In this document: in pieces, positions 1-64,000 of the stretch | Position numbering within the stretch: the stretch's first letter is position 1 | Layout of the letters: each line of letters begins with the position of its first letter | Origin: Oscillibacter sp. | GTDB lineage: Bacteria; Bacillota; Clostridia; Oscillospirales; Oscillospiraceae | Direction of reading: 5' to 3' | Assembly (NCBI RefSeq): GCF_028693505.1 | Contig: NZ_JAQUVF010000009.1 | Span: forward strand, 1-64,000 | Length of the DNA: 64,000 bases | Translations under genes and position numbers: made by a program | Notes under the pieces: generated by a model | What the model was told of the DNA's origin: nothing | The model's input: the letters and a program-made list of their open reading frames with translations, nothing else | Database searches by the model: none

Positions 1-249
1 CTGCCCAATCCCGGCGAGGGCGGTCCCGTCGGCGGCAACGGCAGTGGCACTCCCGTCATTCCCCTGCCCAATCCCGGCGAGGGCGGTCCCGTCGGCGGCA
101 ACGGCAGCGGCACTCCCGTCATTCCCCTGCCCAATCCCGGCGAGGGCGGTCCCGTCTACGAAGGCGGCAGCGGCACCCCTGTCATTCCTCTGCCCAATCC
201 CGGTGAGGGCGGTCCCGTCTACGGAGGCGGCGGCATCCCCGTCATTCCC
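1..249 (+). repeat. 63-bp in-frame tandem repeats
   Basis: Units start at 1, 64, 127 and 190, then a degenerate copy at 250. The first three units are 63 bp; the fourth is 60 bp. They encode the LPNPGEGGPV repeats of the DUF4397-type protein. The array continues off the left edge, so its copy number is unknown. Confidence 0.9.
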
Positions 250-954
250 CTGCCCGGTCCCGGTCAGGGCGGTCCCGTCTACGGCGGCGGAGCCATCATC
301 CCCTTTTGGCCCCGCTCCGCGCAGATCCGTTTTCTGAACGCGGCCTTTGGCTATCAGACCTTCCGCGTCCTTGTCAATAACTTCCGCGCCGTAAATTGGC
401 TCAGCTACGCCGCGCTTTCCGCCTATGGGCGGGTAAACAGCGGTTACCAGACGATTACCGTCACCGGCACGGACGGCTATATTTACATTCAGAAAACGTT
501 ACCCTTCCAGGCAGGCACACTCACCACCGTTGCGATCATCAACACGCCAAGCGGTCTGGACCTTTTGCAGATTCAGGACAATTGCTGCCCGCCCACCGGC
601 GGCTTTGCCAATTTCCGCGTCAGCAATCTGGCCCTCAACAGCACCCCGCTGGATGTTTTGCTGGGAGACGGCCGGGTGGTCTACACCGACGTGCGCTATA
701 AGGAAACCACCAGCTTCAAGCGGTTGCGTCCGGGCCAATATCAGTTCTATTTTGCCGAGACCAATCTGACCTCCATGCCCGCATGGATGGACATCGAAAC
801 GCTGGATAGCGCGTTTATCGGCATGGCGCCCCCCATGGAGACTGTGGCCTCTTTGTACCTCAACGCGTTCAGCGGCGTCAATTACTCCGTCTTTTTGCTC
901 AGCAGCGGCACCGCGGTCAACGCCGTGCAGGCAATTGTCTCGGGAGATCGCTAA
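1..954 (+). CDS. DUF4397-type protein with Pro/Gly tandem repeats (5' end missing)
   Basis: The frame is open from base 1 and ends at TAA 952-954, so the start lies outside the window; the ORF track shows only the last 129 residues (from 565). Residues 1-100 are four to five tandem units of about 21 residues built on LPNPGEGGPV, encoded by 63-bp DNA repeats. The rest (from about residue 103, AQIRFLNAAFG) looks like DUF4397, a beta-sandwich domain often found in surface or cell-envelope proteins. The unit structure (repeat linker plus beta domain) suggests an exported or spore-surface protein, but the signal peptide would be upstream and cannot be checked. The function is unknown; the domain call is by pattern only. 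Confidence 0.72.
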   Translation: MPNPGEGGPVGGNGSGTPVIPLPNPGEGGPVGGNGSGTPVIPLPNPGEGGPVYEGGSGTPVIPLPNPGEGGPVYGGGGIPVIPLPGPGQGGPVYGGGAIIPFWPRSAQIRFLNAAFGYQTFRVLVNNFRAVNWLSYAALSAYGRVNSGYQTITVTGTDGYIYIQKTLPFQAGTLTTVAIINTPSGLDLLQIQDNCCPPTGGFANFRVSNLALNSTPLDVLLGDGRVVYTDVRYKETTSFKRLRPGQYQFYFAETNLTSMPAWMDIETLDSAFIGMAPPMETVASLYLNAFSGVNYSVFLLSSGTAVNAVQAIVSGDR

Positions 955-959
955 ACGGT

Positions 960-1229
960 ATGGATAAAACCTTCTTCGGCGGAAATACTGGCGAGGAAGG
1001 GGTGAGGACATTGGCACATCTCAGCACCTATTTTTCTCTGGAGGATGCCGCGGGACGGCATGATACCGCGCTTTTAAAGCGGGAACTGGACGCACTGCCC
1101 GGCGTGACGAGTGTCAGCGTGGGCAACAGCGGATGTCTGGCGGTGGATTACGACTCCACCGGCGTCCGGCAGGAGCAGATTCGGCAAAAAATTCAGGAGC
1201 TTGGCTTTCAGCTGCGTTCCGGAGAATAA
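960..1229 (+). CDS. heavy-metal-associated (HMA)-like small protein
   Basis: An 89-residue ORF beginning six bases after the DUF4397 stop. The C-terminal 60 residues read LKRELDALPGVTSVSV...VDYD...IRQKIQELGF, the beta-alpha-beta pattern of HMA/ferredoxin-like folds. The metal-binding CxxC is missing, since the expected loop carries no cysteine pair, so copper binding is unlikely. An in-frame TTG at 1011 with a good Shine-Dalgarno (GAGGAAGG) is an alternative start and would give a 72-residue protein matching the domain more tightly. It is probably co-transcribed with the gene before it and ends at a strong terminator. The role is unknown. Confidence 0.6.
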   Translation: MDKTFFGGNTGEEGVRTLAHLSTYFSLEDAAGRHDTALLKRELDALPGVTSVSVGNSGCLAVDYDSTGVRQEQIRQKIQELGFQLRSGE

Positions 1230-1231
1230 AG

Positions 1232-1270
1232 GAAGCGGTGCGCCGAAAATTCGGCGCACCGCTTCTTTTC
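1232..1270. terminator. bidirectional intrinsic terminator
   Basis: A 16-bp perfect stem (GAAGCGGTGCGCCGAA with its complement) has a 2-base loop followed by TTTTC. It separates the + strand HMA-like gene from the convergent YigZ gene. Confidence 0.85.
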
Positions 1271-1273
1271 GAT

Positions 1274-1906
1274 TCAGCGCTCCCGCGGCCCCGGGAGAAA
1301 CTCCTCCCCCGCCGAGCACATCGAAAGTCCCCCGGCGGACAGCTCCGTCAGGCGGCGGGAAAATTCTTTCTCCCCGCCCTCTGGAAACGCTGCCCGGACG
1401 GTGATCTCCGCGCCGTATTCCACCGCGCGCACCGCGCCGCCGCAGGCGGATATCTCCAGCTTCAGCCGCTCGAAAAGCGGATAAGTACAGGGGATGTCCC
1501 ACAAGGTCCAAAGGCTCATCCGGGCAACGCCCACAAGGTCCAGCACTTCCTTGGCCCCCCGGGCGTAAGCCCGTGTCAAGCCCCCGGCCCCCAGCAAGAT
1601 CCCGCCAAAATAGCGGGTCACCACGCAGCACACATTCACGATCTCCTCCCGCTGAAACACGTTCAGCATCGGCTGACCGGCAGTGCCCTGGGGCTCTCCG
1701 TCGTCGGAGTAGCGGACCGCGCCGCCCTCCTTTAAAAGATAGCACCAGCAGTGGTGGCGGGCGTCGTAGTATTTCTTTTTCGTCTCTTCAATGCGCTGGC
1801 GGGCTTCCGCCTCATTTTCCACCCGCCAGAGACAGCTGATGAAGCGGGAGCGCTTTTCCACGAACTCGCTCTCTCCGTCCTCAAAGGGTACCCGATACGC
1901 CCTCAC
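1274..1906 (-). CDS. YigZ/IMPACT family protein
   Basis: A 210-residue protein whose N-terminal half has the YigZ/UPF0029 signature: KRSRFIS, DARHHCWCY, DDGEPQGTAG and VTRYFGGILLGAGGL. The C-terminal third is the second, EF-G-domain-IV-like part. Family members resemble eukaryotic IMPACT, and their bacterial role is poorly defined (ribosome- or RNA-associated is suggested). The start is GTG with AGGAGG seven bases upstream. It overlaps the end of the upstream GNAT gene by 26 bp, so the two are translationally coupled. Length is normal for the family. Confidence 0.9.
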   Translation of the reverse strand: MRAYRVPFEDGESEFVEKRSRFISCLWRVENEAEARQRIEETKKKYYDARHHCWCYLLKEGGAVRYSDDGEPQGTAGQPMLNVFQREEIVNVCCVVTRYFGGILLGAGGLTRAYARGAKEVLDLVGVARMSLWTLWDIPCTYPLFERLKLEISACGGAVRAVEYGAEITVRAAFPEGGEKEFSRRLTELSAGGLSMCSAGEEFLPGPRER

Positions 1907-2432
1907 GCCATGCCTCCTTCGTCAGCAGATAGAAATAGCTTTGCCGGTATTCTCCCATGGTTGCCACCCAGTCCGTCCGGGCAAACTGATAGCGAAACCC
2001 GCACTTTTCCATACAGCGGCGAAAGCGCCAATTTCCGGCATAGTGGCCGCACCAGATGCGCTGCAAGCAAAGCACTGTAAAGCCATACCGCAGTACAGCA
2101 CTCACCGCCTCGCCCGTTAGTCCCCGCCCCCAATAGGCAGGGCTGAGCGCATAGCCGATCTCGTCGTCGGGGCAGTCCGGGTATTCCCCGGCGGGGTGAT
2201 TTCCAACGAAGCCAACGGAACCCACCACCCGGCCCGTGGTTTTCTCCACCATGGCAAATACGCCGGGAGAAGCGAAAACCGTACGGATGACCGCAAGGCT
2301 TTCGGCCACGGTCGCATGGCTGGGCCAGAGCGCAATGGGACCCACCCGGGGATCGCGGGCGTAAGCGTATACGTCCGGCGCATCCCCGTCCCGGAAGGGG
2401 CGCAGCAAAAGGCGCGGTGTTTCTAAAATCAT
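1881..2432 (-). CDS. GNAT-family N-acetyltransferase (RimJ/RimL-like)
   Basis: A 183-residue protein starting MILETPRLLLRPF, typical of the RimJ/RimL branch of GNAT acetyltransferases. The acetyl-CoA loop is visible as GRGLTGEAV at about residues 122-130, and IGYALSPAYWG precedes it. The family moves acetyl groups from acetyl-CoA to protein N-termini or small amines; the substrate here cannot be told. It is first in a two-gene operon with yigZ (26-bp overlap) and 64 bp from hflX, possibly a longer transcription unit. Nothing looks broken. Confidence 0.88.
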   Translation of the reverse strand: MILETPRLLLRPFRDGDAPDVYAYARDPRVGPIALWPSHATVAESLAVIRTVFASPGVFAMVEKTTGRVVGSVGFVGNHPAGEYPDCPDDEIGYALSPAYWGRGLTGEAVSAVLRYGFTVLCLQRIWCGHYAGNWRFRRCMEKCGFRYQFARTDWVATMGEYRQSYFYLLTKEAWREGVSGTL

Positions 2433-2496
2433 ATGGGAGCCTCTTTTCTTCGCAATGGGGTTTCCCTTTTTCAGTTGCGCACGCAGGTCCTGCGCT

Positions 2497-3768
2497 TCAC
2501 GGCTGGATAAACGGCTCCACCTGACCCAGAACCCGGGGATTGCACACCGCCGTTACGTCGATGGTCTCCCCATACTCCACGTTTTCTACCTTCGCCTCCC
2601 GGTACAGCATGTCCAAAAGGCCGCCCTGCTCATAGGGGAGGTGAATGCTCACCCGCCGGGTTCCCTTGTCCAGCCGCCGGTCGATCATTTGCAGCAGGGC
2701 GTCCACGCCCTCGCCGGTGGCGGCGGAAATGGAGCAGATATCCTCCCCGTGGGGCATGATCTCCCCCGCGTCCACCAGATCGGATTTGTTGAACACGTCG
2801 ATGCGGGGCAGCTCGCTGGCCCCCAGCTCCGTAATGAGCGATTCCACCACCTGCGATTGCTGCTCCCAGTCGGGGCTGGACACGTCGATGACGTGCAGCA
2901 GCAAATCGGCGTACTCCAGCTCCTCCAGCGTGGCCTTGAATGCCTCCACCAGCTGGTGGGGGAGCTTGCGGATAAAGCCAACGGTATCGGATACCACCAC
3001 CTCCAGTGTGTCGCTGACCGTCAGGAGACGGCTGGTGGTGTCCAGCGTGTCGAAGAGACGGTTGTTGGCGGGGATTCCCGCATCCGTCAGCCGGTTGAGC
3101 AGCGTGGATTTTCCGGCGTTGGTATAGCCCACGATGGCAACCACCGGGACCTCGTTCTTCCGCCGCTGCTGGCGCTGGGTGCCCCGCACCCGGCGCACAT
3201 CCTCCAAATCGGCGCGCAGCTTGTCGATCTTGCGGTGGATGTGGCGGCGGTCCGTTTCCAGCTGGGTCTCGCCGGGACCCTTGGAGCCGATGGGGCCTTT
3301 TCCGCTGGTGCCTGCCTGCCGTTCCAGATGGGTCCACATTCCCGTCAGGCGGGGCAGCAGATACTGGTACTGCGCCAGCTCCACCTGAAGGCGGCCCTCC
3401 TTGGTCTTGGCTCTCTGGGCAAAAATGTCCAGGATCAGTCCGCAGCGGTCCAGCACCTGCACACCCAGCGTCTGCGTCAAAACCCGCAGCTGAGACGGGG
3501 AGAGATCGTTATCGAAAATGACCATGGTGGCCCCGTTGTTTTCGCAAAACGTCCGGACCTCCTCCACCTTGCCCTCCCCGATAAAGCTGCGGGGGTCCGG
3601 CGAGGGGCGGTTTTGCAGCACGATCCCCACTGTCGCGCCGCCGGCGGTCTCCACCAGAGAGGAAAGCTCCTCCATGGTGCCCTCGTCGGCGTTTTCTCCT
3701 TCTTTCAGCACCGGGGAGTTTAGCCCCACCAGCACCACTTTGTCACGTACTTCTTCTGTTTCCTGCAT
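2497..3768 (-). CDS. hflX: GTPase HflX
   Basis: A 423-residue GTPase of normal HflX length. The N-terminal HflX domain contains GPGETQLETDRR (about 214-225), followed by a G domain: Walker A GYTNAGKS (about 259-266), G3 DTVGF and G4 NKSD. Known HflX splits stalled 70S ribosomes under stress using GTP. The start ATG has AAGGAG at suitable distance. The flavin-reductase-like gene ends only 9 bp upstream, so the pair is probably one operon. Confidence 0.95.
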   Translation of the reverse strand: MQETEEVRDKVVLVGLNSPVLKEGENADEGTMEELSSLVETAGGATVGIVLQNRPSPDPRSFIGEGKVEEVRTFCENNGATMVIFDNDLSPSQLRVLTQTLGVQVLDRCGLILDIFAQRAKTKEGRLQVELAQYQYLLPRLTGMWTHLERQAGTSGKGPIGSKGPGETQLETDRRHIHRKIDKLRADLEDVRRVRGTQRQQRRKNEVPVVAIVGYTNAGKSTLLNRLTDAGIPANNRLFDTLDTTSRLLTVSDTLEVVVSDTVGFIRKLPHQLVEAFKATLEELEYADLLLHVIDVSSPDWEQQSQVVESLITELGASELPRIDVFNKSDLVDAGEIMPHGEDICSISAATGEGVDALLQMIDRRLDKGTRRVSIHLPYEQGGLLDMLYREAKVENVEYGETIDVTAVCNPRVLGQVEPFIQP

Positions 3769-3777
3769 AGATTCTCC

Positions 3778-4287
3778 TTATTTTATTATATAGGCTTCCA
3801 AAACTTCACCGGTATAGCCGCGACGCCAGCCGCCCATGGCGCCGTAAGAGCGGAAGATGCGCTCGTCCTTCACGCATTCCGGCGCGAGGTCCTGCACGTA
3901 CAGCTTTTTGCACACCAGCACCAGCTCCGATTCCTCAATAAAGGGCGCGTCTCCGGCACCGTAGCAGACGGTCAGTCCGCAGGTTTTGATCTTATCTGTA
4001 TCCCGTCCGCTCTGCGTACCGCAAATGCGCAGGGTCTCCTTTTCCGAAGCGGGCAGCACGGACACGGTGAAGTAGTCCTTGGACTCCATAAATTGATAGG
4101 TATAGCGCTCCGGCCGCACGTAGACCGTGCACACCGGCAGATTCCACAGCGTTCCCAGCTGACACCAGCCAATCGTCATGGTGTTGCAGCCCTCCCGGTC
4201 CCCGGCAGTCAGCAGCGCGTTTTGGGTTTTAAACAGCTGAAAGATTTCCGGCGTCAGGGTTTTCGGGTCCGCGGAATGCATTCTCAT
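3778..4287 (-). CDS. flavin reductase-like (FMN-binding split barrel) protein
   Basis: A 169-residue protein resembling the flavin-reductase/FMN-binding split-barrel family: NALLTAGDREGCNTMTIGW near the start, then YTYQFMESKDYFTVSV and CGTQSGRDTDKI, matching the conserved order of that family. These proteins bind FMN and often reduce flavin or act in redox housekeeping; the specific reaction is unknown. It sits 9 bp upstream of hflX and is preceded by AAGGGG. About 120 bp separate it from rpmE, where a terminator lies. Confidence 0.85.
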   Translation of the reverse strand: MRMHSADPKTLTPEIFQLFKTQNALLTAGDREGCNTMTIGWCQLGTLWNLPVCTVYVRPERYTYQFMESKDYFTVSVLPASEKETLRICGTQSGRDTDKIKTCGLTVCYGAGDAPFIEESELVLVCKKLYVQDLAPECVKDERIFRSYGAMGGWRRGYTGEVLEAYIIK

Positions 4288-4357
4288 GGCAAAACGCCCC
4301 TTTCCAAAAATGAGCCTCGATACTGCTTAGTATATGCGGTTTGGTGAAAAATGTAAA

Positions 4358-4394
4358 CAAAAAAAGGCCTGCCAATCGGCAGACCTTTTTGTGA
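4358..4394 (-). terminator. intrinsic terminator of rpmE
   Basis: Read on the minus strand, the hairpin AAGGTCTGCC/GGCAGGCCTT is followed by a T-run. It lies directly after the rpmE stop. Confidence 0.85.
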
Positions 4395-4405
4395 TCGTGT
4401 CAGAC

Positions 4406-4609
4406 TTATTTGTCCAAACCGAACTTCTTGTTGAATCTGGCAACGCGTCCGCCGGTATCCACCAGCTTCTGCTTACCTGTGAAGAAGGGGTGACACTTAG
4501 AGCAGACTTCCACCTTGATTTCTTTCTTGGTAGAACCTGTCTCAATCACATTACCGCAGGCGCAAGTAATCGTAGTCTGCTGATAATTGGGATGGATTCC
4601 TTCTTTCAT
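4406..4609 (-). CDS. rpmE: 50S ribosomal protein L31 (zinc-binding form)
   Basis: A 67-residue protein, [20 protein letters not shown]..., with CxC at residues 16-18 and CSKC at about 37-40. This is the four-cysteine zinc-binding L31 rather than the cysteine-free paralogue. It is a large-subunit protein at the subunit bridge. It has its own terminator and a SD (GAGGTG) before the ATG, so it is probably monocistronic. Confidence 0.97.
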
Positions 4610-4732
4610 TGCTCTCGTTCACCTCTTTCTTAGCAAGGCTACCTTTCACAAAGGCTATGCTAGTGTAACACACGTATTTTTAAAATGCAAGCGTTTTTCT
4701 GAGATTTCCAAGTTTTTTTTGGTAAAAACAAG

Positions 4733-7700
4733 TTATACGTCCACACACGCGCCGGCAGCGAGAAAATACAGCGCCCGCCGCTTCACCGGCCGCTCCAAAA
4801 CCCGCTCCAGCGCCATGGAATAGGCCTCCAGCTGGGCGCGGTAATGCGCGGCTCTCCGGGCGACCTCCTCCTCCGTGCGCACCTGATCGGTCTTGAAATC
4901 CACCACCGTCACGCCCTCCGGCGTTTCAAAGCAGCAATCCACCACGCCTTGGAGCAAGATGGCGTCCTCCCCCGCCGCTTCCGGGTCGTAGAGCCGGTCG
5001 TCCATCAACAGCGTAAACCGATACTCCCGCAGAAGATGGCTCCCCCGGCGGATCTCCTCCGCCAGAGGCGAGGCGAGAAAACGCTCCAGCGCCCCCACAT
5101 CCACTGCCGAGGCCTGCCGGGGCGTAAGCAGGTCCCGCGCTTGCAGACGCTCTACCTGACCGGCCACGTTGCCCTCGTCAAAGTCCAGGTATTGCAGCAC
5201 CAGATGGGTCGCCGTGCCCCGCTCCGCCGGGGTGAGACCGTAGTGCTCCTGCCGGAATTTCGGCTGGGACAGCGGGCGGACATAGGGTGTGCGGGCGGCA
5301 TTTTCCGCAATTTCCTCGTCCAGCGTCCGGCCCTTGAGCTGGGTGGCGGTCACCTTGGCGGGAAGCAGCGTCTCCCGTTGATAGGGGTAGACGAAGGAGA
5401 GGAGTTCTTCATCGAAGGAGACCTCTCCCTCCGCTTCCGGAGACAGAATTTTCGCGCAGGCGGGTCGCTCACGATAGTCCTCGCTGTCATGGGTAAACAC
5501 TTGCCACGCGCTGGTATCCAACGTCTGCGCCGTTTCAACCGGCAGGTCTGCCAGCGTTCGCAGCGGCAGGGCCTCCGGGCGACAGAGCAGGGGCAGCAGC
5601 AGCCAGTCCCCAAACGTCTTTCCCGCCGCCACCGTTTCCGGCTCCACGGGGCACGCCGCCACCGCAGCCAGCTTTTGCAGCCGGCCCTCCGCGTGGTACA
5701 TGGCATCCACCAAAATCAGCTTTTCCTTGGGGCGCGTCATCGCCACGTACAAAATGCGCTGTTCCTCCGAAAGGTTTTCCCGGCGCAGTTTTTCCTCGAT
5801 TGCCAGCCGCGCCAGCGTGGGATACTGGATTTTTCGCTCCAAATCCACCCGGCGGGGGCCAAGCCCCATCTCCGGATGGACCAGCACCGGCGTGTCAAAA
5901 TCCTGCCGGGAAAAGGCATGGTCCAAATCCGCCAGAATCACAATGGGAAACTCCAGTCCCTTGGACTTGTGAATACTCATCAGCCGAACGCCGTTCACCG
6001 CCGCCGCAGCCTTGGTAGACGGTGCCTGATCGGCATCCAGCAGACGGCGCAGCTGCGTCACGAAGGCGAAAAGCCCCCGGTAGCCGCCACTTTCAAATTT
6101 TTCGGCGTGACGGCTGAAGGCGATCAGATTTTCCCGCCGCTCCGCTCCGGCGTCCATAGCGCCGAAAATACCCAGCACGTTCAGCGTGTTGTAGAGGTGC
6201 CACACCAGACGGTGGACATTCATGTCCCGTGCCGATGCGCGCAAAGCGGACAGCGTCTCCAAAAAGGCGGCGCAGTCCGCTCCCCCGTCGGCGCTTACCG
6301 CGTCAAAATAGTCCCCGCCGGGGGCCTTGGCGCGAATCTCCGCCAGCCGATCCGGCGAGAAGCCGAACAGAGGCGAGCGCAGCACGCTGATCAGCGGCAC
6401 ATCCTGCCGGGGATTGTCCAGCAGCTCCAGCAGCGCCAGCATCACGGAAATCTCCATGGTGTGGAAGAAATCGCCGCTTTCTTCAAAGGAGCAGGGGATG
6501 TCCCGCTCCGCCAGCGCCTGGGCGTAAGCCGCCGTCCGGCTGCCGGGGGAACGCATCAAAATCACCACGTCCTCCGGCCGACAGGGCCGCAGCTGCCCGT
6601 CGCCGTCGGTGACGCCATAGCCCTCGTCCAGCAGCTGCCGGATGCGCTTTGCCACAAACCGGGCTTCCGCCGTCAGCTTTTTGACGGGCTGATCGTTTTC
6701 CGCGCTCTTTTGCCGCGCGGCGATCAGGTGGAATTCCGTGGCGCAGTCATCTCGCGGGGGATAGTAGGCCGCGCCAAAGTGCAGCGCCTCTTCCTCCCCG
6801 TAGGTCATCTCCCCCATTTCCGGGGAGAGGATATTGGTGAAGATAAAGTTGGCGGCGTCCAAAACCTCCTGCCGGGAGCGGAAGTTTTTGGAGAGCAGGA
6901 TTTTCCGCTCCTCCCCCGGCTGTACCTCCTCCCAGGATTTGAAGCGGTTGTATTTCCCCAGAAAGATGGTGGGGTCCGCCAGCCGGAAACGGTAGATGCT
7001 CTGCTTCACGTCGCCCACGGTGAATAGATTTTGCTCCCGCTTGGAAACCGCCCGGAAGATGGCGTTTTGTACCTCGTTGGTATCCTGATACTCGTCCACC
7101 AGAATTTCCTGATATCGGGCGGCCACCTGCTCGCCCAGCTCTGTGGGCGCGCCATCCTCCGCCACCAGCAGCCGCAGCGCCAGATGCTCCTGATCGGAAA
7201 AATCCAGCGCGTTCATCCGCAGCTTTTCCACGCGGTAGCTCTCGGAAAACGTCACTGTCAATTCCAGCAGCGCCTCCATGGCCGGAGCCACCGCCCGCAG
7301 GTCCTCCATGGCCTCCTCCCCGCTGACGTCCAGCAGGCGGTCCAGCTTCTTTTTCTCCGCCTTGCAGGCTTCCCACACCTGCTTCGCCGCCGCGACGCAC
7401 GGGTCGTCCTTCCTGCCCCGGGGCGTATTCAAGCGGGGGAAGTCCACCATCTGCCCGCACCGGCGGGCCGTCTCCCAGTCCCCGCTTTGGGAGAGGGTTT
7501 GAAACCCGCCCGCCGCAATTTGAAATTTTTCTCCATACCCTGCCGCAAGCGCGGCGTCCTCCGCCATCCCTTCGGCGGTCTTTTCCAAAAGCGCCGCCCA
7601 GTAGTCCGCCTTTCGGCGGATGGATCGCAGCAGCTCCGCAGCGTAGGGCGTATCCTCAAAGGAACCGTCCAGACCGCTCCACGCGCTCCGGCTTTCCGCC

Positions 7701-8293
7701 AGCCAGCGGTCCGGGTAGGCGTGGCTCTGGAGCTTTTCGTACACTTCCAGCACCAGCTCCTCCAGTGCGCTGTCGTCCCTTCCGGCGCCAAGGGTGTCCG
7801 CCAGCTGCTCCCGGAGGGCGTCCAGCGCGTCGTAAAACGACTCCAGCGCCCGTCCCAGCACCCGGACGCGGACCAAGCGAGCCTCGCTGTCGTCCAGCAC
7901 CTTGAAGTCCGGCGTCAGGGCGCAGCGGTCCTCCTCCCGAGCCAGAAGGTGGGTGTTTTCCCGCAACAGCGCGGTGCAGAAGGCGTCCACCGTCTTGATG
8001 TCCGCCTGATACACCCGCAGCAGCTGACGCTTGAGATGCTGGTCCCCCGGCGTCTCGCCCATCCGGCGGGAAAGTTCCGCGGCGATCTTGCCCCGCAGCT
8101 CGGCGGCAGCCGCCTTGGTGTAGGTGATGATGAGGAAATCGTCCACGTTGCAGTGTTCTTCCGTCACAAAGCGGAACAGCCGCTCCACCAGCACCTTTGT
8201 CTTGCCGGACCCTGCGGCGGCGGATACCAGCAGGCTGCCGCCCCGGTTTTCCACCACTTCCCGCTGTTGGGGGGTCAATGTGGGTTTTTCCAT
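4733..8293 (-). CDS. addA: ATP-dependent helicase/nuclease subunit A (AddA)
   Basis: A 1186-residue UvrD-type helicase with Walker A SAAAGSGKTKVL at residues 24-35, motif Ia ITYTKAAAAELRGKI, Walker B DEYQDTNE, motif III GDVKQSIYRFRLADP and motif VI AMTRPKEKL. The C-terminus has a PD-(D/E)XK nuclease: GVVDCCFET then VVDFKTDQV. With AddB it processes double-strand ends for RecA loading. The start codon lies next to the addB stop, so the pair is tightly coupled. Length is normal. Confidence 0.96.
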   Translation of the reverse strand: MEKPTLTPQQREVVENRGGSLLVSAAAGSGKTKVLVERLFRFVTEEHCNVDDFLIITYTKAAAAELRGKIAAELSRRMGETPGDQHLKRQLLRVYQADIKTVDAFCTALLRENTHLLAREEDRCALTPDFKVLDDSEARLVRVRVLGRALESFYDALDALREQLADTLGAGRDDSALEELVLEVYEKLQSHAYPDRWLAESRSAWSGLDGSFEDTPYAAELLRSIRRKADYWAALLEKTAEGMAEDAALAAGYGEKFQIAAGGFQTLSQSGDWETARRCGQMVDFPRLNTPRGRKDDPCVAAAKQVWEACKAEKKKLDRLLDVSGEEAMEDLRAVAPAMEALLELTVTFSESYRVEKLRMNALDFSDQEHLALRLLVAEDGAPTELGEQVAARYQEILVDEYQDTNEVQNAIFRAVSKREQNLFTVGDVKQSIYRFRLADPTIFLGKYNRFKSWEEVQPGEERKILLSKNFRSRQEVLDAANFIFTNILSPEMGEMTYGEEEALHFGAAYYPPRDDCATEFHLIAARQKSAENDQPVKKLTAEARFVAKRIRQLLDEGYGVTDGDGQLRPCRPEDVVILMRSPGSRTAAYAQALAERDIPCSFEESGDFFHTMEISVMLALLELLDNPRQDVPLISVLRSPLFGFSPDRLAEIRAKAPGGDYFDAVSADGGADCAAFLETLSALRASARDMNVHRLVWHLYNTLNVLGIFGAMDAGAERRENLIAFSRHAEKFESGGYRGLFAFVTQLRRLLDADQAPSTKAAAAVNGVRLMSIHKSKGLEFPIVILADLDHAFSRQDFDTPVLVHPEMGLGPRRVDLERKIQYPTLARLAIEEKLRRENLSEEQRILYVAMTRPKEKLILVDAMYHAEGRLQKLAAVAACPVEPETVAAGKTFGDWLLLPLLCRPEALPLRTLADLPVETAQTLDTSAWQVFTHDSEDYRERPACAKILSPEAEGEVSFDEELLSFVYPYQRETLLPAKVTATQLKGRTLDEEIAENAARTPYVRPLSQPKFRQEHYGLTPAERGTATHLVLQYLDFDEGNVAGQVERLQARDLLTPRQASAVDVGALERFLASPLAEEIRRGSHLLREYRFTLLMDDRLYDPEAAGEDAILLQGVVDCCFETPEGVTVVDFKTDQVRTEEEVARRAAHYRAQLEAYSMALERVLERPVKRRALYFLAAGACVDV

Positions 8294-8294
8294 G

Positions 8295-11200
8295 TCAATC
8301 GCCCTCCTTTTCCAGCATGGCCCAAAAATCCTCCGCCTTCACCGGCAGAATGTAATGCAGATGGTCCCCGTCCCGGCCATCCTGAAAATGGCAGGCATCC
8401 GCCCAGTCGCAGTACTGGCAGAAGCTATCGTCCGAACTGTGGCAGCAGGGGTCCGCGTCGATGTTGCCCTGGCGGACCTCCCGGGAAATCTCATGCAACA
8501 GTTCGTCCACATACCGCCCCAGCTTCCCCAGCTGCGCCGCCGAGGCAATGCTGCCGGAAAGATCGCCATCCCGGTTTACCCGAAGCGGCAGGTAGTGGGG
8601 CTTTCGCAGGGACTCGTGCTCCATGGCCTCCAGCACCGCAGGCTCCGCAAGCAGCAATCCGCTGCGGCGCAGCTGCTTCTCCCGTTCGCTTTCCAGCCTT
8701 TCCGGGGAAATGTTTCGCTCCGCCGTCAAAATTTCGTCCCGGGCAGGCAGATACAAAACGCCCGCCGGTTCCACGTCCCTCTGGAAATAGGCCCCGCCCT
8801 CTTTTTGCAGGGTGAAGAGGTAGAGCAGCATCTGGATATCCAGTCCCATCTTCACCGCTGAGAGATCGAAGGCCTTCCGCCCGGACTTATAGTCCACCAC
8901 CCGGAGATACAGCTTCTCGTCCTTCACCCAGCCGTCCACCCGGTCCACCTTGCCGCCAATGCGCAGCTCCCCGTCCGGCTCCGAGATCACCACCCCCGGA
9001 AGCGCGCCGTGGTCCCCGAAGGACAGCTCGAATTCCAGTGGGATGAAGTCCGAGCAGCGCAGCTCCTCCGCCACCTGATCCACCACGGCGTAGGCCGTGT
9101 TCCGCAAGCGGGCGAAGAGATAGCGGAAGCGGGCGTTCCGGTCCTGAAAGTTGTGCAGCTCCAGTTGGGCGTATTGCTCAATATACTTCCGCACCAGCGC
9201 GTGGAGCGCATCCTCCTCCACCGCCGCAAAGCCGCCTCGGCTGAGCACCTCCCGGGTGACGTTTTCCAACAGGTAGTGCAGAAAGGTCCCGATCTGGGGC
9301 GCGTCAAAGGCCGCCGGCGCACGGGGCTTGGCCCGCAGACCGTATTCCATGAAGTAGGCGAAGTGGCAGCTGCGCAGCCGCTCCAGCCGGGAGGCGGACA
9401 TGGAGATGCGCTCGCCGTACAGCGTCCGCACCGCCGCCCGGGAGAGTGCGCCGCGCCTCAGCGACGCCGCCTGTTCCATCCGGGCGAGGGCATCCTGAAA
9501 TTCCGGACGCTTGCTGAAAAAGCGCCGCAAATCCCCCTTTTCCGTCTGCCCCGCCATCTCCAGCGCAGGCAAAACCGCTGTTAAGCGATATTCCTTGTCA
9601 TTTCCCTCTTTTTCGACTTTCAGTGCCGGAAACAGCGTCCGCAGCCGGTCCACCACAAAGGCGGGCCGCAGCTCTGCCCCGGAAACGTCGCTGACCGGAT
9701 AGCTGACGGTCAGTGCGCAAACCGGCTGCGCCAGCGCGGCATAGAGATTTTGCAGCTCGATGCTCATGCGCTCCATACCCGTGGGCGCCAGTTCGATCCC
9801 CCGCTGGCTGAGAGCATCCCGGTCGTCATCGTTCAAAATGCCGCCGCTTTGCCCCGGGTCCGGCAGCACGTGGTCGTTGGTCCCCAGCAAAAAGAGCACC
9901 TTGGCCGTGTGCCGGTCATTGCGGGTGATCTCGCTGACGGAGACCTGATCCAGCGACACGGGAATGGTGCCCACGCTGTACTGCGTCAGCACCTGCCGGA
10001 AAAGGCGGAAAAATTTGTCCAGCCCCATGGGCTCCTCACCCAAAATCTCCACGAACTGGTCCAGCACCCCGCAGAGGATGTCCCACAGCTGGGCCGTCTC
10101 CTCCGCGTCCTGCGCTCTGCCCGAGCGTGCCTGCGCCTGGCGCTGCTGTTCCAAGGTGTCCTGCAAGCGCAGCTCTTCCATAAAGCTGTAAAGTGAATCC
10201 ACTTTCTCGCCCGCTGTTTTTCCGGATTTCAGCCCGTCTGACAGGCGGAAAAGAGGCCCGCGCACCCGCTGGCGCAAACCGTTGACCCGCGCCAGCAGCG
10301 CCGTCCGCTCCTGCGTCCACGGTGCGCCGTAGCCGTCGGGATTCTCCGTCCAATCCACGTCCCGCAGCCACATGCCGCCGTGGATTTCCCACTTGAGCGC
10401 GTAGTTTTCCAGCAGGTCGCATTCCTCCGCCGTCACGCCCGCAAGGCCGGTTTTCAGCCACCGGAACATCTCGTCATACTCGTATCCGTTTGCGATGGCG
10501 GAGAGGACGCCCACAAGCAGGCTGATAACCGGCTTTTCCAGAATGTCGCTGCGGCGGCTGAGGTAGGCGGGGATGCCATAGCGCTCAAACACCGTCTCGA
10601 TGACGCCGGCATAGTCTCCCATGTTCCGGGCCGCCACGGTGATGTCCCGACAGCGGTACTTGCCGCCCGCCAGCAGCCGCCGGATATCCGCGGCGGTCTG
10701 CTCCACTTCGGAAAAGACCGAGTCCGCCTCCCGGATGCAGATGTTGCTGCACGGCCCGGAAAACGGCTCGTTTCCCCCGAAGAACTGCCGCTCCAGATGG
10801 CCCAGTGCCGAGGGGTCCTCCCCCCGCAGCGTCTTTGTCTCAACGGCGCAGCCCGCCTGCTCCGCCAAACGGCGGAGCCTTCCCAGGGTGCGGAGGGAGG
10901 GCTCGAAAGTCTCTTCCCGGCTGTCCTCCTCCCCCAGCAGCGTCACCGTGACGGATCTCGCCTGCCGCAGTAAAATTTCCAGCACGCGCCGCTCCTGCGC
11001 GTTGAAATACGTAAACCCATCAATGAAAACGTCCTTGCCCACCACGTAGCCGGAGTCCTCCAGATGGTCGCACAGGCGGGTCATCCGGTCCCGGGCGTCC
11101 AACCCGGGCCGCTTTAAGCGGGCTTCGTAGGCCCCGTACAAAAGGCTGAGGTCCCGGAGCTTTTCGTGGGTCGACCCTTCGATCTCTTCCGCCTTCTCGT

Positions 11201-11606
11201 AGAGAATTTCCGGTGTGACCTCGTAACAGCGCAGCTCATCAAAAAGGTCCAGCAGCTGCTGCAAAAAGGCGGATTTCTGAGAGGGGCGGCGATACACGCT
11301 CAGCTCCGGCGCCACTTCCCCCAGCGCTTTTTGCAGTGTCAGCAGCTTTCCGCCCGCGTCCAGCGCCACCTGTGAGATGCCTCCGGTGAGCGTGAGCACC
11401 CGGTCGCACAGGCGGCGAAAGCTCAGCACCTCCGCATGGCGGCTGACTGTCGGGCCGCAGGCCCTGCAAAGATCCACCTCCGCCTGGTGGGAGGCGTGCT
11501 CCGGCACCAGCAATATCTGCTGGCCCCGATCTCCCAGCGCGGCGATTTGCCGCAGCACCGTGTCCGATTTTCCCGTTTTGGCCCGTCCCATCAAGACCGT
11601 CAGCAT
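8295..11606 (-). CDS. addB: ATP-dependent nuclease subunit B (AddB)
   Basis: A 1103-residue AddB. A Walker A-like GRAKTGKS lies at residues 7-14, and a C-terminal nuclease reads GGKVDRVDGW...VVDYKSG. Cysteines typical of the AddB Fe-S cluster are present: one in CHFAYFMEYGL (about residue 770) and a C-terminal CQYCDWADAC group. AddB carries the second nuclease and, in the family, Chi recognition. It is first gene of addB-addA; the intergenic space to the divergent DUF1643 gene is about 120 bp and should hold both promoters. Confidence 0.96.
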   Translation of the reverse strand: MLTVLMGRAKTGKSDTVLRQIAALGDRGQQILLVPEHASHQAEVDLCRACGPTVSRHAEVLSFRRLCDRVLTLTGGISQVALDAGGKLLTLQKALGEVAPELSVYRRPSQKSAFLQQLLDLFDELRCYEVTPEILYEKAEEIEGSTHEKLRDLSLLYGAYEARLKRPGLDARDRMTRLCDHLEDSGYVVGKDVFIDGFTYFNAQERRVLEILLRQARSVTVTLLGEEDSREETFEPSLRTLGRLRRLAEQAGCAVETKTLRGEDPSALGHLERQFFGGNEPFSGPCSNICIREADSVFSEVEQTAADIRRLLAGGKYRCRDITVAARNMGDYAGVIETVFERYGIPAYLSRRSDILEKPVISLLVGVLSAIANGYEYDEMFRWLKTGLAGVTAEECDLLENYALKWEIHGGMWLRDVDWTENPDGYGAPWTQERTALLARVNGLRQRVRGPLFRLSDGLKSGKTAGEKVDSLYSFMEELRLQDTLEQQRQAQARSGRAQDAEETAQLWDILCGVLDQFVEILGEEPMGLDKFFRLFRQVLTQYSVGTIPVSLDQVSVSEITRNDRHTAKVLFLLGTNDHVLPDPGQSGGILNDDDRDALSQRGIELAPTGMERMSIELQNLYAALAQPVCALTVSYPVSDVSGAELRPAFVVDRLRTLFPALKVEKEGNDKEYRLTAVLPALEMAGQTEKGDLRRFFSKRPEFQDALARMEQAASLRRGALSRAAVRTLYGERISMSASRLERLRSCHFAYFMEYGLRAKPRAPAAFDAPQIGTFLHYLLENVTREVLSRGGFAAVEEDALHALVRKYIEQYAQLELHNFQDRNARFRYLFARLRNTAYAVVDQVAEELRCSDFIPLEFELSFGDHGALPGVVISEPDGELRIGGKVDRVDGWVKDEKLYLRVVDYKSGRKAFDLSAVKMGLDIQMLLYLFTLQKEGGAYFQRDVEPAGVLYLPARDEILTAERNISPERLESEREKQLRRSGLLLAEPAVLEAMEHESLRKPHYLPLRVNRDGDLSGSIASAAQLGKLGRYVDELLHEISREVRQGNIDADPCCHSSDDSFCQYCDWADACHFQDGRDGDHLHYILPVKAEDFWAMLEKEGD

Positions 11607-11725
11607 ACGCGTCCCTCCGCCGTCCGTTTTCGGTTATGATACCACATTTCCCCCGCCGTGAACAGCCCCGTTGCCTTTTGAGACCGGCTGTGTTATCCTG
11701 TAAAAAAACTTTGGAGGACCGTACC

Positions 11726-12340
11726 ATGCACATTCCCCAGGGAACCACCGCAACACTTGCGCTGGAGCCTTTCTCCCCCGCGCTGGAGACCGCTCTTCGC
11801 CCCTGTCCCGCTTACGACGCAGACCGCTGGCTCTACGTGCCAAACACTTATTCGGAATACCGGTACATTCTGGGCACCCGGGGAACGCATCCCCTCATCT
11901 GCATCGGCATCAACCCCTCCACCGCCGCCCCGGATGCGCTGGACCCCACCTTGCAGTCTGTGGAGCGGATCGCCCGCGCCAACGGCTACGACAGCTTTCT
12001 CATGTTCAACGTCTACGCTCAGCGGGCCACCCGTCCGGATGACATGGAGACAGTGTGCAACGCCGCGCTCCACGATGAAAATCGGAAGGCCTTCCGGTAT
12101 CTGCTCTCCCTCTCAGCCCAGCCCGCCGTCTGGGCGGCTTGGGGCAACATTATCGAAAAGCGAAGCTATCTGACGGATTGTATGCGGGACTTCGCCGCAG
12201 ACGGAGAGTCTGTAAATGCAAAATGGTTTACAGCAGGTCCCCTGCTGAAATCTGGGAATCCCCACCACCCCCTGTACCTCAGGCGGGACACCCAGCTGTT
12301 GGAGTTTGACATTGGGGCTTATCTTTCCGCGAAAAAATAA
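11726..12340 (+). CDS. DUF1643 domain protein
   Basis: A 204-residue protein from ATG 11726, chosen because TTGGAGGA lies eight bases upstream; the track's longer frame (from 11636) has no SD. The motif ICIGINPSTAA, followed by DPTLQSVERIARANGYDSF and VWAAWGN, is the DUF1643 pattern, shared with small phage and chromosomal proteins of unknown function. It is a single-gene unit ending at a terminator. The fold is thought to be Rossmann-like from family reports, which is not verifiable here. Confidence 0.85.
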   Translation: MHIPQGTTATLALEPFSPALETALRPCPAYDADRWLYVPNTYSEYRYILGTRGTHPLICIGINPSTAAPDALDPTLQSVERIARANGYDSFLMFNVYAQRATRPDDMETVCNAALHDENRKAFRYLLSLSAQPAVWAAWGNIIEKRSYLTDCMRDFAADGESVNAKWFTAGPLLKSGNPHHPLYLRRDTQLLEFDIGAYLSAKK

Positions 12341-12377
12341 AGGAACTGGAAGAACCAGCTTCCACATCCATCAATAG

Positions 12378-12407
12378 GAAAAGCCCGGCTTACAGCCGGG
12401 CTTTTTG
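12378..12407. terminator. bidirectional intrinsic terminator
   Basis: The stem AAAAGCCCGGCT/AGCCGGGCTTTTT lies between the DUF1643 gene and the convergent envelope operon. Confidence 0.88.
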
Positions 12408-12424
12408 CGTGCAGGCGGTATTTT

Positions 12425-12718
12425 CTAGTATCCCAGCCAGAGCTTCACCGTCAAAACGGCGCAGGCGACCAGCAAAATGGTCAGCGCCCCCTGCCCCCAC
12501 AAAAGGCTGTATGTGACCGGCTTGGAGGAATCCCCCGAGAGCGAGAGCATGGAGCAAAACACATAGACCGCCAGAAGGCCGAAGGCGATGGCGAGGATGC
12601 CCGCCGCCGTATCCCATGCCAGCGCAGACGCCGCAAGATACAGCAAAAATCCGACGCCGGAAACCACCGCCCCCAGCCGCATCTGCCCCATGGTGCGCAG
12701 CCAAAATCCCTTTTTCAT
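12425..12718 (-). CDS. small membrane protein, unknown
   Basis: A 97-residue protein with three predicted transmembrane stretches (about 17-36, 40-58 and 70-92) and a basic N-terminus, MKKGFWLRTMGQMR. It is last in the FHA-FtsW/PBP operon, 13 bp after the PBP stop, so a role in envelope growth is inferred from position only. No family was recognised. Confidence 0.75.
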   Translation of the reverse strand: MKKGFWLRTMGQMRLGAVVSGVGFLLYLAASALAWDTAAGILAIAFGLLAVYVFCSMLSLSGDSSKPVTYSLLWGQGALTILLVACAVLTVKLWLGY

Positions 12719-12731
12719 ACACGTTCTCCTT

Positions 12732-14099
12732 TTAGTATCCGTTCACGATGGCGCCCAGCACCCGGCCTGCCACGGTACCCGCCACGGAGCTTCCGCCGCC
12801 GCCGTTTTCCACCATCACCACGAAGGCGTAGGGCGCATCCTCATTGCGCAAAAAGCCCGCAAACCAGGCGTGGGGCGTCTTTCCATCCCCCACCTCGGCG
12901 GTTCCGGACTTGGCGCACAGGTCCATATTGGGAAAGCGGTCGCTTCCGTAGGTTTTTTTCACGGTTTCGGCCATCATGTCCGCCATTTTTTTCGCGGTAG
13001 CTCCGGAGATCAGCGTCTCCGTCTTGCGCGTGATATGGGGAAGCGACGGGATGCCCAGCGCGCTGACGCTTTTTTCAATGAGGTACGGCTCCGCCGCCTT
13101 GCCGCCGTTTGCGATGGCCCCCATATAGCACAGCAGCGCGCAGGGATTCACCTGATCCTTGTACTGGCCCACACCGGCCCAGCCCAGCTCTCCGTCGGTG
13201 ATGCCATCCCAAGAAAAGGTGCCCTTCGCCGTGGGCAGTCCGCTGACGGAGTAGCTCCGGGTAAGCCCCGCCTTTTCCGTGTAGGCCTTCAGCGTGTCCG
13301 CGCCCAGCTCCTGGGCAATTTCGGCAAACGCCACGTTGCAGGAGTTCGCCAGCGCGTCCCCAATGTGCTGCTCACCGTGGACACCGGAGCAGACGATGGT
13401 CTCCTCCCCGATCTGGACGCTGCCGGTGCATTCCCAGGTGCGCTCCTCCAAATCCGGAATTTTCTCCAGCGCCGCTGCCAGCGTCACCGTTTTATAGACG
13501 GAGCCGGGGGTGAAGGTGGAGGAGAGAAAGCGGTTCAGATACGCGCCCTTATAGCGCTCGTTGGTCTCAATATCTCCCGGCACGTTCAGCGGATCGTAGC
13601 TGGGGGCGGACACCATGCACAAAATCTCTCCGGTTTTATAGTTGTACACCGCCACAGTGCCCGCATGGCCATTTAAGGCCCGATAGGCCTCGTAGTGATA
13701 CCGGGCGTCCACGGTGAGATACAGCTCCGCGCCCTGATCGGCGCCGAAGGCGCCGTTGAGCAGATTGTACCCCGTGAGCTTATCGGCAAAGGCATTCAAG
13801 GCGCCGGTGCCGATGCTGCCCTGCAAATCACCCACGGCATGGAGCGTGGCCTTGCGCACTGTCTCATTGTCGTAATAGGTCCGTTTGCCGTCCTTGACGG
13901 TGGAGAGGACGTCTCCGTCCCGGTCCAGCACCGTGCCAACCGCCAGCTGCCCGGCGGAGTTATACAGGTGGCGGTTGAAAGCCGAGGACGCCCAGCTGCC
14001 TCCGTGGAGCAAATACTTGCCGAGAAAGACGCCAAGCCCCACCGCCAGCACCAGCGCCAGAATGCGGCAGACCACCGCTCTTTGCTCAATTCTTTTCAT
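12732..14099 (-). CDS. class B penicillin-binding protein (PBP2/FtsI-type transpeptidase)
   Basis: A 455-residue transpeptidase starting at MKRIEQR; the track's seven extra residues overlap upstream coding and lack a better SD. One N-terminal transmembrane helix (about 10-30) precedes a short dimerisation region and a penicillin-binding domain with SVYK (SxxK), SCN (SxN) and KSGTAEVGDG (KTG-like). It cross-links peptidoglycan outside the membrane. It is small for this class. The start overlaps the FtsW/RodA partner gene by 14 bp, the usual SEDS-PBP pairing. Confidence 0.92.
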   Translation of the reverse strand: MKRIEQRAVVCRILALVLAVGLGVFLGKYLLHGGSWASSAFNRHLYNSAGQLAVGTVLDRDGDVLSTVKDGKRTYYDNETVRKATLHAVGDLQGSIGTGALNAFADKLTGYNLLNGAFGADQGAELYLTVDARYHYEAYRALNGHAGTVAVYNYKTGEILCMVSAPSYDPLNVPGDIETNERYKGAYLNRFLSSTFTPGSVYKTVTLAAALEKIPDLEERTWECTGSVQIGEETIVCSGVHGEQHIGDALANSCNVAFAEIAQELGADTLKAYTEKAGLTRSYSVSGLPTAKGTFSWDGITDGELGWAGVGQYKDQVNPCALLCYMGAIANGGKAAEPYLIEKSVSALGIPSLPHITRKTETLISGATAKKMADMMAETVKKTYGSDRFPNMDLCAKSGTAEVGDGKTPHAWFAGFLRNEDAPYAFVVMVENGGGGSSVAGTVAGRVLGAIVNGY

Positions 14100-15903
14100 T
14101 TGCCGCCTCCCCGGTTCCAAAGGGGTCTCCCACCGTATCCACTCGCTTCCGGGCCTCCTCCGTCAAACGCTTTTGCCCTCGCCGCCGAATGGCAAAGCTG
14201 GCGTTTTCCCGAGTGTCGGTGGCCTTCAGAAAGGCCAGCAGACCCCACGCGGACATCATGGCGGAGCCGCCGTTGGAGACGAAGGGGAAGGTGACGCCGG
14301 TGAGAGGCAGCAGGTCCACGGAGCCAAACACGTTTAAGCAGGTCTGGAACACCAGTAAGGACCCCGCCGCGCAGGCGGCGATGGTATAAAAACTGGAGCG
14401 TCCCACCCGGACAGCCCGGGCAGCGAAGAAGGCCAGCACGATGATGGACGCCGCCGCCAGCAGCGCAATGAGCAATCCCCATTCCTCGCACAGCATCCCG
14501 AACACCAGATCGGTGTCCGCCGCGGCGATCTTATGGAGCCAGCCGTTGCCGCTCCCCATGCCCAAAAGGCCGCCGGAGGCCGCCGCAGACATGGTCCGCG
14601 TCTGCTGATAGCCGGTGGTGGACGCGGCCTCCCACGCATGGCCCCAAGAGGCGAAGCGATTGAGGATGTAAGGCTTGAACTTTAAAATGATGCCCGCGCC
14701 AAACACCGCCGCGCCGCAGATGAGGGAGAGCGTCGCCCAATCGCCGGAGCGAAGATAGGCGATGACAAGAAACGTCACGAAAAAGATGGCCGCCGTGCCG
14801 AAATCGCTCATGAGGCCCAAAAGGCCGATGCAAACGCCGGTCAGCACGATGAACAGCGTCAGGTTTCGCCGGTGGAACAGCCGCTCCAGCGTGGCGGAGC
14901 CGGCAAAAATATAGCAGATCTTGGCAATTTCAGAGGGCTGAAAGGAAAGTCCGCCCAGAGAGATCCAGTTCACGGCGCCATACTTGGCGTGGCCCAGGAC
15001 CAGCGTGATCCCCAAAAGGCCGATGGCCCCGGCCGCCATGAGCCAGCGGTTTTTCTGCACCCGGCTCAAATCCCGCAGAAACAGCCCCAACACCAAAAAG
15101 AGGATCAAACCCAGAAAAATGGCAAGCAGCTGTTTAAAAAGGCTTTCCGGCGCACTGGAAGCCGTCACCGAAAGGGAGAGCGTGGAGAGGAAGAAGGCGA
15201 TGGTCTCCAGCTCAAAGCCCACGCAGCGGCTGCACCGCAGCACCGCATAGTAAGCCCACATGACCGCGCTCAAGCTGAAAAACGCCAGCGGCACCGCCGC
15301 CGTGGACCTTTCCCCCATGGACACGATCAGCTGCAAACAGGTCAGCACCTGAAACAGCGTCAGCCACAAAAAGGACGGCCAGATCGATGCAGGACGCTCC
15401 GAGCGCCGCTTTTCCTCCAGCTCCTCCCGCTCCGCCACGGTCTGGGGCAGAAACACCAGCGGCACGCCGCCCAGCGCAATGGTATCCCCCAGCTTCACGG
15501 GAACCGACGTGGCAACCGGCTCTCCGTTCACGGCGGTGCCGCCCTTGGAGCCCAGATCATAGAGCGTCCAGTTTTCATTCTCTCCCCTGCACAGCGCCGC
15601 GTGCTGGCGGGAAATGCTGGGATAGTTCAAATAGACGTCGGCGTTCTTTCCCCGGCCGATGATGTTTTCCCAGTGGGTCAGCTGGAGGGGCGTGCCGTTG
15701 GGCAGGCTCAGCTGCCCCCAAATCTCCGGCGTGTGCGGAATCCGCAGCAGCGACCGCACCGCCCGGAACAGGATCAAAACCGCCAGCACCGGAAAGAGAA
15801 AGCGGACGAATGCCATATACCACTCTCCGATCAGCGGATAGGCCGTCAGCAGGGCGGAAATACGATCCAGCAAGGCTTGCAGCGGCGCCATCAATGCTTC
15901 CAT
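14086..15903 (-). CDS. FHA domain fused to FtsW/RodA/SpoVE (SEDS) protein
   Basis: A 605-residue protein from ATG 15903 (AAAGGGGGC upstream; the track's 44 extra residues lack support). One N-terminal TM (about 25-45) leads to an FHA domain: IIGRGKNADVYLN, SRQHAALC, DLGSKGG and VNG. The remainder is a SEDS polytopic domain with GHAKYGAVNW and the C-terminal LTGVTFPFVSNGGSAM. SEDS proteins polymerise glycan from lipid II. The FHA domain would read Thr phosphorylation, plausibly by a PASTA kinase, which is inference. It is coupled to the PBP that follows. Confidence 0.93.
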   Translation of the reverse strand: MEALMAPLQALLDRISALLTAYPLIGEWYMAFVRFLFPVLAVLILFRAVRSLLRIPHTPEIWGQLSLPNGTPLQLTHWENIIGRGKNADVYLNYPSISRQHAALCRGENENWTLYDLGSKGGTAVNGEPVATSVPVKLGDTIALGGVPLVFLPQTVAEREELEEKRRSERPASIWPSFLWLTLFQVLTCLQLIVSMGERSTAAVPLAFFSLSAVMWAYYAVLRCSRCVGFELETIAFFLSTLSLSVTASSAPESLFKQLLAIFLGLILFLVLGLFLRDLSRVQKNRWLMAAGAIGLLGITLVLGHAKYGAVNWISLGGLSFQPSEIAKICYIFAGSATLERLFHRRNLTLFIVLTGVCIGLLGLMSDFGTAAIFFVTFLVIAYLRSGDWATLSLICGAAVFGAGIILKFKPYILNRFASWGHAWEAASTTGYQQTRTMSAAASGGLLGMGSGNGWLHKIAAADTDLVFGMLCEEWGLLIALLAAASIIVLAFFAARAVRVGRSSFYTIAACAAGSLLVFQTCLNVFGSVDLLPLTGVTFPFVSNGGSAMMSAWGLLAFLKATDTRENASFAIRRRGQKRLTEEARKRVDTVGDPFGTGEAANEKN

Positions 15904-16084
15904 GGCGGTTTGCCCCCTTTCAGCATGGTCATGCAATAGAATGGCATTCAGTATACCACTTTTTTTTACCCGTGTACAGACTTGCTCCCCCGCTTTTTCG
16001 ACAGGCGGAGGCGACAAAAACCATGGTATTTCCATTTTTTTACGCCAATACAGAAAAATAGCGGCTCCACTTTGGTATTTTCTC

Positions 16085-16113
16085 TTGACCTTCTGCTAAA
16101 AATCCATTAGAAT
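16085..16113 (+). promoter_or_regulatory. sigma-A promoter of the radical SAM gene
   Basis: TTGACC, a 17-bp spacer, then TAGAAT. It would start a transcript near 16120, leaving an untranslated leader of about 78 nt before the ATG. Confidence 0.65.
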
Positions 16114-16138
16114 ATTTTACTGTGCATGATTATGTAGC

Positions 16139-16166
16139 GGCATCTGCGTCCTTTTACGCAGCTGCC
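16139..16166 (+). promoter_or_regulatory. 5'UTR hairpin before the radical SAM gene
   Basis: GGCA, a one-base bulge, and CTGCGT pair with ACGCAG, a bulge, and TGCC around a six-base loop. No poly-T follows, so this is not a terminator. It sits between the promoter and the start codon. Confidence 0.5.
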
Positions 16167-16197
16167 CCATCCACTTAACGAAAGGCCGATCGACAAC

Positions 16198-17079
16198 ATG
16201 AAACATCCCTATAAGACGCGGGAAGGCGGTGCAACGGTAACGGTTTTCGTTCCCTACGACTGTAAAAACCATTGCCCCTTCTGCATCAATAAAGGTGAAT
16301 ATGCGGACCTGACTGGTTTTTCCGCAGATAAGATTTGCCAAAGCATCCGCCGGATGGATGCCATTACTCCCGCCTGCGATTTCGTTTTCACCGGTGGCGA
16401 GCCGCTGTCTGATCTGGACGCGCTCCAGACCATGCTTGATGCGATTCCCACCACCCACAAGGTCTATATCAACACCACGCTTCCGGTATCCGAGCATCAG
16501 TCGGAGGCCGACATTTTGTCCTTTGCCGAGCGGAACAAGCACAAGATCACCTGCATCAACGTCTCCCGCCATATGCAAAAGTATGTTGTGGAGTCCAACG
16601 ACGATTTGCTTTGCCGTCTGCCGGTGCCCTTCCGGGTAAATTGCGTGCTGTATCAGAATTACCCCGCAGACCAGCTGGTCCCCTATCTGGACCGGTTCCA
16701 CAAAATCCCCGGCGCGTCCATTCAGTTCCGCTTCGACTATACCGCCACCACCCCCGAAAACCTCTACGATGAGGACGGGGACAAGATTCTGCGGGACCTG
16801 AAGCAAATCGCCCGCTACACCGGGCTGGACGGCTGCCGGATGCGCTGCGGCTTCCACTTTGACTATCAGGGTATGGAGCTGACCTACCACAAAACCCTGC
16901 CCTACTCCACCATTGTGGAGACAGAAAACGGCGTCACCTATGACATTCTCTACGATATTCTTATCAAGCAAAATGGCGACATCCACTCGGATTGGGACGG
17001 CACGGTGCTGGATGTGGACGCTTACGAAAAAGTCGTCTACGAGCCCTACGATCTCAAATGGCTGACCACAAAGGCTTAA
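16198..17079 (+). CDS. radical SAM protein, unassigned function
   Basis: A 293-residue protein with the radical SAM cluster CKNHCPFC (residues 22-29) and the SAM-binding VFTGGEPLSD. It has no SPASM-type cysteine-rich tail; only CRMRC near residue 218 remains, so it is a compact single-cluster enzyme. The closest general shape is MoaA/PqqE-like without auxiliary clusters. The gene precedes the ketopantoate-reductase-like gene but is separated by a terminator. The SD is weak (AAAGG). Substrate unknown. Confidence 0.85.
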   Translation: MKHPYKTREGGATVTVFVPYDCKNHCPFCINKGEYADLTGFSADKICQSIRRMDAITPACDFVFTGGEPLSDLDALQTMLDAIPTTHKVYINTTLPVSEHQSEADILSFAERNKHKITCINVSRHMQKYVVESNDDLLCRLPVPFRVNCVLYQNYPADQLVPYLDRFHKIPGASIQFRFDYTATTPENLYDEDGDKILRDLKQIARYTGLDGCRMRCGFHFDYQGMELTYHKTLPYSTIVETENGVTYDILYDILIKQNGDIHSDWDGTVLDVDAYEKVVYEPYDLKWLTTKA

Positions 17080-17086
17080 ATTCATC

Positions 17087-17116
17087 AAAGCGGCGGAGCT
17101 TCCGCCGCTTTTTTTA
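17087..17116 (+). terminator. intrinsic terminator
   Basis: AAAGCGGCGGAGC/TCCGCCGCTTTTTTT lies directly after the radical SAM gene and ends just before the SD of the next gene, so readthrough or a separate promoter must feed the downstream gene. Confidence 0.82.
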
Positions 17117-17128
17117 CGGAGGAACCTT

Positions 17129-18058
17129 ATGAACGACATCAAAACCGTGGGCATCGTGGGGCTGGGCGCCCTTGGCACCATGTATGCAGCGCTCCTGACA
17201 AAAGCACTGGGCAAGGAACGCGTCCTGGTGCTGGCGGACAGCGCCCGGACCCGGCGATACCGCGAAGAAGGCGTCTGGTACAACGGCGAACGCTGTGATT
17301 TGAACTACACCGACGCCACCGCCGTGACCGCACCGGTGGATTTTCTGATGTTCACCGTCAAGTACACCGGTCTTGCGGATGCCATTGAGACCTGCCGCCA
17401 TCTGGTGGGACCTGACACCACCCTCATCTCCATTCTCAACGGCATTTCCAGCGAGGAAATGCTGATCGACGCCTTCGGCGCGGACAAGGTGGTCTGGTGC
17501 GTGGTGGGCAAGGTAGCCGCCCAGAAGGAGGGCAACCATGTGACCATGTTCCCTGTGGTCCCCCCTGCCGGCGAAATGGACCTTGGCGTTCCCGCCGGGC
17601 AGGACACGACCCATCTGCGCCGCCTCACCGCCTTTTTCGACTCCATCGGCTTTCGCTATCTCCTGCCCGAGGACATTCGGCTGAAGATGTGGAGCAAGCT
17701 TTTGTGCAACGTGGGCTGCAATCAGGCTGCCACCGTTTACCAGTGCAATTACAGCGTCTTGCAGTCCCCCGGTCCCGCCCGGGACACCATGATCGCCGCC
17801 ATGCGGGAGGTTGTCACCATTGCCAACGCCGAGGGGATTTCCCTCTCGGAGGGTGATGTGGAAGAATGGACCGCCGTGATCGACGGCGTCACCCCCACTA
17901 ACGAACCCTCCATGCGCCAGGATGGCAAGGCCCATCGCAAGAGTGAGGTGGAGCTGTTTTCCGGCACGGTGCGGCGCATCGCCGCAAAGCATCACATTCC
18001 AGTGCCGGTGAACGAGTGGCTCTATCAGCAGGTGCAGGAGCTGGAACGTTCCTACTGA
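17129..18058 (+). CDS. ketopantoate reductase family protein (PanE/ApbA-like)
   Basis: A 309-residue protein with Rossmann motif GIVGLGALGTMYAALL at the N-terminus and the C-terminal ApbA domain, including KLLCNVGCNQ and the late segment around PSMRQD. Family enzymes reduce 2-dehydropantoate to pantoate with NADPH, but many members use other substrates, so panE is not assigned. GGAGGAA precedes the ATG. No other pantothenate genes are nearby. It is convergent with the PBP1A gene. Confidence 0.85.
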   Translation: MNDIKTVGIVGLGALGTMYAALLTKALGKERVLVLADSARTRRYREEGVWYNGERCDLNYTDATAVTAPVDFLMFTVKYTGLADAIETCRHLVGPDTTLISILNGISSEEMLIDAFGADKVVWCVVGKVAAQKEGNHVTMFPVVPPAGEMDLGVPAGQDTTHLRRLTAFFDSIGFRYLLPEDIRLKMWSKLLCNVGCNQAATVYQCNYSVLQSPGPARDTMIAAMREVVTIANAEGISLSEGDVEEWTAVIDGVTPTNEPSMRQDGKAHRKSEVELFSGTVRRIAAKHHIPVPVNEWLYQQVQELERSY

Positions 18059-18150
18059 GTTCCAAAAAGCCCGCACCCGCCGATTTGCCTCGGACGCGCG
18101 TGGGATGCCGCATACGTGTCAAACGACTTTCCAAAAGCGCCGCAGATATA

Positions 18151-18187
18151 AAAAAGAAGCACTCCCACCGGGAGTGCTTCTTTTTTC
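18151..18187. terminator. bidirectional intrinsic terminator
   Basis: AAAAAGAAGCACTCCC/GGGAGTGCTTCTTTTTT lies between the convergent ketopantoate-reductase-like and PBP1A genes. Confidence 0.9.
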
Positions 18188-18210
18188 TTTGCAGCAGCCC
18201 TGCAAGCGCT

Positions 18211-20835
18211 TTATGCGCCGGGGCTTTGCCAGAGGTCGTTCCACCAGTCTCCGCTTTGCCAGCCGGAGGCCCCGCCGCCCTCTGTTGGTTCCTGGGGTTC
18301 CGTGGGCGTGGTGGGAGTTCCTCCGCCGCCGGAGGTCCCGCCGCCTTCAGCGGGCGGTGCAGGCGGCTGATAGTTGGGGTCGCTGGGGTCCAACTCGGGC
18401 GTCCCGCTCTCGCCGCCCGGATTCTCCAGGTCCACCACCGTGCCGGTGGTATGGACGGTACAGCCGCTCTCTTCCAGCACCTTTTCCACGACAGGAATCA
18501 GGTAGGCGTTATCCTCCGCCACAATATTGGGTCCGTAGTTCTCACGGGTGTAGTCCAAAAAGCCTTTTTGCACCACAGACTCCGCCGGACAGAAGGGGCT
18601 GGCAAGGCATTTTCCTTCCGTGCAATAGTCCCGGAAGGCGTGCATGGTGCACGTCTCTGTCGGGGCGGTCCCCGACGCCACAGTCACCGCAATCGCCCGA
18701 TCTCCCCGCACATCCGCATGGCAGGCGTCGGAGCAGAGCAGGCCGCTGTCACGGCATACCTTCACCGATTCCAGACCGCTGGCGGGCTTGGAGAAGGATT
18801 TGTCCGGAAGGTTTTCGTGGATTTTCTGCATGACCTTTTTCCACATGGTAATGGCGGGGTTTCCGCTGTAACTGATTTTCTCATTATTGTCGTAACCGGT
18901 CCAAACCGCGGCGGCATAATAGGGCGTGTAGCCCACGAAGTAACGGTCGTAGTTGTCGCTGGTGGTACCCGTCTTACCGGCGATGGTCATTCCGCCAAAT
19001 TTGGCGGACGCACCGGTGCCGCTGGTAACAACGCTTTGGAGCATCTGGTTCATCAGATACGCCGTGGTCTCCTTCATGGCGGCATGGCTGTCCCCGTCGT
19101 TTTTCAAAACGGTGTTCCCGTTGGCGTCCTTGACCTCCACATACATTTTGGGAGAATTGTAAACGCCTTCATTTGCAAAGGAAGCATAGGCCGCCGCCAT
19201 CTCCATGGTATTGAGGCCATAGGTGAGGCCGCCAAGTCCCAGTGAGGAGAGGTTCATGTCGTTGGCCGTCAGAGAAAGGTTCAGCTTCTCCGTGGCGAAG
19301 GCAAAGGACTCCGTGACCCCCAGCTTTTCCAGCACCTGCACGGCGATGGTGTTGATGGAGTTGCGAACGCCGTCCCCCAGCATGGTCCAGCCGGTAAACT
19401 TATTGGGAGAGTTCTTCGGCCACGGATTGCCGTTGAGCAGCCGGACCGGATAGTTGTCGAACGTGGAAGCCGGCGTCACCGCGCCCGCGTCCAGTGCCGG
19501 GGCGTAGACCGTCAGCGGCTTGATGGAAGAACCAACCTGCCGCCGGCCCACCGCGTAGTTCCACACGAGATTACCCTCTTTGGGACCAACCTTGCCCACC
19601 ATTGCCACCACATTTCCGTTGGTGGGATCAACGATGGTAATGCCGGACTGGAGCTGCTGGCCCTTGCGGGAGGTGACGTCCAGGTTGCTGCGGTCCTCAT
19701 AAACAGCTTCCGCAATCTCCTGGATCTCCGGGTCCAGCGTCGTGTAGATGTGATAGCCGCCGTTATAAAGCAGCGTCCGTGCAGCGTCGGCGGAGATGTT
19801 CATGGTATCCGCCAGATCGTTGGTCACATCCTTAAATACCTGCTCCACGAACCAGGAATTCACCCGATTTTCCCCGCCGCTGGCCTCTGCCGCAGCCGCT
19901 GCGGCCAGGTCCTCCGCAGAGGTGGAGCCGTCCGTAAAGTGCAGCTCCTCATTGACGGCAGCCTGATACTCCTCCTCTGTTTTGATGTAGCCCTGTTCCT
20001 TCATCTTCCAGAGGATGTCCTCCTGCCGCTTTTTATTCAGTTCCCGGGCGGTCTTTTTTGCGCCGGTCTCCGGATTGGTCACCACCACCGTGGACATCGG
20101 CCCGTACAGCGACGGATTGTTGGTAATGGCGATCAGGCTGGCGCACTCCGCGGTGGAGAGCTCCGAGACGTCCTTGCCAAAATAGTATTCCGCCGCCGTC
20201 TGCACGCCGTAGCACCCCTTGCCCAGCGCGATGGTGTTGAGATACAGCTCCAAAATTTCCGTTTTGGTGTAATTCTTCTCAAATTCCATGGCCCGGAAAA
20301 TTTCCCGCACCTTGCGGTTGATGGTGCCCTTGTTGTCGCCGGTCATGTTCTTGAGAAGCTGTTGGGTGATGGTGGAGCCACCGTACATCTCCTGCGCGCC
20401 GGTGAGCATCTTCACCGTTGCGCCAGCCGTCCGCTTCCAGTCCACGCCGTGGTGGTCAAAAAACCGCTGGTCCTCAATGGATACGGCGGCCTGCCACAAC
20501 GCGTCCGGCATCTGGGCAAAGTCCGCCCAGATGCGGTTTTCCACGCCGTAGATGTTCTGATATTCCATCCACTCTCCGGAGGTCTTGTCCTGATAGTAAA
20601 TGACGGAGCTCAGCTTCATCGTATACTCCTCCGCCCGGACCTGCAGGGTGGGAGTGAGCGTGGTGTTCACGTATTTCAGGAAAATGCCGGTAATCATTGC
20701 AGCGGTGCACGCGCCGATGAGCAGCAGCGTCCCGATGACAAAAAGGATCTGTCCGGCAATCCCCCCGGAGTGCTTTCTGGTTTTTCGATGTTGGGATGCC
20801 TGCTCCGTCGGTCTGCGGTCTTTTTCGTGATCCAA
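18211..20835 (-). CDS. class A penicillin-binding protein (PBP1A-type)
   Basis: An 874-residue bifunctional enzyme. A cytoplasmic basic tail is followed by a TM at about 27-55, then GT51 glycosyltransferase motifs (EDQRFFDHHGVDW, GGSTITQQLLKN). A transpeptidase domain follows with SIKP (SxxK), NSIN (SxN) and KTGTTSD. The last 65 residues are low-complexity Pro/Gly/Thr, probably in the wall. It polymerises and cross-links peptidoglycan. It is monocistronic, and about 290 bp lie upstream to the divergent DUF1292 gene. Confidence 0.95.
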   Translation of the reverse strand: MDHEKDRRPTEQASQHRKTRKHSGGIAGQILFVIGTLLLIGACTAAMITGIFLKYVNTTLTPTLQVRAEEYTMKLSSVIYYQDKTSGEWMEYQNIYGVENRIWADFAQMPDALWQAAVSIEDQRFFDHHGVDWKRTAGATVKMLTGAQEMYGGSTITQQLLKNMTGDNKGTINRKVREIFRAMEFEKNYTKTEILELYLNTIALGKGCYGVQTAAEYYFGKDVSELSTAECASLIAITNNPSLYGPMSTVVVTNPETGAKKTARELNKKRQEDILWKMKEQGYIKTEEEYQAAVNEELHFTDGSTSAEDLAAAAAAEASGGENRVNSWFVEQVFKDVTNDLADTMNISADAARTLLYNGGYHIYTTLDPEIQEIAEAVYEDRSNLDVTSRKGQQLQSGITIVDPTNGNVVAMVGKVGPKEGNLVWNYAVGRRQVGSSIKPLTVYAPALDAGAVTPASTFDNYPVRLLNGNPWPKNSPNKFTGWTMLGDGVRNSINTIAVQVLEKLGVTESFAFATEKLNLSLTANDMNLSSLGLGGLTYGLNTMEMAAAYASFANEGVYNSPKMYVEVKDANGNTVLKNDGDSHAAMKETTAYLMNQMLQSVVTSGTGASAKFGGMTIAGKTGTTSDNYDRYFVGYTPYYAAAVWTGYDNNEKISYSGNPAITMWKKVMQKIHENLPDKSFSKPASGLESVKVCRDSGLLCSDACHADVRGDRAIAVTVASGTAPTETCTMHAFRDYCTEGKCLASPFCPAESVVQKGFLDYTRENYGPNIVAEDNAYLIPVVEKVLEESGCTVHTTGTVVDLENPGGESGTPELDPSDPNYQPPAPPAEGGGTSGGGGTPTTPTEPQEPTEGGGASGWQSGDWWNDLWQSPGA

Positions 20836-21127
20836 TACGGTGGCACCTCCTCTTTCAAAGATTTGGCCAGACTTCCGCAGGTGCTTGTCCGCACTTACAG
20901 AAACTCAAAGTACGCCATAATACTTACTATTATACCATCCTCTGTCAACACTGAAAAAGTCGTATTTACCCGAAAAAAAGTTCCGCTTTTACATGAAATT
21001 CTTTTTTCGGGGTAGGATACTTCCCATCCAGACGACGCTCTTTGCGTCTTTTCCACCTCTTTTTCTCTTGCAATCGCTCTGAATTTCGGGTACAATGATG
21101 CCACACATCAGGAAGGAGGACCCTTTC

Positions 21128-21424
21128 ATGAGCGAAGATTTCGGCCCCACCTTTATTACCGTCACCGACGAGGACGGCAACGAGATCGTTCTGGAGTTTG
21201 TAGACGCCCTGGAGTACAACGGGCAAATGTATCAGGCCTTTTTCCCCGCCGAGACGGAGGACGAAGAGGACAGCGACGATGAAGATACCGGTCTGGTGAT
21301 TTTGAAGGTCATCCACGAGGACGGTGAGGATCTGCTCTCCACTCTGGATTCCGACGAAGAGTTGGACGCAGTATACGACCTTTTCATAGAGTCGCTTTTC
21401 AGCGACGAGGAGGAAGACGAGTAA
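21128..21424 (+). CDS. DUF1292 acidic protein
   Basis: A 98-residue protein from ATG 21128 (AGGAAGGAGGA upstream; the longer track start is unsupported). The core ITVTDEDGNEIVLEFVDALEYNGQMYQAFFP is the DUF1292 (YrzB-type) domain, and the C-terminus is strongly acidic (EEDSDDEDT, SDEEEDE). In many Firmicutes it travels with ireB and ruvX; here ireB is about 23 kb away. The function is unknown. Confidence 0.9.
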   Translation: MSEDFGPTFITVTDEDGNEIVLEFVDALEYNGQMYQAFFPAETEDEEDSDDEDTGLVILKVIHEDGEDLLSTLDSDEELDAVYDLFIESLFSDEEEDE

Positions 21425-21598
21425 GTCCACTATTCTTTCGTATAACATTATACCCTGCGGGGTGCGTGATAGATCTTTTTTTAACCCACATTTCGTTATA
21501 CGGGACGCCGGATCAGTCCGTGGTTCGCAGGCCTCCCGACTGCTGTTTGCGGTTGGAAGTTGGAAGCGATGAAGCGGGGTGTAGGCAACCCACCTGTC

Positions 21599-21647
21599 CG
21601 TAAAGGTGCAGGTTATAACGGGGTCTACACGGCCTTCGCGGGGGTAC
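21599..21647 (+). repeat. 49-nt direct repeat, copy 1
   Basis: Begins CGTAAAGGTGCAGGTTATAA; identical to the copy at 23094-23142 except for one base. It is followed within about 12 nt by a hairpin CCCCTGCC/GGCAGGGG plus CTTTTTG, so the repeat could be the body of a short terminated transcript. Strand is given by the terminator. Confidence 0.85.
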
Positions 21648-21655
21648 CCCGCGCC

Positions 21656-21684
21656 CCTGCCGCAAGGCAGGGGCTTTTTGCCGT
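21656..21684 (+). terminator. terminator-like hairpin after repeat copy 1
   Basis: CCCCTGCC GCAA GGCAGGGG is followed by CTTTTTGCC. No coding gene precedes it closely. Confidence 0.65.
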
Positions 21685-21856
21685 CCCGCCGCAGCGACAC
21701 CCGCCGCAGCGACGCCACAGGGACGCACATACTTCCCCAAAAGGCCGCCCACAGGGCGGCCTTTCCTGCGGCCCTGTGGCGGGAGAAACGGCGGCGCCTT
21801 GGCGGGCTGGGGGGACCCACGGGGCGCGGAGCACCACTCCGCATGGACGCGCCCAT

Positions 21857-21898
21857 GTCAAGGGCGAAGCCGCCGCAGCGGGCCGCAGGCCCCTTGAC
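21857..21898. repeat. 42-nt palindromic repeat, copy 1
   Basis: The ends GTCAAGGG...CCCTTGAC pair, with an inner GC-rich stem-loop (GCCGC/GCGGC). It is identical over 42 nt to the copy at 22612-22653 and in the same orientation. Confidence 0.85.
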
Positions 21899-22235
21899 GT
21901 GGACGGGGCCATGTGGTATTTCCCGTGGGGGGCTGCCCGCAACCGCCGTTTCGGGCCCGCAGCAACCGCCCCACCGGGGCGATTGCGATAAAAATTTTGG
22001 ACCGGAACGGGCCAAAATGCGGGCACACCTTTTTCTTTTTGACGCGGCAACGCGGCAAAATGAATGGAACGGGTGCCGCCCTCGCGGCGGCGGGTCCCGG
22101 CCCATCGCTTCTTTCATCGTCGCAGCAGCGGCGGTAGACCAACCTCTTCCGGCGTCGCTGTTCCATCCCGTTTGCTGCGCGGCGGGAGCCGCAGTCGGCG
22201 GAGCGAAGCGGAGCCATGGGAAAAGGGCCGCAGCC

Positions 22236-22559
22236 CTATTCCACCAACACCTCCATGGCTTCCTCCCACGGATTCCAGAGCTTCCCCTCGTCTGCGTAGT
22301 AGTCCGCGAGGTATTCTACGCACGCTTGGCACACGTCCGCAGGCTCCATGGGGTATCCCGGCATCTGCGTCCCATGGGCCACGGCGTGACACTTCCAGCA
22401 CAGGCAAATGAGGTTGTGGGGGAAATCCGTCCCCCCTTGGGACCGGAGCACCGCATGGTGGATTTGCAGTCCGTGGGTATCGTCGCACAGGGCACAGCGG
22501 TACCCGTCCCGCTTGTACACGGCCTTCCTTGTCTCCTTGCTGATGTTCGCTCCAATCAT
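22236..22559 (-). CDS. HNH endonuclease domain protein
   Basis: A 107-residue protein from ATG 22559, chosen over the track's start because AGGAAGG is well placed and the upstream 94 residues run through the 42-nt repeat. It contains CALCDD, LQIHHAVLRSQGGTDFPHNLICLCWKCHAVAHG-type HNH/zinc-finger motifs: CxxC, HH, N and CWKCH. HNH nucleases of this size are common beside phage terminase genes or in small mobile elements. No terminase is present. The neighbouring small gene upstream is on the same strand, 132 bp away. Confidence 0.87.
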   Translation of the reverse strand: MIGANISKETRKAVYKRDGYRCALCDDTHGLQIHHAVLRSQGGTDFPHNLICLCWKCHAVAHGTQMPGYPMEPADVCQACVEYLADYYADEGKLWNPWEEAMEVLVE

Positions 22560-22611
22560 CTTCAACGCCTTCCTTTCTGCCCCTCTGGGCGCTTTCGTTG
22601 CGCCGCACGAA

Positions 22612-22653
22612 GTCAAGGGCGAAGCCGCCGCAGCGGGCCGCAGGCCCCTTGAC
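22612..22653. repeat. 42-nt palindromic repeat, copy 2
   Basis: Identical to 21857-21898. It lies in the gap between the two minus-strand genes, so its hairpin would be in any shared transcript. Confidence 0.85.
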
Positions 22654-22690
22654 CGTGTGGTACAATGGAAGCGTTCGGAGGGGCAGCGGT

Positions 22691-22930
22691 TTAGCCTTCC
22701 GCGCAGAGCTTTTCCACCAGCGCTACGATATCCTGCTTGGTGTCTGTTTGCGGCATCCACTCCCGGATGAGCCGTTGCAGCAGGGCATACGGGCTTACCC
22801 CCGCCGCGCTGCAAGCTCTCCTGAATGCCAGCTGTTCCCACAGCGGTAACTTGGTGGCGACGGTGCGCAGGTTATGCGCGTCCCATCGCGCCTGTCTCTT
22901 ACGGTCCACGGTTTCACCCCCTCTCATCAT
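22691..22930 (-). CDS. small probable DNA-binding protein
   Basis: A 79-residue basic protein: DRKRQARWDAHNLRTVATKLP, then two predicted helices (WEQLAFRRACSAAGVSPYALLQRLIREWM). The layout, a strand-forming TVATKLP segment followed by two helices, resembles a ribbon-helix-helix or similar short DNA-binding protein seen in phages and plasmids. It is upstream of the HNH gene on the same strand. The starts at 22930 and 22927 are equally possible. The family was not named. Confidence 0.6.
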   Translation of the reverse strand: MMRGGETVDRKRQARWDAHNLRTVATKLPLWEQLAFRRACSAAGVSPYALLQRLIREWMPQTDTKQDIVALVEKLCAEG

Positions 22931-23093
22931 TGTACTGGAAACCCCAAGAGTTTTCCACAGGATTTTCCACAGCTCACAAGTTTACTGTGTTTTACCTAGA
23001 GAAGTCACAAGCTTCTTGTGAGTAGGACCCGTGTCTTGCCCATCCCGGGCACCACCCGTAGTAGCCTACGCCGCAGGCGTATACCACATATAG

Positions 23094-23142
23094 CGTAAAG
23101 GTGCAGGTTATAACGGGGTCTACACGGCCATCGCGGGGGTAC
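23094..23142 (+). repeat. 49-nt direct repeat, copy 2
   Basis: Differs from copy 1 (21599-21647) at one position. Flanks differ upstream, but both copies are followed by a GGCAGGGG-containing terminator hairpin. Confidence 0.85.
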
Positions 23143-23152
23143 TTGAGGTAAG

Positions 23153-23188
23153 GCAGGGGAAGCTTCCCCTGCTCTTTCTTTTTTCCGC
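23153..23188 (+). terminator. terminator-like hairpin after repeat copy 2
   Basis: GGCAGGGGAAGC/TTCCCCTGC is followed by TCTTTCTTTTTT. No coding gene ends here on the + strand. Confidence 0.75.
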
Positions 23189-23247
23189 CGCAGCATCTTT
23201 CAGGTTTCTTTCAGGTTTCCCGTTTATTATGGGTTTAGATTTTCTGC

Positions 23248-23276
23248 TTGCACAAAGGGCCTGCATCCAGTATAAT
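23248..23276 (+). promoter_or_regulatory. sigma-A promoter of the foldase gene
   Basis: TTGCAC, a 17-bp spacer, then TATAAT. The transcript would start near 23283, about 70 nt before the ATG. Confidence 0.75.
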
Positions 23277-23351
23277 AAGCGAGTGCGTAAAATTTGGTCG
23301 GCAGACCATGGCACTTTCCCGCATCTGATTATTTGAGAGGACTGAACACAA

Positions 23352-24914
23352 ATGAGCGCATCTAACGAAAACCAAAACCCTCAGAATCTGTCCGGCGCCG
23401 GTTGGGCAGACCCCAAGACCGCCCGTGAGGCGCAGCAGCGCAAGTCGGAAAAGCGCAGCAACCTTCTCTACGGTGTCATTGGCGTCGCTTTCTTGGTTGT
23501 TGCCATCGCCGCTATCGTCTGGCGTTCCAACATCATCCCCAGAACCGCTACCGCCGTTACCATTGGTGACGAGAAGTACAACACCGCCGAGGTGACCTTC
23601 TTCTATCAGAACGTCTATCAAACCTTCCTCAACAACAACTCCTATCTCATCAGCTATCTGGGCCTGAATACCAACGCCTCCCTCAAGAGCCAGAAGATTG
23701 ATGAATCCACCGCCTCCATGATGGGAATTGACGCCGGGCTCACCTGGCACGACTATTTTCTGGATCAGGCCCTGAAGCAGATGGCTCTTCTTCAGGCCGC
23801 GCTGGACTCCGCCAAGGAAGAAGGCTATGTCTACCCGGACAGCATCCAGTCCCAGTATGAAGATTCCGTGGCCTCTTTGCAGGCGGCCGCCAAGGCCAGC
23901 GGTCTTTCCGTGAACAAGTATCTGCAATCCAAGCTTGGCGCTGTCATGACGGAAAAGGTCTATGACGCCCAACTCCTTCGGATGCTTCAGTACGGCGCCT
24001 ATTCCGGTGCCTACCAAGATACGCTCTCCTACACCGACGCACAGCTGAACGAGGTCTACGCCAAGGACCCCAACTCCTACGACCTGGCCTCTTACGAGGT
24101 CATCACCGTCAACGGTGCCGCCACAGGCACCACGGACGCCGACGGCAAGACCGTGGAGCCTACCGAGGAAGAAACCGCTGCCGCCAAGGCAGCCGCCAAG
24201 ACCGCGGCGGACGAAATGCTTTCTGCCTACAAGTCCGGCAAGAGCCTGAGCACGCTGGCTGACGGCAATGACAACGCCACCTATACCCTCAAAGAGGGCG
24301 GTGCCTACATGGGCGACACCGTGACCGAGTGGCTGTTTGACAGTGCCCGGAAAGCCGGGGACAGCGCAGTTTTGGAAAGCGGCAGCAACTACGTTGTAAC
24401 CGTGTTCCACAACCGTTACCGGGAGGAGTACAACACCGTCGACATCCGTCACATCCTCTGCCCTCTGGGTACGGCCACCAAGTCTGAAGGCGACGAAGGC
24501 TATGAAGAAGAGCAGGCTCAGCTCAAGGCAGACGCCAAGGCAAAGGCCGAGGAGCTGCTCTCCCAGTGGCAGTCCGGCGAAGCCACCGAGGATTCTTTCG
24601 CCACTCTGGCCACGGAGACCTCCAGCGACGGCTCCAAGTATGATGGCGGTCTGTACAAAGAGGTCTATCAAAACCAGATGGTCGACACGTTTAACGACTG
24701 GTGCTTCGACACCGCCCGGAAGAGTGGCGACACCGGCATTGTGGAAACCACTTACGGCGCCCACGTGATGTACTTTGTGGGGACGGACATGCCCCGTTGG
24801 CAGTCTCAGGCTGCTTCCACGCTGAAAAATGACGATTTTGCCAACTGGATTCAGGAATTTTCTAAAAAATACACCGCAGAGCAGCATAGCTTCGGCATGA
24901 AGTTTGTCGGCTGA
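23352..24914 (+). CDS. membrane-anchored parvulin-type peptidyl-prolyl isomerase (PrsA/SurA-like)
   Basis: A 520-residue protein. A short cytoplasmic tail and one TM (about 39-57, LYGVIGVAFLVVAIAAIVW) anchor it, with the rest outside. An N-terminal SurA-like helical region is followed by a C-terminal parvulin domain starting at VDIRHILCPLG (about 364) and containing LATETSSDGSKYDGGLY and ARKSGDTGIVETTYGAHVM. It is not a lipoprotein, unlike classic PrsA. It likely helps fold secreted proteins. It is a single-gene unit ending at a strong terminator. Confidence 0.88.
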   Translation: MSASNENQNPQNLSGAGWADPKTAREAQQRKSEKRSNLLYGVIGVAFLVVAIAAIVWRSNIIPRTATAVTIGDEKYNTAEVTFFYQNVYQTFLNNNSYLISYLGLNTNASLKSQKIDESTASMMGIDAGLTWHDYFLDQALKQMALLQAALDSAKEEGYVYPDSIQSQYEDSVASLQAAAKASGLSVNKYLQSKLGAVMTEKVYDAQLLRMLQYGAYSGAYQDTLSYTDAQLNEVYAKDPNSYDLASYEVITVNGAATGTTDADGKTVEPTEEETAAAKAAAKTAADEMLSAYKSGKSLSTLADGNDNATYTLKEGGAYMGDTVTEWLFDSARKAGDSAVLESGSNYVVTVFHNRYREEYNTVDIRHILCPLGTATKSEGDEGYEEEQAQLKADAKAKAEELLSQWQSGEATEDSFATLATETSSDGSKYDGGLYKEVYQNQMVDTFNDWCFDTARKSGDTGIVETTYGAHVMYFVGTDMPRWQSQAASTLKNDDFANWIQEFSKKYTAEQHSFGMKFVG

Positions 24915-24932
24915 TTTCCCGGCATATACACC

Positions 24933-24973
24933 AAGAAAGGCCGGCTTTGATTGTCAAAGCCGGCCTTCTTTTA
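24933..24973 (+). terminator. intrinsic terminator
   Basis: AAGAAAGGCCGGCTTTG/CAAAGCCGGCCTTCTTTT lies 20 bp after the foldase stop. Confidence 0.9.
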
Positions 24974-24993
24974 CGGATCATGGAGGCACCTTT

Positions 24994-25728
24994 ATGGACG
25001 AGCGCTTTTTACGCAATGAAATGCTGTGGGGGCCGGAGGCGCAGCGGCGTCTTGCGGCATCTCACGTTCTCCTTTTCGGACTGGGCGGTGTGGGCAGCTA
25101 TGTTGCCGAGTGTCTGGCCCGCTCCGGCGTGGGAGAACTGACTTTAGTGGATCAGGATACCGTCTCCGTCTCCAATCTCAATCGCCAGCTGGAGGCATTG
25201 TGCTCCACTGTCGGGCAGCCGAAGGCGCAGGCGGTTGCCGGGCGCATACGGGACATCAACGCCGACGCGGTGCTCCACCCCTTGCAGGCCACCTATGATG
25301 CCGACCACCGGGAGCGCTTCTTCCCCGCTGGCTGCCAATACGACTATATCGTGGACGCCATCGATCTTGTCAGCTGCAAGCTGGATCTGGCGGAAACCGC
25401 CCGGCGGCTTGGAATTCCTCTTATTATGGCGCTGGGCACCGGCAACAAGCTGGACCCCTCTCTTCTTCGCCTTGCGGACATTTCCGAAACTTACGGGTGC
25501 CCGCTGGCCCGCGTCATGCGAAAGGAGCTGCGCAGCCGCGGCATCGTTCACCAGCGGGTGGTATTCAGTCCGGAAGAACCGGTTTCCTCCGCCCAGCTGG
25601 AAGCGCCGCCACCTGGCAGGCGCAGCGTCCCGGCCAGCAATCCATGGGTCCCCGCCACTGCCGGACTGCTGCTGGGCAGCGCGGTGGTTCGCGATCTCAT
25701 TGGGAAAGGACGTAAAGCATCATGCTGA
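24994..25728 (+). CDS. tcdA: tRNA threonylcarbamoyladenosine dehydratase (TcdA/HesA family)
   Basis: A 244-residue protein from ATG 24994 (GGAGG upstream; the track start runs through the terminator). An E1-like adenylating domain is visible: LLFGLGGVGSYVAECLARSGVG, DQDTVSVSNLNRQ and DAIDLVSCK. TcdA cyclises t6A37 in tRNA to ct6A using ATP. The member here is slightly short at the C-terminus but keeps PGRRSVPASNPWVP. It overlaps the DUF554 gene by 7 bp, forming a two-gene operon. Confidence 0.9.
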   Translation: MDERFLRNEMLWGPEAQRRLAASHVLLFGLGGVGSYVAECLARSGVGELTLVDQDTVSVSNLNRQLEALCSTVGQPKAQAVAGRIRDINADAVLHPLQATYDADHRERFFPAGCQYDYIVDAIDLVSCKLDLAETARRLGIPLIMALGTGNKLDPSLLRLADISETYGCPLARVMRKELRSRGIVHQRVVFSPEEPVSSAQLEAPPPGRRSVPASNPWVPATAGLLLGSAVVRDLIGKGRKASC

Positions 25729-26456
25729 CAGGAACCATCGTCAACGCGCTGGCCATTTTGGCAGGCGCCATGGCCGGGATGCTGCTCACCCGGCTTGCCC
25801 AGCGGTTTTCCGCCATCCTTCCCGCCGGCAGCACCGCTTTGGGACAGCGGCTGCAAACCATCATCATGCAGGGCGTTGCCCTGTGCGTGATGTACCTTGG
25901 CATCAGCGGATGCTTAAAGGGCAGCAACTCCCTGCTTGCCATTTTATCCATGGTGCTGGGCGCACTGGTGGGCGAGCTGCTGGATTTGGACACCCGGATG
26001 CGCTCTCTTGGCGATTGGGTACAGAAAAAAACGGAACACCTCTTAACAGGCGGCGGACAAGCCTCTATTTCCGAAGGCTTCGTGACGGCAAGTCTCCTCT
26101 TCTGCGTGGGCGCCATGGCCATTGTGGGGGCCTTGCAAGATGGACTTACCGGCGATCACTCCACCCTGTTCGCCAAATCCCTGCTGGACGGCATCAGCTC
26201 CATTGTCTTTGGCGCCTCTCTGGGCCTTGGCGTGGCCTTTTCCGCCATCGCCGTCTTTTTGTATCAAGGCTCCATCGCCCTGCTGGCGTCCTTTCTCCAG
26301 CCCTATCTGGGGGACGCCGTTATCGCGGAGATGACCTGCGTGGGCTCGTTGCTCATCGTCGCCCTGTCGCTGAATATGCTGGGCGTTACAAAAATCAAGG
26401 TGATGAATCTGGTGCCCGCCATTTTTCTGCCCATATTGCTGAGTCTTGTGATGTGA
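25722..26456 (+). CDS. DUF554 family membrane protein
   Basis: A 244-residue polytopic protein with about seven hydrophobic stretches. TGTIVNALAILAGAMAGML at the start, GDHSTLFAKSLLDGISSIVFGASLGLGV and KVMNLVPAIFLPILL at the end are typical of DUF554. The function is unknown; a transport role is assumed in the family. Translation is coupled to tcdA. It ends beside the terminator copy A of an unusual element. Confidence 0.88.
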   Translation: MLTGTIVNALAILAGAMAGMLLTRLAQRFSAILPAGSTALGQRLQTIIMQGVALCVMYLGISGCLKGSNSLLAILSMVLGALVGELLDLDTRMRSLGDWVQKKTEHLLTGGGQASISEGFVTASLLFCVGAMAIVGALQDGLTGDHSTLFAKSLLDGISSIVFGASLGLGVAFSAIAVFLYQGSIALLASFLQPYLGDAVIAEMTCVGSLLIVALSLNMLGVTKIKVMNLVPAIFLPILLSLVM

Positions 26457-26470
26457 ACACCTTTAAATAA

Positions 26471-26503
26471 AAGGAAGAGACGACTTTCGTTGTCTCTTCC
26501 TTT
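26471..26503. terminator. terminator, copy A of duplicated pair
   Basis: AGAGACGACTTTCGTTGTCT-type hairpin followed by CCTTT. The core is repeated with one mismatch at 26706-26737. It serves the DUF554 gene. Confidence 0.8.
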
Positions 26504-26705
26504 GGCTTTTCAAAAAAGTCTCACAGAGTTTGCCGCCGGGGCGGCAAAAAAATGAAAATCCGTTTTCGACCGCGGCCTGTACGTGGACGAAAACACTTTG
26601 CGCGAAACGAGCGTCGAATTGTCCGCCGAAAGCGGACATATGAGGCGCAGAGCGCAGCGAAACCTTTTGTCGAAAAAGCCTATTGGCTTTTTCGACAGTC
26701 TCATG
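26504..26705. mobile_element. intergenic element between duplicated terminators (MITE-like)
   Basis: About 200 bp of non-coding sequence with a hairpin GTCGAAAAAGCC TATT GGCTTTTTCGAC at 26669-26696. The only ORF (26510-26704 minus) is repeat-derived and has no SD. The flanks are direct copies of the local terminator. A related hairpin with the same GTCGAAAAAG stem exists in the element at 57807-57965. Called a MITE-like or REP-like element by inference. Confidence 0.45.
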
Positions 26706-26737
26706 AAAGAGACGACTTTCGTCGTCTCTTCCTTTTT
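26706..26737. terminator. terminator, copy B of duplicated pair
   Basis: AGAGACGACTTTCGTCGTCT-type hairpin followed by CTTCCTTTTT. It directly abuts the stop of the convergent histidine kinase gene, which it would serve on the minus strand. Confidence 0.8.
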
Positions 26738-26738
26738 G

Positions 26739-29700
26739 TCAGTGGATCAGCTCGGATAGCGTGGCGAACATTTTCTCCGGCTCGATGGGTTTGGAAAGGT
26801 GCGCGTTCAAACCGGCCTCCAGCGACCGCCTGCGATCCTCGTCAAAGGCATTGGCGGTCATGGCGATAATCGGAATCCGCTGTGCGTCCGGGCGCAGCAT
26901 GGACCGGATGGTCTTTGCAGCCGTCAAGCCGTCCATGTTCGGCATTCGGACATCCATGAGAATTGCGGCAAAGGTCTCCGGCGGATTGGCGCCAAACAGC
27001 TCCACCGCCTTTTGCCCATCCTCTGCCAGTGTGACAATCATCCCCTGCTTTTCCAGAAGCTTTGTGGCGATGGTCGCATTCAGCGGATGGTCCTCTGCCA
27101 GAAGGATATGCCTGCCGGTCAGACGCTTCCCCTCCCCCGCCGCCTTGGGTTTTTCGGAATTTCCCCGATACAGAGAGATGCGGCGGAATTGAAACGGGAG
27201 ACGGATGGTAAAGACAGACCCCTTTCCAAGCTCGCTGGAAACCGTGATATCGCCGCCCATTTGCCGGGCGATGCTCCGGGACAGCGCCAGCCCCAGTCCC
27301 GTTCCCTGCACGGCGCTGCTATATTGGTTTCGTTCCTGTTCAAAGGGCGTAAAAATGCGCTTTAAAAACTCCTCGCTCATTCCGCAGCCGGTGTCCTGAA
27401 TCACAACTTCCTCCGTCACCGTGGCGGAATCCACATCCGCCCAGGTATTGCGGATGGTCATGCAGACCTGACCGCCCGCGCCGGTAAACTTGCAGGCGTT
27501 ATTCAGAATATTCATCAGCATCTGCTGGGTTTTCTGCACGTCCAGATAGCACTCAAAGTGGGCTATCCGGATTATTTTTTCATCATACAGGAAAGAGATG
27601 TTTTTCTCCCGCATCAGCGGCGCAATCATGTCCACTACCGGCGCGAGAACAGTGCCCGGCAGGCTCCATTCTTTGTTCAGGATGATTTTTCCGCTGTCGA
27701 TCCGGCTCATTTCAAGAATATCGTTGATGACGCCCAGCAGATACTGACTGGACTCGGTGATCTGCTTTAGGTAGCCCCACGCCGTGGGATTGTCCCGCAC
27801 CTCGTCAGACGCCAGCTTTGTCATACCGATGATTGCGTTCATCGGGGTGCGGATTTCGTGGCTCATGTTGGCGAGAAAGCTGGACTTTGCCTGATTGGCT
27901 TTTCGCTCCACTTCCAGCGCGGTATTCAGTTCGTGCATTTTCTTCTCTTCGGTGATATCCGTGTAGCTGATATACGCGAGAATGGAACCGTCAGTCTGCG
28001 CAACGCTGCAGGCGCTTGCGGAAAGCCAAAGCGTTTGCCCCGTCCTCCGGTTGAGGGTGCGATACTCATACAATGCCTTGCTGCCCGCCATTTGCAAGGT
28101 CTCCACGGCTTTCCTGACAATGGGCCGATCCTCCGGAAAGACCAGCTGCATAACGTCCTCGTTTCTAACGCCGATGGCCTTGTCGCGGTCAATCCCCATC
28201 ATTCTGCACACGGCGGAATTGGCGATGATGAGACTGATGTCGCCGCCCTTCAATTCAAACACCAGAACGCCGGCAGAAATGTTATTCAGCGTATCAGCAA
28301 GGGACGCCCGCTCTTTTTTCAAGACCTCCTCCGCCTGCCGCTGGGGCGTGACATCCATGGCGGTGCAGGCAATTTTGATGCGCTTCCCATTTTCACCGTA
28401 GATTGCCGTAAATCCATACAAAAACCAGTGGCAATCGCCGCCAATGTAGTTTCTCGCCTCGCAGCTCACCCGGTCGCATCCCCCGCCGGCATCCGCAAAT
28501 GCCTTTTTCAAAATGGGGACATCCTCAGGATGCGTGGCGCCCAGACGGAACCAGCTGTCCGGATAATCCGGCATGACCTGGGGGGCACGGAAGCACTCTC
28601 GCCCATTAAATTGCAGCGCCATGTTTTTTTCCGGGTAGTATTCAAAATACATCACATTGGCGCTGTTGATGGCGGCCTCCATGGAGGTTTGGACCTCCTG
28701 CAAATGCCGCTGCGTTTCCAGGGACTTTTGCAGATACTCCGCGTTCTTTTCCAGAAGCTTCAGCCGCTCCTGCTGCTCCACCCACTCCTGATTCACGTCC
28801 CGCAAAACAGCCACGGTTTTGGTGCGCTCTCCACGGTTCCCATAGCTGAAAAAGCCCATCATCTCCGTCCAGCGGTAAGACCCGTCCGTCATCTTCAGCC
28901 GAAGCGTGGCCGCCGCCCGGGGCAGGTGCTGTTCCGCCATCTGAAAGAAATGCTCCAAAATCGGAAGATCCTCCGGATGGACGGTATCCTTTGGACCGGT
29001 GTTGTGCAAAATGGTGCAGAAGTCGCTCTGACTGATGGCATAGCGTTTGTATTTTTCGGAGGCATAGAACCCGTGCTCCGGCACCCACTCAAAATACGCC
29101 ACATCCAGATCGTTCAAAATCGCGTGGTAGCGCTCCTGCTCCAGCTTGATCTGCTTTTCCTCCGAGGATATTTTGGTATGCACCGCATACAGCACGGCAA
29201 GATCCTCCCCGCCGATTTTGGCGTCGGAGGCAATATTTGCGTGCAGGCGAATATGCAGTTTTTTCCTGCTTTTAGTATAAATGCCATAGGACACGGAAAT
29301 CGGCGCATGGTTTTCAAGCCCCTCCGCCACCGCCTGCATCACCTTATCCACATTCTCCGCCACCAGATTGACCCTAGCGTCATGGCGCAGATAGGCAAGA
29401 AACTCCTCCGCAGAGTATCCGCACATTTCCGCAAGGCCGGCGGAAACATACTCCGTTTCCACTCTGCCGTCTTTTTTCAGCCGATAGACCGCCACTCCGC
29501 CGGGAATGCTGTTGAGTAAAATCTGCTGCTGAGATTGCACCCGGCTTAGCTCCCTCGTTAAAACGGCCCGCTCCGCCTCCGCGCTGGGCACGGAGAGATC
29601 TACGTCGCACACAAGCCAGCCGCCGTCCGTCCTCACGCAGCAGGCGGATGCGCAAATGGGCAGTGCTGGCGACGAATCCCCCGGGACGAACTGCTTGCCC

Positions 29701-29966
29701 TGTATCGCAAACAGGGCGAGGTCCGGGCCCCGGTCATGGCGGTGGAAGTGTTCAATTTCAAGGGAAACTCTCTCCGGACACTGCCTGCAATCCCGCTCCA
29801 GCAGGGCGCGCAGCGCCTGATGGCCGCTGGCGGCGCAAGACTGGTCCGCGCCGATCCATTCAATTGTTTCCGTGACGCACGCCAAGGTCTTTTCAACGTC
29901 GCGTTCTTCATAATAGGCATGGAGCAGGGCACGCAAAGCGTCCTCAGCTACCTTCCAGGTTGTCAC
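26739..29966 (-). CDS. hybrid sensor histidine kinase/response regulator with multiple PAS domains
   Basis: A 1075-residue soluble-looking protein with no transmembrane segment. Residues 1-130 look like an NTF2/SnoaL-like domain (ALRALLHAYYEERDVEKTL). Three to four PAS-like modules follow (about 150-690), then HisKA (FLANMSHEIRTPMNAIIGM), HATPase (DTGCGMSEEF, GTGLGLALS) and a C-terminal receiver with LMDVRMPNMDG. It would sense a cytosolic signal and relay phosphate internally. There is no separate response regulator or output domain nearby. Start is GTG with GGAGGGAC. Confidence 0.93.
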   Translation of the reverse strand: MTTWKVAEDALRALLHAYYEERDVEKTLACVTETIEWIGADQSCAASGHQALRALLERDCRQCPERVSLEIEHFHRHDRGPDLALFAIQGKQFVPGDSSPALPICASACCVRTDGGWLVCDVDLSVPSAEAERAVLTRELSRVQSQQQILLNSIPGGVAVYRLKKDGRVETEYVSAGLAEMCGYSAEEFLAYLRHDARVNLVAENVDKVMQAVAEGLENHAPISVSYGIYTKSRKKLHIRLHANIASDAKIGGEDLAVLYAVHTKISSEEKQIKLEQERYHAILNDLDVAYFEWVPEHGFYASEKYKRYAISQSDFCTILHNTGPKDTVHPEDLPILEHFFQMAEQHLPRAAATLRLKMTDGSYRWTEMMGFFSYGNRGERTKTVAVLRDVNQEWVEQQERLKLLEKNAEYLQKSLETQRHLQEVQTSMEAAINSANVMYFEYYPEKNMALQFNGRECFRAPQVMPDYPDSWFRLGATHPEDVPILKKAFADAGGGCDRVSCEARNYIGGDCHWFLYGFTAIYGENGKRIKIACTAMDVTPQRQAEEVLKKERASLADTLNNISAGVLVFELKGGDISLIIANSAVCRMMGIDRDKAIGVRNEDVMQLVFPEDRPIVRKAVETLQMAGSKALYEYRTLNRRTGQTLWLSASACSVAQTDGSILAYISYTDITEEKKMHELNTALEVERKANQAKSSFLANMSHEIRTPMNAIIGMTKLASDEVRDNPTAWGYLKQITESSQYLLGVINDILEMSRIDSGKIILNKEWSLPGTVLAPVVDMIAPLMREKNISFLYDEKIIRIAHFECYLDVQKTQQMLMNILNNACKFTGAGGQVCMTIRNTWADVDSATVTEEVVIQDTGCGMSEEFLKRIFTPFEQERNQYSSAVQGTGLGLALSRSIARQMGGDITVSSELGKGSVFTIRLPFQFRRISLYRGNSEKPKAAGEGKRLTGRHILLAEDHPLNATIATKLLEKQGMIVTLAEDGQKAVELFGANPPETFAAILMDVRMPNMDGLTAAKTIRSMLRPDAQRIPIIAMTANAFDEDRRRSLEAGLNAHLSKPIEPEKMFATLSELIH

Positions 29967-30301
29967 AGACAGTCCCTCCTATGCTGTTTCTCTTTGAGCG
30001 TGGCGTCCAAAAAGCGGTGTACCCTTCCATGCCCCAGTCTCATCGCTTTTGAGATGCTGCCGGGACGGAAATACTGTTTTTGGAAAATTTTTGTATTTTA
30101 TAATTTTATCACTGATTACCAGAAATTACAACGGCAGAGTTTGTTATAATTGTACAATCCGGTAAAGTTTTTCGCCGCGTATGGAATGAATCTGCGGAAA
30201 ATCCAAGAATACCGCCAGAAACGCAAACGTGCCTCCGCCCGCTCCCTGCTAGTCTGAATTCCGGCAGTTTCCAATAGAATGCCGTGAAGGGGGGTGGGCG
30301 C
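29967..30301. other. intergenic region, AT-rich
   Basis: A 335-bp gap between the divergent kinase and transporter genes. It holds an AT-rich stretch near 30070-30165 with a TATAAT at about 30144 and presumably the promoters for both. No ORF, hairpin with T-run or repeat was recognised. Confidence 0.5.
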
Positions 30302-30715
30302 ATGGCAATCGTATTCGCATTGCTGGCAGGGATTTTTACCGCGGCGGAATCCGCGATCAACTCCCAGCTGGGCAAACAAATCACGCCCAGCATTGCCACA
30401 CTCCACTCTCTGGCAACGGGTGCGGCCTTCATGCTGGCGGTCAGTTTCCTGCGAGGCTCCTACACGCGCTATCCCAAAATTTTTTCTCTTAGCCCCGTCT
30501 GGCTGATCGGTGGGATATTGGGAGCGCTGATCATCTATCTTTCCTCCAAGGCAATTCCCGTTCTGGGCGTGTCCCGTGCCCTGACGCTCATCCTCGCCGC
30601 CCAAATTCTGACGGGACTGGTGATCGACGCCGTGTATCACGGCTCCGGCATCAATGTCTATCAGGTATTCGGCGTACTGTTTTTTCTGCTTGGAGCGAAT
30701 CTGATCATCCGGTGA
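30302..30715 (+). CDS. YdcZ/DUF606-type small DMT transporter
   Basis: A 137-residue protein from ATG 30302 (AAGGGGGGTG upstream). It has about four to five TM helices and the DMT-like pattern AGIFTAAESAINSQLGK, GGILGALIIYLSSKAIPVLG and QILTGLVID. This is one half of an EamA fold, as in the YdcZ (DUF606) family, which often works as a pair or homodimer; no second half is adjacent. The substrate is unknown. Confidence 0.85.
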   Translation: MAIVFALLAGIFTAAESAINSQLGKQITPSIATLHSLATGAAFMLAVSFLRGSYTRYPKIFSLSPVWLIGGILGALIIYLSSKAIPVLGVSRALTLILAAQILTGLVIDAVYHGSGINVYQVFGVLFFLLGANLIIR

Positions 30716-30745
30716 AGCCGCGCCGCCGCCCTTGCGCAGCAGCAG

Positions 30746-30780
30746 GCACGGCCGGAGAAAGTTCTCCGGCCATGCTTTTT
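30746..30780. terminator. bidirectional intrinsic terminator
   Basis: GGCCGGAGAA/TTCTCCGGCC is extended by GCA/TGC and followed by TTTTT. It lies between the transporter and the convergent MerR gene. Confidence 0.85.
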
Positions 30781-31601
30781 CAGCTTTCAAAGACTCCGTA
30801 TGCCCCCTGCCGCCGGTCTGCCACCGGCAGGGCAATTTGCGTGATGTAGTCTGCGGCGTTTGTGCCCCGGTTGGCCGGTCCCTCCAGATAGACGGACTGG
30901 AAACCTCCCTCGGTGCGGATGCCGTTTTCCTTCACATAGCGCGCCAACACCCCGCAGGCGTCGGCAATGCCCTCATACGGTCCGCGGTAATAGACGCACA
31001 CCACCTGCGTCTCCGGAAACTCCATGCGCTCCTCGCCGTCAAAGCCCTCCTCCATGGGAATGCAGCACAAAAGGTCCAGCGCCGTGGGGCTTTGTCCCAT
31101 GCGCTGGGTGAACATCCGCTCGCCGCTGGAGAGCCGATAGCCGGAGTGGGCGGCGGCGATGTACGTCTCCCGCAGGCGCACCGCGGCCTCCGCCACATCC
31201 CCACACACATAGCGGCGGGCAAAGCACACCCGCCGCGGCAGCGTTGCCCAGCGGATGGGCAGCTGGCCGGGCCTGGCGGCGCGAATCTGCAAAAGCTGGA
31301 TGTTGCGGTCCAGCGTGGCGCGCAGATCGGTGAGCCGCTTGAGCTGCGCGTCAATATTGGCGGTATCGTAGTAGTATTCCCGCACCTCCCGCAGTGTCAG
31401 CCCCAGACTTTGCAGCGCCCGGATGGCCCGCACCTGCGTGATATTATCGGCGGAGTAGTAACGGTAGCCGCTCTCTTCGTCCTGATAGGCAGGAGTCAGC
31501 AGGCCCTGTGCCTCGAAGTTTAAGAGCATTTTGCGGGTGACGCCCACAAATTTGGCCACCTCGCCAATTTGAAACAGACTTGATTCTCTGTTTTTCATCA
31601 A
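30780..31601 (-). CDS. MerR-family regulator with GyrI-like effector domain
   Basis: A 273-residue protein. The N-terminal MerR helix-turn-helix reads FQIGEVAKFVGVTRKMLLNFEAQGLL...GYRYYSADNITQ, then a dimerisation coil (about 75-115). The C-terminal 150 residues are a GyrI/AraC-effector-like domain (VVCVYYRGPYEGIADACGVLARYV), used by BmrR-type proteins to bind hydrophobic drugs. It would twist a promoter with a long spacer when bound. A suitable 19-bp-spacer promoter with a dyad lies 28 bp upstream of its own start, reading the other way. Confidence 0.92.
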   Translation of the reverse strand: MMKNRESSLFQIGEVAKFVGVTRKMLLNFEAQGLLTPAYQDEESGYRYYSADNITQVRAIRALQSLGLTLREVREYYYDTANIDAQLKRLTDLRATLDRNIQLLQIRAARPGQLPIRWATLPRRVCFARRYVCGDVAEAAVRLRETYIAAAHSGYRLSSGERMFTQRMGQSPTALDLLCCIPMEEGFDGEERMEFPETQVVCVYYRGPYEGIADACGVLARYVKENGIRTEGGFQSVYLEGPANRGTNAADYITQIALPVADRRQGAYGVFES

Positions 31602-31628
31602 AATTCCCTCTTTTTCCCCAAAAAACGC

Positions 31629-31659
31629 TTGACTCGTCCATCGATGGACGGTGTAAGCT
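31629..31659 (+). promoter_or_regulatory. MerR-type promoter with 19-bp spacer and central dyad
   Basis: TTGACT, a 19-bp spacer containing the perfect palindrome CGTCCATCGATGGACG, then TAAGCT. The overlong spacer centred on a dyad is the signature of MerR-activated promoters. It drives the zinc-ribbon genes on the + strand. The -10 is a weak match, as expected for an activated promoter. Confidence 0.7.
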
Positions 31660-31660
31660 G

Positions 31661-31689
31661 ATTATACCAAAAGGAAAAACCAAACACAA
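31661..31689 (-). promoter_or_regulatory. sigma-A promoter of the merR gene
   Basis: On the minus strand: TTGTGT, a 17-bp spacer and TATAAT. The MerR dyad at 31635-31650 lies just downstream, so binding there could also repress this promoter. Confidence 0.65.
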
Positions 31690-31694
31690 GGACG

Positions 31695-31961
31695 GTGACG
31701 TGCTTGAGCTTGAAAAGCTACTGCGAGGCCAGTGGAAAGCAATCCCTTTTGACGCAGTGGGACGCGGAAAAGAATCTGCCCCTTACGCCGGAGACCGTGG
31801 GTCACGCCAGCGGCAAACCGGTGTGGTGGCGTTGCGAGCAGGGGCATTCGTGGCAGACGCAAGTGCACAGCCGCGCCGCCGGGGCCACCGGCTGTCCCGT
31901 GTGCAATGCCCTGCGCCTGGCGCAGCGGCGCAACCGAAAGCTGGAGGTGAGGAATTCATGA
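31695..31961 (+). CDS. small zinc-ribbon protein
   Basis: An 88-residue protein: SLKSYCEASGKQSLLTQWDAEKN, then PVWWRCEQGHSWQTQVHSR and GCPVC. The CxxGHxW...CPVC arrangement is the probable zinc-ribbon domain found as repeats in larger proteins, here one copy. The start is GTG 31695 or, equally well, TTG 31704 (MSLKSYCE...). The stop overlaps the next ATG as ATGA. It is preceded by the MerR-type promoter, so its regulation is suggested by position. Function unknown. Confidence 0.75.
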   Translation: MTCLSLKSYCEASGKQSLLTQWDAEKNLPLTPETVGHASGKPVWWRCEQGHSWQTQVHSRAAGATGCPVCNALRLAQRRNRKLEVRNS

Positions 31962-32131
31962 CCTATGCCTGCGGGCAGTGCGGCTTCATCTTTACCCGCA
32001 CCGGACCGGTGGAGTGCTGCCCCGCCTGTGAGCGGGACTGTCTGCGCCGCGCCACGGCGGCAGAGCAGTCGCAGCTTACCCTGCTGCTGCGCCGGGAGCA
32101 GCCCAAGCAAACCGGCAGCATGAAGCGGTAA
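31958..32131 (+). CDS. rubredoxin-like zinc-ribbon protein, 57 residues
   Basis: A 57-residue protein starting MTYACGQCGFIF, with a second knuckle ECCPACERDC and a basic C-terminal tail. The track fuses it to 126 unrelated upstream residues; the real start is ATG 31958, preceded by GGAGGTGAGG and overlapping the previous stop by ATGA. The two CxxC pairs suggest one zinc or iron atom. It is translationally coupled to the first zinc-ribbon gene and probably made in equal amounts. Function unknown. Confidence 0.78.
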   Translation: MTYACGQCGFIFTRTGPVECCPACERDCLRRATAAEQSQLTLLLRREQPKQTGSMKR

Positions 32132-32255
32132 GAACGTCTGTAAGAAAAGAATTTTGGGTATGTTTCTCCGCCTGCAATGGGATCTGGCGCTGCGATAACG
32201 CGGCAGCATCATGAAAGCTCCGGCTTTCCTCTTGCGCAGGAAGGAACCCGGCAAT

Positions 32256-32304
32256 CAAAAAAAACGTGAGCCTCCCCTTGACGGGGAGGCTCACGTTTTT
32301 TTGC
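32256..32304. terminator. bidirectional intrinsic terminator
   Basis: A very strong stem (ACGTGAGCCTCCCC/GGGGAGGCTCACGT) is flanked by A8 and T7. It closes the zinc-ribbon operon and the convergent FtsW-like gene. Confidence 0.93.
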
Positions 32305-32332
32305 GGTGGCCATACGGCCTTGAAAATTTCCT

Positions 32333-33736
32333 TCAGCTATGGGGCTTCCTTCCCAGCGCAATGACCAGATTGCCGTCCTGCCAGGAAACGAGCGGCGTTT
32401 GCCTGCCGGCAAAGCTTATCGGCTTTTTTCCGTTCATCATCGGCAGCTGTTCCCCACGGAATACAGAAAGCGCCAAACCGATTAAGGCCAAATCCAAAAC
32501 CAAGTGCAGGTTTCCGATCAGCAGCGGAAAGTGTACAGAGGTCAACACAAACCCCAGATTGAGCAGTATGCTCAAAACCGCCTGTATGCCAAGACTCCAT
32601 ACGACGGACAGCGCAATCATCTTTCCCAACTGATTTTTCTGTTCCATGCACTTGCGAACCATCCAAACCATCACCAGCGCAAAGCAAATCATCACAGCCG
32701 CAAAGGGCAGCCAACCCATTCCATGAATGATAGTCGTTAAAAAGCAGTCGCTTTGCGATTCCGGAACCAACTGATAAAAGGCAAGGCCGTCCGATGCAAA
32801 CGGAGCATCTTTCATACTTCCCTCGCCCAGAAGCGCCGCGCCATGCAAAGCGGCGCGGATTACCGACGCCCAGTAGCCCCCGCCAAGCGGGTCCTGTTCC
32901 GGATGAAGCAGCAGTGCGATACGGGATCTTCCCCAGCCCCGCGCAAATAGATATGCAAAAAAGCCAAGGGCGATCCCGCCCAGCGCGGCAACCGCTCCAA
33001 CGGACTTCCCCCTGCCGATTCCAAACCAGTCCTGTCCCGCGGCCACACTCAGCAGCACGAACCCCACCGCCATAAGCAGGAGGAGCCCCGTCATATACGG
33101 GATATACATCTCCAACATTGCCAACGGCACAAACCCCAAAACCGCCCAAAGCATTCCGCGCCAGCCCCGCATTCTGCACGAATACAGCCAGCACGCATAG
33201 ACCGTGGGAAACAGGCTTCCCGCATAGCGGGCGTAGTAAGACACATGGTTTATGACCGGGGAGACCGCGCAGAGAACGACGGTCAGCCCAATTGCCCCGG
33301 CATAAATCTGCTTTGCATAGGCTCCCAGCGCGGAAAAGTCCAGCAAATAGCACGCACTCAGCGCGGCGAATCCGACAAGCAGCGCCACCGCCGTACTGAC
33401 CGGAGATAGTTGCTCGCTCCCCCAACCGGCTGTCAGCCATACCCGCAAAGAAGCGCCAAGGACGGCGATTCCGCCCGTCAGAAGCAGCAGCCCCCGCTGG
33501 GGCTTCGGGCGATGCACCCGGTCCAGCTCCGACCCCACCGTCACCGGGTCCCCCATCTGGCGCAAGGCCTCCGTTTCCGCCGCGTCGTCGTCCATTCCAT
33601 CCGCTGCGTACGCATCTTTCTGGTCCAGCAGATGGGTGCGCAGCTCCGCCATCAGCGCAGGCTGCGCACGTTTCCAACGAATCTGCTGACACGCCGTTTC
33701 AATATACGCCGAAATATTGTCAGGCAAAAAAGGCAC
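32333..33736 (-). CDS. permease-prefix domain plus FtsW/RodA-like membrane protein
   Basis: A 467-residue protein. Residues 1-65 form a cytoplasmic helical permease-prefix (HAAS-like) domain: MAELRTHLLDQKDAYAADGMDDDAAETEALRQMGDP. About ten TM helices follow. The region IALLLHPEQDPLGGGYWASVIRAALHGAALLGEGS and the late LTS...FPLLIGNL resemble SEDS (FtsW/RodA) loops, but the usual LPFISYGGS is degraded to FPLLIGN. It may have lost polymerase activity. The start is GTG inside the padR end (17-bp overlap), so padR controls it directly. Confidence 0.75.
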   Translation of the reverse strand: MPFLPDNISAYIETACQQIRWKRAQPALMAELRTHLLDQKDAYAADGMDDDAAETEALRQMGDPVTVGSELDRVHRPKPQRGLLLLTGGIAVLGASLRVWLTAGWGSEQLSPVSTAVALLVGFAALSACYLLDFSALGAYAKQIYAGAIGLTVVLCAVSPVINHVSYYARYAGSLFPTVYACWLYSCRMRGWRGMLWAVLGFVPLAMLEMYIPYMTGLLLLMAVGFVLLSVAAGQDWFGIGRGKSVGAVAALGGIALGFFAYLFARGWGRSRIALLLHPEQDPLGGGYWASVIRAALHGAALLGEGSMKDAPFASDGLAFYQLVPESQSDCFLTTIIHGMGWLPFAAVMICFALVMVWMVRKCMEQKNQLGKMIALSVVWSLGIQAVLSILLNLGFVLTSVHFPLLIGNLHLVLDLALIGLALSVFRGEQLPMMNGKKPISFAGRQTPLVSWQDGNLVIALGRKPHS

Positions 33737-34061
33737 CCCCTCGGAGTACGCGATTAACCGCGCCGGTATATGCTTCCCATTCTTCCTTCTTTGCCAGAAG
33801 CTGCTCTTTCCCCGATGCGCTCAGGTGATAGTACTTTCTGGGGCGATTGCTGTCCGTTTCCTCCACCCACGATGTGATAAAGCCCTTCTCCTCCAGCGCA
33901 TGAAGCAGCGGATACAGTGTCCCGGCCTTGAGGTCGAAGGTGTGGTCGGACCGGCGGCGCAGCTGCTCGATCATCTGATAGCCGTACATGTCCTTTTCCT
34001 CCAGCAGCTTTAAAAGCAGCATTCCGATACTGCCGGTTATGAGACTCTTGTCAATGCTCAT
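33720..34061 (-). CDS. PadR-family transcriptional regulator
   Basis: A 113-residue winged-helix protein: GSIGMLLLKLLEEKDMYGYQMIEQL, then HTFDLKAGTLYPLLHALEEKGFITSW and RKYYHLSASGKEQL, the complete PadR core. It usually represses its own operon and releases on ligand binding. It is first in a two-gene operon with the FtsW-like gene, a common pairing of PadR with permease-prefix proteins. A perfect inverted repeat lies 14 bp upstream of the ATG. Confidence 0.93.
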   Translation of the reverse strand: MSIDKSLITGSIGMLLLKLLEEKDMYGYQMIEQLRRRSDHTFDLKAGTLYPLLHALEEKGFITSWVEETDSNRPRKYYHLSASGKEQLLAKKEEWEAYTGAVNRVLRGGAFFA

Positions 34062-34074
34062 AGATAGGCCCCCT

Positions 34075-34095
34075 ATATATAGGATGCCTATATAT
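34075..34095. promoter_or_regulatory. likely PadR operator
   Basis: The perfect inverted repeat ATATATAGG ATG CCTATATAT lies immediately upstream of padR. It is AT-rich like known PadR sites and would overlap the promoter. Confidence 0.6.
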
Positions 34096-34224
34096 TAATC
34101 CTTAACGACAACCGTGTCAATGCCAAATCCAAATAATCCTCTGCCGCATGCGAACCTCCTTCTTGCAGTATTGGCCTGTATGGCAGTTGAAGATAAAAAA
34201 GATACGCCGCAAAACCGAATCCCC

Positions 34225-34260
34225 GCCCCACTTCGGTGGGGCAGTTTCCTTCTTTTGGCA
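34225..34260. other. orphan hairpin
   Basis: GCCCCAC TTCG GTGGGGC is followed by AGTTTCCTTCTTTT. It has terminator shape on the + strand, but no supported gene precedes it; it resembles the terminators of the cassettes downstream. Confidence 0.45.
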
Positions 34261-34294
34261 TATCCTGTATTATAGACGTTAGGAGGTGCCAAGC

Positions 34295-34660
34295 ATGATC
34301 ATGCAGGCCATCGTAATAGAAGTACAGTGGGAGCGTCTGCTTGTACTGGATCTCGACACCCGGCAGCAAGTCCTTGTCATTACACCGGACGCCGTCCGAT
34401 TCCGCCCCGGCGATTTCGTGCGCATCTGGTACAACGGCGTGATGACGCGCAGCATTCCGCCGCAAATCTACGCGCTGCGCATTGCGGCCGGTCCATGGGA
34501 GAATTTCCCGCCCGTGCGTCCCTCTCCGCCGGTCATTTCCCCGCCTGTGGTGTTCCCGCCCGTTTTCCGACCGCCGTTTTTTCCCCGTCCGCCCCACGAC
34601 CATCCGGGAAACAGACCGCCCCACGATCATCCGGGAAACAGGCCGCCCCACCGCAGGTGA
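34295..34660 (+). CDS. small beta-domain protein with Pro-rich tail
   Basis: A 121-residue protein from ATG 34295 with AGGAGGTG upstream. Residues 1-68 (MQAIVIEVQWERLLVLDLDTRQQVLVIT...FRPGDFVRIWYNGVMTRSIPPQI) look like a small OB-like beta barrel; the tail (80-121) is proline-rich with two copies of HDHPGNRPP. Similar short proteins occur in spore-forming Clostridia in my memory, but no function is known. It is the first of four tandem single-gene cassettes, each with its own SD and terminator. Confidence 0.78.
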   Translation: MIMQAIVIEVQWERLLVLDLDTRQQVLVITPDAVRFRPGDFVRIWYNGVMTRSIPPQIYALRIAAGPWENFPPVRPSPPVISPPVVFPPVFRPPFFPRPPHDHPGNRPPHDHPGNRPPHRR

Positions 34661-34666
34661 TTTCTG

Positions 34667-34695
34667 CCGCCCCCCCATGGGGGCGGTTTTCTTTT
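34667..34695 (+). terminator. cassette 1 terminator
   Basis: CCGCCCCC/GGGGGCGG is followed by TTTTCTTTT; the 3' tract GGCGGTTTTCTTTT is the same as in cassette 2. Confidence 0.85.
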
Positions 34696-34816
34696 ACCGT
34701 CCCGCTCCTCCGGCTTGCGGCGGCAGAGAGGCACTCCCTCATTCGTTATGTTTTTTCTTTCAAATTTCTACATAATCTGCGTGGCGATGCGCAAGCTATC
34801 CCGGAGGTGATTTTTC

Positions 34817-34969
34817 ATGAATAACCGTATTGAGATCGAAAGCCCGCGCAAAAAGCCCCACAAAGAAGATGAGAAGCCCATCTCAAAGGTTTATCCGGCA
34901 ATTGACAACGATCTTGCCCGGGATAATCTCGAAAATAATATCCCTGCCGCCGATCTGGAGGACCTGTGA
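34817..34969 (+). CDS. small acidic/basic protein, 50 residues (not in ORF track)
   Basis: ATG 34817 with GGAGGTG seven bases upstream; ends TGA 34967-34969. The sequence starts MNNRIEIESPRKKPHKEDEK and ends NNIPAADLEDL: hydrophilic, highly charged, no cysteine, no TM. It was missed because it is under 60 residues. Its leader (TGCGCAAGCTATCC then the SD) is nearly the same as that of the next cassette, and a terminator follows directly. The function is unknown; the layout suggests a separately expressed small protein. Confidence 0.72.
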   Translation: MNNRIEIESPRKKPHKEDEKPISKVYPAIDNDLARDNLENNIPAADLEDL

Positions 34970-34970
34970 C

Positions 34971-35001
34971 CCGCCGCCCCTTAACGGGGCGGTTTTCTTT
35001 T
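34971..35001 (+). terminator. cassette 2 terminator
   Basis: CCGCCCC TTAA CGGGGCGG is followed by TTTTCTTTT. Confidence 0.88.
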
Positions 35002-35060
35002 CCGCTCGCCCCTCTGAATAGTTGCCGGGAATCTGCGCACGCTATCCTCGAGGTGGTCGT

Positions 35061-35216
35061 ATGTCGTATGTAAATCCCAAATTGGAATCCCGATTCGAGT
35101 CCCTGTCCATTGACCTGAAAAACGAAATTCTATCCCGCGACGTTCAAATCAACAATTTATATGATCTCATCGCAGTTCTTCAACAGATCATCGACGACGG
35201 AGAGTCCGCCACTTAA
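35061..35216 (+). CDS. small helical protein, 51 residues
   Basis: ATG 35061 with GAGGTGG upstream, 13 codons inside the track's ORF. The sequence SYVNPKLESRFESLSIDLKN...NNLYDLIAVLQQIIDDGE predicts two amphipathic helices, typical of a small dimerising or partner-binding protein. The stop codon is inside the terminator stem. The leader before the SD repeats that of the 34817 gene. Unknown family. Confidence 0.72.
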   Translation: MSYVNPKLESRFESLSIDLKNEILSRDVQINNLYDLIAVLQQIIDDGESAT

Positions 35217-35234
35217 TTGTGGCGGACTTCTTTT
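35204..35234 (+). terminator. cassette 3 terminator
   Basis: GTCCGCCAC/GTGGCGGAC is followed by TTCTTTT. The stop codon TAA forms part of the loop. Confidence 0.88.
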
Positions 35235-35328
35235 CCCGGCGCCCCGTTTGGAGCGGTCATGCCCCTCCTCCTTTTTTATCCACGTATTTTTGATCATTTA
35301 TTTCAAACCATACTGTGGAGGTGATAGT

Positions 35329-35499
35329 ATGGGATTAACGTATACAGACCAATACGCAAACATTGGCCCAACGCCTGAGGCAGCCGCCTTTTTTAACGAT
35401 CTTCCGGATTTTATAAAGGCGCAAATACTTGCGCAGGGAGCGCCAAGCTCGTTGGACGCTCTCAAAAAAATGGCTGATGAAGCAGACTATATCTTCTAA
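35329..35499 (+). CDS. small protein, 56 residues
   Basis: ATG 35329 with GGAGGTG; the track's 112-residue ORF starts inside the previous gene's terminator and is wrong at the N-terminus. The sequence GLTYTDQYANIGPTPEAAAFFNDLPDFIKAQILAQG...LKKMADEADYIF predicts short helices with no cysteine or TM. It shares with the previous protein a size, a helical look and an FFNDLPDFIKAQIL versus SLSIDLKNEIL-like segment. Unknown function; it is the last of the four cassettes. Confidence 0.74.
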   Translation: MGLTYTDQYANIGPTPEAAAFFNDLPDFIKAQILAQGAPSSLDALKKMADEADYIF

Positions 35500-35502
35500 T
35501 TT

Positions 35503-35528
35503 CGCCGCCCGATCAGGGCGGCTTTTTA
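35503..35528 (+). terminator. cassette 4 terminator
   Basis: GCCGCCC GATCA GGGCGGC is followed by TTTTT. Confidence 0.85.
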
Positions 35529-35663
35529 AATGAACCGTTGTTTAAAAAGGTTCTGCGGGGCCAACAGCATCCCCCCTATTTCACTTTACGAGCTCCGGCA
35601 CACCTTCCAAATCGCAGTAGAGTTTCTCTCAGGCCAGTAACATCTTTTCTGATTTGGTAAAAG

Positions 35664-35718
35664 CAAAACCGCTTCCCACCTGTTCTACTAAGCAAATCAG
35701 GCGGGATGCGGTTTTGTC
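35664..35718. terminator. long imperfect hairpin, probable terminator
   Basis: AAAACCGC...CCACCTG pairs with CAGGCGGG..GCGGTTTT around a loop of about 17 nt. It lies downstream of the anti-sigma gene on the minus strand, ending in a T-run there. It is about 100 bp past the stop. Confidence 0.6.
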
Positions 35719-35822
35719 TCAAAACTTTTAATTTTTTAAATCATCTCTACATTATAAGCCGGCAGGCTCTCTAATGGCTCTTGCCGTACCCTGTGAGAAC
35801 GACCGTTCTCCTCAGGTTTTCC

Positions 35823-37163
35823 TTATGTGGTCTTGATCACGCTCTCCGCCATGTGGAGTAGAGTTTCCTCGTCAAACGCTCCTCGGATGCTGAATGACAC
35901 ACCATCGCTGTTTGTCCATATTATTGTGGCTATCTGACCGCCGCTGACCACATGGCAAATTTCTGTACTGCCATCGTCGAAAGTAACGGTTTCCGTTCCG
36001 CCATAAGTGGCGTCACGCTCCTTTTTCGCCTCCCAATAAGTTCCCGTACAGCCATCAATGCATACTTTTTTTGTATTGATTCCCTGTGTGTACAAGCTTC
36101 CTGCATCATTGGAGGCGTACGTAAAGCAGAAATACCAGTTATCTCCATCCACAAACTCTTCCCATGTTGCTCCCGGTACGTCGTGCCGTTCAACGGAGCG
36201 GCTCCCTACCGGCGTCCAGTTTAAAACGTATTTTGATATCACGTCCAACTTTTGTACGCTCTCCGCCATTTTAATCAAAGCTTCTTTGCTGGGGCTGATA
36301 TAAGGACCGCTTTCCAATGAATAGAAGCAATCATTGCTCTCCCACAAGAGATAGGTGTATCCGCCGTTCTCATAATAATCCGCACCGGCACCGCTGACAG
36401 AGACACGTTGGCAGTCATTTTCTGTAAGTCCCGCAATTATGCGAGTGGATTTTGATGCCTGTGAACAAGTATATGTCAGCATTCCGGAACCGCTTTGATA
36501 AAGCCAATCGCAAGCGCCATTGTCATCGCCGGTTGACTGTATTTTCTTGATTCCCCAGCCGTCCGGCACCCAGGTTGGAGCCCATGCCGGTGCAGTGTCA
36601 AAGCAGTCCGGATTACTTTGTACAGGTATGTCAACGTAGGCGTTTTCATCTTCTCCGAGGTAGACGCGAACCGTTGTGTCGACACCTTGCGACGAATTTA
36701 CGGTGGAAGCATCTTCTTGAGCAGACTGAATTATTTCAGCAAACGAGGAAGGCGCCTCTACCGTAGACGTTTCTGTGCTTTTGCCCTCCCCGCTGTCTAA
36801 TATTTCAGGAGGAATTGGTCGCGGTGCTTCCACGCCTCGATAAATCACAGCATACTCGATAAACTCCCGCAGCCAATTCAGAACTGCCGCCCGTACCGTG
36901 GGACTTGCCGCCATCAGAGTGCCAAGCGTCAGGGACACCGCCAGCAGCAGACATGCAACGCTTTGCAGCATCTTCTTCCAGACCGGCTTCCGTTTATTTT
37001 TATACCATTGGTCGGGGCCTGACAGCATCTTTCTCCGACTTCTGCGATAGGACAGCGTCCATTCCGGCTCTTCCTCAGGGGCGGAGAGTGCTTCCGCAAA
37101 ATCCACGATGGCCGCACGCAGCAGAGCGTCTTTGAGCTTTGCGTCAAATACCGCTTCATTCAT
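35823..37163 (-). CDS. anti-sigma-like membrane protein with DUF4367
   Basis: A 446-residue protein. Residues 1-60 are cytoplasmic (MNEAVFDAKLKDALLRAA, DQWYKNKRKP), then one TM (about 66-86, MLQSVACLLLAVSLTLGTLMA). The outside part ends in a DUF4367 domain (ISFSIRGAFDEETLLHMAESVIKT-like end). It overlaps the sigma-factor gene by 8 bp, the usual arrangement for a membrane-bound anti-sigma factor. It would hold the sigma factor until an envelope signal arrives. The signal is unknown. Confidence 0.82.
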   Translation of the reverse strand: MNEAVFDAKLKDALLRAAIVDFAEALSAPEEEPEWTLSYRRSRRKMLSGPDQWYKNKRKPVWKKMLQSVACLLLAVSLTLGTLMAASPTVRAAVLNWLREFIEYAVIYRGVEAPRPIPPEILDSGEGKSTETSTVEAPSSFAEIIQSAQEDASTVNSSQGVDTTVRVYLGEDENAYVDIPVQSNPDCFDTAPAWAPTWVPDGWGIKKIQSTGDDNGACDWLYQSGSGMLTYTCSQASKSTRIIAGLTENDCQRVSVSGAGADYYENGGYTYLLWESNDCFYSLESGPYISPSKEALIKMAESVQKLDVISKYVLNWTPVGSRSVERHDVPGATWEEFVDGDNWYFCFTYASNDAGSLYTQGINTKKVCIDGCTGTYWEAKKERDATYGGTETVTFDDGSTEICHVVSGGQIATIIWTNSDGVSFSIRGAFDEETLLHMAESVIKTT

Positions 37164-37695
37164 GGCAGTAGCCCTCCTGATTCAGTTTTTTGATGAGAAG
37201 CTGCCGCCCTCTGGAGATCAGCGTGGACACGGTGGAAGGATTCATGCGGGTGCGCCGGACAATCTCCTGATAGCTGTACTCCAGCGCAAACCGCAGTTCC
37301 AGCACCTCACGGTATTTTTTCGGCATGGAGCGAATCAGCGCAATGAGCCGCGTCGTCTCGTCCAGGGGAGGTGCTTCCGGTGCGGGTGCGTCCCAGTCCT
37401 CCGGAAGCGGGTCGGTGCGGCGCTCCTTCTTCAGCATCGTCAGCGAGACGTTTTTCGCCACCACGACCACATACCCCTCGATGCCGTCCCACGGAATTTT
37501 TTTAATTTCCTCAAAATGCTGGATGATTTGCAGCCAGCTCTGCTGCACGGCGTCCTCCGCCAGCGTCTGGGAACGCAGAATTTGCAGGGCAATCCGATAG
37601 AGCTTCTTTTCGTATGCACTATGTAATTTCAAAAATTTGCGTTGGTCTTCCTCGTCCTCCAGCATTGCAAGTAACATGGGAAGCATGGGTACCAC
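37156..37695 (-). CDS. sigma-70 family (ECF-type) RNA polymerase sigma factor
   Basis: A 179-residue protein with region 2 (YEKKLYRIALQILRSQTLAEDAVQQSWLQIIQHF) and region 4 (MPKKYREVLELRFALEYSYQEIVRRTRMNPSTVSTLISRGRQLL) separated by an acidic/proline linker. There is no region 1.1 or 3, as in ECF sigma factors. The start is 37695, or an internal Met at residue 4 or 7. It is co-transcribed with the DUF4367 anti-sigma gene. A GGGAACTTTT sequence upstream could be its own promoter. Confidence 0.92.
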   Translation of the reverse strand: MVPMLPMLLAMLEDEEDQRKFLKLHSAYEKKLYRIALQILRSQTLAEDAVQQSWLQIIQHFEEIKKIPWDGIEGYVVVVAKNVSLTMLKKERRTDPLPEDWDAPAPEAPPLDETTRLIALIRSMPKKYREVLELRFALEYSYQEIVRRTRMNPSTVSTLISRGRQLLIKKLNQEGYCHE

Positions 37696-37714
37696 CTCTG
37701 TCTCTTCGTATTTC

Positions 37715-37746
37715 TTTACTGTACCATAATTCCGGAAAAAGTTCCC
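37715..37746 (-). promoter_or_regulatory. possible autoregulated ECF promoter
   Basis: On the minus strand GGGAACTTTTT lies about 17 bp before TATGGTAC, ahead of the sigma gene. GAAC is a typical ECF -35 core. The -10 is unclear, so the call is weak. Confidence 0.35.
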
Positions 37747-37768
37747 TTCATAACGAAAGGAGTTTTAC

Positions 37769-37924
37769 TTATTGGGGGCGATAGCCTCGCTCCGACAGTT
37801 CCTGTAAAAAACACAAGAGGTGATCGTGATAGCAAAAGATTTGATCATGAAATCCTTCGACTGAATGAAAAGAAGCGATCTTTTTATTATCTAAAATCCA
37901 GACCTGCCAGATTTCCTGCCTCAT
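37769..37924 (-). CDS. small protein, 51 residues
   Basis: From ATG 37924 (GGAGGAACAACT upstream), MRQEIWQVWILDNKKIASFHSVEGF...LLCFLQELSERGYRPQ. The track's extra 28 residues come from prophage remnant sequence. A compact beta-beta-alpha look (WILDNKKIASFH, then a helix) recalls short orphan proteins common in gut Clostridia. It has no TM and two cysteines. No neighbour suggests a role; it lies between the sigma gene and the phage remnant. Confidence 0.6.
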   Translation of the reverse strand: MRQEIWQVWILDNKKIASFHSVEGFHDQIFCYHDHLLCFLQELSERGYRPQ

Positions 37925-38075
37925 AGTTGTTCCTCCATCCATCAAATAAGTCTCTTTTCCGTCTACATAAGGAATACAAGCTTGCTGTCCTTTTTGTCTC
38001 AAAAGCAAAAAATGTTTTTTGTTTTTGAGTAAAAACCTGAACTAGCGTACCTATCCTTATACAGTGAAAAAGAGA

Positions 38076-38522
38076 GAAAAGCTCATTGCTGACGAGGACA
38101 CTGTCCGCAAACTGCTTGTACATCTGGCCGAGGATATCGCACACGCGGACAGCCTCCCTGGCAGCGGTCTCCCACATTTCCTGCAGGTCGGTAATCGTCA
38201 GGTTGTAGTCGCCCTCACTGGAGGTGATCACCTTCGCTGTTCGTTCCGCCGCTTCTACCTCAGATAGGATACCGCGCTTCATGCCGATCAGCGTCTCGCA
38301 GTTCCGGAGATACGCCGTTTTACGGGCCAAGAAGGACTGCTCCCGGAACGCGGGCGAGAAGATGGTGAGTCCGATATCGTCCGGGGATTCATCAACCGCT
38401 GTAAACACATGATCTTTCAGTTTGTTTCGCTTACCATCAGGTCCGACCACCATCATGTCATTGCTACAAATGATACGAGATTCACCACGCTCAAACTCCC
38501 CGTTGATCTGTGCCTCGTTTAC
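38076..38522 (-). pseudogene. phage portal protein fragment (A118-like)
   Basis: Internal part of a phage portal protein: INGEFERGESRI, VFTAVDESPDDIGLTIFSPAFREQSF, CETLIGMKRGILSEVE and TAKVITSSEGDYNLTI match the A118-type portal C-terminal half, including the FSPAFRE and TAKVI segments. Both ends of the gene are missing; at the 3' end the frame runs on into unrelated sequence, and the 5' end abuts an integrase fragment on the other strand. It is a non-functional scar. Confidence 0.7.
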
Positions 38523-38565
38523 ATTGATCGCGTGGATCGGACCTACCGCAGGAGCATATGTCAGC

Positions 38566-38733
38566 GTTAACAAGGAAATGCCCGAGGGCCTGAAAAAGAT
38601 GGTCGTAGGCCATTCAAAGGACATGGACACTGAGGGAACCTACGGGCACCAGCTGACGGGAGACATGAAAAAAGCAGCGGATTATTCGGCGCTGGCTTTT
38701 GATAAAATTCTGAACAAAAACGGCTCAAAATAA
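38566..38733 (+). pseudogene. tyrosine integrase C-terminal fragment
   Basis: The final 55 codons of a phage integrase: MPEGLKKMVVGHSKDMDTEGTYGHQL then AFDKILNKN. The GHSK...TYGH pattern holds the last catalytic His and Tyr of tyrosine recombinases. Everything upstream is replaced by the portal fragment. The 3' end is 75 bp from tRNA-Arg, the usual attachment site position. Confidence 0.75.
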
Positions 38734-38769
38734 GGCAGTGTGTACTTCGGTGTGTACCTGAGCAAAAAG

Positions 38770-38803
38770 CAAAACCCCTGAGGCTTAGAGCCTCAGGGGT
38801 TTC
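38770..38803. terminator. terminator downstream of tRNA-Arg
   Basis: AAACCCCTGAGGC/GCCTCAGGGGTTTT lies directly after the tRNA gene on the minus strand; it may also end the integrase on the + strand. Confidence 0.85.
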
Positions 38804-38807
38804 ATGC

Positions 38808-38884
38808 TGGTACGCCCGGCTGGATTCGAACCAGTGGCCTTTAGAGTCGGAGTCTAACGCTCTATCCAACTGAGCTACGGGCGC
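38808..38884 (-). tRNA. tRNA-Arg (anticodon CCG)
   Basis: A 77-nt cloverleaf on the minus strand: acceptor GCGCCCG/CGGGCGT, D arm GCTC/GAGC, anticodon stem TTAGA/TCTAA around loop CTCCGAC (anticodon CCG, reading CGG), T arm ACTGG/CCAGC-type with TTCGAAT, and an encoded CCA. It is the likely attachment site of the adjacent prophage remnant. Confidence 0.95.
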
Positions 38885-38961
38885 ATCTACACAAGACATA
38901 TCTCTCACATGTCTTGTGTAGTATAGCAGTCTTTTTAGTTTCTGTAAAGTCTTTCTTTAGA

Positions 38962-39000
38962 ATTTTTTAAAAAATTGCAGGGTGCGCGCACACCCTGCAA
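38962..39000. terminator. terminator of the DtxR-family gene
   Basis: On the minus strand TTGCAGGGTG/CACCCTGCAA is followed by TTTTTTAAAAAATT. It lies 5 bp after the stop. Confidence 0.85.
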
Positions 39001-39005
39001 CCGTA

Positions 39006-39377
39006 TCAGCATTCATTCTGCTCCACAAATTTCCGGATCTTTACAAAGGTTTCATCGCTGACATCGTGCTCCACCTTGCAGGCATCTTCCGCCGCCGTTT
39101 CAGCCCCGACGCCAAGCATGGTAAACAGTCTTGTCAGCGTCTTATGCCGGCCGTAGATCCGGGTGGCGACCTCCATGCCGCTGTTGTTCAGCGTAATCGT
39201 TCCGTCTGTCGCCATGGAAATATACCCGCTCTCCCGCAGCTTTTTCATGGCAATGCTGACGCTGGGCTTTGAATACCCCAGCTCATTCACAATATCAATG
39301 GAACGCACGGAGCCGCATCGTTCCTGCAAAATCAAGATGGATTCCAGATAATCTTCCGCAGACTCATGAATCACCAA
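39006..39377 (-). CDS. DtxR/MntR-family metal-dependent regulator
   Basis: A 123-residue protein: ESAEDYLESILIL, winged helix SIDIVNELGYSKPSVSIAMKKLRESGYI, and the dimerisation part RHKTLTRLFTMLGV...ACKVEHDVSDETFVKI, where C, E and H metal ligands lie. It lacks the C-terminal SH3 domain, so it is the short MntR-type form. It would repress iron or manganese uptake genes when metal is bound; no such transporter is adjacent. It is divergent from the phe T-box leader. Confidence 0.92.
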   Translation of the reverse strand: MVIHESAEDYLESILILQERCGSVRSIDIVNELGYSKPSVSIAMKKLRESGYISMATDGTITLNNSGMEVATRIYGRHKTLTRLFTMLGVGAETAAEDACKVEHDVSDETFVKIRKFVEQNEC

Positions 39378-39475
39378 AACGATTCCCCCTTTGTTGCCGC
39401 AGTGCTATGATTTCATGTTAACAAGTTTATTGCCCGATTGCAAGGCTTTTCCAGTTGATACGCAAGATTTTTCTC

Positions 39476-39504
39476 TTGCTTTTTGGCGATTTTTATGATA
39501 TAAG
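39476..39504 (+). promoter_or_regulatory. sigma-A promoter of the pheST T-box operon
   Basis: TTGCTT, a 17-bp spacer, TATAAG. The leader would start near 39511. Confidence 0.65.
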
Positions 39505-39510
39505 TATAAG

Positions 39511-39749
39511 CTGTTATCAGCAATGAACGGGAAAATAACTGTGAAACGCCGCCAAGAGAGATCTGGTCATCGGCTGTAAGCCGGATCGCGGACGCCCGGT
39601 TTGGTTCGCCCGGGAGCTGCCGTGGAGACACGGCGGACGCCCCTCCGTTACCGGGGTGCAAGTGCGCGCGGCAGTCCGCGCGAATTTGGGTGGTACCGCG
39701 GAAGGCAGGCCTTTCGTCCCAATTTGGGGCGGAGGGTCTTTTATTTTGT
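39511..39749 (+). ncRNA. T-box leader (probable tRNA-Phe sensor)
   Basis: The T-box core AATTTGGGTGGTACCGCGG lies at 39683-39701, with a stem III (GCGCGCGG/CCGCGCG) before it and a terminator CCTTTCGTCCC/GGGGCGGAGG plus TCTTTTATTTT after it (39711-39749). The AG-rich bulge AGAGAG near 39562 and the GC-rich stem I are also visible. The downstream genes are pheS-pheT, so Phe is expected; a TTC at 39605-39607 is a candidate specifier but is not certain. Uncharged tRNA would stabilise the antiterminator. Confidence 0.9.
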
Positions 39750-39765
39750 CCGGAGGAGGTGCGTC

Positions 39766-40298
39766 ATGCGGGTCCGCTTTTATGACCCCGCGCAGGGAGA
39801 GTGCTTTCAAGGGGAGCTGTACGGTCTTTTTAATACCGGCATCTTTGAGCGCTGTGTGGTTTTGCAAACCGGCGCGTGGACTCCCGCCTGCCGGGATGGC
39901 ACTATGTCACCACCCAGGCGGAGGCGGAAGCCCTTCTGGAGCAAGCGGAGGATTTTCACGATTCCGTGCTGGCGGAGCTGCACTATGTCAGCGGCTCCCG
40001 GTTGAATGCGGACCGCAGCCTAACGGTGTGCAACACTGTCCGTCAGGTAAGCATGGAATTTCACAGCCAATGGTGCCCGCCGCTGGAGCTGGTATTTGAA
40101 GGCGTGAAGGGGCTGGATCTGCGTCCCGGCGGGAACAACGACTGCTCCGCCCTGATGACGGCCACCCTTCGCGTCCGGGACGCCGCAATCTTTTTCTGCG
40201 ACGGCTTCTGCGAGGACGAGACCGCCTATTCCGGCACCAAGATTTTATCCTATTCCCTGCGGTGGCGTAATTTGAAATCATCAACTACATCCATATAA
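39766..40298 (+). pseudogene. frameshifted ORF between T-box and pheS
   Basis: ATG 39766 (GGAGGAGGTG) opens MRVRFYDPAQGECFQGELYGLFNTG..., which turns into Arg/Pro-rich nonsense after about residue 38. From about 39880 another frame continues sensibly: LPGWHYVTTQAEAEALLEQAEDFHDSVLAELHYVSGS...NNDCSALMTATL, to TGA 40298. The two parts fit one protein of about 175 residues with a one-base frame change near 39850-39900. It may be a real mutation, a sequencing error or programmed shifting. Function unknown; it lies 13 bp before pheS in the T-box operon. Confidence 0.65.
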
Positions 40299-40311
40299 AG
40301 GAGTATGCATT

Positions 40312-41337
40312 ATGAAAGAACAACTGCAAGCGATTCGCCAGCAGGCGCTGAGCGCCGTGACCGGCACCCAGAGCACCGCCGACCTGGAAACCGTCCGCGT
40401 CCAATATCTGGGCAAGAAGGGCGAACTCACCTCCCTTCTCAAGCAGATGGGAAAGCTTACCCCGGAGGAGCGGCCCGTCATGGGTCAGCTGGCCAACGAA
40501 GTCCGCGCCGAAGTGGAATCCGCCATTGAGGCCCAGTCCGCCGTTTTGGCCGGGAAGGCTCTCACGGAAAAGCTGGAGGCGGAAACGCTGGACGTAAGCA
40601 TCCCCGGAAAGGTGCTGCATGTGGGCCACAAGCACCCCATGTACACCGTGCTGGATGAGATCAAGGAAATTTTCATCAACATGGGCTTTGAGATCATGGA
40701 CGGGCCTGAAATCGAGCAGGAGGCCTATAACTTCACCAAGCTGAACACGCCTGCCGACCACCCCGCAAGAGAGTGGTCCGATACCTTCTATCTGGACAGC
40801 GAGTCCAAAACGCTGCTGCGCACCCAGACCTCTCCCATGCAGATTCGGGCCATGGAGACTTACGGCGTGCCCATCCGCATGATCTCCCCCGGCCGGGTAT
40901 ACCGCAAGGACGAGGTGGACGCCACCCACTCCCCCATGTTCCACCAGATCGAAGGCCTTGTGGTGGACAAGGGCATCACCATGGCGGATTTGAAGGGCAC
41001 GCTGAACGCCGTCATTCGGGAAATTTACGGTCTCGGCACCGTCACCCGTTTCCGGCCCCACCACTTCCCCTTCACCGAGCCCAGCTGCGAAATGGACATT
41101 CAGTGTCACAAGTGCGGCGGCGTGGGCTGCCCCACCTGCAAGGGCGAGGGCTGGATCGAGGTGCTGGGCGCGGGCATGGTGCACCCGAAGGTGCTGCGCA
41201 ACTGCGGCGTGGACCCGGATGTGTATTCCGGCTTCGCCTTTGGCTTCGGACTGGAGCGTCTGGCCATGGGCCAGTTCAAAATCAGCGACCTGCGGCTGAT
41301 CTTTGAAAACGACATCCGGTTCCTGGAACAGTTCTGA
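40312..41337 (+). CDS. pheS: phenylalanyl-tRNA synthetase alpha subunit
   Basis: A 341-residue protein with an N-terminal coiled coil (1-85), class II motif 2 (RVYRKDEVDATHSPMFHQIEGLVVD) and motif 3 (GFGLERLAMGQF). The substrate pocket segment FRPHHFPFTEPSCE is intact. It charges tRNA-Phe as an alpha2-beta2 enzyme. AAAGGAG precedes the ATG. It ends 16 bp before pheT and is controlled by the T-box upstream. Confidence 0.97.
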   Translation: MKEQLQAIRQQALSAVTGTQSTADLETVRVQYLGKKGELTSLLKQMGKLTPEERPVMGQLANEVRAEVESAIEAQSAVLAGKALTEKLEAETLDVSIPGKVLHVGHKHPMYTVLDEIKEIFINMGFEIMDGPEIEQEAYNFTKLNTPADHPAREWSDTFYLDSESKTLLRTQTSPMQIRAMETYGVPIRMISPGRVYRKDEVDATHSPMFHQIEGLVVDKGITMADLKGTLNAVIREIYGLGTVTRFRPHHFPFTEPSCEMDIQCHKCGGVGCPTCKGEGWIEVLGAGMVHPKVLRNCGVDPDVYSGFAFGFGLERLAMGQFKISDLRLIFENDIRFLEQF

Positions 41338-41353
41338 GAGGAGGAGAAACACA

Positions 41354-44047
41354 ATGAAATTATCCAGAAAATGGCTGCATGAATTTGTAGAGATCGGCTC
41401 CGTGAGCGACCGCGACTTCGCGGAGTCCATGACGCTTTCCGGCTCCAAGGTGGAAATCACCGAGGTTTTGAACGACTCCCTGAAAAACGTGGTGGTGGGC
41501 CGCATCGCCAAGATGGAGCGCCACCCCGACTCCGACCATATGTGGGTCTGCCAGCTGGACGTGGGCGAAGCAGAGCCTACCCAGATCGTCACCGGCGCGT
41601 GGAACATCCACGTGGGGGACCTGGTCCCCGTGGCCCGGCACAAGTCCCTGCTGCCCGGCGGCGTAAAAATTGAAAAGGGCAAGCTGCGGGGCGTAGTCTC
41701 GTGTGGGATGCTGTGCTCCTTGAAAGAACTGAATCTCACGGCGGAGCACGACTACCCGTACGCCGTCATCACCCCTGCCGCTCTGCTGAACGACTATAAG
41801 CCGCTGGACAAGGAAAAGCCCTCCATTCCGGCGGACGTGGCCCCCGGCTGCAAGATTTTCGGCAAGGTTGTTGCCGCCAAAGTGCTCTCCGTGGAAAGCG
41901 CCGGATACGGCCGCTACACCGTGGAGTGCGACAGCGGCGAGCAGCACCTCACCCTCACCACCCCCTGCTCCAACGTCCACAGCGGCGACATGGTGGCGCT
42001 CAACACCGCCACGGAGCAGCTGTGCACCCTTGCTGATCTCCACGCCCAGCAAGCGGAGTTCCCCCACTGCATCCCCGACGGCATCTTCCTTTTGCAGGAG
42101 GACTGCAAGCCCGGCGACGACATTGCCGCGGTCATCGGCGCGGACGACCACGTGGTGGAATTTGAGATCACCCCCAACCGCCCGGACTGCCTGAGCGTTA
42201 TCGGCCTTGCCCGGGAGGCCAGCGCCACCTTCGGCGCGCCCTTGCGTCTCCACACGCCGGAGATCCACGGCTGCGGCGGCTCCATCGCGGACCACGTGGA
42301 CATTGAAATCGAGGACGGGGACCTTTGCCCCCGGTATACCGCGCGGCTGGTGCGGAACGTGAAAATCGCCCCCTCCCCCGCCTGGATGCGGGAGCGGCTG
42401 CGCAATTCCGGCGTCCGCCCCATCAACAACATCGTGGACATCACCAACTACGTCATGCTGGAATACGGTCAGCCCATGCACGCGTTTGACTTTTCCTGCG
42501 TGGACGGCGGAAAGATCGTGGTTCGCACCGCCCGGGAGGACGAGACGATCCAGACGCTGGACGGCAACACCCGGGCGCTGACGACCTCCATGCTGTGCAT
42601 CTGTGACGAAGAAAAACCCGTGTGCGTGGCGGGCGTCATGGGCGGCGCCAACAGCGAGATCATCGGCGATACGGCTATGGTGCTCTTTGAATCCGCCAAC
42701 TTCAACGGCGCTTCCGTCCGGCGCACCGCTACCGCCCTGAACATGCGCACGGAGGCCTCCGCCCGGTACGAAAAGGGTCTGGACCCCATGAACACCATGA
42801 AAGCGGTGCAGCGGGCCTGCGAGCTGGTGGAGCTGCTGGGCGCGGGCGAAGTGGTGGACGGCGTGATGGACGTCATCGCCAGGGACAGCGCTCCCGTCAC
42901 CGTGAAGCTGGAGCCGGAGAAGGTCAACGCCCTGTTGGGCACCGACGTTCCGGAAAGTGAGATGCGCCGCATCCTCCTCTCTCTGGGCTTTGCGCTGGAG
43001 GGCGACGTCATCTCCGTCCCCTCCTGGCGCAGCGACGTGGAGCACAACTCCGACATTGCCGAGGAGGTGGCCCGGTTCTACGGGTATAACAAGATTCCCG
43101 ATACGCTCTCCTCCGGCCTCAACCAGCGCCGGGGCTACTCCGCCGTGCAGAAGGTGGAAAACAGTGTGGGCGCTTTGTGCCGCACCGCCGGATTCGACGA
43201 GATCATCACCTATTCCTTCATCAGCCCCACCTACTACGACAAGATCGATCTGCCCGCCGACTCCCCCCTGCGCACTTCCATGAAAATTCTCAATCCGCTG
43301 GGCGAGGACACCTCCATCATGCGCACCACCACGCTGCCCTCCATGCTGGAAATTCTCTCCCGCAACCATCATTTCCGCAACCCGTCCGCGCGGCTCTATG
43401 AGCTGGGCCGGACCTATTTTGCCAGAAACGACGGCTCCGGCACCGCAGACGAGCCCAAGGTTTTGTCCCTGGGCGCATACGGGCCGGACGAAGATTTCTT
43501 CTCCCTCAAGGGCGCCGTGGAGGACGTGCTGGAGGGCCTTCGGATTTCCGGCGTGCGCTATGTGGCGCAGCGGAAAAACCCCTCCTACCATCCGGGCCGC
43601 TGCGCCAGTGTGTACTGCGGCGAGACGCTGCTGGGCGTGCTGGGTCAGGTCCATCCCCACGTGGCGGACCACTACGGCGTGGACTGCGAGCTGTACGCCG
43701 CCGAGCTTTCCTTCGAGGCCATGTATGCCGCCATGGGCAAAAAGCCGGTCTACCAGCCGCTGCCCAAGTTCCCCGCCGTCACCCGGGACATTGCCGTGGT
43801 CTGCGAGAGGACCATCCCCGTCGGGGATTTGGAGGATTGCATCCGCCGGGGCGCCAAGGGCCTTTTGAAGGACGTCGCCCTCTTTGATATTTACACCGGT
43901 CCCGGCGTCGCAGCGGACAAAAAGAGCGTCGCCTTCTCCCTGACGCTTCGCGCCGACGACCGCAGCCTCACCGCGCAGGAGGCCGACGAGGACGTCAATG
44001 GCATTTTGGAGCTGCTCTCCAGCGAGCAAAACGCCGTTTTGCGCTGA
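41354..44047 (+). CDS. pheT: phenylalanyl-tRNA synthetase beta subunit
   Basis: An 897-residue protein from ATG 41354 (GAGGAG upstream), of slightly long bacterial length. The N-terminal tRNA-binding EMAP-like domain (about 40-155) is followed by B3/B4 editing, B5, the inactive class II core and a C-terminal FDX-ACB domain (QPLPKFPAVTRDIAVVC). It supplies tRNA binding and editing of mischarged Tyr. All domains look present. Its reverse strand gives a 1027-residue open frame, which is only a shadow. Confidence 0.97.
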   Translation: MKLSRKWLHEFVEIGSVSDRDFAESMTLSGSKVEITEVLNDSLKNVVVGRIAKMERHPDSDHMWVCQLDVGEAEPTQIVTGAWNIHVGDLVPVARHKSLLPGGVKIEKGKLRGVVSCGMLCSLKELNLTAEHDYPYAVITPAALLNDYKPLDKEKPSIPADVAPGCKIFGKVVAAKVLSVESAGYGRYTVECDSGEQHLTLTTPCSNVHSGDMVALNTATEQLCTLADLHAQQAEFPHCIPDGIFLLQEDCKPGDDIAAVIGADDHVVEFEITPNRPDCLSVIGLAREASATFGAPLRLHTPEIHGCGGSIADHVDIEIEDGDLCPRYTARLVRNVKIAPSPAWMRERLRNSGVRPINNIVDITNYVMLEYGQPMHAFDFSCVDGGKIVVRTAREDETIQTLDGNTRALTTSMLCICDEEKPVCVAGVMGGANSEIIGDTAMVLFESANFNGASVRRTATALNMRTEASARYEKGLDPMNTMKAVQRACELVELLGAGEVVDGVMDVIARDSAPVTVKLEPEKVNALLGTDVPESEMRRILLSLGFALEGDVISVPSWRSDVEHNSDIAEEVARFYGYNKIPDTLSSGLNQRRGYSAVQKVENSVGALCRTAGFDEIITYSFISPTYYDKIDLPADSPLRTSMKILNPLGEDTSIMRTTTLPSMLEILSRNHHFRNPSARLYELGRTYFARNDGSGTADEPKVLSLGAYGPDEDFFSLKGAVEDVLEGLRISGVRYVAQRKNPSYHPGRCASVYCGETLLGVLGQVHPHVADHYGVDCELYAAELSFEAMYAAMGKKPVYQPLPKFPAVTRDIAVVCERTIPVGDLEDCIRRGAKGLLKDVALFDIYTGPGVAADKKSVAFSLTLRADDRSLTAQEADEDVNGILELLSSEQNAVLR

Positions 44048-44121
44048 GGGTGTCTTTTTGAGGGTTTTGGACGGTTCTTCCCCGCAGTAAAAATCTTTCT
44101 GGATTTTCACAGAGAAATGCT

Positions 44122-44149
44122 TTACACTTTTTCGAAAAGCGAGTATACT
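44122..44149 (+). promoter_or_regulatory. promoter of ireB
   Basis: TTACAC, a 16-bp spacer, TATACT. Confidence 0.6.
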
Positions 44150-44194
44150 AATCCCATATTCGAAAACGTCCGAAGCGTGAAGGGTGGTGTCTGT

Positions 44195-44440
44195 ATGGAC
44201 GATTTTACTCGAAAATTCAATATTGCAGTGGAAAAAGACGCTGAGATCCACCAGATTCTCTCCACCGTCTATCAGGCATTGGAGGAAAAGGGTTACAACC
44301 CCATCAACCAGATTGTTGGGTATATTCTCTCCGAGGACCCCACTTATATCACGAACCACAATAACGCCCGGACCCTGATCCGCAAGATCGACCGGGATGA
44401 GCTTCTTCAGGTGCTGGTCCGCAAGTATCTCGGCCAGTAA
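44195..44440 (+). CDS. IreB family regulatory phosphoprotein (UPF0297)
   Basis: An 81-residue protein from ATG 44195 (AAGGGTGGTG upstream), [14 protein letters not shown]...[41 protein letters not shown], a near-perfect UPF0297 pattern. In Enterococcus the homologue IreB is phosphorylated by the PASTA kinase IreK and affects cephalosporin resistance. Here it is unlinked from its usual ruvX and DUF1292 partners, and a terminator follows. Confidence 0.93.
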
Positions 44441-44478
44441 CAAAAGTTACAGTTTGATTCTTTTTCCAGAACCCTGTC

Positions 44479-44541
44479 CCGCAGAATGCAAGCCGTTTGC
44501 CGTTGCAAATTTGCTTGATTCTGCGGGATTTTTTTCTTTTT
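44479..44541 (+). terminator. intrinsic terminator after ireB
   Basis: TCCCGCAGAAT..AAGC pairs with GCTT.ATTCTGCGGGA and is followed by TTTTTTTCTTTTTT. Confidence 0.82.
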
Positions 44542-44597
44542 TGTGAGATGTACCGAATCGCGTCGAATATTTCAGTCAAAATCCCTTTTCCCTTTCA

Positions 44598-44626
44598 TTG
44601 ACAAAGCGGATAAAATCTGTTACAAT
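44598..44626 (+). promoter_or_regulatory. sigma-A promoter
   Basis: TTGACA, a 17-bp spacer, TACAAT; it drives the 102-residue protein and possibly the NlpC gene. Confidence 0.75.
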
Positions 44627-44657
44627 TTGGTTACAATTTTTTCAAAGGAGTGTTTTC

Positions 44658-44966
44658 ATGGCAGAAAGCAATTGCGCAAACACAGAGGGCCTGATTTATA
44701 AGGGCCACCCCCTCCGTCGGGTAGACAATCTGGTCTACTACGGAACGATGGCTGAAAAATATATCATTATGGTGCAGATTCTGGACAGCAAAAAGGATCA
44801 GGATCTGGACGTTGCCACAAAGGTTTCCGTTCAGCTGCAGCTGACCGATCCCACCCTGAAATCCCGGGACCGCATTTTGAAGAAGAGCGAAAAGGACAGC
44901 CTTTACGCCGCAATGGACGTCGCCTCCATCTGGCTGGACCGGGCTTTGGCCGGAAAAGAGAAGTAA
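44658..44966 (+). CDS. conserved-looking hypothetical protein, 102 residues
   Basis: From ATG 44658 with AAAGGAG upstream. The sequence LIYKGHPLRRVDNLVYYGTMAEKYIIMVQIL..., then a charged C-terminal helix (SLYAAMDVASIWLDRALAGKEK), looks like a small alpha/beta protein with no TM or cysteines apart from one. A strong promoter suggests good expression. It is 42 bp upstream of the SH3/NlpC gene and likely co-transcribed. No family recognised. Confidence 0.78.
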   Translation: MAESNCANTEGLIYKGHPLRRVDNLVYYGTMAEKYIIMVQILDSKKDQDLDVATKVSVQLQLTDPTLKSRDRILKKSEKDSLYAAMDVASIWLDRALAGKEK

Positions 44967-45008
44967 TTCTCTTTCCTCTACAAAAGATCAGACGAAAGGA
45001 AGCGTATC

Positions 45009-45911
45009 ATGATGAATCACTTCGCAGGAAAGGCAGCAAAGTTCCTTTTCCTTTCCGCCCTGACAACCATGCTGCTGGCTCTTTCCGCCTTGGCCGCCGA
45101 TGAGACGCAGGCGATCGCCGTAGGCGCTACCACCGGCTCCTCCCTTCGGATTCGCGCAGTAGCCTCCACTTCCTCCCCCGTCGTCACCACACTGGACAAG
45201 AGCGTCGCTGTTGCCGTGCTGGATGACTCCGTCGCTGGTTGGTACGAGATTCGCTACGCCGGAAATAGCGGCTTCGTCTCCTCCGACTATTTGGTCATCG
45301 ACCAGGACAACATCTTCGAATCTTACGGACAAGTCAATTCCGACGGTGTGAACGTCCGTTCCAGCGCCTCCACAGAGAGCGCCTCCGTGGCTTCTTTGGA
45401 CGCCGGCGCCACCGTCACCGTGAACGCCTTTACGGACGGCTGGTACGCCGTCACCTGCCAGTACGGCACCGAGGGCTATATCCGCAGCGATTTTCTGGAG
45501 CTGGTCAGCAGTGATGCTTCCTCCTCCGGCAGCAGCATCGTCGATTCCGCCCGGCAGCATCTTGGCACCCGGTATCTGTACGGCGGTGCCTCTCCCAGCG
45601 GGTTCGACTGCTCCGGTTTTACTATGTACATCTATCAGCAGTTCGGCTATTCCCTGCCCCATACCGCCACCGGTCAATGGCAAAGCGGCGTCGGCACGCA
45701 GGTTTGGAGCATCGCGGCCCTTCAGCCCGGCGATCTGGTGTTTTTCTGTGACCCCAGCCGCTCTCTCGGAAAGGCCTGCTCCCACGCCGGAATTTACGTT
45801 GGCGACGGGCAGTTCATCCATTCCTCCTCTTCCCGGAGCAACGGCGTGATCATCAGCGATTTGACCAGCGGATACTACAACACCTATTTTGTTGGCGGGA
45901 TCCACGTGTAA
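45009..45911 (+). CDS. secreted SH3-domain NlpC/P60 endopeptidase
   Basis: A 300-residue protein with a signal peptide (cleavage near ALAADE, about residue 27), two bacterial SH3 domains (about 33-95 and 107-165: SLRIRAVASTSSPVV, GVNVRSSASTESASV) and an NlpC/P60 domain with the catalytic GFDCSGFTMY and SHAGIYVGDG. It would cut D-Glu-type peptide links in peptidoglycan during growth or sporulation. It ends at a strong terminator. Confidence 0.94.
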   Translation: MMNHFAGKAAKFLFLSALTTMLLALSALAADETQAIAVGATTGSSLRIRAVASTSSPVVTTLDKSVAVAVLDDSVAGWYEIRYAGNSGFVSSDYLVIDQDNIFESYGQVNSDGVNVRSSASTESASVASLDAGATVTVNAFTDGWYAVTCQYGTEGYIRSDFLELVSSDASSSGSSIVDSARQHLGTRYLYGGASPSGFDCSGFTMYIYQQFGYSLPHTATGQWQSGVGTQVWSIAALQPGDLVFFCDPSRSLGKACSHAGIYVGDGQFIHSSSSRSNGVIISDLTSGYYNTYFVGGIHV

Positions 45912-45924
45912 TCTGTTTTTACAT

Positions 45925-45962
45925 AAAAGGGCCGGTGCACTGAACTGCACCGGCCCTTTTTT
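45925..45962 (+). terminator. intrinsic terminator
   Basis: AAAAGGGCCGGTGCA/TGCACCGGCCCTTTT follows the NlpC gene. Confidence 0.9.
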
Positions 45963-45971
45963 ATGATAGGC

Positions 45972-46000
45972 TTGTCAACCGCTTTACGGACTGCTATAAT
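45972..46000 (+). promoter_or_regulatory. sigma-A promoter
   Basis: TTGTCA, a 17-bp spacer, TATAAT, about 40 bp before the gamma-lyase-family ATG. Confidence 0.72.
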
Positions 46001-46039
46001 AAAAAATTAGTGTAAAACTACCGAAAACGAGGAAATACC

Positions 46040-47326
46040 ATGGAAATTGAAGCGATGTACCAGCAATTGGGCGTCTCACCCGCCGTCTATGCATATGGCG
46101 AAAGCGTCCTGCGCCAGCTGCGCAGCCGGTTTGACGCCATTGACGCCACAGCGGAATACAATCAGGGCAAGGTCCTTGCCGCCATGCAGAAAAACCGGGT
46201 AAACGCCACGCACTTCGCCGCCACCACCGGGTACGGCTATGACGACGAGGGCCGGGACAATCTGGAGCGGGTCTATGCCGACGTGTTCCACACCGAGGCC
46301 GCCCTGGTCCGCCCCCAAATCACCTGCGGCACCCACGCCCTGACCGTGGCGCTCTCCGCCAATCTCCTGCCGGGGGACGAGCTGCTCTCCCCCGTGGGCG
46401 CGCCCTACGACACGCTGGAAGAGGTCATCGGAATCCGGGAGAGCAAATGCTCTTTGCGGGAATACGGCGTGACGTATGCGCAGGCGGACCTGCGGAGCGA
46501 TGGCTCCTTCGATTACGACGCCATCCGCTCTGCCATCAACCATCGCACCAAGCTCATCACCATCCAGCGCTCCAAGGGCTACGCCACCCGCCCCTCCTTT
46601 TCCGTGGCGCAGATCGGAGAGCTGATCGCTTTCTGCAAGTCCGTGAAGCCGGACGTCAAGATCATGGTGGACAACTGTTACGGAGAGTTTGTGGAGCGGC
46701 TGGAGCCCTCCGACCTGGGCGCGGACATGGTGGTCGGCAGTCTCATTAAAAACCCCGGCGGCGGGCTTGCTCCCATCGGCGGCTATATCTGCGGCACCCG
46801 GGAATGCGTGGAGCGGTGCGCCTACCGGCTCTCGGCCCCCGGTCTCGGGCAGGAGGTGGGCGCAAACCTCGGGCTGATGCCCGCCTTTTATCAGGGACTG
46901 TTCCTCTCCCCCACCGTGGTGTCCGGCGCGCTGAAGGGGGCCGTCTTTGCCGCAAATGTCTATGAAGGTCTGGGCTTTTCCTGCGTTCCGGGCGCTGCGG
47001 AGGAGCGGCACGACATCATTCAGGCGGTGACTCTTGGCAGCCGGGAGGCCATGATGGCCTTTTGCAAGGGGATTCAAGCCGCCGCTCCCGTGGACAGCTA
47101 CGTGACGCCGGAGCCTTGGGCCATGCCGGGCTACGACTCGGAAGTCATCATGGCGGCGGGCGCCTTCATTCAGGGCAGCTCCATCGAGCTTTCCGCTGAC
47201 GGCCCCATCCGCCCGCCCTATGCGGTCTACTTTCAGGGAGGACTTACTTGGTATCACGCAAAGCTGGGCATTTTGATGAGCCTGCAAAAGCTGGTTGAAG
47301 CGGGCGAAGTGACGCTGAGCGCGTAA
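46040..47326 (+). CDS. methionine gamma-lyase family protein (aluminium-resistance type)
   Basis: A 428-residue PLP-fold protein of the family once called aluminium resistance proteins: RVNATHFAATTGYGYDDEGRD, ITCGTHALTVALSANLLPGDE, and the PLP lysine region TIQRSKGYATRPSF; DNCYGEFVE carries the PLP-ring Asp. The reaction of this branch is not settled; C-S lyase activity on methionine or cystathionine is presumed. A Met-regulated transporter lies 1.4 kb away, which fits sulfur amino acid metabolism. Single gene with its own promoter. Confidence 0.88.
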   Translation: MEIEAMYQQLGVSPAVYAYGESVLRQLRSRFDAIDATAEYNQGKVLAAMQKNRVNATHFAATTGYGYDDEGRDNLERVYADVFHTEAALVRPQITCGTHALTVALSANLLPGDELLSPVGAPYDTLEEVIGIRESKCSLREYGVTYAQADLRSDGSFDYDAIRSAINHRTKLITIQRSKGYATRPSFSVAQIGELIAFCKSVKPDVKIMVDNCYGEFVERLEPSDLGADMVVGSLIKNPGGGLAPIGGYICGTRECVERCAYRLSAPGLGQEVGANLGLMPAFYQGLFLSPTVVSGALKGAVFAANVYEGLGFSCVPGAAEERHDIIQAVTLGSREAMMAFCKGIQAAAPVDSYVTPEPWAMPGYDSEVIMAAGAFIQGSSIELSADGPIRPPYAVYFQGGLTWYHAKLGILMSLQKLVEAGEVTLSA

Positions 47327-47328
47327 AT

Positions 47329-47364
47329 AAAAAAGACGGGAGCGCAAGCGCTCCCGTCTTTTTT
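47329..47364. terminator. bidirectional intrinsic terminator
   Basis: AAAAAGACGGGAGCG/CGCTCCCGTCTTTTTT lies between the gamma-lyase-family gene and popT. Confidence 0.9.
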
Positions 47365-48211
47365 ATGCCCGGTTTTCTCCGATACGCCGATCCAGTCGTG
47401 CCAGAAAAAACGCCAGAGCAAACCCACAGCCGCAGCAAAGCGCGGAGAGCAAAATTTCTCCCCCGCCGGTATAGGACAGCGGCACGATGACCAGCGTGGA
47501 AGCGAGTACGATTCCAAGAATCCCGTGAAACGCCACGGCGTAGTGGCGGCGCAAAAACCACGACATGAATCGCGCCAGCAGCGCCACCGCCAGCACCATG
47601 CCCGGAATACATGCCGCAAGCACCACAAGGTCCAATCTGGCCAGTCCCTCCAGCATGGGCTGATACAGCCCCAGCGCCATCATGACGGAGGAGGAGGTCA
47701 TTCCCGGGATAACAACGCTCATTCCCCACAGTGCCCCGCAGAAATTATACCACCAGAAATTCGGCTCCACCTGCGCGTGCACAATGCGGCTCACGTAAAA
47801 GAGGGAGGCAAACATCACCAGCGCACACAAAAAAAAGCTCAGCCAGGAGGCTGCCGACCGCCCCTCCCTGCCGGCCTCCCGAAAAAGGGAGGGCACCGTG
47901 CCCACGATTAATCCGATGAAAAGCCAGATCGTCACCGTGGCGGACTGGTCAAGGCACGCCGCAATTCCCTTGGCAAAGCCGAGAAAGCCGACGCACCAAC
48001 CCAGCGCAATGGGAAAAAACCAGATCCAATATTTAGGAACGGCGCTCCGGGGATGGGTCAGCACCTCCATAAAAGGACGGTAAATGTCAAACACCACGGC
48101 CAGTACCCCGCCGGAAACCCCCGGCAAAATGGCGCCCGCACCGATCAGAACGCCGCAGAGCAGATCGCGCAGCCAGCGCATCAGAAAATCTTGATTTTGC
48201 GGCCTTCTCAT
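47363..48211 (-). CDS. popT: DUF368 undecaprenyl-phosphate translocase (PopT-type)
   Basis: A 282-residue protein from ATG 48211 (AAGGGG upstream; 45 track residues removed). About eight TM helices, with the duplicated DUF368 signatures IGAGAILPGVSGGVLAVVFDIY and GMSVVIPGMTSSSVMMALGLY. DUF368/PopT proteins return undecaprenyl phosphate across the membrane for reuse in wall synthesis. It is divergent from the met T-box leader, with no partner in operon. The symbol is by family; activity is not shown here. Confidence 0.9.
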   Translation of the reverse strand: MRRPQNQDFLMRWLRDLLCGVLIGAGAILPGVSGGVLAVVFDIYRPFMEVLTHPRSAVPKYWIWFFPIALGWCVGFLGFAKGIAACLDQSATVTIWLFIGLIVGTVPSLFREAGREGRSAASWLSFFLCALVMFASLFYVSRIVHAQVEPNFWWYNFCGALWGMSVVIPGMTSSSVMMALGLYQPMLEGLARLDLVVLAACIPGMVLAVALLARFMSWFLRRHYAVAFHGILGIVLASTLVIVPLSYTGGGEILLSALCCGCGFALAFFLARLDRRIGENRA

Positions 48212-48387
48212 CCACACGTCCCCTTCTTGTTTTCTTTCACATATGATAGCAGTTTTGCCCGGCGCTTGCAATCCAATACCACACGTTTCCCCAAAAAGCG
48301 CGCCACATTTTATGGTTTTTTTACTGTTTTTGTATTTTTTGCACAATTTTTTCCGTTGCTTTTTTCTCTATATAATTATTTTTCCAG

Positions 48388-48416
48388 TTGACAAAAACCG
48401 CAATTCCGTGTAAACT
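48388..48416 (+). promoter_or_regulatory. sigma-A promoter of the met operon
   Basis: TTGACA, a 17-bp spacer, TAAACT; the leader would start near 48424. Confidence 0.75.
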
Positions 48417-48423
48417 GCAAACC

Positions 48424-48718
48424 AGATCATAAAATTGAATGATTAAAAAGACGATGAAGAGAAGAGTACGCAGACAGATACGGCAAAGAGAGCCCCGATT
48501 GGTGGAAAGGGGTACGGAAGGGTCTGGGGAACATGGTCTCGGAGTTGCGTGGCCGACTGTTTTTGCATAGGTCACGACGTGATGCGCACGTCACAGCGCA
48601 GGAGTGTGTTGGCACTCTCAAAGGCCGTCTCCGCGAGGGGATGTGCGAACCAAGGTGGTACCACGGTGCAGACTTGCACTCGTCCTTGAAGCGATTTGCT
48701 TCAAGGGCTTTTTTGTTT
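48424..48718 (+). ncRNA. T-box leader, methionine (ATG specifier)
   Basis: The classical start GATGAAGAGAAGAGTA lies near 48452, followed by AGAGAG, a distal stem-loop and the specifier region GGGGAACATGGTCTC with ATG at 48533-48535, matching Met. The T-box core AACCAAGGTGGTACCACGG is at 48648-48666. The terminator CCTTGAAGC/GCTTCAAGG plus GCTTTTTTG is at 48683-48718. Uncharged tRNA-Met would switch on metNIQ. All landmarks are in normal order. Confidence 0.95.
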
Positions 48719-48759
48719 TCTTTTGTATTCCCCAAAATCCGAAAAGGAGTTTTGATATC

Positions 48760-49776
48760 GTGAATGAACACATCATTCAAATTCAGCATCTGAATAAAAC
48801 CTTCGGCAGCGGCGACGGCGCCGTCCACGCACTGGAGGAAATCAATCTGGATATCCGGCAGGGCGAGATCTTCGGCATCATCGGACTCTCCGGCGCCGGA
48901 AAAAGCACCCTCGTGCGCTGCATGAACCTGCTGGAGCGCCCCACCGCCGGAAAGGTGATCGTGGACGGGCAGGACATGACCGCCCTCTCTGAGAAGGAAC
49001 TTCGTCTGGCCCGGCGTAACATCACCATGATCTTCCAAAGCTTCAACCTGCTGATGCAGCGCACCTGTTTGAAAAACGTGTGCTTTCCCATGGAGCTTTG
49101 CGGTGTGCCCGCTGACAAAGCCAGGCGGCGGGCGGCGGAGTTGATGGAGCTGGTGGGCCTTGGCGACAAGGCGGACGCCTACCCCGCCCAGCTCTCCGGC
49201 GGGCAAAAGCAGCGCGTTGCCATCGCCCGGGCGCTGGCAACAGACCCCAAGGTGCTTCTTTGCGACGAGGCCACCTCCGCTTTGGACCCCACCACCACCG
49301 CTTCCATTCTGGAGCTTTTAAAGGACCTGAACCGGAAGCTTGGCGTCACCGTGGTGGTCATCACCCACCAAATGAGCGTCATTGAAGAAATTTGCTCCCG
49401 GGTCGCCATTCTGGATGGCGGCGTGGTGGCGGAGCAGGGCACCGTGGAGGACATCTTCTCCCACCCCAGCACCGACGCGGCCCGGCGTCTTGTCTATCCC
49501 GGCGGGGCCAGCGTGCAGCAGTATGGCGCGGCCACCCACGCTGTGCGGGTGGCGTTCAACGGCGGCTCGGCCTATCAGCCGCTTATCGCCTCTCTTGCCA
49601 TTGAGTGCGGTGTGAAGGTAAACATTTTGGGAGCCGACACCCGCAACATCGACGGCAAGGCCTTCGGGACCATGCTGCTGGGCCTGCCGGACGATCCAAA
49701 CGACGCCGCCAAGGCCCTCAGTTATATCCGTTCCCAACCGGACGTTGCCGCAGAGGAGGTGGAATACCATGCTTGA
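48760..49776 (+). CDS. metN: methionine ABC transporter ATP-binding protein
   Basis: A 338-residue protein from GTG 48760 (AAAGGAG upstream); the track's first 52 residues lie in the T-box leader. Walker A GLSGAGKST, Q-loop, signature LSGGQKQR and Walker B VLLCDEATSALD are intact, with a C-terminal NIL/ACT-like domain (about 265-335), which senses methionine in MetN. It powers import of methionine with MetI and MetQ. Overlaps metI by 8 bp. Confidence 0.95.
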   Translation: MNEHIIQIQHLNKTFGSGDGAVHALEEINLDIRQGEIFGIIGLSGAGKSTLVRCMNLLERPTAGKVIVDGQDMTALSEKELRLARRNITMIFQSFNLLMQRTCLKNVCFPMELCGVPADKARRRAAELMELVGLGDKADAYPAQLSGGQKQRVAIARALATDPKVLLCDEATSALDPTTTASILELLKDLNRKLGVTVVVITHQMSVIEEICSRVAILDGGVVAEQGTVEDIFSHPSTDAARRLVYPGGASVQQYGAATHAVRVAFNGGSAYQPLIASLAIECGVKVNILGADTRNIDGKAFGTMLLGLPDDPNDAAKALSYIRSQPDVAAEEVEYHA

Positions 49777-50452
49777 GATTTTTACCGCAGGCTTCTGGAG
49801 CCAATACGGCGCCCTTTTGGCAGCCGGTACCCGCGACACCCTGATCATGACGTTGGTCGCCACGGTGTTCGCCTATGTGCTGGGCCTTCCGCTGGGCGTT
49901 GCGCTGATTCTGACGCAGCCCCACGGCATCCGCCCCTGCGCCCTGCTCTACCGGGTGCTGGGCTGGATCATCAACGTCGGGCGCTCTCTCCCCTTCATCA
50001 TTTTGATGGTGGCCATCATGGACTTCACCAAGCTGATCGTGGGCACGAAGATCGGCGTTCTGGGCGCAATCCCGCCACTGGTGATCTCCGCCGCGCCGTT
50101 CATCGCCCGGATGGTGGAAACCTCTCTGGCGGAGGTGGACGCAGGCGTCGTGGAAGCGGCGCAGTCCATGGGCGCGTCCACGCTCCAGATCGTCTGGAAG
50201 GTCTACCTGCCGGAGGCGAAGCCCTCCCTGATTCTGGGCGGCTCCATTTCCATCATCACCATTCTGGCCTATACCGCCATCGCCGGTGCCATTGGCGCGG
50301 GCGGGCTGGGCGACCTGGCCATTCGTTACGGCTACCAGCGCCGGGTCGATTCCATGATGCTGGTGACCGTCATTTTCCTGATCGCTTTGGTGCAGATCAT
50401 TCAATCCATTTTCAGTCGAGTGTCGACGCGGATCGACAAGCGTTTGAAATAA
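49769..50452 (+). CDS. metI: methionine ABC transporter permease
   Basis: A 227-residue permease from ATG 49769, of usual MetI size, with about five TM helices and the EAA loop EAAQSMGASTLQIVWKVYLPEA. TRDTLIMTLVATVFAYVLGLPLGV begins the core. It pairs with MetN, whose stop overlaps its start, and with MetQ 29 bp downstream. Confidence 0.95.
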   Translation: MLEIFTAGFWSQYGALLAAGTRDTLIMTLVATVFAYVLGLPLGVALILTQPHGIRPCALLYRVLGWIINVGRSLPFIILMVAIMDFTKLIVGTKIGVLGAIPPLVISAAPFIARMVETSLAEVDAGVVEAAQSMGASTLQIVWKVYLPEAKPSLILGGSISIITILAYTAIAGAIGAGGLGDLAIRYGYQRRVDSMMLVTVIFLIALVQIIQSIFSRVSTRIDKRLK

Positions 50453-50481
50453 AATACCACGAATATTGGAGGAAAAGAAAC

Positions 50482-51327
50482 ATGAATAAAAAACTGCTGA
50501 CTTTGGCACTGGCTTTGGCGCTGTGCCTGTCCCTCGCCGCATGCGGCGGCAAAAAAGAAGAGGCCGAAACACCCGCCGAGACGCCCAGTGAGACGCCCGC
50601 GGAAACCGTCACGCTGAACGTGGCTGCCTCCCCCACTCCTCACGCCGAGATCCTCAATCAGGTCAAGGATATTCTGGCAGAGCAGGGCATCGACCTGCAG
50701 GTCCATGAGTACGGCGACTACGTGGTGCCCAACACCGCCGTGGAAGAGGGCGAAGAGGACGCCAACTATTTTCAGCACATTCCCTACATGGAGAACTTCA
50801 ACGCGGAAAACGGCACCCACATCGTCTCCGTGGCGAAAATCCACTACGAGCCCATGGGCATCTACGCCGGTAAGTGCACGAAGCTGGAGGACCTGAGCGA
50901 CGGCGCCGTCATCGCCATCCCCAACGACGCCACCAACGAAGCCCGCGCACTGCTGCTGCTGGAGGCGCAGGGTCTCATCAAGCTTGATCCCGACGCAGGC
51001 CTTGCCGCCACCCCCAACGATATCACCGAGAATCCCAAGAACCTCTCCTTCAAGGAGCTGGAAGCCGCCATGCTGCCCAACACCATTACGGAAGTGGACC
51101 TCTCCGTGATCAACTCCAACTATGCGCTGCAGGCCGGTTTTAACCCGACGAAGGATGCTCTTGCCATCGAATCCGCCGACGGCACGCCCTATCCCAACGT
51201 GCTGTGCGTGAAGGAAGGCCGGGAGAACGACCCCGCCATTCAGGCATTGGTGAAGGCCCTGCAGTCCGACGCTGTCCGGGATTACATCAACGAGACCTAC
51301 GGCGGCGCCGTGGTGCCCCTGTTCTAA
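50482..51327 (+). CDS. metQ: methionine-binding lipoprotein
   Basis: A 281-residue lipoprotein: signal MNKKLLTLALALALCLSLAACGG with the lipobox LAAC (Cys about 21), then an acidic Thr/Glu/Pro linker and the NlpA domain (AASPTPHAEILNQVKDIL, YAGKCTKLEDLSDGAVIAIPNDATNEARAL). It captures methionine outside the membrane. GGAGG precedes the ATG. Last gene of metNIQ; a terminator follows. Confidence 0.95.
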   Translation: MNKKLLTLALALALCLSLAACGGKKEEAETPAETPSETPAETVTLNVAASPTPHAEILNQVKDILAEQGIDLQVHEYGDYVVPNTAVEEGEEDANYFQHIPYMENFNAENGTHIVSVAKIHYEPMGIYAGKCTKLEDLSDGAVIAIPNDATNEARALLLLEAQGLIKLDPDAGLAATPNDITENPKNLSFKELEAAMLPNTITEVDLSVINSNYALQAGFNPTKDALAIESADGTPYPNVLCVKEGRENDPAIQALVKALQSDAVRDYINETYGGAVVPLF

Positions 51328-51343
51328 ATCTCATAAAAAGCGA

Positions 51344-51377
51344 CCCGGAGAAGCGAATGCTTCTCCGGGCCTTTTTA
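51344..51377 (+). terminator. terminator of metNIQ
   Basis: CCCGGAGAAGC/GCTTCTCCGGG is followed by CCTTTTTAT. Confidence 0.88.
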
Positions 51378-51495
51378 TCATGGCGTTCCTGTAAAATATT
51401 TGTCGTATTGGGTTCCTTTTCCGCAAAGAGCGTGTTAAAATGGGAACGCTGCCCGCCAAGCGGACAAATTCAGGTCCGATGGAGGGCTTACTGTC

Positions 51496-52866
51496 ATGCC
51501 GAACCCCCGGGAAACCACTTATGAAATTGATATGTGCAATGGGCGCATTTTACCAAAGCTGCTGCAATTTACCGTCCCCTTGATCTGCTCCAGTATTTTG
51601 CAGCTGCTCTTCAACGCGGCGGATATCGTTGTGGTGGGCCGGTTTGCGGGGGACACTTCGCTCGCTGCCGTTGGCTCCAACACGTCGATCATCGGGCTTC
51701 TGACCAACCTCTTCATCGGTCTCTCCGTGGGCGCCAACATTTTAGCCGCCCGGTTTTACGGCGCCGACGAAAAGGAAAATCTGCGCCAGACCATCCACAC
51801 CTCCATCCTGCTCAGTCTCCTCAGCGGCATTTTTCTGGCGGTTCTGGGCGTGTGCGGCGCAAAAACCATTCTCGTTTGGATGCAGGCCCCGCCGCAGGTT
51901 TTGAATCTGGCGGTTTTGTACCTGCGCATTTACTTTTTGGGCATGCCCGCCATGATGCTCTACAACTTCGGCGCGGCGCTGCTGCGGGCCGTGGGCGACA
52001 CGCGGCGGCCGCTCTACTTCCTTTTCGGCGCGGGCGTTGTGAATGTGGTGCTGAACCTGTTTTTTGTCATTGTCTGGAAGATGGACGTTGCCGGCGTTGC
52101 GCTGGCCACGGTGATCTCCCAATGCATTTCCGCCGCGCTGATTCTTCTTTGCATGATGCGAGAGCCTGGCGCGGTCCATTTGGATCTACGGCAGCTTCAC
52201 ATCTTTCCGGCGCGCTTGAAGCAGATTTTGCAAACGGGCCTTCCGGCAGGGCTGCAAGGCATTTTATTTGCGCTTTCCAACATCGTCATTCAATCCACCA
52301 TCAACTCCTTCGGTGAAACGGTCATGGCGGGAAACGCCGCCGCAGCCAATCTGGAGAATTTCGTCTATGTCTCCACAAACGCCTTTTATCAGGCCAATAT
52401 CTCCTTCACCAGCCAAAATCTCGGGGCCGGACAAATTCGGAGAATCCCCCAGATTCTTCTGCGTGCCCTGCTCTGCGCGGCAGTGCTTGGAACCGCCTTC
52501 GGCGGCCTTGTGACGCTGTTCGGCCCCCAGCTGCTTGGGATCTACTCCAACAGCCCGGAGGTCGTCTCTGCCGGGATGCGCCGCCTGCTCATCGTCTGCA
52601 CCACTTACGGGCTTTGCGGCCTGATGGACGTCACCGTCGGCTCTCTGCGGGGCATCGGCTATTCGGTGCTGCCGATGCTGGTGACCTTGGTGGGCGCCTG
52701 CGGCCTGCGTCTTTTGACGGTGGCCACCATCTTCCAGATTCCCCGCTTCCACACCATCCAAACGGTTTACTGGTCCTACCCCGCCTCGTGGACGCTCACG
52801 TTTTTGGTGCACATCCTCTGCTATTTCTGGGCCATCCGGCAGGTGAAGCGCCGCCTCTCGGCGTAG
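51496..52866 (+). CDS. MATE family efflux transporter
   Basis: A 456-residue protein with twelve predicted TM helices in two halves. Typical stretches are LLQFTVPLICSSILQLLFNAADIVVVGRFAG, LLTNLFIGLSVGANILAARFYGA and, in the second half, LGAGQIRRIPQ. MATE proteins export drugs or metabolites using Na+ or H+ gradients; the substrate is unknown. GGAGGG lies before the ATG. No regulator is adjacent. It ends at a terminator shared with the VOC gene. Confidence 0.94.
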   Translation: MPNPRETTYEIDMCNGRILPKLLQFTVPLICSSILQLLFNAADIVVVGRFAGDTSLAAVGSNTSIIGLLTNLFIGLSVGANILAARFYGADEKENLRQTIHTSILLSLLSGIFLAVLGVCGAKTILVWMQAPPQVLNLAVLYLRIYFLGMPAMMLYNFGAALLRAVGDTRRPLYFLFGAGVVNVVLNLFFVIVWKMDVAGVALATVISQCISAALILLCMMREPGAVHLDLRQLHIFPARLKQILQTGLPAGLQGILFALSNIVIQSTINSFGETVMAGNAAAANLENFVYVSTNAFYQANISFTSQNLGAGQIRRIPQILLRALLCAAVLGTAFGGLVTLFGPQLLGIYSNSPEVVSAGMRRLLIVCTTYGLCGLMDVTVGSLRGIGYSVLPMLVTLVGACGLRLLTVATIFQIPRFHTIQTVYWSYPASWTLTFLVHILCYFWAIRQVKRRLSA

Positions 52867-52931
52867 CGGCAGCCGCAGTCAGCGGAGCTTTACCAGGGGG
52901 CTTTCCTGTCTCTTCCGCTTCAAGCATATAG

Positions 52932-52969
52932 AAAAGCAGTTTGCGTTTGATGCGCAAACTGCTTTTTTA
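52932..52969. terminator. bidirectional intrinsic terminator
   Basis: AAAAGCAGTTTGCG/CGCAAACTGCTTTTTT lies between the MATE and VOC genes. Confidence 0.88.
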
Positions 52970-52999
52970 TGTGGCAATGCCGCAAACCATGGCGGCGTC

Positions 53000-53473
53000 T
53001 CACTTCTTTTTCAGTTGTTCCCGGACAAATTCCACGCTCACATCCATCCGCCGGGCAATGCCCTCCTCGTTCAATCCGCCGTCCCGAAAGCGGCGGCACA
53101 CCTGCGAGAGTGGTTCCGCCACCTCTATGACATGATGATCGGGGTCGTACAGCCGCACCGCCCGCTGCCCCCAGCGGTGCTCCATGGGCGGTCGCACCAG
53201 CTCCAGATCGGCTCTGCCGTCCAGCGCCTTGAGCACGCTGTCATACTCCTCGCTGGTAAAGTACAGCTCCGCGTCGGCCCCGCCAAAGCGGATGTCCGAT
53301 GGGTTCTTCCCCAGAAAGGACGCCCAGCTCTCCAACGTTTGCAGGGAGAGTCCCCCGGTAAGCACCACGTTGGCGCCGAAATCGCTCACGACCTCCAGTC
53401 CCAATACCTGCATATAAAAATCCAGAGACCGCTTCAGATCTCGTACCGCCAGCAGCGGCGTTCCCATTTCCAC
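53000..53473 (-). CDS. VOC-family protein with helical C-terminal extension
   Basis: A 157-residue protein. Residues 1-120 are a glyoxalase/bleomycin-resistance (VOC) fold (TPLLAVRDLKRSLDFYMQVLGLEV, ... RLYDPDHHVIEVAEPL). The remaining 35 residues (LSQVCRRFRDGGLNEEGIARRMDVSVEFVREQLKK) look like a helix-turn-helix of the sigma-region-4 kind. That tail is unusual for a plain VOC enzyme. It sits just before spoIIR on the same strand, 9 bp apart. The substrate is unknown. Confidence 0.82.
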   Translation of the reverse strand: MEMGTPLLAVRDLKRSLDFYMQVLGLEVVSDFGANVVLTGGLSLQTLESWASFLGKNPSDIRFGGADAELYFTSEEYDSVLKALDGRADLELVRPPMEHRWGQRAVRLYDPDHHVIEVAEPLSQVCRRFRDGGLNEEGIARRMDVSVEFVREQLKKK

Positions 53474-53482
53474 GTGCCCACC

Positions 53483-54118
53483 TCAGTCCTTCCAGTTTTG
53501 TCTCAGTTTCTCCCAAAGCTCCACCGTCTTGAATTTCAGGGCGTAGCCTTGATTCTCCTCCGTAATCAGTCCCACCTCTTCCTCGGAAAGCCCTGCCGCC
53601 AGCGCGGATGCGGGCACGTCGGCCGCAGCGCTGGTGCAAAGCGGCGGGAACACCACGCACCACCAGTTATGACCACCGCCAGCGCCGATAACGATGCGCA
53701 GAGCCAGATATTCCCCGGCGGGCAGCGTGAAGCCGTCATACTCCTTGGTGGGGAACTCCGTGTCCGTCAGCTCCGCCGTGACCGGGTAATCATACCCGGC
53801 CGCCGCGATCTCCTCCGCCGCGATGCGCTCCATCTCCAGAAGGTCCCCCCGCAGCAGACCCTCCGCCTCGCCCCGGTCCTTCGAGCGCTCCAGCAGGTCC
53901 GTGGCCCGCTCCAGAATTTTATCCCGGACCCGCAGCTTCAAGGCCTGATCCTCCTCCGAATCGGAGTTCGCCAAAACATGGAGCCGCACCACCTTATCCG
54001 CCAACTGGCTTTGCGTCCGCAGCGCCAGAGCGCCGGAGGTCAAAAACACTGCCAGAGCGATCAGGAGCACGATCTCCACAATATGCAGTTTTTTAGAGAC
54101 TTTTGTTGCTGTTTTCAT
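53483..54118 (-). CDS. spoIIR: stage II sporulation protein R
   Basis: A 211-residue protein with one N-terminal signal/anchor (about 13-33) and the SpoIIR domain: VVRLHVLANSDSEEDQALKLRVRDKIL and AGGGHNWWCVVFPPLC. It is made in the forespore, secreted into the intermembrane space and triggers SpoIIGA to activate sigma-E in the mother cell. Its presence argues that this organism sporulates. It is upstream of the VOC gene in one likely operon. Confidence 0.95.
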   Translation of the reverse strand: MKTATKVSKKLHIVEIVLLIALAVFLTSGALALRTQSQLADKVVRLHVLANSDSEEDQALKLRVRDKILERATDLLERSKDRGEAEGLLRGDLLEMERIAAEEIAAAGYDYPVTAELTDTEFPTKEYDGFTLPAGEYLALRIVIGAGGGHNWWCVVFPPLCTSAAADVPASALAAGLSEEEVGLITEENQGYALKFKTVELWEKLRQNWKD

Positions 54119-54201
54119 GATTTCCGTTCCTTTCTATGTAGGTCGTTGTGACCATCATGGACAGGAATCGGAAATTCTATACTCCCATGGGAAATTTTTC
54201 T

Positions 54202-55062
54202 TTATGGCGTCATTCGTTGGACCGGCTGGGCGACAAACGTCTGGGAGTAGGTCTCCCGCAGCGCCGCCGCCGCCATGCTCGCTGCATCTTCGGTCTTAAA
54301 AACACCAAATACCGTGGGACCGGAGCCGCTCATGGCGGCATTCAGCGCCCCCAGCTCCCGGAGACGGTCCCGAATGGTAAATACCTCCCGGTACTCCGGC
54401 GGCAGCACCTCCTCAAACACATTGCAAAGGCGCTTTGCAACGCCCTCAAGATTCTCTTCTTCCAGCGCCGCCGTCATTCCGGCAATATCCGGACAGCCCC
54501 TATGCGCCTGCTCATCCGCCAGGGCAAACAGGGCGGGCGTGGGGATTCCGAAATCGGGCTTGCAGAGGACAAACCAGCACGCAGGCAGCGCAGGCAGGTC
54601 CGTCAAACGCTCTCCCCTGCCCTCTGCCAGCGCCGTGCCGCCCCGCACGCAAAACGGCATGTCGCTGCCGACGGAAAAACCGATGCGCTCCAGCGCCTCC
54701 CCCGAGAGCCTTGGCGCGTAAGTATCCCGCAGCATGTGCAGCAGCGCGGCCACATCCGCGCTGCCGCCGCCCAGTCCCGCATAGGCGGGCGTCCGCTTCT
54801 CCAGCGCCACGCAAAGGCCGGGCATCGGCTGTCCGATCCACGCAAAAAACGCCTCCGCCGCCCGCTGCTCCAGCGTTTTCCGCCCCGCGGGCACGAAGTC
54901 TCCGCTGGTAGAAAATCGAAAGCCGTCTGCCGCCTCCGTCATTCGCACGGTGTCGCACAGGGAAACCGTCTGCATCACCATGCGCAGCTCGTGGTAGCCG
55001 TCCGCCCGTCGGCCCAGAATATCCAGCGCCAGATTCACCTTGCAAGGGGCCATCCGCTCCAT
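54202..55062 (-). CDS. ispE: 4-diphosphocytidyl-2-C-methyl-D-erythritol kinase
   Basis: A 286-residue GHMP kinase from ATG 55062 (GGGAGGTACGAT upstream), with ACKVNLALDILGRRADGYHEL, the ATP loop PAYAGLGGGSADVAALL and SGSGPTVFGVF near the end. It phosphorylates CDP-ME in the MEP isoprenoid pathway. The track's 96 extra residues run through the terminator and mini membrane gene and are wrong. Length normal. Confidence 0.95.
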   Translation of the reverse strand: MERMAPCKVNLALDILGRRADGYHELRMVMQTVSLCDTVRMTEAADGFRFSTSGDFVPAGRKTLEQRAAEAFFAWIGQPMPGLCVALEKRTPAYAGLGGGSADVAALLHMLRDTYAPRLSGEALERIGFSVGSDMPFCVRGGTALAEGRGERLTDLPALPACWFVLCKPDFGIPTPALFALADEQAHRGCPDIAGMTAALEEENLEGVAKRLCNVFEEVLPPEYREVFTIRDRLRELGALNAAMSGSGPTVFGVFKTEDAASMAAAALRETYSQTFVAQPVQRMTP

Positions 55063-55119
55063 ATCGTACCTCCCGCCGCTTTTCTGCTTGATGGAACTGA
55101 TTTTACCACAATCTTCGGC

Positions 55120-55160
55120 AAAAAAAAAGCCGGGACCGTGGATTTCCACAGTCCCGGACC
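55120..55160 (-). terminator. intrinsic terminator
   Basis: On the minus strand GGTCCGGGACTGTGG/CCACGGTCCCGG is followed by CTTTTTTTT. It closes the mini membrane protein gene before ispE. Confidence 0.85.
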
Positions 55161-55172
55161 ATTCAGTGCTCC

Positions 55173-55328
55173 TCAAAACGACCCGTGCCCTCTGCGAAAG
55201 CGCCAGATCGTCTCCATTACGATATAAGCAACGCTGATGGACAGCAGGAACAAAATCGGCAGGAGCAGCAATCCAAAAAACAGCAGGCTCCCGCTCATAT
55301 ACAGAATGTTCTGGAAAAATTCTATCAT
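55173..55328 (-). CDS. mini membrane protein, 51 residues (not in ORF track as such)
   Basis: ATG 55328 preceded by AGAAGGGAGC; MIEFFQNILYMSGSLLFFGLLLLPILFLL...AYIVMETIWRFRRGHGSF. One long hydrophobic helix (about 14-38) and a basic C-terminus (WRFRRGHG). The track hides it inside a 157-residue frame. A terminator follows 13 bp after its stop. It could be a regulatory or structural small membrane protein. No family recognised. Confidence 0.65.
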   Translation of the reverse strand: MIEFFQNILYMSGSLLFFGLLLLPILFLLSISVAYIVMETIWRFRRGHGSF

Positions 55329-55426
55329 TCTCTGCTCCCTTCTCCGCCATTGTTCACTTTTGCTAATATCCGTTTGCATCTCTCCTTTTTCTTTAGTTAA
55401 ATCATACCACATTCTTTTGGAAATGG

Positions 55427-55464
55427 AAAGACCCCAACTGAATTTTTTTTCAGCTGGGGCTTTC
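55427..55464. terminator. intrinsic terminator
   Basis: AAAGACCCCAGCTG-type stem AAAGCCCCAGCTG/CAGTTGGGGTCTTT with an AT-rich loop. It closes the DUF1015 gene on the minus strand. Confidence 0.8.
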
Positions 55465-55470
55465 AGGCGT

Positions 55471-56751
55471 TTATTTAATTTTTCGGGCCTCCACATAATA
55501 TCGCTTATCCTGCGCGTGACCCATGGAAAAGGTCTTGCGGGGCAGAACGCCGTCTGCCATGACGGTCTTGAAGAGCTGTTCTTTTTCCATGGCAGGCAGG
55601 CGGAAGCCCAGATTGCCGGGCGCGGCCCCCAGCTTGTCCACCACATCGTCCCCGTGGATGTAATCCACCTCTCCCGGATTGGTTTTCAGATAGTCGTCCA
55701 GGAACGCTTGCAGCGTCCCCACCGCCAGCTGGACGCGAGGCTGCGGCACGGTCAGGCAGCCGGTGTGACCGGCATAGACGTAAGCGATGGTATGCCCCTC
55801 GCCGATACCCTCGTGGGCATCCGGGTAAAAGGCCCGAAACGCCTTTAGCACTCGCTCCGGCTCCACATGGAAGAGCACGCGGTGGATCGGTTCAAAGCGC
55901 AGGGCGTCATCGTGGTTGTTCACCACCTCCACCAGCGCATACCGGGCGGGCAGCGCGGCCCATTCGCTCTCCGGCGTGCCCTTTTTCAAATCCTCATAGC
56001 TTCTCTTCGCCGTGGCCAGGGAGTGATTGCCGTCACCCACGGCGAAGAGGAGCGGCGCGGCATCCTGCATGCCGTACTTGCTCTCCATGGCGTCCGCGCT
56101 CCGTAGCGCGCCAAGCGCGGACGCCACCGCGTCCATTTGCGCCTCCGTCAATTTCCAGCCCGTCAGGTGTCCGCCGCCCTGCTGGAGATCAAAGTCGTAC
56201 AGCCGCTCCATGTCGCTGCGGCGGTCTGAAAGCGGCTCGATGACCGTTCTTTCCGGATCGTCGATCAGCAGCATCACATGGGGCAACTCGATGGACGCGT
56301 CCCGGCGCACCTTCACCCGGGGCGGAATACGGGAGAGCACAGTGCCCTCCGTGGCTCGGATCAGCGCGCCGCTGCCGGGGGTAAAATCGTACTGCTCCAA
56401 ATCCACCATGCCGATGAGCCCCCGGCGCACCTTCCCGTCGGACTGGGTACGCTCGATATAAAAAAGCGCGTTTGGAACCGTCCGAAATACGCCGCCGTCC
56501 AGATACGCCTGCATGGATTCGTTGATTTTTTGAATGTGACGCTCCACCTTGGCGTCGCCCAGCCGCGCCTCGGGCAAAACCAGCCGCAGCGTGGAGGGAG
56601 CCTGCCCCACGGTCTCCTCCACCCCACGCCAGTATTCCGGCTGAGAGGTAAACTGGTCGCAGGCCACCACCGCCCATTTTGTCATATCCGCTTCCTGCGG
56701 CAGCAGAATATCCGCCGGGAAAAAGCCAAGCGGTTCAAAATTTTTGTTCAT
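55471..56751 (-). CDS. DUF1015 family protein
   Basis: A 426-residue protein from ATG 56751 (GGAGGA upstream). The start MNKNFEPLGFFPADILLPQEAD and a central VGDGNHSLATAKRSYE are DUF1015 hallmarks; in other members this motif reads DGHHRYETA, like the nucleotide-handling motif of ParB-type serine kinases. Function is not established in the family. It is co-transcribed with ThrH, whose 3' end lies 27 bp upstream. Length normal. Confidence 0.88.
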   Translation of the reverse strand: MNKNFEPLGFFPADILLPQEADMTKWAVVACDQFTSQPEYWRGVEETVGQAPSTLRLVLPEARLGDAKVERHIQKINESMQAYLDGGVFRTVPNALFYIERTQSDGKVRRGLIGMVDLEQYDFTPGSGALIRATEGTVLSRIPPRVKVRRDASIELPHVMLLIDDPERTVIEPLSDRRSDMERLYDFDLQQGGGHLTGWKLTEAQMDAVASALGALRSADAMESKYGMQDAAPLLFAVGDGNHSLATAKRSYEDLKKGTPESEWAALPARYALVEVVNNHDDALRFEPIHRVLFHVEPERVLKAFRAFYPDAHEGIGEGHTIAYVYAGHTGCLTVPQPRVQLAVGTLQAFLDDYLKTNPGEVDYIHGDDVVDKLGAAPGNLGFRLPAMEKEQLFKTVMADGVLPRKTFSMGHAQDKRYYVEARKIK

Positions 56752-56777
56752 CCGGGTATTCTCCTCCATCCCCGCGT

Positions 56778-57377
56778 TCACAGCGCGGCCTTGATGGCGC
56801 TTAGCAGCTCGTCAAAGGTCTCATAGGCCGGGATGCGCGGGTAGTCCGCCTTGATCTTCTCCGTGCTTTTAAAGAGGAAGCCCGCCTTGCTTGCCTGAAT
56901 CATGCCAAGGTCATTGAAGCTGTCTCCGCTGGCGATGGTCTCGTAGCCAATGGATTGCAGCGCCTGCACCGTGGTCAGCTTGGATTTTTCGCAGCGCATC
57001 CGAAACCCGGTGATCTCGCCATTGTCCGCCACCTCCAGCGAATTGCAGAAAATGGTGGGCCAGCCCAGCTTTTTCATCAGAGGCTTGGCAAATTCCTCGA
57101 AGGTATCGCTGAGAATCAGCACCTGTGTCATGGACCGCAGCGCATCCAAAAAGTCCTTGGCTCCCGGCAGCGGGTCAATTTTTGCAATGGTCTGCTGGAT
57201 TTCCCCCAGGCCCAGACCGTGCTCCTTTAAGATGCCCAGACGCCAGTTCATCAATTTATCGTAATCAGGCTCGTCCCGCGTCGTCCGCTTCAGTTCCGGA
57301 ATCCCGCTGGCCTCGGCAAATGCGATCCAGATCTCCGGCACCAGGACGCCCTCCATATCCAAACATACAATATTCAT
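56778..57377 (-). CDS. thrH: ThrH-type phosphoserine phosphatase/homoserine phosphotransferase
   Basis: A 199-residue HAD-fold protein: motif I DMEGVLVPE (the Asp nucleophile, Asp-x-Glu variant typical of ThrH), motif II LSDTFEEF and motif IV SGDSFNDLGM. ThrH removes phosphate from phosphoserine and can move it to homoserine. It is first in an operon with DUF1015. A start SD (GGGGAG) is present. The identification is good by motif order; dual activity is inferred from the family. Confidence 0.9.
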   Translation of the reverse strand: MNIVCLDMEGVLVPEIWIAFAEASGIPELKRTTRDEPDYDKLMNWRLGILKEHGLGLGEIQQTIAKIDPLPGAKDFLDALRSMTQVLILSDTFEEFAKPLMKKLGWPTIFCNSLEVADNGEITGFRMRCEKSKLTTVQALQSIGYETIASGDSFNDLGMIQASKAGFLFKSTEKIKADYPRIPAYETFDELLSAIKAAL

Positions 57378-57541
57378 CTGCGTTCTCCCCTCGCGATATT
57401 TTGCTTATTGTATCAAACCGCTCCGCTCTTTTCAATCCTCTTTCCATTTTTCAATGTTCCACGTTTTTTTCGGATTTTTTGTATATTTCCGCTTTCAGCC
57501 GGAAAAACTATCCGCAAACCTATGATTGGAGGTTTCGCAAA

Positions 57542-57763
57542 ATGATTATCGACAAAATCGCGCTGCTCCTGGCCATCGTCGGCGCCCTGAACTGGGGTGG
57601 TATCGGCCTGTTTGGCTTTGATACGGTGGCTTTTCTCTGCGGCGGGCAGATGTCCATTCTGTCCCGGGTAATCTACGCACTGGTGGGTCTTGCCGGATTG
57701 TGGTGCGTAACGCTTCTGTTCCGGACGGACGAAGAGACCGGCCACGCGCCTCATACTGCCTGA
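57542..57763 (+). CDS. DUF378 small membrane protein (YuzA-type)
   Basis: A 73-residue protein from ATG 57542 (TTGGAGG upstream): MIIDKIALLLAIVGALNWGGIGLFGFDTVAFLCGG then a second TM. The NWGGIG and FDTVA motifs are DUF378. The track's 212-residue frame is wrong upstream. Function unknown. It is followed by terminator copy A of an unusual element. Confidence 0.9.
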   Translation: MIIDKIALLLAIVGALNWGGIGLFGFDTVAFLCGGQMSILSRVIYALVGLAGLWCVTLLFRTDEETGHAPHTA

Positions 57764-57771
57764 GATCCACG

Positions 57772-57806
57772 CGACGGGGCCGCGGCGCAAGTTTGCGCCG
57801 CGGCCC
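57772..57806. terminator. terminator, copy A of second duplicated pair
   Basis: GGGGCCGCGGCGCAAG/TTTGCGCCGCGGCCC-type hairpin; repeated with one mismatch at 57966-58000. It follows the DUF378 stop. Confidence 0.75.
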
Positions 57807-57965
57807 GCAGACTGTCGAAAAAGTCTTTTCGACAGTCTGCGCAAGTTTTTGAAACACCGCGAAAAGTTTCAAAAACTTCTGATTAAAAACGAAAAAAACC
57901 CTTCCTGGGTTTCTTTCGTAACTATCTTCCTTCCCGTTTTCGGGGTCTTTCCGGAATCCTTAAAA
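57807..57965. mobile_element. intergenic element between duplicated terminators (MITE-like)
   Basis: A 159-bp non-coding stretch made of three hairpins: GCAGACTGTCGAAAA/TTTTCGACAGTCTGC at 57808-57841, AGTTTTTGAAAC/GTTTCAAAAACT at 57844-57878 and ACGAAA..ACCC/GGGT..TTTCGT near 57887-57919. The first shares the GTCGAAAAAG stem with the element at 26504-26705. The mobile nature is an inference. Confidence 0.45.
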
Positions 57966-58000
57966 CGACGGGGCCGCGACGCAAGTTTGCGCCGCGGCCC
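57966..58000. terminator. terminator, copy B of second duplicated pair
   Basis: GGGGCCGCGACGCAAG/TTTGCGCCGCGGCCC-type hairpin followed by TTTCC; 17 bp from the stop of the convergent antiporter gene. Confidence 0.75.
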
Positions 58001-58017
58001 TTTCCGCTCTATTTTTT

Positions 58018-59328
58018 CTATTTTTCCGCTTTTTCAGGCGCCTGCTCCTTGTTTTCCATCAGATCATGGTCCTGCTGCAACAGCTCTTGCGATACGATAT
58101 CCAGCTGCTGGACCTTTTCATAGCGGTCCGTCAGGTTGCCGGCAGCCATCTCGTTTTTCTCCTGTCCGCGGAAGGCCAGCTTCAGCAAAATGGGCGTCAG
58201 GATCGTGCCGCCAACCACGGTTATGATCACAGGGGTCATCAACTCCTGACTTAGAACCCCCATGGACAGTCCCCGGTTGGCCACGATCAGCGCCACCTCG
58301 CCGCGGCACACCATGCCAACGCCCACTTGCAGGCTCTCTTTATTGCCAAACTTGCAAAGCTTGGCGCCCAAGCCGCAGCCCAGTACTTTGGAAATCACGG
58401 AGATCACCAAAAGCAGCACGGAGAACGCCACCATGCCCCGGCTCATGGCGGTCATCTGCACGTTGATACCGATGCCTGCAAAAAAGATCGGCGTCAGCAG
58501 CAGATACCCCAGCGGTTCATACTTGGACTGGATATAGGTGGCTTTGGGCGTGCAGGAGATCACAAGTCCCGCAGCGTAGGCGCCGGTAATGTCCGCCACG
58601 CTGAAAAACTCTTCGGCACAATAGGCCATCACGAGGCACAGCACAAATGCCAATACCGGGTAGCGGCGATAGTTTTCTCCGTGCCGCCGCTCGATGATCT
58701 TGCAAAACACGCGGTAAGCGCCATATCCCCCCACCCCGGCGAACAGGAAGAACAAAACGATCTTCAACAGCACCAGCAAAATGCTCTCTTTTCCGCCGGC
58801 GACGCCGCTGACAATGGTCAGCGCGATCAGCCCCAGCACGTCGTCGATGAGGGCGGCGGCAAGGATGGTGTTTCCCACCTTGGTATCCAGCTTTTCCATT
58901 TCCTTGAGCGTTTCCACTGTAATGCTGACGGAGGTGGCTGTGAGAATGGTGCCCACGAACACAGCTTCCAAAAAGCTGCCGCCGGTCAGCACGCCCAGAT
59001 GAATGGCCCCCCACGCCAGCGCGGTACCCATGACCAGCGGGACCAGCACGCCCAGCAGAGCGACAAGGAACCCGGCCTTCCCACTGTTGCGCAGCTCATG
59101 GATGTCGGTCCCCATCCCCGCGGAAAACATCAGCACGATCACGCCGATCTCGCTGAGCTGTGAGAGAAACGCCGTCTCCTTCAAAATATTCAATCCCGCC
59201 GGACCAAGAAGCAATCCCGCCAGCAGCGCCCCAACCACCTGCGGCATTTGAAACCGCTGTGTCACAAGGCCCAGCACCTTCGTACTCAAAATAATCAATG
59301 CCAAATCCAGCAAAAAATGATAGGACAT
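58018..59328 (-). CDS. cation:proton antiporter (Kef/CPA2-type)
   Basis: A 436-residue protein from ATG 59328 (AAGGAGAGGGG upstream). About twelve to thirteen TM helices; LAGLLLGPAGLNILKET and GNTILAAALIDDVLGLIALTIVSG (with the ion-binding Asp pair region) are typical of CPA2. It has no TrkA-N domain; the last 50 residues are a soluble helix (LDIVSQELLQQDHDLMENKEQ). It likely exchanges K+ or Na+ for H+. Single gene. Confidence 0.92.
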   Translation of the reverse strand: MSYHFLLDLALIILSTKVLGLVTQRFQMPQVVGALLAGLLLGPAGLNILKETAFLSQLSEIGVIVLMFSAGMGTDIHELRNSGKAGFLVALLGVLVPLVMGTALAWGAIHLGVLTGGSFLEAVFVGTILTATSVSITVETLKEMEKLDTKVGNTILAAALIDDVLGLIALTIVSGVAGGKESILLVLLKIVLFFLFAGVGGYGAYRVFCKIIERRHGENYRRYPVLAFVLCLVMAYCAEEFFSVADITGAYAAGLVISCTPKATYIQSKYEPLGYLLLTPIFFAGIGINVQMTAMSRGMVAFSVLLLVISVISKVLGCGLGAKLCKFGNKESLQVGVGMVCRGEVALIVANRGLSMGVLSQELMTPVIITVVGGTILTPILLKLAFRGQEKNEMAAGNLTDRYEKVQQLDIVSQELLQQDHDLMENKEQAPEKAEK

Positions 59329-59551
59329 ACAATCCCCTCTCCTTGAAAGCGGTTTCTGAAGCACCGCCGGCTTTCATTTCAATGCAATTTACATAACGAA
59401 CCTTCATTGTAAACCTTTTTCCTTCTTTTGCAATGGTTATTTTGCACAAACCAGCGTTTCGTTTTTGTTAATAATCTTTTTGCGTATAAAGAAGGCCACC
59501 GCCAATATCGGCGGTGGCTTTCTTTCGTGCGCGCTTTTTAGGTTCTTCCCT

Positions 59552-61303
59552 CTATTTCACGGAAAGGCGCTTCACCAGCGCCCCGTCCGGCAGGACGTTC
59601 ACTGTCCGGCAGGTGGAATACGTCACCATACCGGGTCTGCCCCCGGCGGGTTTTTTTACATTTTTCACCTGTGTATAGTCTACCGGCACATTGCCGCTTT
59701 CCCGGGCCTGAGAGTACCATGCGGCCAGCTTTGCCGCCTCCACAATGGTATCATCGTCGACCTCTTTGCCCCCGGTACACAAAATGACATGAGAGCCGTG
59801 GATCTTCTGGGTGTGGAACCAGAGGTCCCGCCGGTCCGAATCCTTCATGGTGAGCTTGTCGTTTTGCCGATTGTTGCGGCCCACCAGCACCCGCAAGCCG
59901 CTGGAAGTACGAAACTCCCGGGGTTTGCTTGCCCGCTTTTGTTCCTTCTTCCCGCCGCTCTGCCTGCGCAGAAAACCACTCTCTCGCAGCTCGCCGCGAA
60001 TATCGGAAAAATCCTGTTCACTCTCCGCCTCGGCGATCTCTTCCAGCACGCTTTCCAGATAGGTAAGGTCCCTGCGGGCAAGCTCCATCTGCTCTCGCAA
60101 ATACTTCTCCGCAGTCTTTGCCTTGGTGTAGCGCTTATAATATTTTGCCGCATTTTGCTGCGGCGTCAGCAGTGGGTCCAGCGAAACGTTGACGGGCGGG
60201 CAATTCTCCTCATAGAAATTCTCGCAGCGCAGCTGGCTTTGCCCCCGCTCCATCCGATAGAGGTTCGCCGTAATCAGCTCCCCGCTCACGCGCAGCTGAT
60301 CCCGGTTTTGGGTCGCGGCATAGTCCGCCTCCTGCAGCGCCAGCTTTCGCCGCAGCCGCTCTCTGGCCGAGGTGGCGGTGCGGATCAGATCCGCCCCCCG
60401 CTGCTTGGTGCGCTCCAGCCGTTCCACCGCTTCATAGTAGTCATCCAGCAGCTCGGAAAAGCTTGGATAGACTGCCAATTCCATGGCGCTGCCGTATTGG
60501 GCGATGGGCAGGCAGGAAAATCCCGCCGGACGTCCCTCCTGCTTCAGGCAAATTGCTGTAAATTTATTTTCCTTTACAGACCTTGTTAAATCTTCAATTT
60601 CCTTCCAAAGACGGTCCACGCCCGCCCCATCCAGCTCCATCAGGCGGGCATCTGTTTGCCCCGCTGTCCGGAAGGCCAGTTCCCTCGCCATCAGCGGAGA
60701 AAGACCGAAATAGCCGTCCAGCAAAAAGGCGTCCACCTGCCGCTCCGGATTGGCGGCGGCCAGTTTTTCCCGAAATCCTTCCTCCGTCTCCTCCGTCACC
60801 GGCAAACGGCCCACAGCGGCGGGCGGCTCATAGAAAAGGCCAGGCAGCACCTGACGGTTTGCGGACATCTCCGCGTCCACCCGGCGCATGCACTCGATGA
60901 TTCTCCCCTCTTCATCCAGCAAAATCAAGTTGGAGCGGCGGCCCATGGCCTCCAGCACCAGCGTCCGCTTGCCGGGGCGGCCGAATTCGTCGGTTATATC
61001 CAGTTCCAGCCGCACCAGACGCTCCAGCGCGGGCTGGGTGATCTCAGCCACCCGTGCGCCCACCAGATGCTTGCGCAGCAGCATACAGAACATGGGGGGC
61101 TCGGCTGGGTTGTCTCGGGAAAGGGACGTGAAGTGCATGCGGGGCGCGTTTGCCCCGGCGCTGAGCAGCAGCCGCCGATTTCCCCGCAGCAGCAAAATCA
61201 CCTGATCCCGGACAGGCTGCTGGACCTTATCGATGCGCAGACCCAGCAGCTGGGGCCGTATTTCAGCGACGATTGCCTGCAGGCAGATTGCATCCAGAGC
61301 CAT
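59552..61303 (-). CDS. rqcH: NFACT family ribosome quality-control factor (Rqc2 homologue)
   Basis: A 583-residue protein: NFACT-N (MALDAICLQAIVAEIRPQLLGLRIDKVQQP, FTSLSRDNPAEPP), a long coiled coil (about 250-440) and a C-terminal NFACT-R (TSSGLRVLVGRNNRQND, SDRRDLWFHTQKIHGSHV). RqcH binds 50S subunits jammed with peptidyl-tRNA and adds C-terminal Ala tails. Older annotations call it fibronectin-binding protein. It is downstream of mrnC, 3 bp apart. Confidence 0.95.
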   Translation of the reverse strand: MALDAICLQAIVAEIRPQLLGLRIDKVQQPVRDQVILLLRGNRRLLLSAGANAPRMHFTSLSRDNPAEPPMFCMLLRKHLVGARVAEITQPALERLVRLELDITDEFGRPGKRTLVLEAMGRRSNLILLDEEGRIIECMRRVDAEMSANRQVLPGLFYEPPAAVGRLPVTEETEEGFREKLAAANPERQVDAFLLDGYFGLSPLMARELAFRTAGQTDARLMELDGAGVDRLWKEIEDLTRSVKENKFTAICLKQEGRPAGFSCLPIAQYGSAMELAVYPSFSELLDDYYEAVERLERTKQRGADLIRTATSARERLRRKLALQEADYAATQNRDQLRVSGELITANLYRMERGQSQLRCENFYEENCPPVNVSLDPLLTPQQNAAKYYKRYTKAKTAEKYLREQMELARRDLTYLESVLEEIAEAESEQDFSDIRGELRESGFLRRQSGGKKEQKRASKPREFRTSSGLRVLVGRNNRQNDKLTMKDSDRRDLWFHTQKIHGSHVILCTGGKEVDDDTIVEAAKLAAWYSQARESGNVPVDYTQVKNVKKPAGGRPGMVTYSTCRTVNVLPDGALVKRLSVK

Positions 61304-61306
61304 GCG

Positions 61307-61720
61307 TCATTCCTCCATCATTGCGCAGAACAATTCATTGATCCGGTCCTTCCGGCCCTTGAGATACAGCCATCCCAAAAGGGCTTCCAGCGCGGTGGCT
61401 TCCCCGTACTGAGCGCGGCTGGCATGACCGGGAACGGTGCGCACCTGCGCGTTGCGTCCCCGCCGAAATGCCGCCGCCTCTTCTTCCGAAAAAAGTGCAA
61501 GCACCCGCTCTGCCCTTTGCGCCTGACTCTCCGCGCACACCAGACGAATCGTGGCCTGATGCAGTCCCTTGCCTGTGGCCTTCCCGTGGGTGCACAGCCA
61601 GGTGCGGACCAAAATCTCAAACACCGCGTCACCCATGTGCGCCAGTGCGATGGAGCTGAGTGCGCTCAGCTGGTCGTCCGTCATAACCGCTTCAAAATAG
61701 TTTTCCATTGTGTTGCCCAT
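61307..61720 (-). CDS. mrnC: Mini-ribonuclease 3
   Basis: A 137-residue RNase III catalytic domain without a double-stranded-RNA-binding domain: LAHMGDAVFEILVRTWL (motif with D) and EATALEALLGWLYL. It matures the 23S rRNA ends in Firmicutes. The start could be 61720 or 61708 (Met 5). It is coupled to rqcH (stop and start 3 bp apart), making a ribosome-linked operon. Confidence 0.94.
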   Translation of the reverse strand: MGNTMENYFEAVMTDDQLSALSSIALAHMGDAVFEILVRTWLCTHGKATGKGLHQATIRLVCAESQAQRAERVLALFSEEEAAAFRRGRNAQVRTVPGHASRAQYGEATALEALLGWLYLKGRKDRINELFCAMMEE

Positions 61721-61917
61721 CCATTCTCCCGTTTAAACAAGCCGTCTTTACGTGAGCGGCCTTTTCTCTGCATACCATTCCGGCCGTCTTGCGGCACGGG
61801 CGGCATTTTCCAAGGCGCTTTGGCGCAGCGCGCGCAAGCCCTGCCACTGTAATTGCAATGGTAACATCATACCACAACCGCGCTTTGTTGTCATCACTTT
61901 CTGCCCGGCAAACAGCT

Positions 61918-61951
61918 GTATGCCCCGGGTCCAATGGACCCGGGGCATACG
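61918..61951. terminator. strong palindromic terminator
   Basis: GTATGCCCCGGGTCC/GGACCCGGGGCATAC is a 15-bp stem with a 4-nt loop, just after the Cys-rich gene on the minus strand. Confidence 0.75.
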
Positions 61952-61966
61952 GTCGCTTATGAAAGA

Positions 61967-62134
61967 TCAGCAGCAGGGAGTAGAGTTGCAGCCGCAGCCG
62001 CCGTTGCAGCCGCAGTTGTTGCCGCAGTTGTTGCCGCAGCCACCCCAGCCGCTATTACCGCAGCAGCACCAAATGATAATCAACAGGATGATGATCCAGC
62101 AGCAGTTGCCGCCGCCAAAGCCGTTATTGCACAT
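61967..62134 (-). CDS. Cys/Gly-rich membrane-spanning small protein, 55 residues (not in ORF track)
   Basis: ATG 62134 with AGGAGG at 62142-62147; stop TGA 61967-61969. The sequence starts MCNNGFGGGNCC, has one hydrophobic stretch (WIIILLIIIWCCC) and then a GCGNNCGNNCGCNGGCGC tail. Fourteen of 55 residues are cysteine. It resembles in general layout the small hydrophobic/Gly-rich sporulation proteins, but no homologue can be named. A CATACTA hexamer-like sequence lies at 62183-62189 upstream. It was missed by the track because it is short. It is probably monocistronic. Confidence 0.7.
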   Translation of the reverse strand: MCNNGFGGGNCCWIIILLIIIWCCCGNSGWGGCGNNCGNNCGCNGGCGCNSTPCC

Positions 62135-62218
62135 ATTGGGACCTCCTATGAAATGTAGACCGACCGGAGCGGTCTCACTCCATAGTATGCCGTGTTGTGC
62201 CGAGTGTGCGGGAAAGAG

Positions 62219-63304
62219 TTATTCTCTTTCTCCGCTCACAAGATTGCGGGCGCTCTTCCATTCCTCCCCGGTAAAGACGCCCTTCGCTTCCAGCGCTTCC
62301 CCCAGCGTGCCGCCGTCCGGCAGCGCCGTATCCAAGGCGTAGTACGATATGTACACCAGCTCCGCCCGGAGGAAACGGTCCCGTTGGAGCATGGCAGCCT
62401 CGCCGGAAGTCAGCAATCCGCACGCCTGTCCCCGCTCCAGCGTATCGGCCAGATTCGTGTTGGCAGAGGAGCTGTATCCCATGGCCCGCAAAATAAACTC
62501 CGTATACTGATACGCATTCACCGCGCCAGCCGGCTTGAAGAGCGTCGCGCTGTATCCGTTGGTATAGCCGCGGCTGTACGCATACCCCACATACTTTTCC
62601 GCCTGAGAGCCCTTTGCAAGGTCGGTAAAGGGCAATTCCCCGGTCCACTGGAGCGCCTGCTGCTCCTCGCCCAGCACACGGATGAACATGATCAGTGCCT
62701 GCAAGCGGGTAGGCGCGGCCTCCAGATCAAAGCCCTGCCCGTACCCGGTAAAGCTGCCCTGAAACAGGTGCAGCGTTTTGAGGGCGGACGCCATGGCGTT
62801 ATAGTCCGTCTCGTCAGAGTATTGGAAGGCGTTGGGGCCTTGATACTCCACCACCGCCGTCTTACCCGTCACCACAAAAAAAGCGGAGGCATCCTCGGCT
62901 GCCATATAGCGGTGCCCCACCGTCAGTGTGCTGCCGCTGGGAAGGGTCGTGCCGGCGGAGACATCCACCACCGTGCCGGCGGTACAGGTGGCCTGCACGC
63001 TGCCGGAGAGCACCAGCACGTTTGTCCCGGTGCTACCAAGCAGGGTATCCCCCGCTTTCAGCCGTTTTTCCGTCCACGTTGCCGCCACGTCGCCGCCATT
63101 GCCGCCGCTGCCGGTATTTTTCACCAACGCGGCATCCGAAGCATCCAGCCGCGCCTCGATCTTTTCATCCACGGTATTGCTGAACGTGCCCGCCAGATAA
63201 GAAAGGGAAGCCAATGGGTCTCCGGCGTCCCCGGCGGCCAGCGCCGCAGCAGCCAGCGCCCCACATAAAAACAGCACAAGCGCTGTCTTTTTCATCATAC
63301 GCAC
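62219..63304 (-). CDS. secreted protein with SLH-type repeats
   Basis: A 361-residue protein with a signal peptide (MKKTALVLFLCGALAAAALAAG, cleavage near residue 25). The middle (about 80-170) is a Gly/Ser/Thr-rich beta region (GDTLLGSTGTNVLVLSG, GTVVDVSAGTTLPSG). From about 190 the S-layer-homology-like repeats begin (APTRLQALIMFIRVLGEE, LPFTDLAKGSQAEKYVGYAYSRGYTNGYSATLFKP, VNAYQYTEFILRAMGY). SLH domains bind pyruvylated wall polymer. Role otherwise unknown. Rex lies immediately upstream on the same strand. Confidence 0.82.
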   Translation of the reverse strand: MRMMKKTALVLFLCGALAAAALAAGDAGDPLASLSYLAGTFSNTVDEKIEARLDASDAALVKNTGSGGNGGDVAATWTEKRLKAGDTLLGSTGTNVLVLSGSVQATCTAGTVVDVSAGTTLPSGSTLTVGHRYMAAEDASAFFVVTGKTAVVEYQGPNAFQYSDETDYNAMASALKTLHLFQGSFTGYGQGFDLEAAPTRLQALIMFIRVLGEEQQALQWTGELPFTDLAKGSQAEKYVGYAYSRGYTNGYSATLFKPAGAVNAYQYTEFILRAMGYSSSANTNLADTLERGQACGLLTSGEAAMLQRDRFLRAELVYISYYALDTALPDGGTLGEALEAKGVFTGEEWKSARNLVSGERE

Positions 63305-63348
63305 TCTGTTTTCCTTTCGTCAGCCCGGCATCCTGCGCCAAGGCGGCG

Positions 63349-63987
63349 TTATCGGTTGGCGATTCGATAGCTGAGCGTCAGCAAACTGTCCGCAAAATGG
63401 ATATTCTCAAATTTTACATCCGGATTGCTGCTGGAAAGCTCCATGTTGGTAAAATTCCAAAAACCGCGCACGCCCAGACCAATGATGCGATTGGCCGTAT
63501 CCTGCGCCACGGACTGGGGGATGGTCAGCACCACCACGTCCACGCTGTGCTCCCGCACATAATCGTCCAGCGTATCCATGGAGTAGATCGGCACGCCATT
63601 GATCGTGGTGCCTACCACAGAGGACGCGACGTCGAAAGCCGCGTCCACAGAAAAGCCGCTTTGCGAAAAGTGAAAGTTTTGCAGCAGTGCGCGGCCCAGA
63701 TTGCCCACGCCGATCATCACCAGATGGTGGTTGTTGTCCACCCCCAAAATGTGACCGATTTCCGCCCGCAATTCTTCCACGTTATAGCCATAGCCCTGCT
63801 GTCCGAATTCTCCGAAGCAGCTGAAATCCTGCCGAATTTGTGAGGCGGTAATATTCATTTCCTGCCCCAGGGAATGGGACGAAATGCGCACAACGCCGCG
63901 TGCACACAATTCCGTCAGCTGGCGGTAGTATCTGGGCAGGCGCCGAACAACAGCGTCCGAAATATTTTCTTTTTTCAATGCACTCAC
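63349..63987 (-). CDS. rex: redox-sensing transcriptional repressor Rex
   Basis: A 212-residue protein with an N-terminal winged helix (AVVRRLPRYYRQLTEL, ITASQIRQDFSCFGEFGQQGYGY) and a Rossmann domain (VMIGVGNLGRAL, DVASSVVG) ending in the domain-swapped C-terminal helix. It represses fermentation genes at low NADH/NAD+. Its target operator is not nearby in this window. Complete except that its promoter is at the right edge. Confidence 0.96.
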   Translation of the reverse strand: MSALKKENISDAVVRRLPRYYRQLTELCARGVVRISSHSLGQEMNITASQIRQDFSCFGEFGQQGYGYNVEELRAEIGHILGVDNNHHLVMIGVGNLGRALLQNFHFSQSGFSVDAAFDVASSVVGTTINGVPIYSMDTLDDYVREHSVDVVVLTIPQSVAQDTANRIIGLGVRGFWNFTNMELSSSNPDVKFENIHFADSLLTLSYRIANR

Positions 63988-64000
63988 TCCCGACTCAGGT

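Follow-up and report, generated by a model that had tools for sequence, protein, structure and literature searches.

A short non-coding element between duplicated terminator hairpins in an Oscillibacter genome and its probable relation to IS1182-family insertion sequences

Two loci with duplicated terminators

The window, by which we mean the whole stretch of 64,000 nucleotides of Oscillibacter sp. DNA that was analysed, contains two loci at which a transcription terminator hairpin is present twice (Table 1). At locus 2, a gene for a DUF378 protein and a gene for a sodium/hydrogen exchanger converge, and the region between them carries two 35-nt direct repeats with one mismatch, which enclose 159 bp with three hairpins. 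The repeats lie exactly where the original prediction had placed them (57772–57806 and 57966–58000), and inside each there is a perfect or near-perfect hairpin of 30 nt. In this copy the right terminal repeat of the enclosed element is degenerate and cannot be recognised. Locus 1 (26475–26735) has another terminator, as had been pointed out, each copy of the element having its own local hairpin. The duplicated terminators are target-site duplications that result from insertion and lie outside the element itself. Both loci were described as lying between convergent genes, which is correct for these two, but such gene pairs are not supported as a requirement across the other copies, for which the ORF calls are crude and noisy.

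A stem followed by AGTCT was described as common to the two loci, whose like geometry in spite of different flanks had been considered hard to explain by chance. Locus 2 has the stem GTCGAAAA/TTTTCGAC with an AGTC loop, whereas the full form GTCGAAAAAG/CTTTTTCGAC is that of locus 1 (26668–26697), where the common end GTCGAAAAAG..CTTTTTCGACAGTCTC is found at 26668–26702. With 8 occurrences of GTCGAAAA in the window, where 2.4 are expected, the shared stem taken alone is only mildly unusual, and it is the occurrence of dispersed copies that makes the shared pattern non-random. An Rfam search matched no known RNA family at locus 1 or locus 2, and no intron family reached its gathering score across the window in this general search. 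An element of 160–200 bp with a target duplication does not fit a group IIC intron.

Table 1 Features of the two loci and their neighbouring genes in the window
Feature	Position	Strand	Basis
Locus 1, duplicated terminator hairpin, left copy	26475–26503	none	Direct-repeat comparison
Locus 1, family-B MITE core, about 200 bp	26504–26706	+	At least about 15 copies genome-wide, 75–93% identical
Locus 1, duplicated terminator hairpin, right copy	26707–26735	none	Direct-repeat comparison
DUF378 gene, upstream of locus 2	57542–57763	+	PF04070
Locus 2, duplicated terminator hairpin, left copy (target-site duplication)	57772–57806	none	35-nt direct repeat, one mismatch with right copy
Locus 2, family-A MITE core	57807–57965	+	Copies in the same genome 82–93% identical, aligned
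Left-end hairpin, one arm being the terminal repeat CAGACTGTCGAAAAAG	57807–57840 (whole hairpin 57806–57841)	+	Compensatory changes, no G–T pairs
Second internal hairpin	57843–57878	+	Hairpin within locus 2 core
Third hairpin	57889–57919	+	Hairpin within locus 2 core
Best-conserved segment in family A, with hairpin ACGAAA..CCCTTCCTGGG..TTTCGT and then unpaired CTATCTTCCTTCCCG	57889–57936	+	Family-A alignment
Locus 2, duplicated terminator hairpin, right copy	57966–58000	none	Direct-repeat comparison
Sodium/hydrogen exchanger gene, convergent with the DUF378 gene	58018–59364	-	PF00999

Dispersed copies and the corresponding sites in relatives

The cores of the two loci represent two dispersed families. 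For family A, to which locus 2 belongs, the 2.06-Mb genome gave at least 7 further matches at E < 1e-25, i.e. at least 8 copies, with one interrupted copy (C48:18520) among the seven and an extra degenerate copy at C3:53290. Family B, represented by locus 1, gave at least about 15 more matches, each roughly 200 bp in length, and some of these are partial or split by contig ends. Nearly every intact copy is flanked by two direct copies of a hairpin of its own, and this hairpin varies from site to site. The flanking repeats of the copies in this genome measure 21–42 nt and many pairs are 100% identical, as illustrated by AGACAGCGGCAGATGATTCTGCCGCTGTCT, which is found twice at one site, and AGGAAGGCCCGCGCTTTTAGCGCGGGCCTTCCT, found twice at another. 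These copies bear out the proposal that an uncatalogued mobile element makes use of terminator hairpins, and the absence of further examples in the genome, which was named as the finding that would speak against it, is contradicted in both families. The idea of a single element family with a common core has to be given up, since the cores of families A and B do not align to each other; the ends, CAGnCTGTCGAAAAAG or a close variant, are all that they have in common.

The elements have the properties of MITEs. They are non-coding, have a length of 159–203 bp and occur in many dispersed copies; target-site duplication is indicated by the hairpin repeats of each copy together with the single-terminator sites described below, and at the level of the family the terminal inverted repeats are shared with autonomous elements, CAGnCTGTCGAAAAAG being present in both the MITEs and the IS1182 copies. 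Family A was found in 46 of the 86 genomes of the genus and in 16 of 151 sampled genomes of the bacterial family, and family B in 29 of the 86 genomes of the genus. At 17 of 24 family-A loci in other members of the genus a direct repeat of a hairpin is present, and several of the remaining loci end at contig edges or are flanked by similar hairpins.

In the left-end and third hairpins of family A, changes in one arm are matched by changes in the other and pairing is maintained (41 cells, compared to 10.4 in shuffled alignments), and none of 671 cells contains a G–T pair. Because of this combination, the hairpins seem closer to a DNA palindrome, which the transposase, or copying from arm to arm, might preserve, than to an RNA structure. 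The conservation of the 48-nt stretch at 57889–57936, composed of the hairpin with its CCCTTCCTGGG loop and the following CTATCTTCCTTCCCG, is far above that of the rest of family A, and this stretch is perhaps a candidate binding site. The family-A core, this stretch included, is absent from the insertion sequence (IS) copies that were fetched.

The sites that correspond to locus 2 in relatives are of two types. In the congeners G199 and G200 a single AAAAACGCCGCGGCG..CGCCGCGGCGTTTTT terminator lies between the same two genes, and most other congeners with this gene pair also have one terminator, with a different sequence. Because these relatives are about 75–80% identical, the single-terminator sites are orthologous by position and not identical in sequence. 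For locus 1, the empty site in most relatives is visible on the upstream side only, as a single terminator after the upstream gene, since the downstream gene is not syntenic. At sites of the second type, a family-A element is present, either between the same gene pair (G181) or after the same upstream gene (G211), and in both cases the duplicated hairpin is a different one. The highest similarity of the window copy is to others of the same genome (92.9%), and that of the G181 copy to another type, C1:39024 (93.7%). Since these two copies have different nearest relatives, the elements in the window, G181 and G211 would most simply represent separate insertions.

Insertion sequences of the IS1182 family that share ends and target habit

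Autonomous insertion sequences of about 1.5 kb that have MITE-like ends and encode IS1182-family transposases occur in the same bacterial family and genus. With profile PF13751, transposases were found in this bacterial family, and 80 loci came from scanning public genomes. An example is L118 (on the contig of L128, Pseudoflavonifractor sp. An44), which has such ends as well as a duplicated hairpin. The assignment of the putative autonomous partners (L118, L128–L207 and L274–L288) to the IS1182 family is based on two tested proteins, L118 and L098, which scored 386 and 377 bits with NF033551, against a cut-off of 270. The ends of the partners read CAGnCTGTC[A/G]AAAAA. In G231, a genome of the same genus, at least 10 full-length reading frames are present, several of them between perfect hairpin repeats, and decayed copies that end in CAGCCTGTCGAAAAG occur in other genomes of the genus. 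No IS1182 transposase gene was detected in the window's own genome, which is 97.7% complete, nor do the elements in the window encode one, and for this reason the MITEs in this genome look stranded. The connection between MITEs and insertion sequences consists of about 16 bp of common ends, a resemblance of the right ends as judged by eye, and the same target habit; no intermediate deletion derivative was found, and sequence comparison gave no solved structure for a relative of the transposase. The best reading is that the MITEs were probably mobilised by IS1182-type transposases.

The target habit was studied with 76 IS copies for which both flanks were available, using a threshold of at least 17 nt for direct repeats. 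Such a repeat was present in 43 copies and missing in 33, and in all of the 43 a single hairpin covered at least 80% of the repeat, compared to 11 such cases among 860 control windows taken at these loci. Some rows represent one and the same insertion in related genomes (L206, L207), which makes the counts partly dependent on each other. A target duplication of fixed size is a general hallmark of DDE transposases. Here the repeats vary from 19 to 64 nt, with a median of 29, and their length correlates with the span of the hairpin (rho 0.975). In 35 of 42 cases the hairpin is bordered by a T-rich or A-rich tract, as in terminators. The habit is not limited to Clostridia, since it is also seen in copies on plasmids, with a hairpin of 30 nt in Sutcliffiella and of 22 nt in Cetobacterium.

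Most of the listed copies that lack a repeat have complete but unlike hairpins at their two ends. In Clostridiales bacterium CCNA10 the flanking hairpins are swapped between copies (L144/L166, L158/L167 and L162/L173), as would be expected after two copies have recombined; this was seen for three pairs only. The hairpins of CCNA10 serve in this way as barcodes for recombination between copies within one genome, and a hairpin barcode provides a means to date and pair insertions. Furthermore, the loop is reverse-complemented between paired hairpins, exactly in L128, L147, L035 and L309 and nearly so in L299 and L004. Such inverted loops are not predicted by simple gap repair, and could originate from hairpin-capped or cruciform intermediates or from later flipping of the palindrome.

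Insertion into terminator hairpins compared with other explanations

We regard it as very probable that locus 2 is the scar of an insertion, in which a 159-bp family-A MITE, mobilised by an IS1182-type transposase, entered the single bidirectional terminator of the DUF378 and exchanger genes and duplicated it by hairpin joining and gap repair. The support comes from genome comparison and consists of the dispersed copies, the hairpins that are specific for each site, the single terminator in relatives, and the autonomous IS1182-family elements that have the same ends and duplicate hairpins. From this anatomy we infer the steps of joining and repair. An IS1182-type DDE transposase would recognise a hairpin that is extruded from both strands, or that is single-stranded during replication, and the two 3' ends of the element would be joined, on each strand, at the hairpin's 5' foot. 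Gap repair could subsequently fill in the two single-stranded hairpins, leaving one complete hairpin on each flank, and the distance between the cuts would be set by the hairpin and not by the enzyme. The right copy would keep the outer T-tract and the left copy the outer A-tract, so that transcripts from either side still reach a hairpin followed by U's. With these tracts retained, both neighbouring genes may well keep a working terminator, and the insertion would be nearly harmless.

It is also rather likely, although the claim is a bolder one, that a widespread branch of the IS1182 family reads the shape of its target, cutting the two strands at the base of an extruded terminator hairpin, with a duplication length (19–64 nt) that is set by secondary structure and with terminator function preserved at both flanks. 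It seems to be the shape of the DNA, and not a fixed sequence or a fixed length, that guides the cut. Such an element would select sites of low host cost, and its activity would account for a large number of intergenic repeats and doubled terminators in Oscillospiraceae of the gut.

The closest known systems are IS1272 and TnSha1, staphylococcal members of the IS1182 family that target hairpins, several of which are terminators confirmed by RNA-seq, and that delete the hairpin wholly or partly without leaving a duplication (PMC4923244, PMC5678879). The elements described here belong to the same IS family and likewise use hairpins that are often transcription terminators and share no primary sequence, but the whole hairpin is retained and doubled. 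Stem-loop replacement of the IS1272 type does not apply to locus 2, where the whole hairpin is present twice. Duplication of a whole stem-loop was drawn as one formal possibility in PMC5678879. For some IS1182 members, palindromes are stated to be the target (Siguier et al. 2015, as cited in PMC5678879 and PMC4923244), which agrees with the NF033551-type transposases and hairpin targets found here. The family is heterogeneous, as ISCaa15 is listed with 4-bp repeats (PMC3196728). With other prokaryotic MITEs, such as RUP, BOX and QMITE, the present families share small size, absence of coding capacity, dispersal, terminal repeats, target duplications and derivation from insertion sequences, but here the duplicated target is an entire terminator hairpin; the passages on terminators in a review of such elements concern MITEs that contain terminator-like sequences, and IS1182 is mentioned nowhere in the review (PMC10969869). 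Our search of the open-access literature brought up no account of IS1182 elements with duplications of hairpin length, and ISfinder or subscription reviews may record part of this. Palindrome targeting by IS1182 elements was already known; the duplication outcome with a length set by the hairpin, and the two MITE families, appear to be new. That the duplication size follows the hairpin makes structure-dependent choice of target directly testable, which for IS1272 was merely proposed.

The behaviour of IS1272 and TnSha1 also suggests a different order of events, in which insertion takes another route (blunt and with the hairpin lost, IS1272-like) and the second hairpin copy is added later by repair or recombination. 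The IS copies without a matched hairpin pair would agree with this, but the two flanking hairpins are usually 100% identical, both complete and unrelated to the hairpins of other sites, and a nearly universal subsequent repair step would be needed, which makes this order of events improbable. Mobilisation of REP/BIME-like palindromes by a RAYT (Y1 tyrosine) transposase would account for short palindromic intergenic repeats without coding capacity, but can hardly be correct, as the best Y1_Tnp score in the genome is 11 bits against a cut-off of 23 and the ends of the elements match those of IS1182-family elements; of the transposase or RAYT genes that had been anticipated, it is an IS1182-type DDE transposase that was found, in relatives. 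To our knowledge, duplication of a target hairpin is not expected from the spread of REP sequences. The convergent neighbours of loci 1 and 2 would suit a pair of ordinary terminators that became similar by duplication or conversion around an unrelated structured spacer, an explanation with practically no chance of being right, since the spacer is a dispersed repeat, which already refutes it, sites extend beyond convergent genes, relatives have one terminator, and coding IS copies show the same duplications.

Two further features of the window deserve mention next to the MITE insertions. A 6S RNA gene (Rfam RF00013) is located at 21449–21648, and its last 49 nt are repeated with 98% identity at 23094–23142. 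The intervening segment of about 1.45 kb holds an ORF that resembles HNH endonucleases (22236–22841, minus strand) and a perfect 42-nt repeat (21857–21898 and 22612–22653), and the region 21449–23142 has the appearance of an integrated element by which the 3' end of the 6S RNA gene was duplicated. Finally, a tandem array with units of about 63 bp occupies positions 1–294 of the window.
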